Position numbers and translations under genes: made by a program
Shown here: positions 1 through 64,000 of the stretch, piece after piece
Numbering within the stretch: the stretch's first letter is position 1
How the letters are laid out: the number at the start of each line of letters is the position of its first letter
The notes under the pieces: model-generated
What the model was told of the DNA's origin: nothing
Seen by the model: only the letters and a program-made list of their open reading frames with translations
Databases searched by the model: none
Source: Clavelina lepadiformis
Lineage: Eukaryota > Chordata > Ascidiacea > Aplousobranchia > Clavelinidae
Length of the DNA stretch: 64,000 nt
NCBI RefSeq assembly: GCF_947623445.1
Contig: NC_135242.1
Coordinates: forward strand, 8,866,001-8,930,000
Direction of reading: 5' to 3'

Positions 1-207
1 CTTGCCACAAACCTTTCCTTTCGCTAATGCATTAGATCGATTGTCTGTAAACAAAAATCTTTAGCAACATGTTTTTCAGTATCAACACATATCCAACAAA
101 AGCACTACGATTTTTAACAACAAAAACGACCTACGACGACTTCAATATAAATCATAAGTGCTTGACACATAATCAATGGAAACATCTAAGACTCTTTGAA
201 AAACTGA

Positions 208-1446
208 ATCAGTCCGTCAAAATCACAACCATGTCACCCCACGCTACCATGGAACAGTGAACAGAGACTGATTAGACTGAGAGCTCGATATGAAAACAGG
301 CCGACCAGTAAGGCACATTTTATTCACACCGAGGTTATCTATGCAGTGTTTTCCGTAATCAAGTGAAGCTGAAAAAGCGGTGAACGTCACCCTGCTAATG
401 GGCGAAGGGTTTAGAAGCTTTACCTGAAAATGCATTACCTCGGCAAAATTTGCCGATCAATAGTGATAAATAATGCATCAGATGACAGTGCCACTCTCAC
501 TACACATCAAACAATAGTGTACAAGTCAACTTCGACGTCAAATAGACACTGTCTTGGCACGAATATATGTCAATATTTTTTAAAATAATGTACTGGAATA
601 GAAGTGATCCTTAAACAACAATCGGCACATGCAGCTGATGTCCACGCTTAAGCTTCTGTTGCAAAAGGCATAACATTTTCAGACGCCTAATCCAGTTGTA
701 ATATACGTAAATCATCATTAACAAATTACATTTTTGTGATCATGCAACCAAATGTGGACACACATTTCTATTACAGAAGAAACTAACACCTCAAGTGAGT
801 TGTGGGCCAAATTTGATTTTGTAAAACGTTTTCTCATACCTTCACCAGGATTTCACCAACTTTTTACCACGTTCTATATGGCCATGGCGTGCGAGCGCAC
901 TCTAGCGTTTTACTTTGTGCGTTTTACAAGGAAAATTTACTAGAAAAAGTAAAAAGCCTTTTTCGAGCAATTTAGTTCAAATCAACCATAAAATACCGAA
1001 TATGGTATAGCAATGGCCAGTGGGTAAACTATTTTAACCAAACACTACATGACGACCTAAAGTAATTCATGCTCACAATGCAAACCACACCTAAGACTAC
1101 AACGCCAACGTGCTGTACAAGTAAGATGAATATAATTAACTGAGACACATTTATGTTCGTTGTCAGGTTACCTTCATTATCAAAAACAACTTAAGTAAAG
1201 ATGTCGTCATCTACGACGTGTTTCATGTTTGACGTAAGCGTCTAAAAAAGTCGTAGTACATCAATACAATTTAGGAGAACGTAAAAGAACGTTAATTTTT
1301 TCTGGCTATTTCGGTAGATAGTGAAACGGTCAAGAAGTGGTGCGGCTACATGGAGACGCAGATTACGGTTGCCCAACAAACCATGAAACGACTTCTGCGT
1401 GATAATCCAAGCTGGCAACTGGGTGTGCCAGGAAAACAAAACTGAA
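208..1446 (+). other. Possible exons of an unassigned plus-strand gene
   Basis: Two open stretches look exon-like. 208-369 reads ...PWNSEQRLIRLRARYENRPT with a GTAAGG donor inside it. 1312-1444 follows a pyrimidine-rich acceptor (TTTCGGTAG) and reads SETVKKWCGYMETQITVAQQ, then TMKRLLRDNPSWQL up to a TGA. They are not shown to belong together and no family is recognised. The rest of 1-3516 shows nothing further. Confidence 0.25.
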
Positions 1447-3524
1447 AACGATGGACGTCGGCTTTGTTGCGCCTGATAAAAGAAAATGCGGAAATACTTG
1501 GCTATTACTGATGACTTCGTAGTAACTAAACAAATATTATTGCATTCATTGTTATCTACCCCGTCGTACAGAGTTTAAGCCTATTGCGAACAACAGATAG
1601 ATATAATATCGGATGACAAGCGAAATGTAAACCTGTGACTATCGTTGAAAGCTTCAGGCGTCGCGATAAATACATAAATCTAAAAGCTATTTGATAGTGA
1701 AAGCGATGAACCATGGTTAAACACACACTCGAGGTAACAACAAAACAAACTCGCAAGATTTACATTGAACGGAGCCGACAGACGACATCTTTACTAACAT
1801 GTCCCAGGCTTGGGTTTGTGGTGGATTCAATATGAAACAAAAGTAATTCATTCAAAACAAAAGATAAATGTAATCTGTACCCGATACGGAAAGATGTAAT
1901 AATAATAGGAAAATCACGGGCATGTCTTACCCCAAAAAGTTTTTAAAATTACTGGATGTTAAATAACGAACGTTTCCCGCTTTACATGAATTGCAGTTTA
2001 TATACGATTGTTTTGGTCATACACAGGAAGCCTTGTCGACGTGAAGCACTACAAATGTGTGTCGTAAAACGTAACCTTTATCGACAACCAATTTACACAA
2101 AAAGGTGTGTGAAACTCTTTGGGCGTTTAACAATTTCCGTAAATATTTTAAGAACCGGAAAAATGGAAACTATACAAAATTTCATTACACTCTTAAGAAA
2201 AAACGACTTTCAGCGGGCGAGATACAACATCTGTTTTCGATATTGCTGAAGCGCATTGCATTCCTAGCATGGTTTTAAAGGTTGCAAACGTCTCGTTTAT
2301 GTATCATCTGTTATAATGATGACAGATTTTATCAGTGGGAAGGTTACAGAGTTATATCGTGCAATAAAGTCACATAATTCTTCTTCTCGTTCTCCCAACT
2401 ATAAACTGGAGAACGTCAAAATAGCGGGAGTTTTGAACTAAGACGACAGACAATGGAAACTTTCGGGAGATAGAAAAGAGAGAGGCAGTTAAGCGCTGTG
2501 GTTATAACGGAAAGACTTATACGCACTTTAGGATGCTTGTCTGCAACATAATAAGGGTAAAGAGTAGCGACACCGAAATATCTCGCAAAAGCTTGTTGTG
2601 GACTGTGGTTATCATATACTCTTACACACCAATAACTTTAAGTAAAGACAAGTTGTGCTTTTTAGCCTAATCCAAATGGCAAGTCCGCGCGACTAATCTT
2701 GGTACAAGTAGCCTGACATATGCAACTGAACTTGGTCGTTTTGACAATGTTAGGAGTGGTATGTTAACCAAACTGGCGTTTGGTACTATAGTAGCGATGT
2801 TGCGCATCAGAATGCAAATTATACAAACTTGCTTTAAAAATGCCATATGGATTAGGGTAACCATAACTGAAAAGGCCAAATTCCTGACGGTATCAATGAC
2901 CACCTTTCGCCAAACTAAACACGCGCTATACGGCATTTTACAGTAGCCTAATTTCTTACATCCTACCAATCCAAACGCTCATTTTTTCGGAAGACAGCAT
3001 GACTGTAACAGAGGGGAAAATGCACAAAATTGTTACATTTGTTTAGTTCAACAACTGTCTGTTTTGTTAATATTAGACCTATTTTCCACTTAATTAAAAT
3101 AAGAACAATTTTGCTACATTCACTACCTATAAGTTACGAAATACAAGGGTAGATCTAGTCACTATAAAGCAAACAGCAAAATTGGTTCCACAAAATACAC
3201 TAGCTTAGTCCAATGACTTGAAAAATATATAGGCCAATTTGCATAATAATTATATACCAAATGAAAATTACTATGTCACAAAACAAAGTTAACTGAAAAA
3301 TCACACTAGACCAGTGCTAGGGCGAGGCCTTTTAGCCCATAGGCCTAGAAGTGCGTAAAAATAAAATTTTCATTTTCACAACACGTGTACATTATTTCAA
3401 GTTTAACATAACTTACTTGATGTTAAAATTCTGGACATTACAGAGCTTTTTAAAATTATTCCCGGATACAGATTTCAAAACCCAAATTCCATACATGTCC
3501 AGCAAATTCCGGACGTATGGCAAC

Positions 3525-3947
3525 TAGGGATGGGCGGATACGAACCCAAACCCGAATAGATTCGCCGAATATCACCTTTATGGAAGATTCGGGCGAACAC
3601 AAACACCAACAATGGCGAACCCGAACACAATATTACTTATAAATTTACTGACTTTCGTAAAAAATGATGATCTAGTTTCCCGACAATGCTAAACTAGAGT
3701 CAGCAGTACTTAAATGAAGGTCGTTTTCCTAACGATTTTGCTTTTTCGATCGTTTTTTAAACACTATTTTTCGAAAGAAAGCGATTTGTTTATCGATTAC
3801 GTCATTTTACAAGCAAGACTTGACAACTTTTGGAGGAAATTTTATCTTTTGGTTCTAATACGAATAGATTCGGGATTCGTTCGTGTCGACCTTCATGGTA
3901 TTCGGGTTCGCACGAACCCGAATAATCTTCCTCGCGGCACATCCCTA
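3525..3947. mobile_element. hAT-type non-autonomous element
   Basis: 423 bp bounded by TAGGGATG and CATCCCTA, flanked by 8-bp target duplications ATGGCAAC (3517-3524) and ATGGCAGC (3948-3955), 7 of 8 identical. Both ends carry longer imperfect inverted repeats rich in GAACCCGAAT / ATTCGGGTTC. No transposase is seen; a short open frame over 3714-3965 is not domain-like. Confidence 0.8.
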
Positions 3948-3955
3948 ATGGCAGC

Positions 3956-5228
3956 CCTAATATAGATAGCAAGTATATGTCACTAATAATTATATAACTT
4001 CCAAAGCACTTTGCAAGTTAAGTTTGCTTGAATTTGTTTTAATGCCACCTAACAAGATGGTATCCTTTGATGGGGAATCATTCATAAGCAAAGTTAACAG
4101 ATTAGGATGCGATTCGAAAACACATGACACTACACCTATTAATTTGCTGTCACAAATCAAGAATCTTCTCCAACTGACAGATCCTTAAATTTGGATTCAC
4201 ATCACAAAGGGAAAATGCTATCAATTTACAGCTGTGTGCTATATAATATAACTCTCTACTTTATTTTGACAAACTAAATCCCTAAATGGTCTAGATATAA
4301 ATGATTGAAATTTCAAGAATCTGTATTGCGCATGCAAACTGGTTTTACCATGTGTTTTTCAGGTTTCATGATTTCAAGTTTACCGCAAGCTATTGAAAGT
4401 AGTATCAAAACACGTTCAGCTATCACACGAAGAAAGGTTGTAGGAAATGTAAACTATGATGTATATCAAAGGATTGACGCCTTCCATTCAATATGTTTGG
4501 GACAAAATCTTACTATATTTAACAGCTTGTTATTATTCAAATTCACCTGAATAAAAAACATCACAACAAACAACTTTTAAACATAAACAATGATTTGTAA
4601 ATCTACTGATTGCATATATGTATGAACGTAAAACAGATTAATAATATGATATTAGAAAAGCCTACTTCACAATTACTAAAATATATGTTTACATTAGTAA
4701 TTATTTCTTACCAAAATAATAAATAATCATGCACTTCTAATTTTCAAAACAATTGCCATAGGCAATTATCATAAGGCTTTATTTAGGTAAGTGCCGAGGC
4801 AAAAATCACTCAAATTTGTACGACAACAAATAAATCATCTTAGCGCAGAAAAATTTCAAATCTGTACATGTCAGGGCCAAAAGAAAATGTCATCAATACC
4901 TTGTACTGCTTAAGTTGCAGTATACCAAAATTACTTAATTAAATAAATTTTACAGCAAGTTCTTGTCAAACTTACTAGTTTTAAAGGTAATAATGCATCT
5001 GAATTTTCCTGCGATAGTATTCATGTTCACAAAAATCTCACAATACAGTAGGTCATTTTCCACTATCCAGTGAAATTATTAGGGTTTGGGTTCTTATCTG
5101 CACATCACTATTAAGTTTATGTCAAAAAAATTAGGTTTAAGTACCACTTTGTCAGATAATGGACTAATAATATATATCATTGCATAAAACAACATATATA
5201 CATAACGTTATTGGTGAAAATTATTAAC
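3956..5228. other. Presumed dlg intron, no feature seen
   Basis: AT-rich sequence downstream (on the minus strand) of the L27 exons. No PDZ-type exon, repeat with clear ends or RNA gene was found. Confidence 0.5.
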
Positions 5229-7453
5229 CTGGACATTTGCATTATTGTTGTGCTGGAATGGAAAGCTGTTATGGAAATCAGAATCGTTACCGTGTTGCGG
5301 ATGCTCTTCTAAAAGTTGATCTCTTTGATCAGCAGGAATTGCACATTCAATCAGCGTTAATTCATAATACTCTTGAATGTCTATTAGAAATATAAAATAT
5401 ATATACGGTACATATATAGTTGTTAACTTTAACTGATAGCACACATAGCAACTGAGACAAATAAAAGCTATAACAACTAAGGGGAACAATAAATCTTACA
5501 CAAAATACATTTTTACACCTTACATAAAATATATACCAATTAAAGCATGGAAGAGTTCACTACGAAATATGACCATAACTTTTTCCAAGGCATCTCGTAA
5601 AGGTGTGTCCCCTGGTTTGTTGAGTTTTAGGTGATATTGTTCCAGTAAACTTAATGCTCGATCCGCATCTGAAACAATTTGTAAAATCATGAAACATAGA
5701 ACCAAATACATTTAAACATGTAACATTATTGCTGTAACCAACAAAGGCCACCAATTCCTTTTACAAAAGAATACACAACTAGAAACCAAAAGGTTATGTT
5801 AGTACAAGGAAATGTAATTCTATGCACTACTTTGGATACAAGATGAAAGATCATTGGCTAAATCTTATTCAGGGAAATGCTAAATACAATCAAATAGCCT
5901 GATGATATCTATTTAATTTAAAAATAAAAATAGCTGAGTAAAACTGGTGTGTGCAAAATATAGCCGAGTAACAAACTAAAATTATAAACAAAGCATATTG
6001 CCAAACAAAGAATACCTTGTTTTTTCAGCGGCATTGTTATCATTTGTCTTTACAAATCCAGACTTCCAAACTCAAAAGCATTCCAAACAGTTTTTAGCTT
6101 CATTCTTTGTTATTGTACCGATAATGAACTACGATATTAAATCTGATAAAAATGCCACATTTAAAATAGGAGGGACTATGTAATAATAATTAATGTCAAA
6201 CATACACATACACATACATCAATACTATAACATATCAACAAATTATAAAAAAATGACTTTCAAATTCATTGACATTTATATACATCACTGATTTGTTAAG
6301 TAAGATATAGGTTACAAATCTTAACAACTTAACGCAGGAAAAAAACTACCAAAAAGGCTTTAAAACACTGAGCTATTTTTAACTTATTTTGGTGAAACAT
6401 TGGGAAAAGAAGTTCAAAAAAGTAACAACCTGGCAAAGGAAAATGATTATTGGTACAGGAAAGCAGTAACAATGAAAAGAAGGGTCTAGTGTAGAAGTGC
6501 ATAACCACAAGATGCCTTTGCATACTAGACCACAGCTACTCAAACTGTGATATCATTTGGTAGTGCAATTCTGCACTAGACCTGAAAAGAACTTCTAACA
6601 ACAAGAAGCATCTGAAAATGGTAAGATACCAGTATATAACCTACAGTCCAACCTTGAAAGTATGGCAATTTTCGACAATAATTCATGTATGCAAAGATGC
6701 ACTGAAGCTTCATCTCTTTGTTTAAAATTTATTAGAAATTGGCGTAGACAACAACCAGCTTTTCTTTGTTTATAACAAATCGGTGTGCACGTTGATGAAT
6801 CTACTGTGTGCAGCTGCTACACTTTCTATTATGGTCTATCAAAAACGAGGTGGGGAAGAAAGATCAACCTAACTGCTACTAGCCCGCGCCGATTAACAGG
6901 AAAAAGTGCTATAACCGAAAAGGCTTAAAACATGCTCAAAAATAAGGATCTAGCGTATAAGTGCACAACCAGATGACGTCACAATTTGAGTAGCTGGGGT
7001 CTAGTATACAAAAGCATCTTGTGGTTGTGCACCTGTATACTAGACCCAAAAATAATTAAGGTAATAATTGCTGGTAACAACTAGCCTAGCACGGCCACTA
7101 AACTACTTAAAGGCTAGTTACTCAAAATTTAAATAACTAGAATCAATTTTGGTTCGAGGAAGGCAGTATTGAAGCGCATATATCAGTGTTGAAGTGTAGC
7201 CTGCTAGGCCTAAGTGCAGTGCGCTAATGCATACAAACCCTGAAACTCAAATGCTTTGGGTAAATAGCCTATCTAAAACCTATATAAACTACGAACTAGA
7301 CCAACGCAAAAATCTAATCAGATAGCTTCATAACATTCACAGGGAGTCTAAGCCTATAGCTTCCATCTAAAAACTGGTTGACAAGTTACGGTATTCACGG
7401 TCCATGGTAGAGTAGGCTACTATGTTACCGCTGTTGCTTAACATGCCGGACAT
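5229..7453 (-). CDS. dlg1: Discs large homolog (DLG/SAP97-type MAGUK), N-terminal L27 exons, partial
   Basis: Scaffold protein of the membrane-associated guanylate kinase family. Two exons encode an L27 domain: 5537..5668, with the frame RALSLLEQYHLKL, and 5229..5380, starting DIQEYYELTL. They join in phase as ...LFHALIDIQEYYELTL, closely matching the recalled vertebrate DLG1 segment (LFQALIDIQEFYEVTL). L27 domains mediate heterodimerisation with other L27 scaffolds at cell junctions and synapses. A first coding exon is proposed at 7429..7453 (MSGMLSNS plus one base, donor GTAACA), because it gives the required phase and places a Met eight residues before the L27, as in DLG1; this exon is inference. 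After the L27 the chain is Asn/Gln/His-rich and ends at a GTTAAT donor. No PDZ, SH3 or guanylate kinase exon was seen to the left, so the rest lies beyond position 1 after an intron of over 5 kb. L27 identity is strong; the 5' exon is uncertain. Confidence 0.75.
6482..6583 (-). mobile_element. 102-bp MITE, copy A
   Basis: Terminal inverted repeats GGGTCTAG...CTAGACCT, with identical 8-bp target duplications GAAAAGAA at 6474-6481 and 6584-6591. The interior is in the opposite orientation to copies B and C (CCACAGCTACTCAAACTGTG versus CAATTTGAGTAGCTGGGG). hAT-like by target-site length. Confidence 0.85.
6840..7110 (+). repeat. Dispersed repeat X, copy 1 (interrupted by MITE B)
   Basis: Shares with 31475-31620 the series GGTGGGGA..., GACAGGAAAAGTG, GCTCAAAAA, and after the MITE GTAACA(A/C)CTAGC...GACCACTAAAC. 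A third, diverged relative is at about 28870-29050 (GGCCACTAAACCCAACG). Function and class unknown. Confidence 0.65.
6946..7047 (+). mobile_element. 102-bp MITE, copy B, nested in another repeat
   Basis: Same family as copies A and C, exactly 102 bp, GGATCTAG...CTAGACCC, with identical 8-bp target duplications AAAAATAA at 6938-6945 and 7048-7055. It interrupts a dispersed repeat (about 6840-7110) whose uninterrupted relative is at 31475-31620. Confidence 0.88.
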
Positions 7454-9161
7454 CGTTCCGGAAATGTAGCAGGACTATGCCTGTAGATCACAGGAAACAA
7501 GAAGCACGACCTTCTCTACAGCATGGTGTATTAGGAATATTGTTGGCTCTTTTAAAGCCTAGAAATCATAAAGCTCACTAGTCACTAGAGTCTGTTCTTC
7601 CAAAATAGGCTAAAATAACCCGTCTGTCCAAGGTTTTCCACGGGCATCTACATTCTGAATTTCGGCCAAAGTCACAGTTGGCGAATTCTTTTGCATTTGG
7701 CGGTCACTCCCTCCAACGACCGCTAAATGTTGGCAGGAGACGAAGTTTTCCTGTCAACATGTTAGACACAATGTCTTAATTTTAATTAAACAAAGAATGT
7801 CGATCATGCTACGAACATCTCTGCCTTTGGAAACTACTAAATAAACTAAATGCGCTACATGAAGTTACGAGTTCATGAACAGAACTGACTCCATGGGAAT
7901 GCCGTATGCGCCATAAGAGCATGGGTAAGATACAGCGGACTTTCCTACGCCATACGCTTTTTACAGAGTTATTTATTCGGTTACTCTCAAGATATTATTA
8001 ATTGGAAGTAAATTTTGTCTTATGCTGGCTTTTACAGTACTAGTAATCAGGCTTTTCTCACTTTTATTATGGTTATGATCTTCACCATGTAAAGATATCT
8101 TGAACCATATAAGCTTTATGAAAATTGCTTTACAAAATAAAATAAAAAGCAATATAGCGCACAAGGGTAAGAAAAAGGAAGTTGTGGTAATATGTACAAA
8201 ATGTTTCGGTGTTTGCAATAACCTATCCATTAATATTAATGACGGAACAATTTTTACGATAGCTAGCAATAAGCGCATGAAACTTTTAACTCATGCTCTG
8301 CTACAAAAAATACATAGCACGAGTAGGGAACAGAAGTGCATATGATTTGCCATTTGAGTGTGCCATCGTTCATAACGCAGATACTATTGCCGAACATTAA
8401 AAGCAAGATTAAGCTACATGATGTTAACCGCTTAATAAATGTGTATGGTGTATTCTTGCAGTGTCACTTCTTTCGTCGATGTACTATGCAAGAAATACCT
8501 TCTCAACAATGTGGCCTTGAAAATGCTCACGTGAATACCAAGAAAGCCATAGTAACATCGCTAAAGTCGTCTAATTACACACAGCAATCTTTGAGCGTCA
8601 TGATTGCGCAATGGAATGGGGTATGTGACTTTTTCTTTACCCTTCGCATCACCAATGAAGGTCAACATCAGTTTGTCTTATGAAATGAATTATAGTTTCA
8701 AACATCAAAATAATGTAAGCCGTGTGCTAGATTAGTTAACCGAATGCAGTACTTTTGCGGGAATACTACAAAAGCATTAGGTTGAAAGTGGTAGCCTAAC
8801 ATCATCATTCACAAACATATTAAGTGCACTTGAAATTGAAGTACACAAATGAAAATAAATATAACACTCAAATTAGCCAGCAGTTTTCTAGCTAGCTATG
8901 TAAACCAACAACAGTACTGAGTTTGCACAATCACGTAGGAATATGCGCACTTAAATCGCATGCCACTGTTATTTTCTGGGTGGCCCGAGGTTCAGGAAGG
9001 GCACGATAAAGTTCTGGTCAGTTTGAAGCGAACCATGCTCATTCCAATTTCACAGGCCTATCTCTTCGTCGGAGATATTTTCTTCATCTTTTCAAAACAT
9101 CCATAACATCCGGAACCCAGTTCCGTTTATAGAGGTGGAAAATCCAGAGGATATGAAAACA
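7454..9161. other. Interval between dlg 5' end and sap130 3' end
   Basis: Contains the presumed dlg 5' region (7454-7900, locally more GC-rich). Open frames over 7973-8278 (minus) and 8336-8683 (plus, 115 codons) match no family I know and have no clear splice context. The sap130 3' UTR must lie just below 9162, but no convincing minus-strand polyadenylation signal was picked out. Confidence 0.4.
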
Positions 9162-12100
9162 TTAGCTCTTTTTCTTTTTAGATCCTCGAATTCCATTTGA
9201 GCTGCTTGATCGATTTGATTTTTGGTTTTCCCGCCCGGCTTCTACCAGGTTGGTTACCATAGTACGATGATCTAGCACTTTGACCAATATAGTTTTAGCT
9301 TCTTCAAGCTGCTCACGCATTACATTGCAGCGTTGAATGTTCGCCTGTAAATATGCTGGATGTTAGCCAGTGGTAATAAAAAGATGCGCAAGTACAAAAT
9401 ATTTTACAAAAGTTTGTATCCTCTAAACTTTATGAATTAGCACTGTACACATCACAAGTATACTTGAGCCATGTCCTCAATTTTGAGGATTTCTTCTCTA
9501 AAACGAGTTGCCTTTCTCTCCAATGGCGTTGATGGCGAGTCAGTAGAATTGGTAGTCCCCAAACACGAAGAAGGAAAAGTCTTTGAAAAAGATGAAGGAA
9601 GATTTAAGGTCTGAGAGGGGGTTGAAGCAAGTGCAGTCCCGGGTGATGAGGTGGTGATTCTATGGGCAGGAGACTGACACTTGGTTTCACACTGATCAAC
9701 GCTATTTGTGAAAAGTGAACGAGCATGTTGTAAGAGACCCTCTTGAACTTTTTCCATTCGTTGTAGAGCGTCAGCATCTAAAAACGCCTGCAAAATAAAA
9801 AAAATATGCGAAAATGATATATTTACAACAATTTGTCAAGGAAATATACAGGATTAACGTTTCTCATGTAGTTACCAAGTTTAAAAAGCAGCAAGACAAA
9901 ACTTACCAACTCTTCCAACTGAGCAGCAAACTGCAGAACTTTCCAACCTTTCAGATGTTTAGGATTGAAACGTTGATCATGCAAAGTCACCTTCTTATCT
10001 GGAAAAAAACATTTAAGGTATAAGTAATTTAGTACTTTAGTAACCTTGACAGTTTTACACTCTAGGTTCTTCTAAATGCCTAGTGTTCCCAGTGTTACTA
10101 GTGTTCCCAGTGTTACTAGTGTTCTCAGTGTTACTAGTGTTCTCAGTGTGCTAACACTGGATCTTTAGGAGGCTTATGGGTCAAAAAATAAGATTTTTCT
10201 GATTCTGTTCGACTATTACATAGGGCTTTAAAACTTGTTTAGATCAATCAGAAGGCGCGTTTCAAAGTTCTAGGTTCCATGGAAAATTTGGAGAGAAATT
10301 TGCACGAAAAAGTGAGGATATGTGATTTTTGCCATATTCCAGTATGAGATAGTATCAGGCAAGCCTAGTTCCAATGCAAAGTACCAGGGATCCCCATGGA
10401 TTTTCGAAAAATTGCATTTTTAATAATTTTACTACATAATGAAATAAACAAAGAAATTGACCCTTTTTTGAAGCCTGTAGGGGAAATGTGACATTTTGAG
10501 TCTAGCCATTCTTACAAGTTGAATATTACCTTTAACTTTCACATCAGAATAATGAGTGAAATGATTAGCTATGGTTCTTGTTCGATGGCCACCCAGCAAT
10601 GTAATGGCAGGTCTCTCACGTACCTTGACATATCTGAAACATATCAGAGTTGTAAATAGTTCAAAGAATCAAACAGTTAATAAAGCAATTTGCTTTCAAA
10701 TGTAAAATTTCAACCTTATTCCGTTTTTATCCACATATTCAGTAGGTGAGATTTCAGCTGGCGACTCCTCCTTTTTAGATTCGGATGACAACTTTGATGT
10801 TTTAACAGCAGGTGAAGAGGATGAAGAATGCTTATGAGCCTTACCATCTCGAAGAACATCTTTAGAAGCTTTTAAGTCATTTAATGGAAGCGAAACAAAC
10901 GGTTTCTCATCCTCACATTCATCTGCATCGTCAGTTGACATTTCGTCATCAACCACTTGATCAGCATCTGGCAGTTCTGAGCAAATCATACAAAGAAATA
11001 TAGTAAACCCAATCAAAAAAATAGTACATAACTTTCTAACCTATATCTTCCCTATAAAACAAGCATTACTATTCTTCACCTTCTGCGATAACATGAGTCT
11101 GTTTTCTTGGCTTCTTTCTTGGTGACAATCCAATTGGTTCATCATTTGGTAGAATCTGACTTGAAACATGATTCGATCTGCGAGTAATTTGCCCTTCTCC
11201 GGCCTGAACGTTTTCAGACATGGCAATTTTATCATATTCCCGCTTGATGCCAACAGGTGGAATTATTGTTGGCCCTGGATCCATCTTGACATCTTTCTGT
11301 ATGGCACAATCTCCCGGTCTATAGATCAATGATACATCAGACATGCCCTGTTGCATGATATTGCCATTGGACGAATAACTGCCTTGCTGATGCAACGGGG
11401 TAATTCGCTGTGGCGGAACTCCAACAAGAGGAACACCTGCACGTTGTTGCAAGGTGCCAGGCTTAGTAGCAGGAGGTGACACATGTAGCATTGATCGGTG
11501 GTTTCCTTTGTGCTCATTTCCATCTTGCAACTTGTTCACTGTTGCGTGGTATGGTGAAGGGAAAGGACGTTGAAGATGACTTGATGCTAGAATGGACAAA
11601 TTCATTCAATTTAGTTTTTAAGTGTTCACAAGAATTGAATGAATGCAAATAATTTGCTGCTGATAGCTGTACAATTATTTTATGGCTGAAGAAACAACAA
11701 TACATAATCACATAAGGTCAATCAATAGAAATATTTCATACCAGTTTCGGCTTTTATGTTAAATGGTGTGGGGTAGCCTGGCTCAGTTTTTATTGTTACA
11801 TCACCAACAGTTTGCTGCACACGTCTCCCAACTTGCACGTTTGTTTTGTCTTTATCAACACCTTTAAAAAATTACATTTACACAATTATATATTCAATTG
11901 TGACTCAAAAGCTTTAGGGAAGCTTATTTTACCAGCTAAATGCCATATCTGTGGTATTTTTAACAAATACTTGAAAACTGAAACAAAAAGCTTGTTGTTA
12001 TCAACAAACAAAGTCAACAGCACATTTCAAAACAAAACAAACCACTACCATGTAATTGAGAATATGACCCCGAATATTCTTTGGTAGAAGCATTGTTCGG

Positions 12101-15100
12101 CAACTTGGAGGCAGGTGGGAGCCCATTGCTTGTAACAAATGATTTTGGAAAGGAAACTGAAAATTAATATTATTTGTATAAGAGTTTAAGCCTTTGATGT
12201 TTATTTTCTTTTTCAAAAACGACCAAGTGACAAACCTTGGCCAGGAAGTGCAGGTTTGATTGGATAAAGCAATTCATGTGGCGGGTAACGAGCTTTTGTA
12301 TTGCCACCAACTTGTGCTCCTTCAACATTGCTTGCTCTAACAAAAAAAAAAACACTTGACTAGATAATCGCAAAACCAAAAGTGTGCAGTATTCAAAATG
12401 CAATATGTTGAGAAAAAATATAATATACTTGCGCTCTGATGGCTTCAAAGGAGACATTCTTCCCACTGCATGTCCTTCAGGGGTAAAGTTCAACTTCTTG
12501 TTAATGCTGGAAATTCCACATAAACAAGTGTTTGAATTACATAGATGCGTGCATGCAAAAAGATTTCACCAAGTATCACTTTTTACAATAAATGATATAA
12601 TATTTTGGCTTAAATCGTTTATTGAGATACATTCTTAACATTCAATCAAAACAAGAGAAACAATGAAGACCAGGTCATTATAAACTTTGATCCGAATTTG
12701 GTTATAACGAATAAATTTAGGTTACCCTGGGTCTATCCTGGCTTGCCTTCTAAGTATGGTGGGCTTGGGTGACATGTTGGGAACATGACTTGTGTTGATA
12801 TGCGGTTGCACCAGACGTGTCTGTTCATTTCCTGCTAGAGTTGTGCCAACACTATGCAGCACTTGACCTGCCACATAAAAACAAATCAGATAATCATGTT
12901 GCAACATGCACTCGTGATGATGCAGATTTACATCTCACTGACGAGCAAGTGAGTTTGTTTAAATGAAAAATGTTAGCTGAGCAAAAAGTGTCAAAAGTTC
13001 CTATCCAGCTTCCTTTTTTAATGCAGTAAACTATAATGGCAAAGACAAAACTAGCATATAAGTGTAAAGCTGTTCTTAAGGTATACTAATAGTGAATGCT
13101 TACCCTGTGTGAATGCAACACTTGTATGGGTATTAGCAGGAACTCGTGAACCTTCCATAACCAGTACATTGGATGGATTGATCCGAATTGGATTTCCTTG
13201 CAGTGTTGAAGATGCAGTTACTAATAAATTTATTTTAATTCAAAAGTTCAATTTTGTTTAATTTGTATAAAAAAATGCTGAAGTAAACAAATTTAACAGC
13301 AAAATGCAAGAAGTTAAATGTGATGCACAGAATGAAGGGAGGAGCAAAATTGCCAGATAGCATGATTTTTATTCACTAGCAATCACTTTCAATGTGAATA
13401 AAGAGAGCACAACAATTTACTGTATGCTAATTTACAAGTAGCAGAATCGAAAGTTAAAAATAGAAATGTGGGTATAAAGGTAAAGCTAGAACAGGAAACT
13501 GGAAGTCATATAACATGAAATTGGAATGATTACACATCAGCGTCAATTTACAAAATACTTATAATTAAGGGTCTAGTATACAAGTGCACAACCAGATGAC
13601 GTCGCAGTTTGAGTAGCTGGGGCCTAGTATACAAAGGCATTCTGTGGTTGTGCACTTGTATACTAGACCTATAATTAATTTAGTTAACATTGTTGTGTTG
13701 TCTCATTTGCACTAAGAATGATTGCCATAAGCCCATGTCAAATAAATATGCCCTTTGATGTTTAACTCTGTTGTTTGCGAATAACTAATATCAAAATTTA
13801 AAAAAATATGTGACTTCAAGAAGCATTCAAATTCAATAAATCTTAGGTATGTTATTGGAAATGTATATTTTACCATTGTAGATCACACTGTCCATTGTTA
13901 AAGGAAATGTTAGGTTAGATTTACAAAAATATAAAAAGTTATTTTAGGAATTTGGGTCTAAATGACTTTGTTACAAGTTTAAACTGAGGTTTAAAAACAA
14001 GAAAAATACTTTGAACAAACATTTTTTCTGTGAGACTTGCTTTACCTGGTAAATTCAACGAAGGTCTCATCTGACCTTGGGCAGTACCAACAAATGCAGG
14101 TGCTGCATTCTGGGGAGCAAATGCAGAATTTATATTCAAGTGATGTGGCCAATACATTATTTGCGCCTGTGATGGTGTCGATGTCTGCAAGCAACAAGTT
14201 GCAAGTGTTAACAGCACATATCATTTCTTCAATGCATAGAAACAATAAATTTAGCAAGCAACGCTTACTCGTGGCGTTGCCAGTGAGGTTACAACTGAGG
14301 TAACAGAGGCCGCCGGTTGGGTGGTTGTCACGGCAACACTGATTGGCTGTCTTGCGCTTGCAATTGGCTGATGGGCTTGGAACTCACTGGTGCGAACATG
14401 TGCAGATATGCCGCTTACTGATGGTTGTAAACTGTGAATTCTTGCCGGAGGCTGTAACATGTTTATTTTACACTAGAGGTCAACGAATTAAGTGCAGGAT
14501 TAGACAAATATTTTCAAAGTAAGCAACTTTGCTCATATAAAAATACATAATTTAGGTTTTTGAGTCGGGTTTGTCTTTCAGGTAAAGCAAATCACCTAAA
14601 TATTGTTAATTTATCATATTAAGATTCAAGTAGTGAAAACTTACTTGAGGGGTAAATACTTTGGTAACATTGACAGCACTTGTAGTAATTGTGGCTTTCG
14701 ACAAATGACGTGTTGTAGCAGCAGAATAGGTAAATGCAGTTACTGATGTCACCACTGTTGAAGTTGCACTGGTAGTTAATGACACAGCCCGACCTAGCAA
14801 ATACAATACAGCAATTGTGACAAAAAGGGATATAAATAGTCAAATACTCATTCCACAAGTTTTAAAAATAAATATCAAGAAATACAAAAATAGCAAATGA
14901 ATAGGCACATAATACAATTTAATTAACAACAAAACGGACTGTAACATGCTGAGCACTTACTTGTTGATGTGGAGGTGCCAGTTTGAGAAGCAATAACCAT
15001 TCTCTGCACTTTTGTTGCAGCAACAGTAGTTGTTGGTGCAGTAGACGTGTGTGAATGAGTCAATCCAACTTGGTACAGTGGTTTACCTGTTACTATTAAG

Positions 15101-18100
15101 GTAAGGTAATGTGTGGAGGATTTTATAAAATTTTTATTTCTGTGGATAAAAAAGTGATACCTTGAGAAGATGAGATTATACGGGCAGAATCCTGTTGACT
15201 AGTTGGTCTTGCTGGTATACTGATGCTAATTGTCGTTGTGGGTTGGTAGTGAATGCTGCTGGGGCTGCATAGAACAAATCAACAGTTATAACCTCAGGCA
15301 AGTTGAAATTCAGCATGTTGCTGAATTTCAAAATATAGTATCAACAAATCAATATTTATGATCAAAGTAATCAGCTAAAAGATTTAATAAAAAATGTATC
15401 ATGCCGTTTAGAATTGCTTGAGTCTTGTGAGTTGCTTGAAACAGTTAGTGGCACAGGACGATTTGACTGTGGGGAATAAATAGGCCGAAGCTGTTAGAAA
15501 AATAAATCATGTGTAAAGATAGATGAGCAAGAACTTAATGCAGATAATGACTTAATGACAATATGTAGTTTAATAAAATGGAATAAATAATCTCTACTTT
15601 ACCAGTACAGGTGGGCCACGATGTGTGGTTACAGACACTGGTTGTTTGTTACTAGAAATACTATTTCCAGGTTGTGGTTGGCTGGCTAATTGGTAAGGAT
15701 AAGCCTGCAACAGTATAATACAACATTCTGACCAACTATAACAAAAGTTAAAAACTTGGTGCTTTAATTATTATTAAAAGCAGAAAAAAATTAATCATGT
15801 AGATTAATGTTTTTAATAATAATTGTCAATTGTCATACTTTCAACTGTGAACTGAGCAACTTCAGTTAAGCATTAAAACATATATATATACATTTATAAG
15901 TGATGATAGTCTGTTTTTACTGTAAAATTGAAATCAACCACAATTGAAATATTAACTGCAGTTTTATTGCTTATGATATGATATGTACATATACTTATTA
16001 TACATAACAATACACATGTACTTCTATGTCTCCACAGAAAATTGAAATTGCTTTGGGCAATCTTTTAAAAATTAGATAAAGTTTCTAAAATTTCTAATTA
16101 TCTATAATGGTAAAAATCATACCGCAGCATAACTTGGACGAATCTTTATTGTTGAGGGAGCAGGATTCCGCAAGCTAGGAGCCATTATAAGGGGCTGCCC
16201 AGCCTAGAATGTTACAAACAAGATTGGATAAATATTAAAGTAAAGTTGCTTGATGTGCATAATATGAATAAGAATATGAATTTCTTTGCATTTATATGTA
16301 CTTTTTTGCAGAACAAACAATGAATTTAAAGATTTTAAAATGTTCAACAAATCTGGGAAAGAATCCTCAGAAAAATCTGGGAAAGAATCCTCAGAAAAAT
16401 CTGCATCAAATATCTTACTTTTGCTGGTAAAAGTGGTGAGGCAACATGCTTTGGTGCAAATCCACCTCCTGGGTCAACCATTGCATTAGTAGCAGTCGTT
16501 CCTGCAGCAGAACATTGTCTTGATGCAATGTGAGACAACGAGGACGGCGGAAGTGGACGAACTGGAAGCTGATGCTTGCCATAATTTTTTGGAGCCTGTG
16601 CCACACTAGTGCGGGTTGAAGTGGGAATGCTTATTAAAGCTGCTCCTGACATGATCTGCTTTGGGGCAACACTTACTGTAATAGCACTGGTTGCAATAGA
16701 CCCAGTTGTCAACTTAACCGGAGCAGCATTGCTTTCCGGCTAAAAAGAATATTTTAATATTAGTGAAAAGAAATAAAACAATATCAACATATATTTTTAT
16801 AGTCTCGCAGAATCAATATTTGTTATGCATTTATTATTCACTATTTATTATCTAAAAATCTAATCACTAAAAGTAATAAATAATAAACTTCCCATTTAAT
16901 CCAACTTTTTCAGCTTGTATTTTGTACAGAACAAAAATAGAGTAAAAATATGTAAGTGACATACAGTTATAAGCAGCTGTTGAGCAGGTGCTGTGGTTGC
17001 CATAGCAGCAATTGCCAGTTTACTTATGGATTGGTGGGTCACTTGGGACTGAGTCTTTTCACTAGTAAAAGAAACCTCAGCACCACCCTTATTTGTTGAA
17101 AATGAAGCAACTGGAAGAGATACAGATGCTTGTATGGAAGGCGATGTGTTTTGCACTGACATGCCCAAATTGTAATCCAAATGAAAACAAGTTAAACAAA
17201 ACTGGTTACATAGAAAAACATTCCAAATCACATCATACTGATGTTCCCTACAACTCCTAAACACAGTATACTTAAGTATGCAAGCGTAATTTAGAAATAT
17301 TTTGTATATTCATATATGTATACCAGGAATTTTGGATGATGTCTTTGAATACACTGGTCATATGATACTGGAACATTGAACAGAGAATGAAGCTAATGCA
17401 ATCTCAACAAATGAAATTTCACTACTCTGTGACATTGAAAAGACTAAAAACAAGCAAATGTTTAGTCCAAAAAAGATTCATACACACTATATGTCATAAC
17501 TCATAGGTATACTGTACTTTCTTTGCCTAAATGTCAACTTCTATTTTCTGAACTCAGTTTATTATAATAGACAAAGTATGCCTACTGTAATGAACAAACA
17601 TAAATTATAAACTGAAAGAAACCAATACAAAATGGCTTTACAATCTCAAAAACTTTATAGAGATACAACTTACTACGCAGCGTCTGCGACAAAGTCTAAC
17701 CTAAACTTCTGTATTAGATTTTCTGTAGTAATGATAGCTGCAATAATTTCTAACAACGAGGCCATATATGAAAATGGATGCAATAGAAAAGTAATATTAA
17801 GGTGTCAAAAGATATTTTTTTGGTAATAGTAAAACATTTAATGAAGAAATCCACTCGTTTTTTTAGTTTTTCGAAAAATAACCAACCAACCGTCATGCAA
17901 ATGTGACAAATGTTAGAAAGTAAAGCAACTTTTTTGTAATCTACAGTCTACACAACCAGAAAGACATTTGTAGACCTCTCTCTAAAATGTGTATTTTAAC
18001 GAAAGTCAATATATAGTGTCACTAAAAACAACATTTTTTTGAGGACAGGTGAACAGATATAGGCAATGTATCGAACCAACAAACAAAAGTTAATATTCTT

Positions 18101-18127
18101 CCATCCGCTGACGGACTTACCGTACAT
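9162..18127 (-). CDS. sap130: SAP130, Sin3A-histone deacetylase complex subunit
   Basis: Nuclear corepressor subunit that supports Sin3A-HDAC assembly. Coding exons (plus coordinates): 9162..9344, 9464..9787, 9907..9998, 10530..10633, 10715..10976, 11080..11586, 11742..11861, 12049..12156, 12236..12336, 12429..12506, 12726..12867, 13104..13220, 14046..14184, 14269..14451, 14645..14793, 14961..15092, 15161..15264, 15405..15490, 15603..15704, 16123..16203, 16419..16739, 16965..17155, 18121..18127. All phases close to give 1210 residues. The long Ser/Thr/Pro/Gln-rich N-terminal part is low-complexity, as in the family. The C-terminal part carries SAP130 hallmarks recalled from human: SPKPTILRR, SPRKKPRKQTHVI, EYVDKNGIRYVKVRERPAI, HYSDVKVK, LKGWKVLQFAAQLEEL and NIQRCNVMREQLEEAK, then a Lys-rich tail. 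The start is either the 7-nt coding exon at 18121..18127 (strong GTAAGT donor) or an in-frame ATG at 17162; the two differ only in residue 2. The donor at 15405 is GC. Confidence 0.9.
10081..10152. repeat. 18-bp tandem repeat, 4 units
   Basis: Four head-to-tail units of TAGTGTTCCCAGTGTTAC, the last two with a C-to-T change (TTCTC) and the last with a variant end. Located in a sap130 intron (9999-10529). Confidence 0.9.
13569..13670 (+). mobile_element. 102-bp MITE, copy C, in a sap130 intron
   Basis: 102 bp, GGGTCTAGTATACAAGTGCA...TGCACTTGTATACTAGACCT, with inverted repeats of about 25 bp (TGGTTGTGCAC / GTGCACAACCA) and identical 8-bp target duplications ATAATTAA at 13561-13568 and 13671-13678. 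It lies in the intron between exons 13104..13220 and 14046..14184. Interior nearly identical to copy B. Confidence 0.9.
16349..16403. repeat. 24-bp tandem duplication beside a sap130 splice donor
   Basis: Two perfect 24-bp units (AAATCTGGGAAAGAATCCTC plus AGAA) and a 7-bp partial third, ending 15 nt before the donor of exon 16419..16739 on the intron side. The plus-strand frame reads KSGKESSE repeats, but it is not part of a gene model. Confidence 0.85.
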
Positions 18128-18218
18128 CTAAAGCCGATGAAAAACAGAATTTTGCTAATTTGTATAAACAGAAATGCAGACTATACAAAAAAAACTTTAT
18201 AAGCTTGAACTGAACAAA

Positions 18219-18309
18219 TTTCTAGTATAGTGCACAATCACGAGACACATCTGTATACCAAACCCCTACTATCTGATCATGTCATTACCATTGATAGTGC
18301 ACTAGACCA
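18219..18309. mobile_element. Decayed relative of the 102-bp MITE
   Basis: TTCTAGTATAGTGCACAATC at the left and GATAGTGCACTAGACC at the right recall the termini of copies A-C, but the interior and target duplication are not clear. Probably an older, shortened copy near the sap130 5' end. Confidence 0.5.
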
Positions 18310-21300
18310 CAAACCTCATGTTATTTTCTCAAATACTATATGACTATCCAGGTAGAAAAGTTTGCAAATTGTGCGAGAGATATTTTAATCATTGCACTGT
18401 TTCATTTCATGCTTTTATAATTCTACACGGGGGATTTCTCCCATATGCATACAAAAAATCTTCCAATCAGATGACCTAATGAAGCGATTATTTTCACACT
18501 AGATTGCATTGTTTGGGATAGACAGTTGGGTTAAAAACAAGAAAGAAGTTTTAGTTTGTTAAAGTCATAGATTTGGGTTAGCTTAAGGTTAGTATGCAAC
18601 ATCTTTCAGGTGAGGTAGTTAGCCTGGGGTTAACAATTAGTGAGAAAAAATGTCTTGAATGCACAATTTCTGCTGATAAAATTTCTACCTAAAACTGGGA
18701 CAAGGACCTGTAGGAGAAAAGGATATGTTAAGACGGTAGTGGGTATAGCCCTATCGCAATAAAAACTTAGATACTGCTGTTAAATATGCCCCAGTCAATA
18801 CAACTATACTGTACCAGCAACGATCAATGCACAGCATACAGGAATAAGATGCTGGTAAACTTCACTTAGGCCAAATATGTAACCAAAAGTGTTTTATAAC
18901 ACTTAACGAAATATCAAAGACATACGTCTATATCTGCATTATCGTAAAAGATCGTAGCCACACAAACTGACTGACCGGTCTGCGGACAGCCTCGAGTTTC
19001 ATATAGAGCCTTTCTACCTGTCTCAAACTGGTCTAGCCCACCGTATTTAAGAGAAATAACTAACCAGTAAACAATACGGAAGTGAATCTTAACTCAGTTT
19101 TAATTAATCACTTTCTCCTTATTACTTTTTATAACTTTTGGCAAATTTCTAAAGCTAAATGCAAAAATGTTCCATGAAAAATACACATAAAACTTGGCAC
19201 AAATTGAAAATGGAGCACAACAACATGATAGTACAGTCGGGTCGTGTGCAAAAGGTCGTAACCCCTGTAAATTAATTCTCATTGGTTCACACTAGCGCAA
19301 AGCGCGTGGCCATCATTGGCTAACCAAAGGAGCTCGGTGAAATATGTTTTTCTTTATTTTGACGTCATAATAATTAAACCACGGAGGAGTAGGAGCTTGG
19401 TATTTCGTTTCTGGGTTTGAGATAGGCAGACATGAATAAAGCATACTAGATGTAGTGTACACTGAATTGGTAGGCTGGATACTGTTCACATACATGCGAC
19501 AAATCGATTGCAAAGTCGTTTATGTTAATTTGCAAGGTTTAAATGTAATCTCTCTAGAAAAATATTAAGGATTTTAGCTTTGATTTAATGAAATACAAGG
19601 AAAATATCGGGGACAGTTTGGTGGCTTTGTCAACTTCGTTTCATGCACGTTTCGCAATAGGTCATGCTTCAATGATCAGACGGAAAACCATGTAAAGGGT
19701 GTTTTGACGTTGTCTACGTAGCGCGAACGTTGTTTTTAGTAATCGTACTATTCTTGGTTTAAATATTTTGTAAAACTGTGCGGTTTTGAATTCATTTACT
19801 GGTACAATATTGGATTAGTTTAACTGCACAATAAATTAAACCAATATTTATTCTCGTTTGTGGAATTAGCCCTGTTAAGTATTAATAAAATACTGAAATA
19901 AGTAGAATCGATATGCGTCGGCCAGCACTACTGTACTAGCAGTTAGTGACCACGCCTCACCGATTGTAACACTGTTTTAGAAATTTGTGGATTGTTGGTT
20001 TCTTTCTATACTGCAGTTTTGATTTGCTTTGGCTCTGTAACCAATCGATTTACTTCGGTCATCAGAAATACCTTTTTCAAAAAGCTTATAAAAATATGGG
20101 TGATTAGGTGATAGCAACTTTCCTCATAGGCTTTTCTAATCAAGTGTGTATTCAGAAAGGTTGTCACTATCTTACCGGAAAAAATCATACCTTCAAAGTT
20201 ACTATTCATAGTTTCTTAACCCAACTTAAACGTTATAACATAGTAACCTAAATCTAATTCTTTTAATCTAAATTTAACTTCAATTAAACCCTAAATAACT
20301 TAAAACGACTAAATAAGATCGACCTAGCATGTACCCATTCACGTAACCAAACTTTAACAACAAGCTGCGTGACCTACTTAAGGCTGTGAGGTGAAATAGT
20401 TACTTTGGCTCGAAGATACTTGCATGACTAAGCAACATTTCATAAAGATCTTCATGCTAATTTTTCTCAGCATATGACCGTGGTGTTTTGCTTTATGTTA
20501 TGATTTATTCTTTATACTTTACCTATATATAATTAATACTGTGTCATGACTTGTGGGCCATAGTGAAAAGCATGGCAACAGCATCTTTGAGATTTTTGAA
20601 GAGTGTGCTTGCCGCACCCAAAGTTTTCATATTTATCTTGGAAAAACGGAGCCCACAGGTTTATTTCGCACCCCGATTTTATCCATCTTGTACCCAGTCA
20701 TCCTGATTTTGGCGGTTTTGCATCCCCGAGATCTTGTTTAAAAGTGCCATGTTTCCAGTCTTGCTTGTAGAGAACCACCGAGGAAACCTTTTCGAAGCCT
20801 CAACAATCAGTTATCCTTTACATCATTTGTGTTAGTGTTGGTAATTATGTCAAATGTCGTAACTTTTTACTGCGTTGTAACTTCTTCCGCTATTACCATA
20901 AACACTGAAGAGCACTTTTGCTCACAATTATTTTTTGACTTGTCAGAAGAAGTCAAAAATTCGTCAAATTTACAGCGTTAGGTCAAAAATTGTCAAAATT
21001 GTTAACAAAGTCAAAATTTTTTACTAAGGGAAAATTATTTACAAACTGCATTTTCGTGGTGTCATAGAGGTTGCACTATAGGTGACCTTGTCATTTTACA
21101 TTGTACATCATGTACACCATGCCTACTTTATATAAATGGCCCATTGTCTACTTATTGTGAATCAGTTCTTGCTTCGGTTTTGCTTTAGATAGTTCAATAA
21201 CTTCATGTATCTTTAGTTTAGACAAATGTATTGAACAGTTTTTGTTGGGTCTTAGTTGCAGTTTTTTTAGCAGTGATTTGTAATTAGCTCATTTCCCTTT

Positions 21301-22251
21301 TCAGAATAGGCTAAGTCTGTGTTCACATTTTTGCCCTTCTTTACTACAATAAATTTTAACTTTTTGTACAATAATGCGTAATTTAACTACTTGAGTTCTT
21401 CATATGTCAAAAAAAAGTTTTTTAATGTCAAAAGTTTCAATTTTTAGGTCAAAAACTTTCGTTTTTTAGGTCAAAAATAATCGCCCTACTGATAACCAAA
21501 ACACTAAAACTGTATATATAAGACATTAATTAGTAATAAAATGTATGAGATGTTTTCAGTGTGATTGAAAGGTTACCTTCACAAAAGTTAGCATTGTGAA
21601 GGTCTCTCCTACTGGAAATTTTCCAAGTATGATGTGCCAGAAAGTTGGTGCAGACATTTTTTGATTGCATTGCCGTTTTGCCCTATATTTTACATTTAAA
21701 GTTGTTATCCGGCAAATATTGGCATTTCATTTATTGGCAAATATTGGCGCACTGAAAGCAAACTTTTCGTTAAGGTGCAGTTCGGAATTCATAATAAGAC
21801 TTGGCTCGAAGTAACTGATATATCAATTAGTAGGCTAGCTAGCATGGATTCAAAGTCACAATGAAAGGATTCTGATTGTGGTTTACCCTATGATTGCAGT
21901 GCTACAGTTGGATCAAGGCTACTACTTCCTTGTTACATCATAAACATTTTAAAGTTGCCGATTGCATATCATACAACACGCACCAAATAAGATAAATTAA
22001 CAATTTATCAAGTTAACAGTTATCGGATAGCAATTACGAAGTGTCATAACAAAATAAAGATGTGTTAAAATATGGCCTCAGGTGTTGTGTCATTGAATAA
22101 ATCATTGATGGCATTTGAAATGATTTATTGTTGAATTTCTAAATTGCATTCATCTATTAACTTTCAATACTCATGTCGTTTACAACGAGACCACATTTTT
22201 TATCCTAACTTCTCGTTGGTAAAGCATCTCTGTTACTTCCCATTAAATAAC
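18310..22251. other. Intergenic stretch with repeat Y and AGGTCAAAAA-rich sequence
   Basis: Besides repeat Y, 20930-21480 carries many (A)GGTCAAAAA / GTCAAAATT motifs and may be a decayed element. Unassigned small frames: 19313-19513 minus (includes NPETKYQAPTPPWFNYYDVK) and 20571-20705 plus (MATASLRFLKSVLAAPKVF..., 44 residues, mitochondrial-presequence-like). Neither has enough support to be called a gene. Confidence 0.35.
20213..20400 (+). repeat. Dispersed repeat Y, copy 1
   Basis: AT-rich segment with ATAGTAACCTAAATCTAA, TAATCTAAATTTAACTTCAA and AACAACAAGCTGCGTGACC. Related segments lie at 50330-50520 (same strand), 40590-40720 and 63410-63545 (opposite strand). In the 50.3-kb copy the ends show a short inverted match TTCACCGT / ACGGTGAA. 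Confidence 0.6.
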
Positions 22252-22253
22252 TA

Positions 22254-22877
22254 CAGTAGAACTTGCATATAACCGACAAGTCGGCACCAGCGATATTCAT
22301 CCGTTATACACGATTTTCGTTATATACAGAATTTACCCTCGTCCCACCACTATGTCCCTATGTATTATATCTCCAGAGTTAATTACAAGATATTTTCAAT
22401 TCAGAAACAACATGCTGTACAAACGTTTTTCATCAGATCGCTGAGAGTTTGTGGCGTAAATTTCTCTCCAATGTCACACCTTTTTATTGGGGTGTGAAGG
22501 GTTGTCTTCAACAAACTTCATAATTTTTAATTTTTCTTCATATATTCTGCTTTTTCTTTTTGGCATACTGGTTGATACAGTACAGTGCACGCAATTCAAG
22601 TGAAAGATCGAATCAAGTGTGAAGAATAACGCATGTTTTCTTCTGTGACAATAGCAATCAGACTGTCAACAATCGATTTCTTGCAATGATGAATGGATCC
22701 GTTAAATACGAGGTATTTTAAATTGTTTTTTCTCAAAGGGACTGGAGAATGCATCTGTTATATACGACAACGGATCCGTTATAACCGAGTCGAAATCCAC
22801 TAAAAAGAATAGGTAACCATCCGGACAAGAATTTTCATATGATATATAGGGTTATCCGTTATATGCGAGTACTACTG
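22254..22877. mobile_element. Pogo-type non-autonomous transposon
   Basis: Left end CAGTAGAACTTGCATATAAC and right end, read inversely, CAGTAGTACTCGCATATAAC form about 24-bp imperfect inverted repeats, flanked by TA on both sides (22252-22253, 22878-22879). Subterminal CCGTTATA motifs recur at both ends. No transposase frame. 624 bp. Confidence 0.8.
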
Positions 22878-23460
22878 TATTATTTTTATTAAGTTTTCAT
22901 GTGTTGACATTGTAATAAAGAAGAATTAAACCATGCTAACATCCTCTTTTCTTGGAATCGTTTTTACATTCTTATGCTTATTAGTCAATCTGTCCCCTTT
23001 ACATTTTGCTTCGTCCAAATTTTGATGCAAATTTCGGAAACCGTTTTTTACGATTGCCATTAGAAATGGATTTCTCAATTATTGTAACAGCGTATATATG
23101 TCAGTGTCGTATATTTCGAATACTGAACTATGATGTTATTGTAAATTTAAATAGCTACCTTAATCCCTTCGACAACAACATCTAAACCACCAATTTCGTT
23201 GAAGTAGGTTATTCTAGCCAAGATGTTTCACATAAGGACAGCATAACACTTTTAAGTTGTAACATCTTAATTTGCATCTCTTGTACCCTTTTTGCTTTGC
23301 AAATCATCCACCCTTCCCATTACTTTGTGTTAAACTGCCATTATAATGGGGTCCTCACCGAATTTCACTGAAAGTTTCAAACTTCCACATCCATACTTAC
23401 ATTATTAGGCAAGCTAATTTTCCAAAAAGTTTTTGCAGCTTGTTAGTCAAACCAAACAGC

Positions 23461-24107
23461 CTTAAAGTAAGGGGCAAATCTAAAACAAGTTGATCTTATA
23501 TGAAAAAACGCTATTAAATTGCAAAAAGTTATTTTTTGGCCTTCATTGTGACGTTGATGAAGGCTTTTGTTATGTAATACTTATAGATTAGTCAAGTTGC
23601 TTGACAACATGCTGCTGCTGTTGTAGGTCATAAGGAGTTAAGTCTATGTCCAATTAGGCATGATATGAAGAAATTAGCAATGTGAAGCATTGAAACTGAA
23701 TTAATTTTGATTGTTTTAAACATAAAGATCGTTTACATCCTTGAAGTTACGGTATCCTTTGGACTGCATAGGTTACGAGTCAAACCGGTACCGTACTGGT
23801 TGCGGTAGTGGGGCTATATAGGCTGTCACCTATAAAGCTATTGGCAGTTTGAGAAATTTATACAGCTGTAACAGATACATATGTTAGATACAGTAGGCAT
23901 TGCTAAATTTATGAATTTGTGACTGTTCTCTGTGATTACCTATGACATTACAAGAGCCTTCATCTATGTCACAATTCAATGACAATTTTTCGATTTTCTT
24001 TTGCTTATAATTATTATCTAACCAAGAATTATTTTTCAAAACTATTTTATCAAAATATTCAGTGAGTAGTGTTGTTTTATATGAGATCAACTTGTTTATG
24101 GACTTCT
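23461..24107 (+). repeat. About 640-bp inverted-repeat element, copy 1
   Basis: Co-linear with 38781-39409, including GTCCAATTAGGCATGATATG, GAAGTTACGGTATCCTTTGG, ATTACCTATGACATTACAAG and AACCAAGAATTATTTTTCAA. The start ACAAGTTGATCTTATATGAA and the end TTTATATGAGATCAACTTGT are inverted repeats, so this is probably a MITE-like DNA element. It ends about 350 bp upstream of the kinesin light chain start. Confidence 0.75.
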
Positions 24108-24293
24108 TGTCTATAGACTATCCTCAGAATCTTGTTACATTTACCTGCCTATGGCTTGACAATGTTTGTTTGCTACAGTTCGCTTTTATGGATATATGTT
24201 GTTGACAAAGCTTACAAAAGTTTGGTTCCAGTAGACTGCTATTAAAAAGTTTTTTTGTTTGTAACTGACACATGAACTGAATAAATGATATAA

Positions 24294-26360
<2,067 letters not shown>

Positions 26361-28539
26361 CTCCAGATCTTTGTTCACCAAGCTTAGCATATAAATATTT
26401 GAATATAAAACTCTAAACCAATCTCCCAATGGAGATTCTATTCTTGGCGTCAACTATTAGACAATGTTACTGCCTTATGGCTGCATGTTGTAGTTCTAGG
26501 TTTTGTGTAAAAAGTCTTTAAATTTTGCTTTAAAAATAAAATAAATTCGTTCCATTCCAATTACTGTAAAAGTTGTTACATGTTACAGGCTTCATGTTAG
26601 ATTTTCATCTCAGTTTAAGTGTACCAAAAATCACCAAATAAAGAATTGACAAACTTTTTCATCAACAATTTTGAAATGTTTTATGTGGAACAAGCATGTA
26701 GTGTATAATGGTGCTATTTCTGTTTTATTTTGTTGCAAACTATGTAACACTGTTGATTGAGAGTGTTGAAAATAATTTAAATACGTATATTTATTTTTTT
26801 CATAATCTTTTTATTTTTTGAGTTACATTGGTACAGTACTATAATAGTACTTCCCATTGTTCCACATAAAGAACGGTCTCTTTAACATTGCCTGTTACTG
26901 GCAAGTTCTTCTTTCCACATAACCTAATCAATGCCGTGACTCGTAGTTTCATTTAATGAAATATGCATGAGCTTGTGCTCTTGTTACGTGCAGCTTCCTG
27001 TAAGCACTTTTGCTAGAAATGAAAACAGCAGTGCAGGCTGCCATCTATGACTGTTTTGCGTAAAAGTTTGCTAGTAAAGCAGCTAATGTGCAATGCGTTT
27101 TCAGACCATTTATGTAGAAAATTTTCAACTTAATCTTTTCAAATGTAATTATGGTAGTTATTTTAAATAGCATATGTGTTTTCATACCAAGTAGGAAATA
27201 ATTTCAAAACTAATACGTTAATTGTAATCCTTTTGTTAAAAGTCTTAATTTTCTTGCCCAAAATTAATTTGTGGTTTTACTGTGTATTTAAAGTACCCTT
27301 CAAATGCACTCTCATCTTGTCATGCAATTATTGATATCAAGTAATCCGTTTTGCCAGCAATTGGTTATTTCTTTCCTACCTTCTATATATCGTTTTGTTC
27401 GACTATACAAACTGCTCATGTTGTGTGTTTGAATGTAGTAAATTATTGCTTGTTATTACTTGATTGCTTTTATTGTATCCGGACCACCTAGCCTTTGAAG
27501 ATATTGGTATTGTTGTAAGCCCACCGCTCACATATCTGCCTAATTACTCACTTGAACGTGGTACAGTAAAGCCTTTTGGATGAAGCATATGTAATATGAA
27601 CCAAATTAAGATTGTTTCTAATTGAGTCATATTTGACTGGGATGACCCTAAATTAAATCAAAGCACAGCCGTTTTTCTATAAACATGAGCTTCGAGCAAT
27701 ATTTCGTGAACAATTACAATAGTTTTAAGTCGATTTCACTTCATATTTTTATTTGCTGCATGGCCAAACGGCTGAATATGAGGCGCTATTCCGAAATGAA
27801 AAAAAATTAGGTGTAAGATAATTTTGATCTTTTCAATCGAAAGTTTATTTCAAGATGCGTTGGATTATAGTTTACGCTCAGTGAAAGGGGTATGCTGATA
27901 AATTATTAACGGCAGTGCGTAGCCTACTGGTTATGACGGTATGGGAAATTGATACTATCATGATCCCCACAACGGGGCAAAACGGCGATACTCTGCAAGA
28001 AATGCTTCACCTTCTGGACTTTTAAGTGATTAATTCTTCGATAGAGGGCAAATTCACTACATTTTCTCCCTAAAGTAATCCTGATCATACAAGGATTGCC
28101 TATAACATAACGCAGTCGCATCGCTCCCATTGGCCTATTGCCGGCCCTCGCTGTGGTGAAGTTTGCGAAAAGCGCGAAAGCTTTGATTTACGCCTCAAAA
28201 ACGCGTTAAATGAAATGTATTCTTACATTTATACGTTCCTTTTGCTGGCGATTTATGGTGCACAAATTTGAAATGCACGATAGAACAATTTTTCTAACGC
28301 CGCATAGGCTACGACAATTTTGAAACACCGTATAACCTATACTTATGAAATGTCTTCCTTGGTTGTAGACTAGTTATAGATAAGATAAGTATAGCCTGAC
28401 CAGCAACAAGAAAATGCAATGAACGGAAAGGAACAAGGGCAAAAAAATCTCTATTGCATGAAAAATTAGTTTGTGAGGGGGAAAGCTACTGTGTCACTTA
28501 GTACCGTGCTTCCCCTATCTGCTAGTGAGTGCAGCATTA
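26361..28539. other. Kinesin light chain 3' flank, no gene seen
   Basis: Contains the presumed 3' UTR with AATAAA near 26535 and 26638, then AT-rich sequence. A minus frame at 27924-28130 (68 codons) is not recognised. Confidence 0.4.
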
Positions 28540-28850
28540 CGCACAAAGCCGTATTGAGACCGTGATGGGCCTAGGATAAAATGGTATCAAGGGGCTTAAA
28601 CGGAATTTTGTCTCTACCATTTAATATAAGACAAAATGCGTATATAAAAATATTCAGTATTACCCCAAACGTGTAATAAAATTTCTTTACTTTTTATATT
28701 TTCAACCAATACTTTTTCTACAAATCATATTTAAAAATTTCAATTGCCATATTACAGTTTAATTAATTAATTATTATTAGTTTAGAAGTTGAACTGCGGC
28801 TTTACATTAGGGAAAGTACCTGTCAACGCAATTTTTCATTGTTTCTTTGT
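28540..28850 (+). repeat. Left part of a dispersed composite repeat
   Basis: Resembles 51025-51260: GAGACCGTGATGGGCC, AAAATGGTATCAAGGGGC, CCCCAAACGTGTAATAAAAT and GAACTGCGGCTTTACATTAG. The matching right part is 1.5 kb further on at about 30330-30660. Confidence 0.6.
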
Positions 28851-30329
28851 TAATTTATATTATTTGTTTTTCGCCATCTACTGTGGGGAGCGAAAAGTAT
28901 GTTCCTAGCCTCGTTGAAGACTGGTCAAACAAATACGTTCAGCAAACAATCAACGAACGGGAAAAAAAAGCGGCAAAGCCTTGAGGGCTTAAAAAGTGCA
29001 ATATGCAAATTACAGTGGTGCTACAAAGATGGAGCTTAGCACGGCCACTAAACCCAACGAATCGGAATAATTGGAATCAATTAATTACATTATTGGACGA
29101 CATACATTATTTTTACAAACCAAGGTGTTTGTTTGTTAAATGTTTTGTATTCTGCTTAGCGGTCTACTTCAGAGTGAGTTTTTATATGTGAGCCTTTATT
29201 TAGCTGTTTTTTTAATCAAATATGATGCAACTAGCCTAGCTATCGGTGAAAGCCACGCCCACGATCCAAGTTTGGTTTAACAGAAAACAAATGATGTGAA
29301 AGATTTAAGATCCAAATAAAGTTAGTTTTGCAAAACAAATATGCCGTTTCAAAAATGCAAGTCAAACTAAGCCTAGTATAGGCTACACATGACACGAAAT
29401 TTTTAAGTAGGTATCAGTTTAGGCTAAGCTATATTGAGGCTTAGGCCTTATTGAGTTGCTATTCTTAAGTTTAAATGTGATGTAAGAATGGGCCAGCCAA
29501 ACATAGGCTGTGTCTATTTTTTTGCATTCTACAAGTATGACAGCAAATAGCAGTGGGTTGAGCAATAACGATTCATAGATATCCTGTTTATAAAACATTC
29601 GATAATGATTTTAAGGAAAACCATAAAATGGAAACGAAAACAGACGCTTTAACTCGAATGGGCAAGGATGCGAAAACGTCTAGGGCGGTTCGCTCTGTAG
29701 CAATCAGTGATATATCGCCAAGCAAACCGTGCAAAATCTCTTTTCAGGCCAAAGATGAAAAAGGCAGGCAGGGAAGAATAAATAAATCATAGACCTTTCG
29801 AAGTCGGTATAACATTTACTACCATAGAGTTTAAAAAGTATTTTTAGGTACTGCGATCTTCATTTTCGTTATGAAATTAATGTCCATAGCTCTAAAAATT
29901 GTGGTTTCTTTACTCGTAAGCAAACGTTTGACAATTAGGCTAACGTAACCGTTGCAGGCCTAGGCCTGTAATAGAACAACTGAGCTGTTAAAGGGAGCAA
30001 CAGTATAAAAGGAATCAAAAAATTTCAGGAAACTATTATCAATTTTGCTTGGAAAATAGATTTTGAAAATTCCCTTTATCGATATATGAAGACACCGCTT
30101 TGAATTTTAATTGCAGTATTCAATTAAGAAGTTAGGACGTTGTATTCTCACGGTAATGGAACAATTTCTTATAAAGTTGCGAATAAAACAACAATTGAAA
30201 AACCATATATATGTCCCATATAATGTCAATAACTGTGAATAAGCAGTCACCTCGTCTAACACAATTGCGTATTTATTTTTAAAAATATGATTAAGGGATG
30301 AGAAAGTTTCACACAGCAACATATTTTGT

Positions 30330-30660
30330 ACAATAGGAAATGAAGGTGCAAGATCAAGCTTGAAAAAGTTAATAGAAATAAATTACAGTTAACTTTTGAG
30401 ATGTCACGTTCTATTCTACTATTGCTTTTATACTGCCTACTGTAAATTTCACGTTTATCTGTATTTGCATTTCGCTGTAGAGAACTTGCCTGACAGTATG
30501 TCAATCAAGTAAACATTTGACAAACGGACCATGTACCTACAGACGTTTGTGGTAAACTTGCTTATTTTTTATATAGACGTTCGTATTCAGGTAGGCCTAT
30601 TTTTTCCAGTGGGCCTGGAGCTAGAGCCCCATTAGCCCCGCCTTAATCCTCTGTACTGAT
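30330..30660 (+). repeat. Right part of a dispersed composite repeat
   Basis: Resembles 51370-51740: TAGAAATAAATTACAGTTAA, CTACTATTGCTTTTATACTG, TTGCATTTCGCTG and the end ATTCAGGTAGGC...CCAGTGGGCCTGGAG...CGCCTTAAT. Confidence 0.6.
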
Positions 30661-30704
30661 TTGTACTAATTATTATAGCTGTAAGCGACAAGGGGGACGT
30701 TACA

Positions 30705-30796
30705 GGTGCAATCCTATGCGGGCGCAATTCCGTGTGGTGCAATACCATGTTGGTGCAATCGGATGTGGTGGGAATTTATTGGATGCAATCACGCAT
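30705..30796. repeat. Degenerate 15-16-bp tandem repeat
   Basis: Six units of the form GGTGCAATNCCATGT (for example GGTGCAATCCTATGCG, GGCGCAATTCCGTGT, GGTGCAATACCATGTT). Diverged minisatellite just before a GAGCCGGATTAACCCC motif that also occurs in modified form at the start of the 51.0-kb repeat. Confidence 0.75.
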
Positions 30797-31474
30797 GGTT
30801 AGAATTATAACTATGCAACCATCAGAGCCGGATTAACCCCGTACACTTAGAGGCCTTATAAGAACATAAAGATTGGTGTTTACATACAAATTGTAATGGA
30901 AAATTGAACAATTATAAACCTGAATATAACATTTACTTTATCAAATACCCTTAATTTGATAAAGTTATCTGCATGTAAGTACAAACTATCCAAAAGTAAT
31001 TATTGTTTTCCCATTTTTTTAAACCTGTCTGGTACCTGATAAAATCCATATTGAGATAGTTTCGATTTATACTTGTTATAGGCCTATATGACTTTTATTA
31101 TTATTTGCTTCACAAACAAACTGGTTATATTTTATTTCTTGGATTTTATTGCTTAAGTAAATTCGTAACAATACACACACAACATTCTTTCTATTCACAC
31201 ATAATTTATTTTTTAAGTTCAAAAACATTTCTTTTTACAGTATAAACATCTAAGTAAGGACTATTACGAAAACAGCTTACTTCTAATATGCGATCACAAT
31301 GTGTTTTACTTATTTATATACAAATTAATAAGTTTTGAATTAAGATTGTAAAATGGTTTTAACGTCATTTAGTTTCTTACTTCAATGGTTTGTCCATGCA
31401 GCTATGATGCCGTGTGTCTGCCTAACCCTTGGGTGAGATTCAATCAATTAGGCCTAATCATTTTATTTTTCGTC

Positions 31475-31620
31475 AAAGCGCGGTGGGGACGAAAAAGTCC
31501 AGCCAGTTGTTATTAACATGCGCCAATGGACAGGAAAAGTGACAAAGTCGAGAAGACAAGATGTGCTCAAAAAATGGTAAAAATTGCTTGTAACACCTAG
31601 CATGACCACTAAACCTGTAA
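31475..31620 (+). repeat. Dispersed repeat X, copy 2 (uninterrupted)
   Basis: Relative of 6840-7110 without the 102-bp MITE: GCTCAAAAAATGGTAAAAAT continues directly into TGCTTGTAACACCTAGC. It serves as an empty-site reference for MITE copy B. Confidence 0.65.
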
Positions 31621-31628
31621 TAGTTAGC

Positions 31629-32005
31629 CTAAACGTATAAAACGTAAGTTAAAAAAGCGAAGTTAAGCAGACGAGCAGGAGGTGTGTGTATAAGCAACAG
31701 ATGGTCGAAAAGTGCTTCAATCCTGTACATCAGTGGATGGAAAAAGAACACTAACCGTAAAATAAACTCCATTTCGTGCAGGAGCCAGGTTTCTGGTGGC
31801 CATGACAATAATTGAAAGCGTTGTTGAAAAGCCCGAGTTTGCACACCAATGATGATCTTTGAAACATGTGATATTGCTGCTCGTTGCAAGATGGAATTTT
31901 CTCTGGTACATCGACAGTGATGTACGAAGATAGTTGCTAATGCCGCCCAATAGATGGTAGTGCTGAATGGAAGCTCCTCTATTTTCCGAAGCTGATGACG
32001 TAAGT
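31629..32005 (-). other. Unassigned open frame of about 125 codons
   Basis: A minus-strand frame open from a TAG near 32006 to 31629 reads LRHQLRKIEELPFSTTIYWA, then SILQRAAISHVSKIIIGVQT and LLSWPPETWLLHEMEFILR before a possible GTTAGT donor. The composition is protein-like but no domain is recognised. It abuts dispersed repeat X, so it may be transposon-derived. Confidence 0.3.
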
Positions 32006-32009
32006 GACG

Positions 32010-33679
32010 CTAGTGGTGAAGTGAATTCTCAATCCAGTAACTGGTTCCAGACTTTAATCTTGAAAATATAAAAAAGTGATCGGCAATAATCGCCGTAAAT
32101 ATCCAAAATAGTTATGAATTAAGTGTTGAAAATTTACAAGTTACCAATTAAATGAATAAACAGGTATCCATATCATTTTTTAGTTTGATTTGAAGTTTTT
32201 TGGTACCATCATCTCAGATGGCGCCGTCTATGGTCGTCTCCAAACTTAAAGATAACGGCACCAACTTGAGACGAAAAAAATGGCTCGGTTACAACTCTGC
32301 TTTAGCCTACCGTATGTTGAAATGCATTTCATAAGAAGTATTGTCAAATATTAGTTCTGTGCTTTTAGGTAAAAACAATGTAATTGTAATTTCTTTACAG
32401 ACATAAAACTAGTCTTGGTAAATTATATTAAGTTATAGGCCTATACGGTGTAGATCCTTTTTCTCGGAATTCTTTGTTTAATTATCCGGAGGTTTTTCAG
32501 TTGGAGCCTAGACTCCAACTAAATGATTAGTTTTTAGATATTCAAAGTAGAAAGCTGTATACGTTTCGAAAATCTCTCAAAAAATCTTATAATATTCCAT
32601 TTGAATAAATGAACCGTACGTTCAAGTATTGCAAAAAGTGCGTACGTGAGTATTTCAACAGCAAAGTTCACCTTCAGCGCTCTTAAGTCAACATAGTTTG
32701 TTTAAGGAGATATTAATATTAAATGTGTATCAACCAACTGCCAAACATTTACCCATGATACTGGTTTTATATCTTATAACAAGGTTGGAGCAGAAATATG
32801 CTCGGGCATTTCTAAGACAGATCGTTTTTGGAGAGCTGATCCTTCACTGCAGAGTGCAACTTTCATTATTGCGATCTTGTATAAATTGGGCAATATTTTA
32901 AGTATAACTTGTATATTTTTGTTATGTTTGAGGTGAACAAAGCAATCACTTTTAAGCTAAGCGTATTGATTTTCAAAAAATATGATATATATATAGGTAA
33001 TGCCGTAAAAATGGCAATGGCAGCAAACAAGCTTTGGCGTGGTTTTATTTTGTCCAATGCCTTATTTGCGCCTAAATGCTAGTCTGCCAGTACGCAAACT
33101 AAGCTAAAAAAATAAATACAGATACTTTAGTTTGAATTTAGGCCCACTGATGAATAAATATACTACAATAGTTAGTTCAGATGCCGCTACACAGGAATAT
33201 ACGCTTTTTATGGTTGTTGTTGAACATTGTTAAGGTTTGTTACAACAAATTAAAAAGTCGTAATTTACCCAAGCAATGGTTTTTATTTGGCTGCACAGAG
33301 TACAGACTTCTGCAAATGCAAACAACACAAAAACACGTCACAAGTTGGACTTGATAAGTCACTGATTTTATAATATTATTAAAATGATAACTTTAGTTTA
33401 GGTAGGACTATGTTTGACAAACTGAACATAAAAATGGTGCTTTTTTGTTCGCGGTAGTGTAACCAATAACTTGTTGGTTGTTTTAAAAACCGGTCTTTGT
33501 TACGGTTTATTAAGAGTATGTTATGTAACAAAAGCTTACAATCAGACTGATTCTTCGTAATTTAATTGATAAGTATTGGAAGAATAAGCTACTGTTAAAT
33601 ATTGTCTTGTGTACCGATAAGCCATTTTGTTGCTAATAATTTAACTGAGTAGAGCTTTCCAAAGTGTTGCATTGTCATC
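32010..33679. other. Interval upstream of creatine kinase, no gene recognised
   Basis: A 38-codon plus frame from an ATG at 32219 (MAPSMVVSKLKDNGTNLRRK...) follows an AG but has no recognised relatives. The 5' UTR and promoter of the creatine kinase gene must lie near the right end; no motif is called. Confidence 0.35.
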
Positions 33680-36600
33680 ATGTATTCAAAGAAAACTGCG
33701 ATTTATGCTTTTGGAGCAACGGCACTGGGGCTGGGTGCTGCTGCTATATGGAATACCAAACAAAAGGCACACGCCAGGTTGCCACCAACAAGACTACTGA
33801 AATATCCTGCAAGTGCGGATTACCCAGATTTATCAAAGCACAACAACATCATGAAAGATAATTTAACTCCAGGCATCTACAGTAAATACCGCGATGTGGT
33901 AAGTTGCGCATAATAAATACTGTTGGTTGCTGACGGGGTCAACTTTTAAAATTTTGATAAACTTGTTATCAAAGCTGCTGTTACTGTCGAATTTTTTCTT
34001 AAGTTGTGTTTGCTACGACCCATTTAAAAGAACACCATATTTAAGCTACTTTTTTAAAAATTGAATTCCTGGACTCATGGAGAAATTTTTTACGATTTTT
34101 TTCGTAAGCGAGCTGGAACTTACGGCATTTATAGGCTAACTGCTGAAGTTGTTCGTCTCTTCAAGGCTGTTTCAACGGTAGCTACAGAGCCCTAGTTTGT
34201 AATAAAACTTTGAAAGAGACAAACTTGATGATATGCATTGGCAGTAAGCAGTTACAGAATACAGTTCCAATTGTGATAAACTATGATAATAATTGTCCAA
34301 AAGTTAAAGTGAGTGGCATGTCCCCCTGTCCCCTTGAAACGATGTCCCTGGGTAATGCCACTGGTTATGGTGAACAGACTGCATAATTGCGAGATCAGCG
34401 CTCTAACCACTCGGTTACCGAACTGACAATCCGAAATACAGAACCAATCCACGGAATCTTAAAATCCAACCCACTGAATGTCAAAATCAAATCCACCGTT
34501 GCATGAAGCTAAGCAGACGCCGCATATGAAAATACAAACCAACCAACAACCTTTGATCAATTCATAGAATACTATTAACAATGTTGCTGTTATTAGTATT
34601 ATTCTATGATTAATTAGTCATATTGGTCGCGGTATATTCCAATTTGTGACTCAGTCAATATGTCCATGTACCCAATCACTCATTTCATTTGGTTACACTA
34701 AACAAATTTAATTTTCGGTGGATTGGGCTCCAGAGCTCGGAAGGTTGGATTTTGAAATCTCCATCGAGCATGGGTTGGGTCTGATGCCAACTGAAATAAC
34801 TGCTGGTGTAGCAGGCTGGGTAAACCGGCAATTACCGCATGGCAGGTATATGTCGTACATATGACGTAAGAATATGTTCCAATTTCTGTGTCTTATGGCG
34901 ACCAAAGCATTGTGATTTGTTTGACAGGGTTACGTGGTATGGAGAATATCGCTCGCATAGGTGTTCGAGATATGCGATGACTGCGCAGTTTCTTTGATAT
35001 TAGAACAGTGTAAATGACCCACTGTTGGGTTTGGTGTAGTAACGGAATATTTATCTTTCGATTGATGGAAGCTTTAATTAGGCCCTTTACACGACTGATA
35101 GTCTGCAATGAATGTTCATCCCTTGAGTCTCGATTCCCCAGCTTGACTTTGGGAAAGTTTTGATGAACACACTTATTTTTAATTGTGTTCGTGATATTTT
35201 ATAATGGTATTGCCGGAATTCGAAACTGCTCATTGAAACATAAATCAGGAGCAAACGTCGATAATGTTTTGTCCAAGGGTACAGTGCCGTATTCTTATTT
35301 AACGAATAACTTACCAGTAAACACGTTTTATTGTAAGAAACTCTTTTATAAGCTAACTGAATTGGTCTTAAAATCAAGAAAGGAGTTGATATTGTATTCG
35401 GCTCAAAAAGTTAGCAAGAAACTTCTCACATGGATTTTTCCAATATTCAGAAATTATAACCAACTTGCAAAACTCTAACGATTTTTAGACAAAGTTAAAA
35501 ATGATGTAGCTTACGCACGGTATACTTTTAAAACTTGAATGCTATTGCAATGCAGTAAAATGATATAGATATCATGTAAATTAAGCAGATATGCTTAATT
35601 TACCTGTTGTGTTTGTTTACGTTTTTGCTTTGTGGTGGATTTGGAAAATTTAACCTTATTGTATAAATCTTTTAGCTTACACCAAATGGTTTTACTTTGG
35701 ACCAATGCATTCAAACCGGTGTTGATAACCCAGGGCACCCATTTATAAAAATTGTCGGTCTTGTGGCGTGTGATGAAGAAAGTTACGAAACGTATAAGGA
35801 CCTTTTCTACCCAGGTTTGTCCTTAACCTAAAGTCTCCCAGTACTGTAATTTAATTGATGAAACCTTAAACTTAAATCCGTCTCTTTATAACGTAATTTA
35901 AACAGTATTCACGAAAAGCGCTGTAGACTGAAAAGAAACTACTGTACTCAGATGAGAAGTACGCAATTCACTAAAAAAAGAATGCACGCATATTTTTACA
36001 CGGGATGTTTGCTTCTGCAGTGATTAAGGACAGGCACAACGGTTACGACCCAACAAAACAAACCCACCCCATTGATCTAAATGCTGATAACATTCGAGGT
36101 GGAAAACTAGATGAGAAGTACGTTTTGTCATCTCGTGTGAGAACCGGTAGGGCAATTCGTGGTCTTCCTCACCCTCCGGTGTGCTCAAGAGCAGAACGTA
36201 GACAGGTTGAGAAAATTGCGATTGACTCGTTCAAAGAACTATCATCACGCTTGTCTGGTAAGCGCTCGTTACCTTGTCATAAACGCTTTAGTAATTGCAG
36301 TAGGTCGTGTACGATCATGTTAATTAAACGATACATCGCGCTTGTATGCATTTGCAGGTAAGTATTACTCTCTTGTAACAATGTCGGAGAAGGATCAAGA
36401 CCAGCTAATTGCCGATCATTTCCTCTTTGATAAGCCCGTTTCACCTCTCCTGACTAGTGCTGGTATGGCTAGAGACTGGCCTGATGCACGCGGTATATTC
36501 CACAATGTCACAAAAGATTTTCTCGTGTGGGTAAACGAAGAAGATCATCTTCGTATTATTTCCATGGAGGTAAGAAGCTGGGATCATTGAGTTTTAACTG

Positions 36601-37334
36601 GCCTCTACGAAAGTGACGATATCGGTCAAAAAGTGTTTTTCTTTTTACTTACAGAAAGGTGGAAATATGAAGGCTGTATTCCGAAGGTTCTGTGATGGTG
36701 TTAATGAAATGGAGAAAAATGTGAAGGTTAGTCCGCTTAGTTAATATGTGACCTAAAGTCGACAAACTTATACCTATCTAAGTAATAGTTAACCGTGAAT
36801 TCCGATAAGCAACGAGTCCATACTGTACGTAGTATTTTATCGTGTTAACTAAACTTTGTAGAGCAAGGGTTGGGATTTTCAAAAAACCGACAACTTGGGT
36901 TACATCCTAACATGCCCTTCCAACATCGGAAATGGGCTGAGATGTGGTGTCCACGTAAAGCTACCTAACGTCAGCAAGCACCCGCGATTCCAGGACATCT
37001 TAGATCAGCTTCGGTAACAACACCATATCGCACACGCTTTTGCATTACGTATTCGTTACCAGTTTCTTTTTGACTTATTACTTTTAATAACATCGCCAAC
37101 AATGAAAAGCGGACATTAATTATTTCCAGGTTACAGAAGAGAGGTACTGGTGGCGTAGACACTGCCGCAGTTGGCGGGACCTTCGATATTTCCAATCTAG
37201 ATAGATTAGGAAAATCAGAGGTTGAACTTGTGCAAGGTGTCATTGATGGTGTCACCCTCCTGGTCGACATGGAAAAACTCTTGGAGAAAAAGAAACCGAT
37301 CACCAGCTTACTTAAAAGTGCAGGCGTTAATTAG
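33680..37334 (+). CDS. ckmt: Mitochondrial creatine kinase
   Basis: Transfers phosphate between ATP and creatine in the mitochondrial intermembrane space. Exons: 33680..33898, 35676..35814, 36021..36257, 36358..36569, 36655..36726, 36862..37013, 37130..37334; phases close to 411 residues, near the usual length of about 417. The first ~32 residues ([20 protein letters not shown], then basic) look like a mitochondrial presequence. Family motifs: [85 protein letters not shown] and [17 protein letters not shown]. The reactive cysteine is C311 in [19 protein letters not shown]. Recalled vertebrate enzymes have T and A where N317 and C321 stand here. An AATAAA lies at 37433-37438. Intron 1 (1.8 kb) holds a tRNA-like segment. 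A mitochondrial rather than cytosolic form is inferred from the presequence and the N-terminal match. Confidence 0.95.
34325..34425 (-). repeat. tRNA-derived SINE-like segment
   Basis: Read on the minus strand, GGTAACCGAGTGGTTAGAGC resembles the A box and D arm of a type II tRNA (Ser/Leu-like). About 50 nt downstream CATCGTTTCAAGGGG is a degenerate B box. It does not fold into a convincing complete tRNA by eye, so a SINE head is the better guess. In intron 1 of the creatine kinase gene. Confidence 0.4.
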
Positions 37335-38397
37335 AAGACGGGATTCAGTCCAAAAATTTCAGTTTTTAATTAATCATTTAATTGTATTTAAGGCGTAGGA
37401 AATTTAAATCTGCAATACTTCGTAAGTGTCTAAATAAAATTTATAGCAGCAATCAAATTTCGTCCATACACTATTCTACTGCATTTATAGACACTATGTT
37501 TAGTCACAACTCAAACTAACAATCTTGTCTTGAAGTGCATGACTTCAACACTTATTTGTTTGATCAACTGAATTTTTTAATGCCAGAAAGTAGGCTAACA
37601 TCTTCAACGTTACAACGAATTGTTACGACAAAAGTAAAACAATGCATATAGTATGCAGCCATGGATAAATAATTGCGCGAAAATATTAGGCCAATATAGT
37701 AAAGCAATGATGAAAGTGCTTACAGCCTTGCACCCAAAAAAAAACAAATAATGACGTTTTATCAGTTACGTTCAACACTTATAATGAGTCTGATCGTTTC
37801 AAATCAATAAGATGTTAATTAGTTTAACTTTTCTTCTTATGCCAACTCACGCTTTTGGCAAAACAAAAGCAGTTTTAGTAAAAGATATTACGAAAATTAC
37901 CTTGTCACTTGGCCCATTACAGTTTCTGCTAGAGATAGATTTTTTAAATTATTTAAAAAATTTCATGACATGAGGGAGAATAAAACAGTGGTAAAAGTTT
38001 TCATCTGAGCTTGCCCGTTGATGTTTTGCAAATGTTAAATTCCACAGTTTGCAAAGAAACAAAGCAAGTACGACATAGGATCCTACAAAAGCTAACATAG
38101 GGCATTTTTAACACAAGGAATATTGAAAGCAACATTTGGAGAGAACCTCACTAAAATAATCAAAAGATAACACTGACATGTGGTAATCTTTTCCAAAACA
38201 ACAAACTGATACAACTACAAAATGTTATAAAACTTGAAGCAGACCCAGATTCCTGTCATCATCATGTATGTTTCATGATCATGGTATTTCCAATACTTCA
38301 TATTTGCTAAAAGATTTCAAATTTGGTCAAGTACAGAGTATTACAATATATCACAATGTGTAATCAAAAGGATGTCTAATTTATTTAAACCATGTAT

Positions 38398-40240
38398 CTA
38401 CCTGTACAGTGCATGTGTGTATTCAAAAATTGCATCCATACTCTCAGAGCAAACTTGCATGGATTTTGCTAATTCTTCTTCGGACATGTCCTGACACAAC
38501 TGTTTGATAAAAGCAGGCCGATCTGGCAACATATAGACAGCCAAACCTACAGCTTTCCTAACAATCCATGGATGGTACCTTGCAACACATAAACTGTGAC
38601 TGTAAGTTGAATGCTTTTAATTTTGAAATAGTATGGGCAATTGAGCAATGATTATATAAGTAAAAAATTTATAAATCTACATCTACTACTAGTCTAGTGC
38701 ACATCTGAATGCATACAGAAAATACAATTTTTCTAAGAATGCCAAATTTATGCCCTGCCATGTTTATCTCACATTTCTCACTAAAAGTGAGGGACAAGTC
38801 CAAAAACAAGTTACTCTTGTATGAAAGAATACTATTAACTGAACATTCTCATAAAACATTTTTTGAATTTGAAATAATTTGTGGTTAGGTAGTTATCGGC
38901 AATATCAGTCATAGGAGTTTAGCCTATGTCCAATTAGGTGTCATGTGAAAAAATTAGCAATGTGATGCATTATAACTGAATAATTTACAATTGTTTTGAA
39001 TATAAAAAATCCGGCATCCCAATCATTTGTGTCCGTGAAGTTACGGTATCCTATGGACCACATGGGCTACCTGGAAAATTGGTACCGTACCGGTTGCCGT
39101 GGTTGGGCTGTAGACTGCCACCTATCACGCTATTGGCAGTTAGGGCAATCTATACAACTATAACAGATACATACGTGATATACAGCAGGTATTGCTAAAT
39201 TTATGAAATTGCGAATGTTGTCTGTGATTACCTATGACATTACAAGAGCCTTCATTTATGTCACAATAAAGGTCAATTTTGCGATTTTCGTTTGCTTGTA
39301 ATTATTTTTTAACCAAGAATTATTTTTCAAAACTATTTTACTACAATATTCAGTGAGTAGTGTTCTTTTATATAATATCAACATTTTGGATTTGCTCCTC
39401 ACTTTAAGCTTATGATATGAATGAAACATAACCACCAATTATTACCAGTTTCAAAAAAAATTTACTCACTATAGAGTATAAACAGTATTTACTGTAATGA
39501 AGACATGGCCTGAGTATCTCATTGAAAAAAACAGCTGAACTAGACATAAATGCATAAAGAAAATTACTCACTCTGCCATTGGTGAGGCATGGTAAGCATT
39601 GTAACCCATAACCGATACTTTTCCTTCATCTTCATTACGAGCCAACTTTCCAATCAAAATTAAAAGAAATTTTAAAGCTCTATGAAGGCGAAGAAGAGTT
39701 CGAGATCCATATGCTTTCACCTAAATATATGAAAAACTACAAAACCTTTGTAACAGGCGCAGTGTTTCTGATAAAATGGGAGGTGGCAACTAGATATATA
39801 CCTTTTTTGAAGGTGCTTCTTTGTAGTTTATCAAATTACTATTTTTTTCATACACAATCATTTTTTTAATAGTCTCATAATGGCTCGCATCAGCAGAATT
39901 TCGGAACGCACGTAATATTCCCACTTTGTCTACAACATCTGAGCTCACGAAAGAAAATGCTTTTCCCATTGAATTTAAAAACCTAATGTTTATCAATCAT
40001 TTTAAAATTCAAAGCAAAAAATAGTTAGCTGCAACTTGCAAATTATGTATAGTCATTCATCATAAACAAACGTATATATATATTTAAATAAACTAACCTT
40101 ATTAATTCATCCCAAGCAGCAAGGTAATGGTCCATATCAACATCTCTTGCATGCTTAGACTTGGCACATTCCTGAAACAGCACTGACATGTTGGCAGCTG
40201 AAAATGTATTTTTGCCTTTACTCGGACATTCATCATCCAT
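38398..40240 (-). CDS. cptp: Ceramide-1-phosphate transfer protein (GLTP fold)
   Basis: Moves ceramide-1-phosphate between membranes from the cytosol. Exons: 38398..38578, 39572..39720, 39802..39982, 40098..40240, giving 217 residues (human about 214). The frame reads RFLNSMGKAFSFVSSDVVDK, RTLLRLHRALKFL and AEYHPWIVRKAVGLAVYMLP, matching CPTP/GLTPD1. The lipid headgroup site is intact: D63 and K67 (SSDVVDK), R115 and R119 (RTLLRLHR), H160 (YHPW), equivalent to D56, K60, R106, R110 and H150 of the human protein as I recall it. The N-terminus MDDECPSKGKN is longer and more polar than in human. The last intron carries a 629-bp inverted-repeat element (38781-39409). The stop codon overlaps a possible GTAGAT donor, so a further 3' exon cannot be fully excluded, but the length already fits. 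Confidence 0.93.
38781..39409 (+). repeat. About 630-bp inverted-repeat element, copy 2, in a cptp intron
   Basis: Same family as 23461-24107. Left CTAAAAGTGAGGGACAAGTC and right GATTTGCTCCTCACTTTAAG are inverted copies of each other. Lies between cptp exons 38398..38578 and 39572..39720. Confidence 0.75.
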
Positions 40241-40589
40241 GTTTGTTGTTTTGGAATCTAGCTGTGCTTCTTTCTAAATACCACAATTTTTCACATTATA
40301 ACCCGGAAGAATTAAATTTACTACAAACAAACACTAACACACTACAAAGCAGCTGTTTTATAGCATAGCACAATAATTCTTTGCCTTGGATGTTTATAGT
40401 ATAGTGTATACTTATCAATAACCATCTGAATTATTTCATCCAGCGTTTAACTTTTCATGGTTAAATTTGCTTGAAGTTTGAGTAAAGTAAGATTGAAGTT
40501 GTTTTAGGTTTAACCAGATACTCATTAAAATTTAGAGAGCATTGAAGATATAAGCTATTCTATGGAAACTAGGTCACACAGACCATTGT

Positions 40590-40720
40590 ATAAAAGATAG
40601 GCAGTGAGGTTTGAAGAATCGAAATGCACCAAATTGATCTTAGTTATTTAAGGGTTTACTGAAGTTAGATTAAAAGGTAGATCTAGGTTACTATGTTATG
40701 ACATTTAATTTTGGTTAACA
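40590..40720 (-). repeat. Dispersed repeat Y, copy 2
   Basis: Reverse-orientation relative: AGATAGGCAGTGAGGTTTGA, GTTAGATTAAAAGGTAGATC and GGTTACTATGTTATGACATT. Just upstream of cptp. Confidence 0.55.
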
Positions 40721-40818
40721 AGAAACTATAAAAATAGCTTTAAACATAAAATTTTTCTGGTAAAACAGTGTTAGGCTCAAGGTTGGCAGCTAAAAATAAC
40801 AACCTAGTAGGCCTAGGC

Positions 40819-41164
40819 CAGGGGTCGGCAACCTGCGGCTCCGGAGCCGCATGCGGCTCTTTCATCCTTCTGATGCGGCTCTTATTAATTTTATTGCTAC
40901 AGTAGAAACAAACAGAAGAACACTCGCGTCTTTATCTCACTGAGCACATTATAGTAACTGAAAGCATAATCATTCTGGTTGTGACGTCATAATTAGTCGA
41001 TTAACATAAAGGTTGTTTTTAGCAGTCTACTAGCAGCAGTTAGACTAACTTAGTTATTATATTTTCGTTTTATTGTGAAACTAGTTTTGCGGCTCCCAGT
41101 GATTTTTATTTTGTGGAATATCGGTTAAAATGGCTCTTTAAGTGCAAAAGGTTGCCGACCCCTG
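40819..41164. mobile_element. hAT-type MITE with perfect target duplication
   Basis: 346 bp with inverted ends CAGGGGTCGGCAACCTGCGG...GGTTGCCGACCCCTG and identical 8-bp duplications GCCTAGGC at 40811-40818 and 41165-41172. The interior has TGCGGCTC-type subterminal repeats (GCGGCTCCGGAGCCGC palindrome). Termini of this type are familiar from hAT elements of many animals. Confidence 0.92.
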
Positions 41165-41172
41165 GCCTAGGC

Positions 41173-43089
41173 CTATGTCTCAGTGAGAAATGTATGTTTG
41201 ACGGGGTCCTGTTAAGCTTTTGCATGACACACTTGATAGCACTGCCATACCTGAAAACTTGTACTTGGCTTTTTCTTAGAGGTCATTTGAGGTCTAAAAA
41301 GCTTACTTCCTAGCAAAGTTTCACACCAAGATCAATGTTAAGTGAATTAAATAGATATAATATAAGATAAAACCATGCCCACTTGAAAAACCCTTATAAA
41401 GACAATAATGGCAAGAAAAACATAAGTAAATGCTTTAATTTCTGCCCATAAAAGCAGTTATAGCAATAGACCCATTCCGAGTTTCTGTCTGTGTGGCAAG
41501 ATTTTTTTGATCGCCTATACTTAATGGAAAGTGTTGACCCACTTTGATTCTTTTTTAAATTACAAGCGTTCTGGGCATCGGATTGTAATGATTTCACTCA
41601 GATAAGTAACATATAAATTCCTTCACACAATAAAAAAATTTGAAAAATGCTGCCTAGGCTAGTTCTTATTTTACAGCGCTTTCAATCCTACACACTGGGC
41701 TTGTTCGATGTGAAGTCATGTTACGTGGTCAACGTAGCATGCGATATAAAATACATAAGACTTTGCATGTTATCTGGGACACGTTTGAGTATAATAATTT
41801 GGTTTCTATTTAATTATTTTAAATTCTACCTGACATGCAAAACAAATTAGCCCATGTAACATGCCACAGATAACATGCAAACTCTTACGCATTTTACATC
41901 ACATGTTTCACTGACCACATATCTAGAAGTCAGATCGAAAAAGTCCAGTGCGTTGGACTCAAACCGCTGTAAAATTTACTTTTCTATAACTAGCGAACAT
42001 TGTTTGCCAGACCTGTTCGCTTGCTTGAATCAGGTTTTTCATGCGACAGTAAAGTTTGATCAGTGAAGCGTGCAATTTGTTAGTAAAAATTTCTACTTGC
42101 TTTGACCCTTATTTACATGATTTAAGAGGACACACTAAACGTCTGAAAGGCTAAAGGGGCTGAAAAGGCAAAAATTGAAAGCAATGTTATTAGGCCTATT
42201 TTCTTCGTTCCAACCTTTACAGCCTTTCAGGATTTTAATGAGATCTGATTTAATTTCTGGCGATGTGGAGAGTGTGTTGAAGTTTAGCTACAACACGGTA
42301 CTGGCGTTGTTGGCGTACTAGGAGCTGAGGTATCAAATAAAGTACATTGTTAAAATTTACAAACGTCATTAACTTTGTTTTCAATAAAACTAGCTTTAGA
42401 ATAACAATACGTGTACAAAATGATCACTCGCAATGAGAAAACAAGGTTATGACAACTTATTTAAATGTTTTGGAGATTCAGCACTAATGTAAGTTGGTGT
42501 TTAAGCCTATGTATGAAATCTCAATGTTCATTCAATTAGTGTATCAATCCTCTTCTAAGTCTGCCAATCCACGTCATTTATGTAAGTTGAGTTGACACGA
42601 TCGAAGTGTTAAATTATTAGCTCATGAAATGGGCATATATTGGTAATGGCAACGCAGTTTGTTACGATAACAAGCTATAGCTACATCTACTAAATCTAAC
42701 TAAAACAATTGCGTACCGTGATGAACTTAGCCTACATTCAGAGGAAAATTCTTGGTTTATCTAGCTTCCTATGCTAACAAACTGGGCTACCGGTACTAAT
42801 AGATACCTTAGGCGTAGGCCTGCGCATGATATGCGTTAATGATAGTATAACACGAACTGTATTATGGTATTAGGCTACAAATACAGTTGCATAATTAAAA
42901 TGATTAATTCGCTTCATAACAGAGCTCATTATTATCATTAATCCATAACTAAATAGAGTGTTTTTATTGATTACTCGTTGATTAAAATCGATCGATTTGT
43001 CATTGGTGTTGAACATTACATAAAATAGAGAAAAGTTGCTTTCTACAAGCTGAATCGGCCTTTCTTGTATTAACAACAGTTTAGGAAGT
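41173..43089. other. Intergenic, nothing recognised
   Basis: AT-rich sequence with short open frames only. No repeat ends, RNA gene or conserved exon was identified. Confidence 0.4.
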
Positions 43090-43636
43090 CTGGACTTTGC
43101 CCCCTTATCGGCAAAAATAAAATCGTTGACGTGAACACGTTGTGCAATTTAGTGCAGGAAGTCGTCACAGGTTGAAAGGCTATTAAAGACGACCATGGGT
43201 CTGCTGGTCGCTGGAACTCGTTAACATTTTTATCCAGATTTATCTGATAATAAGTTCTTTGACAATAATAGTAGTAAATAATGTCAACCTTACGCTAAAA
43301 CCTTACTTCTCTTACTGCAGACATAAACTCTTCAACAGATTTTTCATTGGAATGAATCGTTTTGATATTTGTAGTATAGGGTCCACCTAACATGAAAACA
43401 AAAAGTAGTAATACAGTAATAAGATTGAACGTCTCGATCGCAACTGAGTAATTACAATAGTGTTTATACAAGTGCAGCAAGTACACGCCAATAGTTCACT
43501 AAGTGGGAAACATAAGGAGCATATCCTAGTTAACCTATCCCTTCTTATGCCATAATATACCTGAACAACGGAAAGCAGACAGAACGACTATTATGGCCAA
43601 AGTCCCAAGAATACAATATGCTATACTGTTCTTCAT
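43090..43636 (-). CDS. Hypothetical small secreted or anchored protein (weak model)
   Basis: Unrecognised. 43561..43636 encodes MKNSIAYCILGTLAIIVVLS and a few further residues ending RCS, a convincing signal peptide or N-terminal anchor, followed by a GTATAT donor. It joins in phase to 43307..43386 (GGPYTTNIKTIHSNEKSVEE..., GTAAGG donor). A third open stretch in the matching phase, from an acceptor near 43229 down to a stop near 43090, would add RPADPWSSLIAFQPVTTSCT and about 26 more residues; this last join is speculative. The total is about 98 residues. Upstream in-frame ATGs exist (frame open to 43798), so the start is not fixed. No family match is recognised. The first two exons are more credible than the third. 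Confidence 0.3.
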
Positions 43637-43639
43637 TCT

Positions 43640-46600
43640 ACGCTTCAAAACAGAACACAATGAATATACTTGGAATGCGTTGAACATTCCCTGCATGCAC
43701 CTTCTGGTCTGCACTTTTAGCCAATGCCTCACGTAAAAAGCCATGAAATTATTAATACAAACTTCGGTGAGGCAGTAAACAGGTCGCACATTTACCAACT
43801 CGTTTTCAACAAAATAATGATCAAAACTCTAGTCGATTGTTTACTCGTTGTTGCACACACACACAGTAAATACACACTTCACGTACTCACTGTTAAACTG
43901 AATGATTAAGCCTTGGGCGGCTGTCCTGCAAATGCTGCCAATGATTTCTCAGTGGCTGTTGTTGATCAGCGAGTGTGCACAAAAGCCCTTACGTTGCACG
44001 ATTTAGTGGCAAGTAGCTATATCTACCGCAAACATGTCAACTAGATTTATTATTTAAAGCATGGAATCTTGAAAGGTTATTTGTAGATGCATTACCGGCT
44101 AACGGTTATTAAATCGACTAGCCTTCCGTACGTTTTTTTATCCTCACAGCAAATCAGCGATCTTATTTTCGTCATTTAAAATCCAAAACAGCGCTTTATG
44201 TTTTGCTGATGGAAATGAATCGATTTAACAAATTAAAAATAAAACAATTGAATTGCGGGGAACACAACCACCCTTACTGAAACATAGTTCAATTGTTTTC
44301 GGTTACGAAAATAACCTCCCCTCAACAGATGCCAATAGAATAGATATAAGCGTCCAGCTTGAAATAAAATTGCCTTACCGACACATAAAAACCTTCGCTA
44401 ATCTACCAGGTTGTGTTTAATTTTATCATTCATCGTTCGCTAATCTACGGACTTATGTTGAGTTTTGTGTGTACTAAGCTGTTCCCTATCATGAACGTTG
44501 TGTGCTTATCTTCCAACTGTGCAAAAACGGTTGTTGACGGTCGTAACATAACGTTGACGGATTAGTTAACATAGTTTTACCCAACAAACCCACACATGTA
44601 TAAAAGCGAAAAACGGTTTTTGTGGCTTCAGTCAAGTTTTAAAAAGTGACTTTTTCATCGTGCGTAGGTCAAGTGTCCTATTGTTAAAAATAGGCTTTTA
44701 TGGTGAAGGCATACCAGCGGGAGTCATCAAACGTTTTTCAGAGCGGGCCAGGTAGCCGTGTGAAATGATTAGCGGGGTCAACACATACAACCTTCCTGTT
44801 TTAATGGATGTTTTATAGGGTAACTCTACACTGCCCGACCTTCAACCAGGGCAAAAACCCACTTTCTCGTTTATCGTACAGTTCCATGCAGTTTTATATT
44901 CGCCGCAATTGAAATTAGCCGAAGTAATAAACGAAAGAAGTTACTGAACTTCAATTTGGCCCGGTTCTGTAAAGTTTCTTCAAGCTTTTACTGTATTTTA
45001 TGATGGAAACTGATTTTTTTTCGATAAAACAGAGCACCATGCAAAATCTGGTCCTAGAGGAAGCCGCCAAAGCATAAATGCATAGGTGTATTTCGTGCAA
45101 ACGTATGCGTACACACATGTTTAACGTATGGGCAAGGCAAATTAATAAAAGGAGTGAAAGTGAAGATTGTAAAATTATTACGGAAAATCAACAAATTATG
45201 AATTACCAAATTACCAAACGTGAAATGTCTAAAATTGTATGACTGCATCAAGTGTATATTTCTATAACTTGGCAGTAGTTTCAAATCCGTTGTTATCGTT
45301 GTATAACGCGCGAAGAGTGAAGAGGGGATTTGTGTTGCAGATGAAGTACAGTGGCACACATGACACAATTTATTAAAGATTAAAAAGTGCATTGTAATAT
45401 ACCAAATTTGGCAGAAAATTTGCTGTAATAGGCTAGTAGCTTATAGCAACTTTTTACTGTACTATATTAACATGAAGGTCATTTGACCTATAGCATTCCA
45501 CCCACAAAAACAATAAATGAAATAAGTTTTTGGAATCATCTGTGTAGTAGGCCTATGTCGAGGTCTGCAAACTTCAAAAAACTTTTAATTGCCGGGCTCT
45601 GTGAACAGGAAAAATGAAAAACACTAATGTAACTGCTCGGATCATTTATACTGTTGGTGGATCGATAAGTATGACATAATACTTACAATATGGTTGTATA
45701 CCTCCCGAGGATTAATACACTGTACTGCAGGGCTACTCAACTATTCTTAGCAAAGGTCCAGTTACAAAAGTTCAAAATTTGCTTAGGTCCTTTATAACTT
45801 TCATGAAGTAACTTACAGTCATACAAATGTATTAAAATACGGTATATAATATAAGAATTCTCTGGATGGGTATTAATTTACCACTTACATACTCTGATTA
45901 ATTGAATAAGCAGGAATAACAAAACTAATGATGAACGATTTCAATTGCGTAAGTACTGAGACAGATAAAGTCCGGATTCAACACTGAAAAGATCCGCCAG
46001 TTGAGTAGCCCTGCTATACTGTTTACTCATCAGTGTTATAAACTTGTAATGACACAAGTCATTGACTTGAATCCAGTCGACTCGAGTCACATTTTCTCAC
46101 AACTCGACTTTGCTCATGACAAAGTCCAAAATGATTCAAATTCTGTTATGACAGTTGTCACGCTAAAAATTAAGCTTTAGGTAACAAAAATGGATCTTTT
46201 TTTAAAAATTAAATATCTCTGTAAAAAGTATAAATAGAACTAACTTGTAGACAGTCATGACGTTATGAGAATCAATTTAACACAACCCATAGTATGACCT
46301 CAGAAAAGCTTCTAAACGCTTTTACTTGAATTGACTCAAATCAAACTAAAATGAATCGGTTTCAGGCTTCCAACTTCGATTTTGTAACTGTACTAAGTTG
46401 AGGCGTTACAAACAAACCAATTTCGAAAAAAAGCCTTGGGGTGCTTTTTTCGATTAACGAAAAGCTGGTAAAAATCTCGATTCAAAAGATTTCCGTTGCG
46501 CACAGTTTATATGGTCTAATGACCACTGCAAATATTGTTTGACCATCAATGATGCATAGTAAAAACAAAGCAACGAACACAACCGTGAATGCTTGAAGCG

Positions 46601-47427
46601 TTATCATTGATTTGACTCTTTCGGGTGGTATAATATATCATCTTTCTGCTTCGATCGAAGTGTCACTAGATGTCAGCACTGATTTACATTTATTCGAAAG
46701 TTAAAATAAAATACTGTATTGTATACAGTATAGTTTGATTAGTGACGTCGCTGAATAACACTCATTTGAAAAAATTTCCTTGGAAAAAGCATAATTATAT
46801 GAAGTTTAAGTGAAATTGTTGTGGTAAAATAGTTTTGAAGTTTTTATGAGCTTTGTCCTGCATTTTCTAAAATCTGTTATTACAGCAGAGTTCATATGAT
46901 TCATATGAGAAAGGGGCTACTTAGAGAACTTACTTAGTGATTCATATAAGAACTAAGTGCATTTTTATAATTTTGTGACAGTTGTTTTCAAGCATGCTGC
47001 CTTGTGGAAGCTAAATGCCTATCGCTATATACTCACCAAAGTATAACTCGTTAAACGCTGTTTTTCAAATATTTGCTCACGATTCGAACTCGTATCAACG
47101 TACTGAGCACCCTATAAGTTAGTTTAGATGCACTTATCGCAATCGAGAATGACGCAGCTTTTTGTGCGCAGCTTTTTGTCCTAAGGCCATGCCACGATAG
47201 TAAGTTCAAATCGAAGTGTAGTTAGTGATTGCGGTTGCACAAAAAAACGACAAGAATCGAATAGGTGTGTATTTGTGTGTGCGCGCTGGTTAACGCAGCA
47301 TGTTGATGAGCAGGTTAATTGGGTTGCCTATGTTAGAGCTTCAAGCTGTAAGAGTTACCTTCTCTCCATTTTAAGGCTAGTTTAACTTGCCCTGCAAAGC
47401 TTTGAGAGTTTTTAGGTCGACTGCAAA
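43640..47427. other. Intergenic with transposon fragments
   Basis: Holds the hAT-type MITE at 45728-46013. 46030-46400 has CAAGTCATTGACTTGAATCC and related short inverted words, probably an old element. No gene recognised. Confidence 0.4.
45728..46013. mobile_element. hAT-type MITE
   Basis: 286 bp with inverted ends CAGGGCTACTCAACT...AGTTGAGTAGCCCTG (15 bp perfect) and 8-bp duplications CTGTACTG / CTATACTG (7 of 8). No coding capacity. Confidence 0.88.
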
Positions 47428-49648
47428 ATGAGGTCAACTTTGGCGTCGCTTCTTAGCTGTAAGTATAGCCTACATTTTCATGGACACACTGGTGTAGGGG
47501 CACGGTTAATGCTGCCTGACTTGTAAGTTAAAATTTTACCATCATGTCAAATGTTTTCTTGCATAACTTGTAAACAGAGCAACGTCAAATTTAAAAGTAA
47601 CAAGTTTTACCGATCATGTATTATCACCGTTACTTTATTTGTAGCTAAAAACTATTGTAAAACACATTTGCATTGCATTCCCATTACTTCCCGTTCGTCT
47701 TCATTTTTCTTCTTTCATCGCATTTTCTTGTTAGCGACTCAATGTATCGGCTATACACTGTAATAAGCGGTAACAAATAAACAATAGCTATACACTGTGT
47801 CTGTAACAACTATATAACCAAGGTAGCACATTTAGTAAGTGGATTGTACGGCGTTTCAAACTCTTTTCATACGACGTAACAAAATTGTACACCATAAAAT
47901 GGGAGCTATTGCACGTATACAGATGAAGTTATTTTTCATTTGGAGACGCTTTAACCCGGTTTTTGAGTCGTAAAACCGAAAGTTTTTTGCACATTGTTAG
48001 CCGGGCAGACATTGGACACACTAGTTGCGTACTTTCTGAAATGTGCTGCTGTTTGGCATCGCTTACCAGTAATTAAAGTGCTTTTAATGTTTTATCAGCA
48101 GTTCTGAAGAATCATTCAAAGCTATCTGCGGCATCAATTCATACAACAAAAGCCTATGAAGCTACTGTTTTACGGTAACATACTATAGTAACTACAAACT
48201 ACGTATAAGTAACATGTGTATTGCATTTAGAATGGTATTGCATCATTTAGCGTAGGAAATAAGAAATAGGATATTAAAGGCTTGGATCAAACAAACATAT
48301 AGTTTAAACAAAAACTGTTTCATGGCGATAAAAACATAACTATAGACTAGAGTGATTACATTGATCAGGATTGTATTGCAAACAAATTCGCAGACAGAAT
48401 ATGTTTTGCAAATTAAAAATGAATGCATGATGCATAAGTTAAAATAATTGGCATTTGCTGCAGGCAAAGGAACCATCCAAATGAACCAATCAAGCTGGTT
48501 ATCTTTGATAAAGATGGCACTCTTACCAGTTTTGATTCTATGTGGGCGCCATGGTGCAAAGAAGTTGCTAACCAGTTTGTGATAGCGCCATTTTATTTGC
48601 AAAATTTATTGATAAAGATCATGATGTTAACAATAGCGGAGAGATTCAAATGACTGACTTTACAATGTAGTCAACTAAGCGATTAATTTATTACATAATT
48701 CTTTGCAGCATAAAGAAAACACAAAACGGGAAGCGTGAATTGATTCATAAGTTTGCTCAGTTGCTTTTTAATTGTTTTTCCATAGACTTCAACAGAAAAC
48801 CGGCTTTGATGTGTCCAATGAGGCTTACCGCTCTTTCAATTATGACCCAGTCACTGGAAAAATCGGCAAAGGTCCGTTGGCAGAAAACACCCATGCCCAT
48901 GTTCATACTGATCTCGCAAGTATATTAAGCGAAAACTATCCATTTAGCTATGATGAGATATACAAAATTGTTTTTGATGTTTGCAAAAACTTGCAATCCA
49001 TGAAGCCAGTCGTCGAGGCCACATGTGATGTCACGCCTGTGTTTTCTGCGCTGAAAGATTCCAACATCAAAATAGCTGTCTGCACTTCAGACAACAGGAA
49101 AAGTACTATGCATGCACTGGAAGATTTGAAAATAAGTCACTTTGTTGATTACGTCATTTGCGGTGACGACGAACATAACACACCAAAACCGGCCCCAGAT
49201 AACGTCCATTTTATTTGCACCAAACTGGGAGTAGAAGAGAAGCACACCGCAATTATAGGTAAAGCAAATCTTTAATTAATTATTAAACCAGGCTTCCCAC
49301 GCGACACTTTATCTGTCTCGACTCCCATTCCCACACCATTCTGTGCCAGTTTTGGGCTGTCCCATCCCACGGGAATACCGCTGTAACGTCCTTTTGTAGG
49401 TGATAACTAAATAATAATATTTCCTTTACATATGGTTTAAAGGTGATACGCCAACCGACACCGAAATGGGAAAAAGGAGTGGTCTCGGTTTGGTAATCGG
49501 AGTTCTTTCTGGAGTTGGCGACAAAAGTGATTTGATACCAGAAGCGGACGTAATTGTGCACAACGTTGAAAAAAGCTTGCCTCTGATTCTGAATCCAGAT
49601 TTGCTCACTGAAACGAGCAACGGCATTAATAACATGGGTCAGAATTAA
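47428..49648 (+). CDS. HAD-superfamily phosphatase, copy 1 of a tandem pair
   Basis: Predicted haloacid-dehalogenase-type hydrolase of the phosphoglycolate-phosphatase-like kind; substrate unknown. Exons: 47428..47458 (MRSTLASLLS), a weakly supported 25-nt exon 47735..47759, 48464..48574, 48786..49258 and 49443..49648; phases close to 281 residues. All four HAD motifs are visible: motif I DKDGTLT (nucleophile D34 and acid D36 in this model), motif II CTSDN, motif III Lys in NTPKPAPDN, motif IV GDTPTD. The segment between motifs I and II is a helical cap. Copy 2 begins 5.7 kb downstream in the same orientation with matching lengths for exons 1 (31 nt), 3 (111 nt) and 4 (473 nt). The short basic/hydroxylated N-terminus could be a targeting peptide, but this is unclear. 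Exon 2 was chosen only for its pyrimidine tract and phase. Confidence 0.85.
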
Positions 49649-50329
49649 GTTTTCATTGGCGCTCGCAGTAAGAAAAGTTCATACTCTCTTCACTGTGTGC
49701 ACGTACCTGCATCTAAATCTTTAATTAAGTATATGTAAATACCTTAGATTTAAAAGGGAAAATAACCTATAAGTTAATAAGGGGGATTCCAACATGCATA
49801 ATTTTTTTGAAATGAAAAATAGGCATACACAAAGACTCGATATCAATGCTAAATAGGCCCTAACCTTTAACCTTCAACATATTGTTTAACCTGACGGGTT
49901 GGATACTAATCCAATGACGTTAATCGAAATTTTATGCTGTCTTTATTACTATCTTGGTGTTTCGGTATTTGCCCTTTCTCTTTATATTCATGTCATAACC
50001 TTTTTACAAACATCACTTTTTTGTAAAGACAGTCTAATAACCTTAGTTTAATATTTATTAAATAACGTATGTAAATTTGTTTGTAAACACTAGCAGAATA
50101 GCAAATGCGTATAATTCCACTGCTGTATTGAGCATAAACTTTAATAAACAAAGGCCACTTTTTTCCCTGTCAAAATACTAAACGCTCAAGATCAAGTTAA
50201 ATACATGCAATGAACAAAAGTCGATGTGTTATATTTCTGAACAACCGTTGTTTGTATTAGTGTTAAAGTTTTTGCTTCCACTACTTCACCAGAAAAAACG
50301 TGCGTTCAAATCTATTTTTCACCGTGTTT

Positions 50330-50520
50330 TTTGGTAATCTAAGTTAAATGTTACAATATAGTAACCTAAACCTTATCTAAATCTACCTTCTAATCTAAAT
50401 TTAACTCCAACAAAACTTTAAATAGCTAAAATCAACTTTTTGCATACCGATTGGACTATATCCTCACCGCCTATCTTTAACGACAGGCTGCATTATTTGT
50501 TTACGGTGAATTAGTCACTC
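50330..50520 (+). repeat. Dispersed repeat Y, copy 3
   Basis: ATAGTAACCTAAACCTTATC, TAATCTAAATTTAACTCCAA and CACCGCCTATCTTTAACGAC. Between the two HAD paralogues. Confidence 0.6.
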
Positions 50521-51024
50521 TCTCAAGTTGTTCCGTTGCACATCAACTGACTAAGAAAATCTAATTTGGTGTAGTTTATTAAACGTTACTTTTGATTGTT
50601 TTAATTAATGGAAGTTTAGTTAAACAGCATTGGTATGTGATTAAGTATAAGCTTATTAAATTGATTTGCGACTTAATCTCTGATCTTTTGTTCTGCAATG
50701 GCTATGACGTGAAATATATTGATTCGCAGATTTATCGTGAGTTGAATCTTAGGGAAAAGAGCAACGCTTTCTTGTGACATTTCTGCAATGCTATTTAGTA
50801 TAAGACATTCTTTGATTGCATTATTTTCTATGTTTATTTACCATTCATTCCAAATATCAAGCAATAGTTGGTGCAAAATGAATAAAAGAAACACTAAAAA
50901 TGATTATTTGTTGGGTTTGAATAAAACGTCACTTTTTGCCATCACCCACCACAAGTATAGGCCTATACTATATCACCTTCAACCGATATCTTATATTCAG
51001 TAAATAAACCACAAACCGTACTTC

Positions 51025-51745
51025 CTCGATCATAAATCAGTTTTAAGCCGGATTAAGACCATGATTGGCCCAAGGCTAAAAGGTACCAGGGGTCAATACA
51101 GATTCTTTTCTATACCAAGTAAAATAAAATAAAGTGCATGCACAATATTCCCCCAAACATGTAATAAAAATTCACTATTCATTTAAATATCTAATCAACA
51201 CAAAAACTTGAACTGTGGTTTTGCATTAGGGGAATTACCTTTCAACGTAAAATTTTGGTTGGTTGTGTTTGTGTTTGTTTGAAAGAACACTCACTTTGCA
51301 TGTCTAACATAAGAATCCGATCAACACATGCGAAAATTTCACCCAGCTTAACGTATTTCATATATAGTTACACCCGAAACAAAGGATGATAGAAATAAAT
51401 TAGAGTTGATCTTTGCTGTGTCGCCTTTATTGCACTATTGCTTTTGTTATTGATTTTACGTTTTATTTGCTTTCGCATTTCGCCGCATTTTGCAATACGC
51501 TAAAAAAGTCAAGATTTCACAATGAAAACACGTACCTATAATTTTTATTGTAAGAATGTACATCTACTGCACACAAAGTACAATATATTGTAGGCTACAT
51601 GTTCAATTGTTCATTCCTGTTTGATCAACACCTTTTTACGGGAATGTAGGCCCACAATTTTTATGCAGGCATACGTATTCGGGTGAGCGTATTTTTACCA
51701 TTGGGCTTGGGGCAGTATCTCCATCTGTTCTCGCCTTAATTTGCT
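51025..51745 (+). repeat. Dispersed composite repeat, contiguous copy
   Basis: Contains in about 720 bp the two parts found apart at 28540-28850 and 30330-30660. No coding frame recognised. Confidence 0.6.
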
Positions 51746-53087
51746 ACTCACCCACACACATGAGCAAAAGCTAGATTTTTCTTTCATTCCATTTCCATTT
51801 TTTCAGCTCGTAGTCACGGATGCGTAAATAAGTTGAAAAGAGTGAATTACGAGTAAATTTAATTCAAAAGTAGATTTGCATTTAGGTTTTGAGATTTTTG
51901 TGTTAGCAGTGCATTACAAAAGAAACGTTAAGAATAATTGTAAGCAGCCTTTCCATAAACTTCACAAAATAGATAACATAGCTACGGAACAACCGTAGCC
52001 TATACTTCAATTAACCGCTAACTTTCGCCCAGATTTGTTTCACTTTGTAATAAATTACAATTATGGATATATATACCTCACAATATATGACAAATTTGTC
52101 ATAGTTTTAAGACAATATTTGTCTGGCTTTCACTACTTTCGATAAAATAGTTGCTTTTTATTTTTTACTTTGTTAGTTGTATAATTTCATGTTTAACGTA
52201 TTGATAGACAATGATAATAATGTCTACTGATGTTTGATGTTTATGACGTATAGAGGTATAACAAATTGCAAATTAACAATAAAAAATATCAAGTAAAATT
52301 ATGTGACTTTAGTAGCTATATGTTTGTATTACTCGCAAGGTATAAATTTCCTAGAACATATCGTAATATCCTGTTTCTCTAAACTGCCTGCAAACTATTT
52401 CCTGTCAAATGTTTACAGTTGCGTTTCGTGTTGCTTTCGAGCGTTTTTCGTTGTGACGTGTTTTCCTGGTGCTAATTGGTGCAGCTCTATATTACTATGG
52501 GTTAAAGACCAATGTATTCTTTGTCATTATCATTCTGCAATGACCCAGTCCTCAAGTCGTAGTTAATTTGGTTGTTTCGACACAGTGTTGCGTTTCACCA
52601 ATGAAGAAACAATATAATCAAGATAAATCGAAGAGTACAATTTTTCTAATTGACGTCAAGCCTATTAGACACCAAATAGCGGCAGTTGTATGGGCAGTTG
52701 TATGGGATTCAACATCAAACTAATCTTGTAAGCGGTCGAGCTGGCGTAGGCAGTCAAATTACGAACAATTTACCACCCAAAAATGCTGTATCCCAACAGA
52801 GATTATAGTAGTGTGACGTTTTGCATCACGTGCCCCGCATTCAGCTGGCATTCGCGTGAACACCAATCGTACACGATTTGGAGACAATAACGCACGTGGA
52901 TAACATCAGCTGTTACGTATTGAAACGCGTCTCCGTCATGCTTTTTTGTCGTAGCAGGATTTCCAACACAATTTCTTGTGCTTTGGTACAGAACACAGTC
53001 TAGTTTTGGTAAGTTCATGCAGGTATTTTAATTGATTCGTCTCGTTAGCCATCATTTAATTTAAAGGTGTGGTAAAGCTCTTCGAAG

Positions 53088-54778
53088 ATGACGTCAAACT
53101 TGGCTTCGTTTCTAGGCGGTAAGTTCATGTATAGTGTACATGGATGCAATGGAAATAATAATTATGTTAAAAAGTTTGTGGTTGAATTTTACTTGCAGGT
53201 TTTGCCGTATTGCTAATAGTGACGTGTTTTGCGTTCTTTATTTAGATTAATTCAGAACAACTTAAACATAACCATCTTTTGCATAAACGTTGCGTATAAG
53301 CGCTTATCACTGTTGCTACATATATACACACTTACATGTATTTCATCTCTGTTTTACTATTGTTTCTGTTTGACAGTTTTTAAGAAGTACACCAAAGTAT
53401 CCGAGAAAAGCGAAGCTAAATCTCATGGATCACAAGTTTTAAAGTAAAATGAAGGCTACATGTTACAATAATTATTGCTTCAAACTATTATCGCAAGTAA
53501 CATATATGATTGTTATAGACTCAGGCCAAGGAATTCTTCAAATGCGCATATCAAGCTCGTTATCTTCGATAAAGATGGCACCCTTACCAGTTTTGATGCG
53601 ATGTGGGCACCATGGTGCGAAGAGGTTGCTCAACAGTGAGTTTGTAGGCTAGTGATAAACCTGATTCTTCAGGACAGATCGTATTGGGATGCCAAGAGCT
53701 GATAATCGAGTAATATTTATGCTCTATAACGACATGTTTTAATATAACGCGTTCTGAACTCCCCGGGAGAATCTCGAAATTTGCTGCCTTATCTCGGCCG
53801 CCGTCTAATTTCCTGAACGGAAACAGCCACGCTGAAGCATTGTATATGTGAAAATACTTTTAGTGGTAGGACTTGCCCAAAAGTCGCTAATGTTATGATA
53901 TGTCTAATCGCACATTTTCGATTTAAAAATTCTGTTTTCAATGAAATAATTATTTTCTTAAGGCTGCAGAAGAAAACCGGATTAGACGTTTCTAATGAAA
54001 CATTTTGTTACTTCAACTACAACCCGAAAAAGAAGAAAATTGGAAAGGGCGCCTTGGCCGAAAAAACGCATCAAGAAATTCAAACTGAGCTGGCATGCAT
54101 TTTAAGTAAAACCTATTTGTTCGACTACGAAGAAATTTACCAGATTATTGTGAAAGTGTGGGACAGCGTCCAGTCTATGAAGCCTCACGTGGACCCGACT
54201 TGTAATTTAATTCCGGTATTTAAAACACTGAAGGCATCTGACATCAAAATAGCGATTTGTACTTCTGACAACAGGAAGAACACACTGCAAGCTCTAAAAG
54301 CTTTAAATGTACGTCACTTTGTGGATTACATCATGTGTGGTGACGATGTACAAAGCACGCCAAAACCAGCCCCAGACAACGCTCATTTTATTTGTTCTAA
54401 AGTTGGGGTCACTGAGAAGCACACTGCTATGATAGGTAAAGTTGCTGATTGGCATTTATAGTTGTTTCATTTTAAAGACTTTCTGTACTTACATCAAGAG
54501 TCTTCTAATTTTTCTCTAATATTGTTTCCGTAATCATAACTAATGATTTAATGACACCTTATCGCTTATTTGCAGGTGACACGCCTGCAGACACACAAAT
54601 GGGGAAAAGGAGTGGTCTCGGTTTGGTAATCGGAGTTCTTTCTGGAGTTGGCGACAAAAGTGATTTGTCCCCAGATGCTGACGTAATTGTGCACAACGTT
54701 GAAAAAAGCTTGCCTCTGATTTTGAATCCAGATTTACTTACTGATGCCAGTAATAGCATGAGCCTTTGCCTAGATTAA
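53088..54778 (+). CDS. HAD-superfamily phosphatase, copy 2 of a tandem pair
   Basis: Paralogue of the gene at 47428-49648. Exons: 53088..53118 (MTSNLASFLG), 53377..53443, 53525..53635, 53963..54435, 54576..54778; phases close to 294 residues. HAD motifs are intact: DKDGTLT (D48, D50), CTSDN, Lys in STPKPAPDN, and GDTPAD. Exon 2 encodes a charged linker (VFKKYTKVSEKSEAKSHGSQ) with no counterpart in copy 1. Exons 3 and 4 have exactly the same lengths as in copy 1 but differ at many codons, while exon 5 shares long identical nucleotide runs. An AATAAA lies near 54855. The function is a predicted phosphatase; substrate and location cannot be told from sequence. Confidence 0.88.
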
Positions 54779-55664
54779 TCCTATTATACACATTCGACTT
54801 TAGGAAAATTTACACATTCGTTTGTACTCTTTTCATATATAGTTTGTACTTTGTAAATAAATAGCTAGCAAATGTTGTAAATATCGATGTGCACATATCA
54901 CGTTTATGTTTTACCAGCTTACCGTTAAACAGTTGCAGTGTCACAAAACGAGTTGCGAAAAAAATATTTTTAAACATACAAAACCAATACTGAAGCCCAA
55001 ACAATCGAAAACATTTTATCAAACAAACGTTTCGGTCGATGCTACAAAAATTATCCATGTACCCGAAAACAATGATATACGACGAGAAGAAGTACATATT
55101 GCTATTGTACATATAAGTATTGCAGTAGAACAGGGCAAATGTGACTAACAAACAGGGTTGCCAACAAGATTATTTACCTCAAGGAGCGGTATTTGCCTCA
55201 AAACTGCGCAAATGTTGTTCTTGTAACGAGAAATTTCTTTAAACTTGAAATTCAACATTTTCAATTCAAAAAAAATAAAATTTTTGATCAAAAAATAACT
55301 TTTACGTAAAGTGTCGTAAACTACTGCAAGTTATTACGCAAAGTAGTGCGTAAACATTATAGCAAGCAATTAAGTTATTGTAAAACGCAATTTAAAAAAA
55401 AATTAAAGGAAGGGTGTATGTAAGGAATAAACTTATTTAAAAGTTTAAACTTTTGGTGCAGGAATTTCAATACGAGGATTTGCTCAAAATACTGCATTAA
55501 ACTCTTTTATCATACATTGTGGTGGAAACAAAGGGTCAAAAATTCAGCTAGGTGACCGAGATAGTCAACCAGCAAATGCAGACTTAAAATTACTTTAAAA
55601 GTAGCACACAAAAGTTGCTATATATAGCTAATTTCGCCTGTTTGGTTAAATTAAAACGGTGGTC

Positions 55665-56106
55665 GGACGATGCAACCCACGGAAGATTCAACCCGTGGAC
55701 GATGCAACCCACGGACGACCCAACCCACGGACCTTCCAACCCACGGACAAATAAACCCACGGAACATTAAACCTACGGACGATTTAACCCATTTACAAAA
55801 ACGTCTATGCAGTTTGGAATCAGGCGTTTGTTATAGTACTCTATAGCAGAATTGAAATGGTTTCATTAGCCCATACAGGTTAGCCTACTGCGACAGAACA
55901 CAATGACCACCTATTAAATCTCGGATAGCCTATCCATACTAGATTATGCAATGTCAGTACAGCAATATAATACACCTATACCACTGGTTACAAGTCCACA
56001 TCGCCACCAGAATACTCTGTTCGTCAGTCAGTTGATTCGTCCGTGGGTTGAATCGTCCGCGGGTCGAATCCTTCGCGGGTTGAATCGTCCGCGGGTTGAA
56101 TCGACC
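55665..56106. mobile_element. Foldback-like element with inverted 16-bp tandem repeat arms
   Basis: Left arm 55665-55792: eight exact-length 16-bp units of the form GGACGATTCAACCCAC. Right arm 56043-56106: four 16-bp units of the reverse complement, GTGGGTTGAATCGTCC, preceded by half a unit. The 250-bp loop between them has no recognised gene. The arms could pair as a long hairpin. No target duplication was identified. It lies between HAD copy 2 and chdh. Confidence 0.85.
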
Positions 56107-56614
56107 GAGAACCATTTAAAACAGTACTACAGTACAATTTCATTTGTACGTGCCCTACATTTTACAAACTTGTCCTCCTTTTCGGCAATGAAAATATGGT
56201 AACGCTATGTTTAAACTTCACTTGTTCCACTACCCTAATTCTGAATTGAACGCTTTACTTGCTTGTATAACTGATAAACACCCTGTTTAAACTTTTGTAT
56301 TTGTACAAACGCTTTTTTTCTTTACTTTTCGTCTGACTCAGCCCTTGTTTTTGAAGCGCTTTTTCTTTTAAAATCGCTAACCCCCTTTAGTTCGTTGTTA
56401 ATTATTGATCAATTATAAATGGTATTATCTAGTGGGCGCCTCTCTGTTGTACTTCGCAATGGTTAAGATCTAAAACTTGTACATTCACTTGAAAAAAAGA
56501 AAAACAGAAAACTAGAAGGATTTTGCACAAGGGTCAGCCGAAGACTTAAATACTTTACTATCATTTTAGAGTCATAGGCATTTAGCGATATCGTCGATTG
56601 AAATAATCACAAAT

Positions 56615-59600
56615 ATGCTGAGATATTTCAACATTGCTAAAACTGTACAATGTAAACGATTTTCCACTACCTCGATTAAAAAAAGGAGAGAAGACTTCAG
56701 CCATGTCATAATAGGGGCAGGTAAAGAATTTATACGATGAGAGCAGATTTTGCATTCAATTTTAGGGTATATGGTGCTTATTTATACCTACTTTCTAAAG
56801 TATTTGAACAATGGTCGTTAAATGAAGTAAAAAATTACATGCAGGTTCAGCGGGATGTGTTCTGGCACATCGTCTAACAGAAGACGCTAACCGAAAAGTT
56901 TTACTACTTGAGGCGGGACCGAAAGATAGAATGCTCAACTCTATACGACTGTCGTGGAAAATGCACATGCCAGCAGCGTTAACTTATAACTTATGTAATG
57001 ATAATTACAACTGGTAAGCTTACCTATATCTTGATTCAGTAATACAGAGATGACTAAAAAATGTTTTGTAGAACATCTGAAGTAAGTAGATCGGAAACTT
57101 TGTCGCAGGTATTACCACACAACACCACAAAAACGCATGAACAATCGAGTAATATATTGGCCGCGAGGACGTGTATGGGGTGGATCGTCTTCTCTTAACG
57201 CCATGGTGTACGTAAGAGGACACGCTTACGACTATGACCGATGGGAGACCGAGGGCGCTACCGGCTGGCAATACGACAAGTGTTTACCGTACTTCAAAAA
57301 AGCCCAAACTCATTCTCGTGGTGGAGATACATACCGCGGCGGGAACGGTCCCCTGCATGTTACTGATGGTAGGTAATTGTAGGTATACGTTTTCTAACAT
57401 AGCACCACCTGAGTTTGCCTTATGGTCTAAGTTAGGGGGTGTCTTAGTCTTGTCTACATCTGTACTTTTAATACGTTGTGATTAGTTTGAGCTTGTTTAA
57501 AGCGATACCGACCACTGAGATATCACGCCAGAAATATACATATGCAATATGTCATAAGATAAGTTATGAATAACAATAACATCATTATTTATATCTATAG
57601 ATTTAACAATATAACCTTATCGGTAACAGGCTCTCAGGATAACCCTCTCTACCAAGCATTCACTGAAGCAGCCCATCAGGCGGGTTACCCCGTTACAAGT
57701 GATATGAACGGCTACCAGCAGGAAGGTGTTGGTCCTATGGATATGACAGTACATGATGGACAACGATGGAGCACAGCGACTGCATATCTTAGACCAGTGC
57801 TTAATCGTCCAAATTTGAAAACCAAGGTAGATTCAGCAAGGTTTTTAACAACGTATTTATAACCTGACATTTCAATGTATTTTTTCTAGATTAACGGTAA
57901 CTCTACTCAGTTTACTGATTACTATAGACCGGGGTGTTCAAATGGCGGATCTCGATCCGGATCTTTTCAACTTTTTTTGTGGATCTTCCAATGTAGCCTT
58001 AAAACAATCTTGCAGCTGTAGCACACTTCACTTTTGACTTTTACAAAGTTATTAATATGTTGTAGGCCCTACAATGTAGGGTACATTTACTCAAATAAAC
58101 CACCATAAAATTTAAAGCATGTCCAATATGTTTACTATTCATGTTTAGTGGATCATCACGCTGTCAGGTTTGGCTGTGGTGGATCATGTCAGAAATCATT
58201 TGAACACCCCTGCTATAGACTGTAAAATTTATTTTTTTTATGTTTTGAATTATATCATCAGTAGCAACAAATAGCCGCTATCCATGGATATGAACCTTTC
58301 TATATACAGAAACTAAATGGTATGCCTTTCTTCAAAAGGTCAAATGTATTACAACAAAACTTCTATTCGACGGAAAACGAGCAATCGGAGTAGAATACGT
58401 GGAAAATGGTGTTACAAAGCAAGCTTATTCCTCAAACGATATTATTTTGTCAGGGGGTGCAATCAATTCGCCACAACTACTCATGTTGTCAGGAATAGGT
58501 GACAAAGCAACACTGCAAATTCATACAATGCAAAAGAGATCTGAATTAGAGATTTTAGATGCCGTAAAAAATAACTGAGCCGTTTGCAGGTGACTCCGAT
58601 GATTTAAAGAAGCTTGACATTCCCGTTGTGGCACACTTACCAGGTGTGGGAAAAAATTTGCAAGATCATTTGGAACTTTACATTCAGCAGAAATGTAGTA
58701 AGGTAGCAACAAGTAGCCTAATATTATAAATAAAACAAATAATTAAGCTATGGTGTAAGTCTTTATAGCGCTAATCTTTGACAGCCAATTACACTCTACA
58801 ACGAACAACAACCGCTGCGTATGATTAGAATAGGAGTTGAATGGTTATGGAAACAAACTGGACCGTGCGCCACCACTCACTTGAATGCAGGTGGATTCAT
58901 TCGGAGTAGACCGGGTCTAACCCATCCTGACATTCAGTTCCACTTTTTTCCAGCACAGGTGAACGCCTAACCATCACAACTTTCTAGAAATGACTTAGTA
59001 ACACTTCATTTACATTTCCATGTTACCAAAAGCTTGGGTGTTGTAGGTCATAGACCATGGACGTAAGACACCAGAATATCAAGCGTTCCAAGCCCACGTT
59101 GGTACGCTGCGAGCAACCAGCAAAGGATGGTTGAAGATAAAATCACGCAATCCAGCAGAACATCCTATCATTGAACCGAATTATTTAGACACAGGTGATA
59201 CAACGCAAATAATTTACAGTTTAATACAATTAAGAAAGGCCGTTTTTTGAAAAAATGTTGCAGTGTACATCTGTGTGTTTACCCTTTTTCAATTTGTTTT
59301 TATCTCTATAACAGAGATAGATCGATGGGAATTAAGGCAATGTGTCAAACTAACTAGGGAGATATTCCAACAGAAAGCGTTTGACGAGTTCCGCGCTGGA
59401 GAACTTCTTCCAGGAGATGAAGTAATTTAGAAAAAACTTTTCCTCGAGCAAAGTTAACAGTTCTTATATTCACTATTCGTTTACACGCAGGTTCAAACAG
59501 ATGAGGAAATAGATGCCCATGTTCGTGCGAAAGCTGACACCGCCTATCACCCGTCCTGCACCTGCAAGATGGGCTCAGTCGATGACCCTATGTCCGTAGT

Positions 59601-60002
59601 GGACTCGGATGCAAAAGTAAATTGTGTGACTAGAAAATTTTTCAGTCAAAGCTATTACAAGATTTGAACTAGATTTTTTTTCCAATACCTAGCAGGATGT
59701 AAACAAGTTTTGGATTTCGTGATTGTTATTGAAGTAGTTATCAGTATTTTATCACTAAATATAAACTTAAAAGCATTATGTAAAATTCGAATTAAGCGCT
59801 ACTATTATATATGTAGGTAATTGGCATGGATAACCTAAGGGTTGTGGATGCTTCCATCATGCCCAGTATCGTCAGCGGAAACTTAAACGCGCCGACAGTA
59901 ATGATGGCAGAAAAATTGTCAGATACGATAAGGGGAAAGGAACCACTTGTCATGCCTGATACACCCGTGTATCGCCCCGAACGCCTCGATCGTCAACGAT
60001 AA
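56615..60002 (+). CDS. chdh: Choline dehydrogenase, mitochondrial (GMC oxidoreductase)
   Basis: FAD enzyme of the mitochondrial inner membrane that oxidises choline to betaine aldehyde, the first step of betaine synthesis. Exons: 56615..56720, 56845..57013, 57109..57368, 57630..57826, 58339..58498, 58590..58702, 58785..58958, 59047..59194, 59315..59421, 59491..59616, 59817..60002; phases close to 581 residues (human about 594). The N-terminus ([20 protein letters not shown]) is a typical basic presequence. Then follow the FAD Rossmann motif VIIGAGSAGC (about 32-40), GMC signature 1 [19 protein letters not shown] (112-130), GMC signature 2 [17 protein letters not shown] (282-298), the catalytic His region [10 protein letters not shown] (H498) and GNLNAPT (541-547). 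Residue identity to human CHDH as recalled is high throughout, so choline is a better call than another GMC substrate. Intron 4 contains a hAT-type element. Convergent with mrps25; stops are 375 bp apart. Confidence 0.96.
57930..58212. mobile_element. hAT-type MITE in chdh intron 4
   Basis: 283 bp, ends CGGGGTGTTCAAATG...CATTTGAACACCCCTG (one mismatch) with identical 8-bp duplications CTATAGAC at 57922-57929 and 58213-58220. Subterminal GGATC motifs at both ends. Confidence 0.92.
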
Positions 60003-60376
60003 AACTTTTTCGAGGTTCAAAGAAGAAATCGTAAATTTCGTAGACTTTTGAAGTTGTAAATTATTGAGAAAAAAATTTTGTTTCTGCAAAATTGACAACA
60101 TTAAAGTTTGCAAAAATTTATGAAAGCTTTGCATTAACATCACGCATTCCAACGGATATATTTTCGATTTCGATCTGTTGATGGCTACTTTTGATCGTGT
60201 ATTCTATGAATGTAGAAAAAACGCAAAATGCAACAATGTGATTTGCTGATCTCAACCTTGATGCGTTTCTCCTAGACATGTGATTGTAAAGTACATACAG
60301 TGCATTCAACCACGTTAATAAATTCTGAAAGAACAGCTTGACAATGGCCAAAAATAAAGATAGGACCTTGAAAAGT

Positions 60377-61763
60377 TCAGTCATCTTCTTCTTTACCAAA
60401 CGGATACTTTTTAGGGTTCATATTACGGGTCCTTCCAGTAATGTTCTTTTTCTTATTACTTGGTATTACTTCATTTTTGGATGAGCATTCGACTTGGCTC
60501 TGACACTCACAGATGCATTTCCGTTTATATTCTCGGCCAAAGTTTGCTGGATTGGGTTCAACGGCTTTAGACTGTATTTCGATAAGTTCTCTATAAGACA
60601 GTTAATAGTTGTGAGAAAGAAAGCGGAATATACAAGTGCTGCCAATACCAGAGATGAGATATACTGAGATGAAATCAAGGCAGAGTTTAAGAAAAGGACA
60701 TACAAAAAACGTGTAATCCTCTGCCTAACCAAAATTTTTACATGCACTTAGAATCAAAAACTCTATTACAAATTTCACAAATATTCTATTTGCTGCATGT
60801 GCTATGAAACATGGTACTGTGCCATACAAATTCACCAAATATAATATGGTGTCAGTGGCCACAAACCATAAGATTTGGATTCATAATACTGTATTTACAA
60901 AATCACAGTAATATCTTAATGAGCTAGCATGGGATTAATTTCTTACCAAACTAACTATATATACTAGTGCCACAACTAAAACCTTAAACCTGTAAAGAGT
61001 TACTCAATTTTACTTACTTTGGTTTGCCAACAATCTTTTGAACGCGAGTCAGTATTTCAATTTGACTTTTGCCTTCCAAGTCAATATAAAATTTGTCACC
61101 ATCATCTGTAATTATTAACAATACAACCGGTTTTAGGAAAGAGTCACATGCTAAACATGCTCAGTCATTTTCATTTCATTCTATACTTACCTGTGTAAAA
61201 CGTAATAAAGGGTGTTGGGGTGAGATCCTTCATGCACAAAATCTGGACGTCAGGATTTTTGTACTGGAGTTGTGAAAAGTTTAATTCCACAAATTTCCTG
61301 AAAAAATTATTCTGTATATGTACCAAAAAAATGTATGCCGAATCAATGCTGTATATCTTACCATTCCAAAAATTTAGTGTGTAAATCTATCACAACAGAA
61401 AATGGTGATGTGATTTAGTTTACTGTTTTCGTAGCTCAAAACTCAAGCCTATTAAACATTTTTATAACAAAACATCATCAGTTGGTTATACAGTACTTCC
61501 TCGATTATCCGTACCTCGTTTAACCGGCATTCGATTATCCGGCCGAGTGATCAATGACTTTGGGAGGTCGTTTTACTTCGCATGATTGCACTTGCAACTA
61601 TCATATGCGTGATATTACTCTGGTTTTTATTTTTCAATTGACGTTGAACCGCCGCCGTAGCTACTACCGATTGAATGGTTTAGTGAGGTCCTCCGATTGG
61701 ACCCGGAGCGGCTGGCAACGGCCGAACCGGTGTCCGAAAAGACGATCTAACTTGATCATTTAC

Positions 61764-61818
<55 letters not shown>

Positions 61819-62943
61819 TCGAAACGAACGGAGGCTCCCGCTCGAGCTGCGGCGGCGTCGCCAGGAAACCGGCCGCCTCTCGCGTTTGTCGAGGTCAAGA
61901 AGCGCCCGTTGAGGCGCTCGACAAGGCACAAGTCTTTCACGGGCGTCTAGTACTCCCGCGGTTTCAAGTGACGCTGGTGAGATCATCCGCTCGGCGCTCA
62001 CATTCAAACCTGTGACTGCTTCGTAGAAGCTGTAACGCTGGATCACTCGGCTCGCGAGTCGATGAAGGACGCAGCTAGTTGCGTGAATTAGTGTGAATTG
62101 CAGGGACACATTGAGCATCGACGTTCTGAACGCGAATTGCGGCCTCGGGTTAATCCCGGGACCACGCCCGCCTCAGGGTCGTCTGTAAAGCAATCCCGGC
62201 GCACCCGTCGCCCGGGCGAATGCGTAGTCGGACGGAGACCTGTGTCTCCGCCGTCCCGTCGAAGTCAGCAAGGGTCCGGCACGCGATCGGATCGACGGCG
62301 GCGCGACGGCGACGACGCGCGGCGGATCGACCTCGAAGAGGTGTCCTCGTTTCGCCAAGTCGCCGTGATCGATCGCGAACGTCATCGATCCTCGGCACGT
62401 GTGACGTCTCTTACATTTCGGCCTGAGGTCGGACGAGACTACCCGCTGAATTTAAGCATATTACTAAGCGCCCGCGTCCTTCTGATCGAGGCTTCGTCCC
62501 ATAGCGGGTGTCAGGCCCATGGCGTAATGATGTAAAAATACAAATTCAATTATCCGTTTTTTTTGCTTATCCGGTCAGATTTTTGAAAATATTGACCCAA
62601 CTTGACCGGATAATCGAGGAAGTACTGTACCAATATAATAAAAAATACAGGCTACATAAACATATAAACTAAAACTTTTTTAAGGTAACAAATATATTAT
62701 TACTTGATGTTTAAATTACCTTGCACCGTCATGTAGATGCTTATTACTTTCGTAATTTCCAAAATTTATCATCATAATTTGTATGCTGTCTCTTAGCATT
62801 ATTCCCTGCTCGAGGTATTGCTTAGTACGAACGATAGGGTTCTTTCCTTGTAGCAAACCACGCATTGGGTTTGCTGCTCCATCTGTGGCCCTTTTAAACC
62901 CAATTGTTCGCCGAGCTAACAGTTGTACAGCCAACAAAACCAT
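60377..62943 (-). CDS. mrps25: Mitochondrial small ribosomal subunit protein mS25
   Basis: Structural protein of the mitochondrial ribosome small subunit. Exons: 60377..60590, 61018..61105, 61191..61297, 62720..62943; phases close to 210 residues. Core match to human MRPS25 as recalled: [59 protein letters not shown], and [18 protein letters not shown] before a basic tail ending KEEDD. The first Met gives a 26-residue extension ([20 protein letters not shown]...) that looks like a mitochondrial targeting sequence; the internal Met at 62865 aligns with the human start and would give 184 residues. Intron 1 (1.4 kb) contains the rDNA-bearing transposon at 61491-62627, opposite to the gene if the rDNA sense strand is taken as reference. 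Confidence 0.93.
61648..61818 (+). rRNA. 18S rRNA 3'-end fragment (inside transposon)
   Basis: The last ~170 nt of small-subunit rRNA, recognisable from CTACTACCGATTGAATGGTT, GTAACAAGGTTTCCGTAGGT and the terminal GGATCATTA. It begins abruptly at a slightly altered ACCGCC(G)CGT-like sequence next to transposon DNA. A few positions differ from the near-universal animal sequence (for example TTTACAGGAAG for TTTAGAGGAAG), so it is best read as a non-functional captured copy. Confidence 0.88.
62026..62183 (+). rRNA. 5.8S rRNA-like sequence, probably a pseudogene
   Basis: About 158 nt, full length for 5.8S, between ITS1 (61819-62025) and ITS2 (62184-62418). Landmarks: GGATCACTCGGCTCG, GTCGATGAAGGACGCAGC, TGAATTGCAGGGACACATTG and GAACGCGAATTGCGGCC. 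Compared with the conserved animal sequence there is a G for A in GAAGAACGCAGC and an extra G in TTGCAGGACAC, both in normally invariant regions. With its position in a transposon this argues that it is not a functional gene. Ends are approximate. Confidence 0.85.
62419..62524 (+). rRNA. 28S rRNA 5'-end fragments with internal deletion
   Basis: 62419-62470 matches the start of large-subunit rRNA (CGCTGAATTTAAGCATATTA, then CTAAGCG). The next block, about 62475-62524 (TCCTTCTGATCGAGGC, then GGTGTCAGGCCCAT), corresponds to 28S sequence that normally lies one to two hundred bases further in. The intervening part, including the usual GGAGGAAAAG after CTAAGCG, is missing. The copy is therefore internally deleted and ends where transposon sequence resumes. 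Confidence 0.8.
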
Positions 62944-63909
62944 GTTTCACATTCCCGGTAAATTGTTAAGTGCTGAAGTTTTTAAAACAAATTCCTGCAT
63001 TTTTAACAAAAGGATGGAAAAGGAAGTTTGAACAAGCAAATAATGATGCATTGTATACAATAACATTACTGTTTCAGAACTTGACTGAAAGTGATAAAAA
63101 CACACAGTGGAAGGTAGACCTGTTACTGTTGTTAAATTAAAACCAAAATATAGATATGCCAAACTTACTTTTTACACTGCTGCTTGCATATTTAAATAAA
63201 TGCACAAGTTTGGTTTTCCTATATCTAACAATGAGAAGTTGCAATTTTTTTCAAACTTTCATCAATTGTAAAATATTTAAGGGTTGAATCACAAATTACT
63301 CAGTGTGTAGCATAAGGCTGAGAGAACACACTAGAAAAAAATAAGGCACTTTTATCATTTATATACTGTTTTTCTAAATGACTATTTCACAGTAAATAGG
63401 TAATGCAGCCTGTTGTTAAAGATAGGCGGTTAGGTTAGGAGAATAGGAACATGCAAAAGGTTGATTTTAGCTGTTTAAGGTTTTATTGGAGTTAGATTTA
63501 AATTAGAAGGTAGATATAGGTTAGGTTCAAATTTAAGAAATTTACTAAAACGAAATTTAAATTTCTGATTGATTGAAGAACTTTGCTGAATTTTCTTTAT
63601 AAAGAAAAGTAAGTATTTTCTACTGTGTTGTTGTAACAAAATGCTACACACAAAGTCAAAATCATTTGTAGTTTGATTTTTGTATGTTTCGCAATTGCCA
63701 GAATCAGAATTAACGTTGCGGATCATCGATGTTTAAACGGGTATAGGCCTATCACTCTGTCATGACACTGTTCGTTGATAAGTCTATCAGACGCCTTTCA
63801 AAATATTAAGATTCTACACAACGAGTAGGGTAGTGGTAGGCGATGTAAAGCCAGTTTTGTAATCAATCCAGTAATATTTTCTCATGACACATGTTAAAAG
63901 TACTAAATG
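62944..63909. other. mrps25 upstream region, nothing coding recognised
   Basis: Contains the presumed mrps25 promoter just above 62943 and repeat Y copy 4. Open frames at 62947-63162 and 63475-63726 are AT-rich and unrecognised. Confidence 0.4.
63410..63545 (-). repeat. Dispersed repeat Y, copy 4
   Basis: TGTTGTTAAAGATAGGCGGT, GGAGTTAGATTTAAATTAGA and AGGTAGATATAGGTTAGG: reverse complement of the 50.3-kb copy with moderate divergence. Confidence 0.6.
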
Positions 63910-64000
63910 CAGAGGTGGGCAGTCAATACTTAGTACCGTCGGTAACAGTATCTGTACTTGGCAAAAAATGTACCAATGGTTCCGGTATTCGATACTATTT
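63910..64000. mobile_element. Left end of a possible hAT-type element, cut by the window
   Basis: CAGAGGTGGGCAGTCAATAC is a typical hAT-like terminus, followed by GTAC-rich sequence; the other end lies outside the window. Confidence 0.4.

Follow-up and report, generated by a model that had tools for sequence, protein, structure and literature searches.

A pogo-type DNA transposon family with contiguous ribosomal DNA as its interior in the ascidian Clavelina lepadiformis

How does a piece of the ribosomal RNA transcription unit come to lie between the inverted repeats of a DNA transposon, and is such a composite a mobile element in its own right, or a product of chance insertion, duplication or assembly? 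The question was raised by a 1137-bp segment at 61491–62627 of the window, by which we mean the whole 64,000-nt stretch of Clavelina lepadiformis DNA analysed here (NC_135242.1, positions 8,866,001 to 8,930,000). A first-pass annotation of this stretch had described the segment as a cut-and-paste transposon with ribosomal DNA (rDNA) as its cargo, which could scatter rDNA spacers around the genome, exchange with the rDNA array and confuse ITS barcoding.

The segment has the organisation of a non-autonomous pogo/Tigger-type transposon whose interior is contiguous rDNA (Table 1). The perfect 21-bp terminal inverted repeats (TIRs) and the TA target sites that had been claimed for it were both seen, as the two 23-nt arms that include the TA (61489–61511 and 62607–62629) are 100% complementary. 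Matches to Rfam on the plus strand located the 3′ end of 18S (RF01960, 61648–61810) and the 5.8S (RF00002, 62027–62181); the 18S end of the native rDNA locus L042 used for the comparison in Table 1 is the copy at 1344–1491. The 18S 3′ end, ITS1, ITS2 and 28S 5′ sequence of the first-pass annotation are all present, but its full-length 5.8S is not, since a 23-bp deletion spans the ITS1/5.8S border; the copy aligns with the native 5.8S (154 nt) from residue 10 onwards, and the alignment contains 2 mismatches and 1 gap. The 28S part also has an internal deletion in the window copy: 134 alignment columns are missing in it and in one other copy (L010), and are present in 20 of the 22 aligned copies. 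The 144 gap columns counted in the 28S region of the consensus alignment include the window copy's different right junction. In copy L013, the 28S segment is longer than that of the window copy and matches RF02543.

Table 1. Features of the rDNA-carrying transposon in the window (positions are those of the window)
Feature	Position	Strand	Evidence
Left TA target-site duplication	61489–61490	.	TA on both sides in 24/24 two-ended rDNA copies
Left terminal inverted repeat, 21 bp	61491–61511	+	100% complementary to 62607–62627
Left transposon backbone, 151 bp	61491–61641	+	98.0–98.7% identity to rDNA-free L035–L037
Left-junction filler, 18 nt	61642–61659	+	Absent from L035–L037 at that place
18S rRNA 3′ end	61660–61818	+	RF01960; 96–97% identity to the 18S ends of L042, L043 and L044
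ITS1	61819–62035	+	Alignment to native ITS1 of L042; borders by eye
5.8S rRNA without about the first 9 nt	62036–62181	+	RF00002; 143 identities to the native 154 nt
ITS2	62182–62428	+	Alignment to native ITS2 of L042; 3′ border approximate
28S 5′ end, two pieces around a 134-bp deletion common to L010	62429–62524	+	Alignment
Right transposon backbone, including the right terminal inverted repeat (62607–62627)	62525–62627	+	
Right TA target-site duplication	62628–62629	.	

On the minus strand of the window, within 61014–62946, the rDNA transposon is flanked by exon-like pieces of an mS25 (mitochondrial ribosomal protein S25) gene. When the pieces within 62716–62946, 61171–61386 and 61014–61160 were joined by hand, with splice sites assigned by eye, they matched PF05047 and solved mS25 chains. 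Because it is located between these pieces, the transposon is probably in an intron of the mS25 gene, on the opposite strand. The window also has two similar tandem ORFs (48772–49275 and 53895–54461), which by eye resemble copies of a HAD-type phosphatase gene, and a gene for a kinesin light chain with 100% identity to the C. lepadiformis protein.

The C. lepadiformis assembly was searched with the whole element, which gave at least 67 matches (40 of 193 candidates scored), and with the rDNA interior, which gave 35 (all 33 candidates scored). Twenty-eight of the interior matches lie within elements with these ends, at 26 places: 24 two-ended elements and two partial duplicates, L033 and L034, in each of which one end was found. 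The other seven are distributed between the native rDNA region on C7 (two), the contigs C54 and C70 (one each), which end inside 18S and are presumably native rDNA, and a second transposon family (three), described below. The 24 two-ended elements are found on 8 of the 9 chromosomes: C3 has six, C1 has four, and C2, C4 and C7 have three each, while C5 and C6 have two each and C9 has one. TA borders were found on both sides in all of them, if L021 and L027 are each allowed a one-base change in length at one of their ends. The distribution agrees with the vehicle for rDNA spacers proposed at first pass, as 24 loci have this rDNA enclosed by these ends, more than chance would produce; ends and rDNA are jointly present at each of these loci, and the possibility that they had arrived by separate insertions, which a count elsewhere in the genome could have favoured, was not borne out. 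Among these elements, L031 has an insertion of ~530 bp and L032 a large internal deletion. Both were left out of the alignment, and the divergence figures given here thus refer to 22 copies.

Similar loci might also be produced by chance insertion of transposons to either side of rDNA pseudogenes scattered in the genome, or into rDNA itself, followed by segmental duplication of the block. The pair L033 and L034, with flanks that are 99.4% identical over 700 bp, is indeed a segmental duplication. However, the 24 two-ended copies have the same two ends with TA borders in different surroundings: apart from this pair, the 700-bp flanks differ between copies, except that L016 and L030 have a repeat in common and that L016 and L026 match at 80% over 56 bp. 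Moreover, sites without the element were identified. Joined flanks with one TA had uninterrupted matches elsewhere at no fewer than 16 places for L013, at least one for L018 and at least 24 for L022. This search covered the first 1663 of 2880 letters, which contain 13 of the 24 blocks in full and one more in part, with 40 of 957 candidates scored, and the three elements for which it gave empty sites are a lower bound. Next to L016 lies an uninterrupted relative of the L030 site; its junction has only one TA, and over 80 bases two differences were counted. Insertion was therefore directly demonstrated for four elements, L013, L018, L022 and L030, through their empty-site relatives, and we regard chance insertion followed by segmental duplication as a very improbable origin of the family.

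An artefact, in which reads from the rDNA array had been collapsed into transposon copies during assembly, is in our opinion just as hard to believe. It is true that the native array is poorly assembled, with runs of N on C7 and with C54 and C70 ending inside 18S. On the other hand, the rDNA elements occupy 24 separate loci, with changes specific to single copies and deletions that mark subfamilies. According to the available text of its description (PMC10884593), the assembly is based on HiFi reads at 117-fold coverage and has a QV of 67.4, and a mis-assembly is unlikely for this reason as well.

A mobile non-autonomous family needs a source of transposase, and elements with the same ends but no 5.8S match were found at L035–L041 and L048. 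Two of these, L039 and L041, are ~2450 bp long. L041 is 2446 bp long and bordered by TA at either end. Its 552-aa ORF is uninterrupted and encodes the domains CENP-B_N (PF04218), HTH_Tnp_Tc5 (PF03221) and DDE_1 (PF03184); the aspartates D187, D301 and D336, with 34 residues between the last two, were picked by motif as the DDxD catalytic core. The ends of L013 are 100% identical to those of L041 over 78 bp on the left and 96 bp on the right. In the window copy, the first 78 bp of the left backbone show 98.7% identity to L039 and L041, and the last 101 bp (62527–62627) show 100% identity to both of these and to L038, L040 and L048.

In its own genome, the L041 transposase was the sole whole-query match above 90% identity without a stop among the matches listed (at least 81; 79 of 226 candidates scored). 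At least five further near-full matches, at 97–98% identity, have one or two stops each, and distant pogo-like families, at ~35% identity, have open frames too. Among the best 120 of 515 public protein matches, the nearest showed 80% identity, while the nearest with its host given was from a sponge (43%). Judging from the shared ends and the low divergence, it is likely that the L041 transposase is the driver of the rDNA family. The TA target, the TIRs and a partner transposase with the three domains named above are the features that the family has in common with pogo/Tigger elements of the Tc1/mariner group. Tigger elements are described as polyphyletic in the available text of PMC7325037, and the pogo/Tigger-type label used here leaves the position within pogo loose.

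For the backbone itself, L035–L037, which have no 5.8S, are the best model, because their left match to the rDNA elements extends over 151 bp, as opposed to 78 bp in L039 and L041. On the right, they have 96–102 bp in common with the rDNA elements, and identity over the common parts is 97–99%. The left subterminal stretch of L035–L037 (79–334) differs from that of the transposase-encoding L039 and L041; thus, internal replacement in this family predates the capture of rDNA.

At the left junction, the backbone continues to TTTTTCAATTGA and is followed by 18 nt of filler, after which 18S begins with GCTACTACC. When up to 3 substitutions were allowed, the filler had no match in 10–11 loci, comprising native rDNA and related elements, except in the rDNA element L013. 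The right junction exists in two forms. L009, L010, L016 and L024, four of the 22 copies aligned, exit 28S earlier and retain more of the transposon, while the others extend ~21 nt further in presumed 28S and retain less of it. As neither form is a simple deletion of the other, the history of the family must have had more than one step; the two forms might go back to a longer ancestor, from which both arose by later deletion, or to an exchange between elements.

The family most likely originated from an rDNA-free relative of the L035–L037 type, in which the interior was replaced by a contiguous piece of host rDNA of ~1 kb that reaches from the 3′ end of 18S to the 5′ end of 28S. Excision would have left a gap, and the capture may have taken place when repair of this gap was interrupted and the template switched to the rDNA array; both the left-junction filler and the internal deletions fit such a switch. 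The element would then have been mobilised in trans by the partner transposase, with the rDNA probably as passive cargo.

The 22 aligned copies differ from each other by 0.31–4.15% (231 pairs), and since the mean is only 1.76%, the spread of the family is recent. Relative to the consensus, divergence is 0.13–2.75% in the rDNA interior (gaps not counted) and 0–3.2% in the ends. The window copy shows the largest interior divergence among the 22 and pairs with L010 (support 100/100, in a bootstrap that had not settled). The 5.8S is identical to the native one in 6 of the 24 two-ended copies, and several copies have deletions in the rDNA. Alignment of the interior to the native unit in L042, which had been proposed as a check, gave 98.0% identity for L013 and 90.9% for the window copy (BLAST, gaps included), and the interior is of the host's own rDNA lineage. 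Taken with the shared ends, the TA target sites at 24 places, the four empty sites and the partner with an intact transposase, this bears out the reading as a cut-and-paste transposon with rDNA cargo. We put a probability of about 0.95 on the segment being a mobile pogo-type element of this kind, one copy of a young non-autonomous DNA transposon family.

The same native unit was used to look for exchange between the elements and the array. Of 788 sites, 14 distinguish it from the consensus, five in the left filler and nine in the rDNA, and there is a 3-nt insertion besides. The native base was found in no copy at seven of the nine rDNA sites and in a single copy at the other two (L021 and L009, at different sites). 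With native bases almost absent from the copies at these nine sites, the comparison to one native unit gave no indication that the elements exchange with the array, and conversion tracts were likewise not found against the single assembled native ITS unit. The exchange suggested at first pass is not supported by this comparison. The native 28S 5′ end was not found in the assembly, all 28 matches (26 of 26 candidates scored) being inside elements. The native rDNA region (L042, at C7:2642000–2651999, L053 and L054) is interrupted by runs of N, and the only assembled native ITS unit is odd in that a stretch is missing directly after ITS2; the sequence that immediately follows ITS2 there is what we take to be a later part of 28S. 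One 18S copy of the native region passes from GTTTCCGTAGGT into unrelated sequence.

If the cargo were more than passive, it could provide the element with homology to the array for repair or exchange, or with protection from silencing, and would be kept by selection. Such a role would be in line with the presence of rDNA in a second, unrelated transposon family of the same genome, and also with the Pokey rDNA spacer repeats, which the available text of PMC3849761 describes as evolving in concert with the array. We nevertheless find it unlikely, as the nine native-versus-consensus sites bear no sign of exchange and several copies have lost parts of their rDNA, and we keep to passive cargo as the preferred reading.

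The second family was identified at L049 (C3:10156000–10165999), L050 (C6:17123500–17133499) and L051 (C1:3050500–3060499). Its members at these loci carry 35 nt of ITS1 together with 18S, which matches the whole model at two of the loci and the last third of the model at the remaining one. The inverted repeats are ~410 bp long, with 87–88% identity in L050 and L051. Two relatives, L056 and L057, have no 18S match, and both of their sides are common to the family at 94–99%. The terminal repeat (15 of 15 candidates scored) gave seven two-ended elements and one single end. Three of the seven carry 18S; five of the seven were retrieved, and in the remaining two 18S is taken to be absent on the basis of the interior search, which covers the 18S 3′ end only. 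Target duplications of 3 bp were recognised by eye (ATA in L050, TCA in L056 and AAG in L057), with TTT/TTA in L051, and the three ORFs tested from this family had no match to Pfam families.

The segments captured thus differ between the two families, one beginning in the 3′ end of 18S and reaching into the 5′ end of 28S and the other consisting of nearly complete 18S and 35 nt of ITS1. That two unrelated families in one genome have different rDNA segments is the main support for a more tentative idea, namely that transposon gap repair in C. lepadiformis draws repeatedly on rDNA, from which two families have captured and spread different parts. It is a possibility to which we would give less than even odds, and two cases alone do not show a preference for rDNA. 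If true, template switching would be concentrated at the array, which has a high copy number and is active, and rDNA pieces would regularly leave the nucleolar array by way of such elements.

Non-autonomous members of pogo/Tigger usually contain deleted transposase or filler, whereas the Clavelina family has rDNA inside. MITEs are short, exist in many copies and have no captured sequence; the family described here does not fit this definition, with a 22-copy consensus of 1289 bp, 24 two-ended copies and an rDNA interior. In Pack-TIR and Pack-MULE elements, host sequence in the form of pieces of protein genes is taken between transposon ends and then multiplied. The Clavelina family is similar, since it has both an assembled native unit (L042, 98.0% to L013) and same-end relatives with no 5.8S match, but its cargo comes from the rRNA transcription unit. 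Mobile elements with rRNA-gene sequence also include Cassandra TRIM and SINE3/SINE28; these, however, are retroelements with 5S- or 28S-derived parts, while the Clavelina family is cut-and-paste and its rDNA segment begins inside 18S.

The nearest precedent found is Pokey of Daphnia, which is likewise a DNA transposon with rDNA-derived sequence. Pokey, which has mPok MITEs as relatives, contains ~200-bp IGS repeats and a 48-bp piece of ITS2, and inserts in 28S, as far as the available text of PMC3849761 describes it. Pokey is a piggyBac element with TTAA sites and 28S among its targets, and its short spacer repeats lie upstream of the transposase. In the Clavelina family, on the other hand, superfamily and target are different, and contiguous 18S-ITS1-5.8S-ITS2-28S fills the interior in place of the transposase. 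Its 24 copies were found dispersed outside the array with differing flanks, and no Pokey-like insertion in 28S was seen in the assembled sequence. The first-pass annotation knew of no described family of this kind. We found no description of a transposon family with a contiguous segment of the rDNA transcription unit in the open full text of PubMed Central, which is mostly without subscription journals, but DNA transposons with smaller pieces of rDNA are known through Pokey.

The anticipated confusion of ITS barcoding is plausible. The forward primer site of ITS5 is exact in 21 of the 24 copies and that of ITS1 in 20 of the 24, and as the sites are kept in most copies, the family is a warning for ITS barcoding in C. 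lepadiformis. Caution is also advisable in this species when rDNA loci are counted by sequence or by FISH. The cargo is unusual, and the family represents one way in which rDNA gets scattered. Since it is young and dispersed, and since its ends, the kind of donor and a likely driver are known, it makes one route by which rDNA leaves the array traceable.
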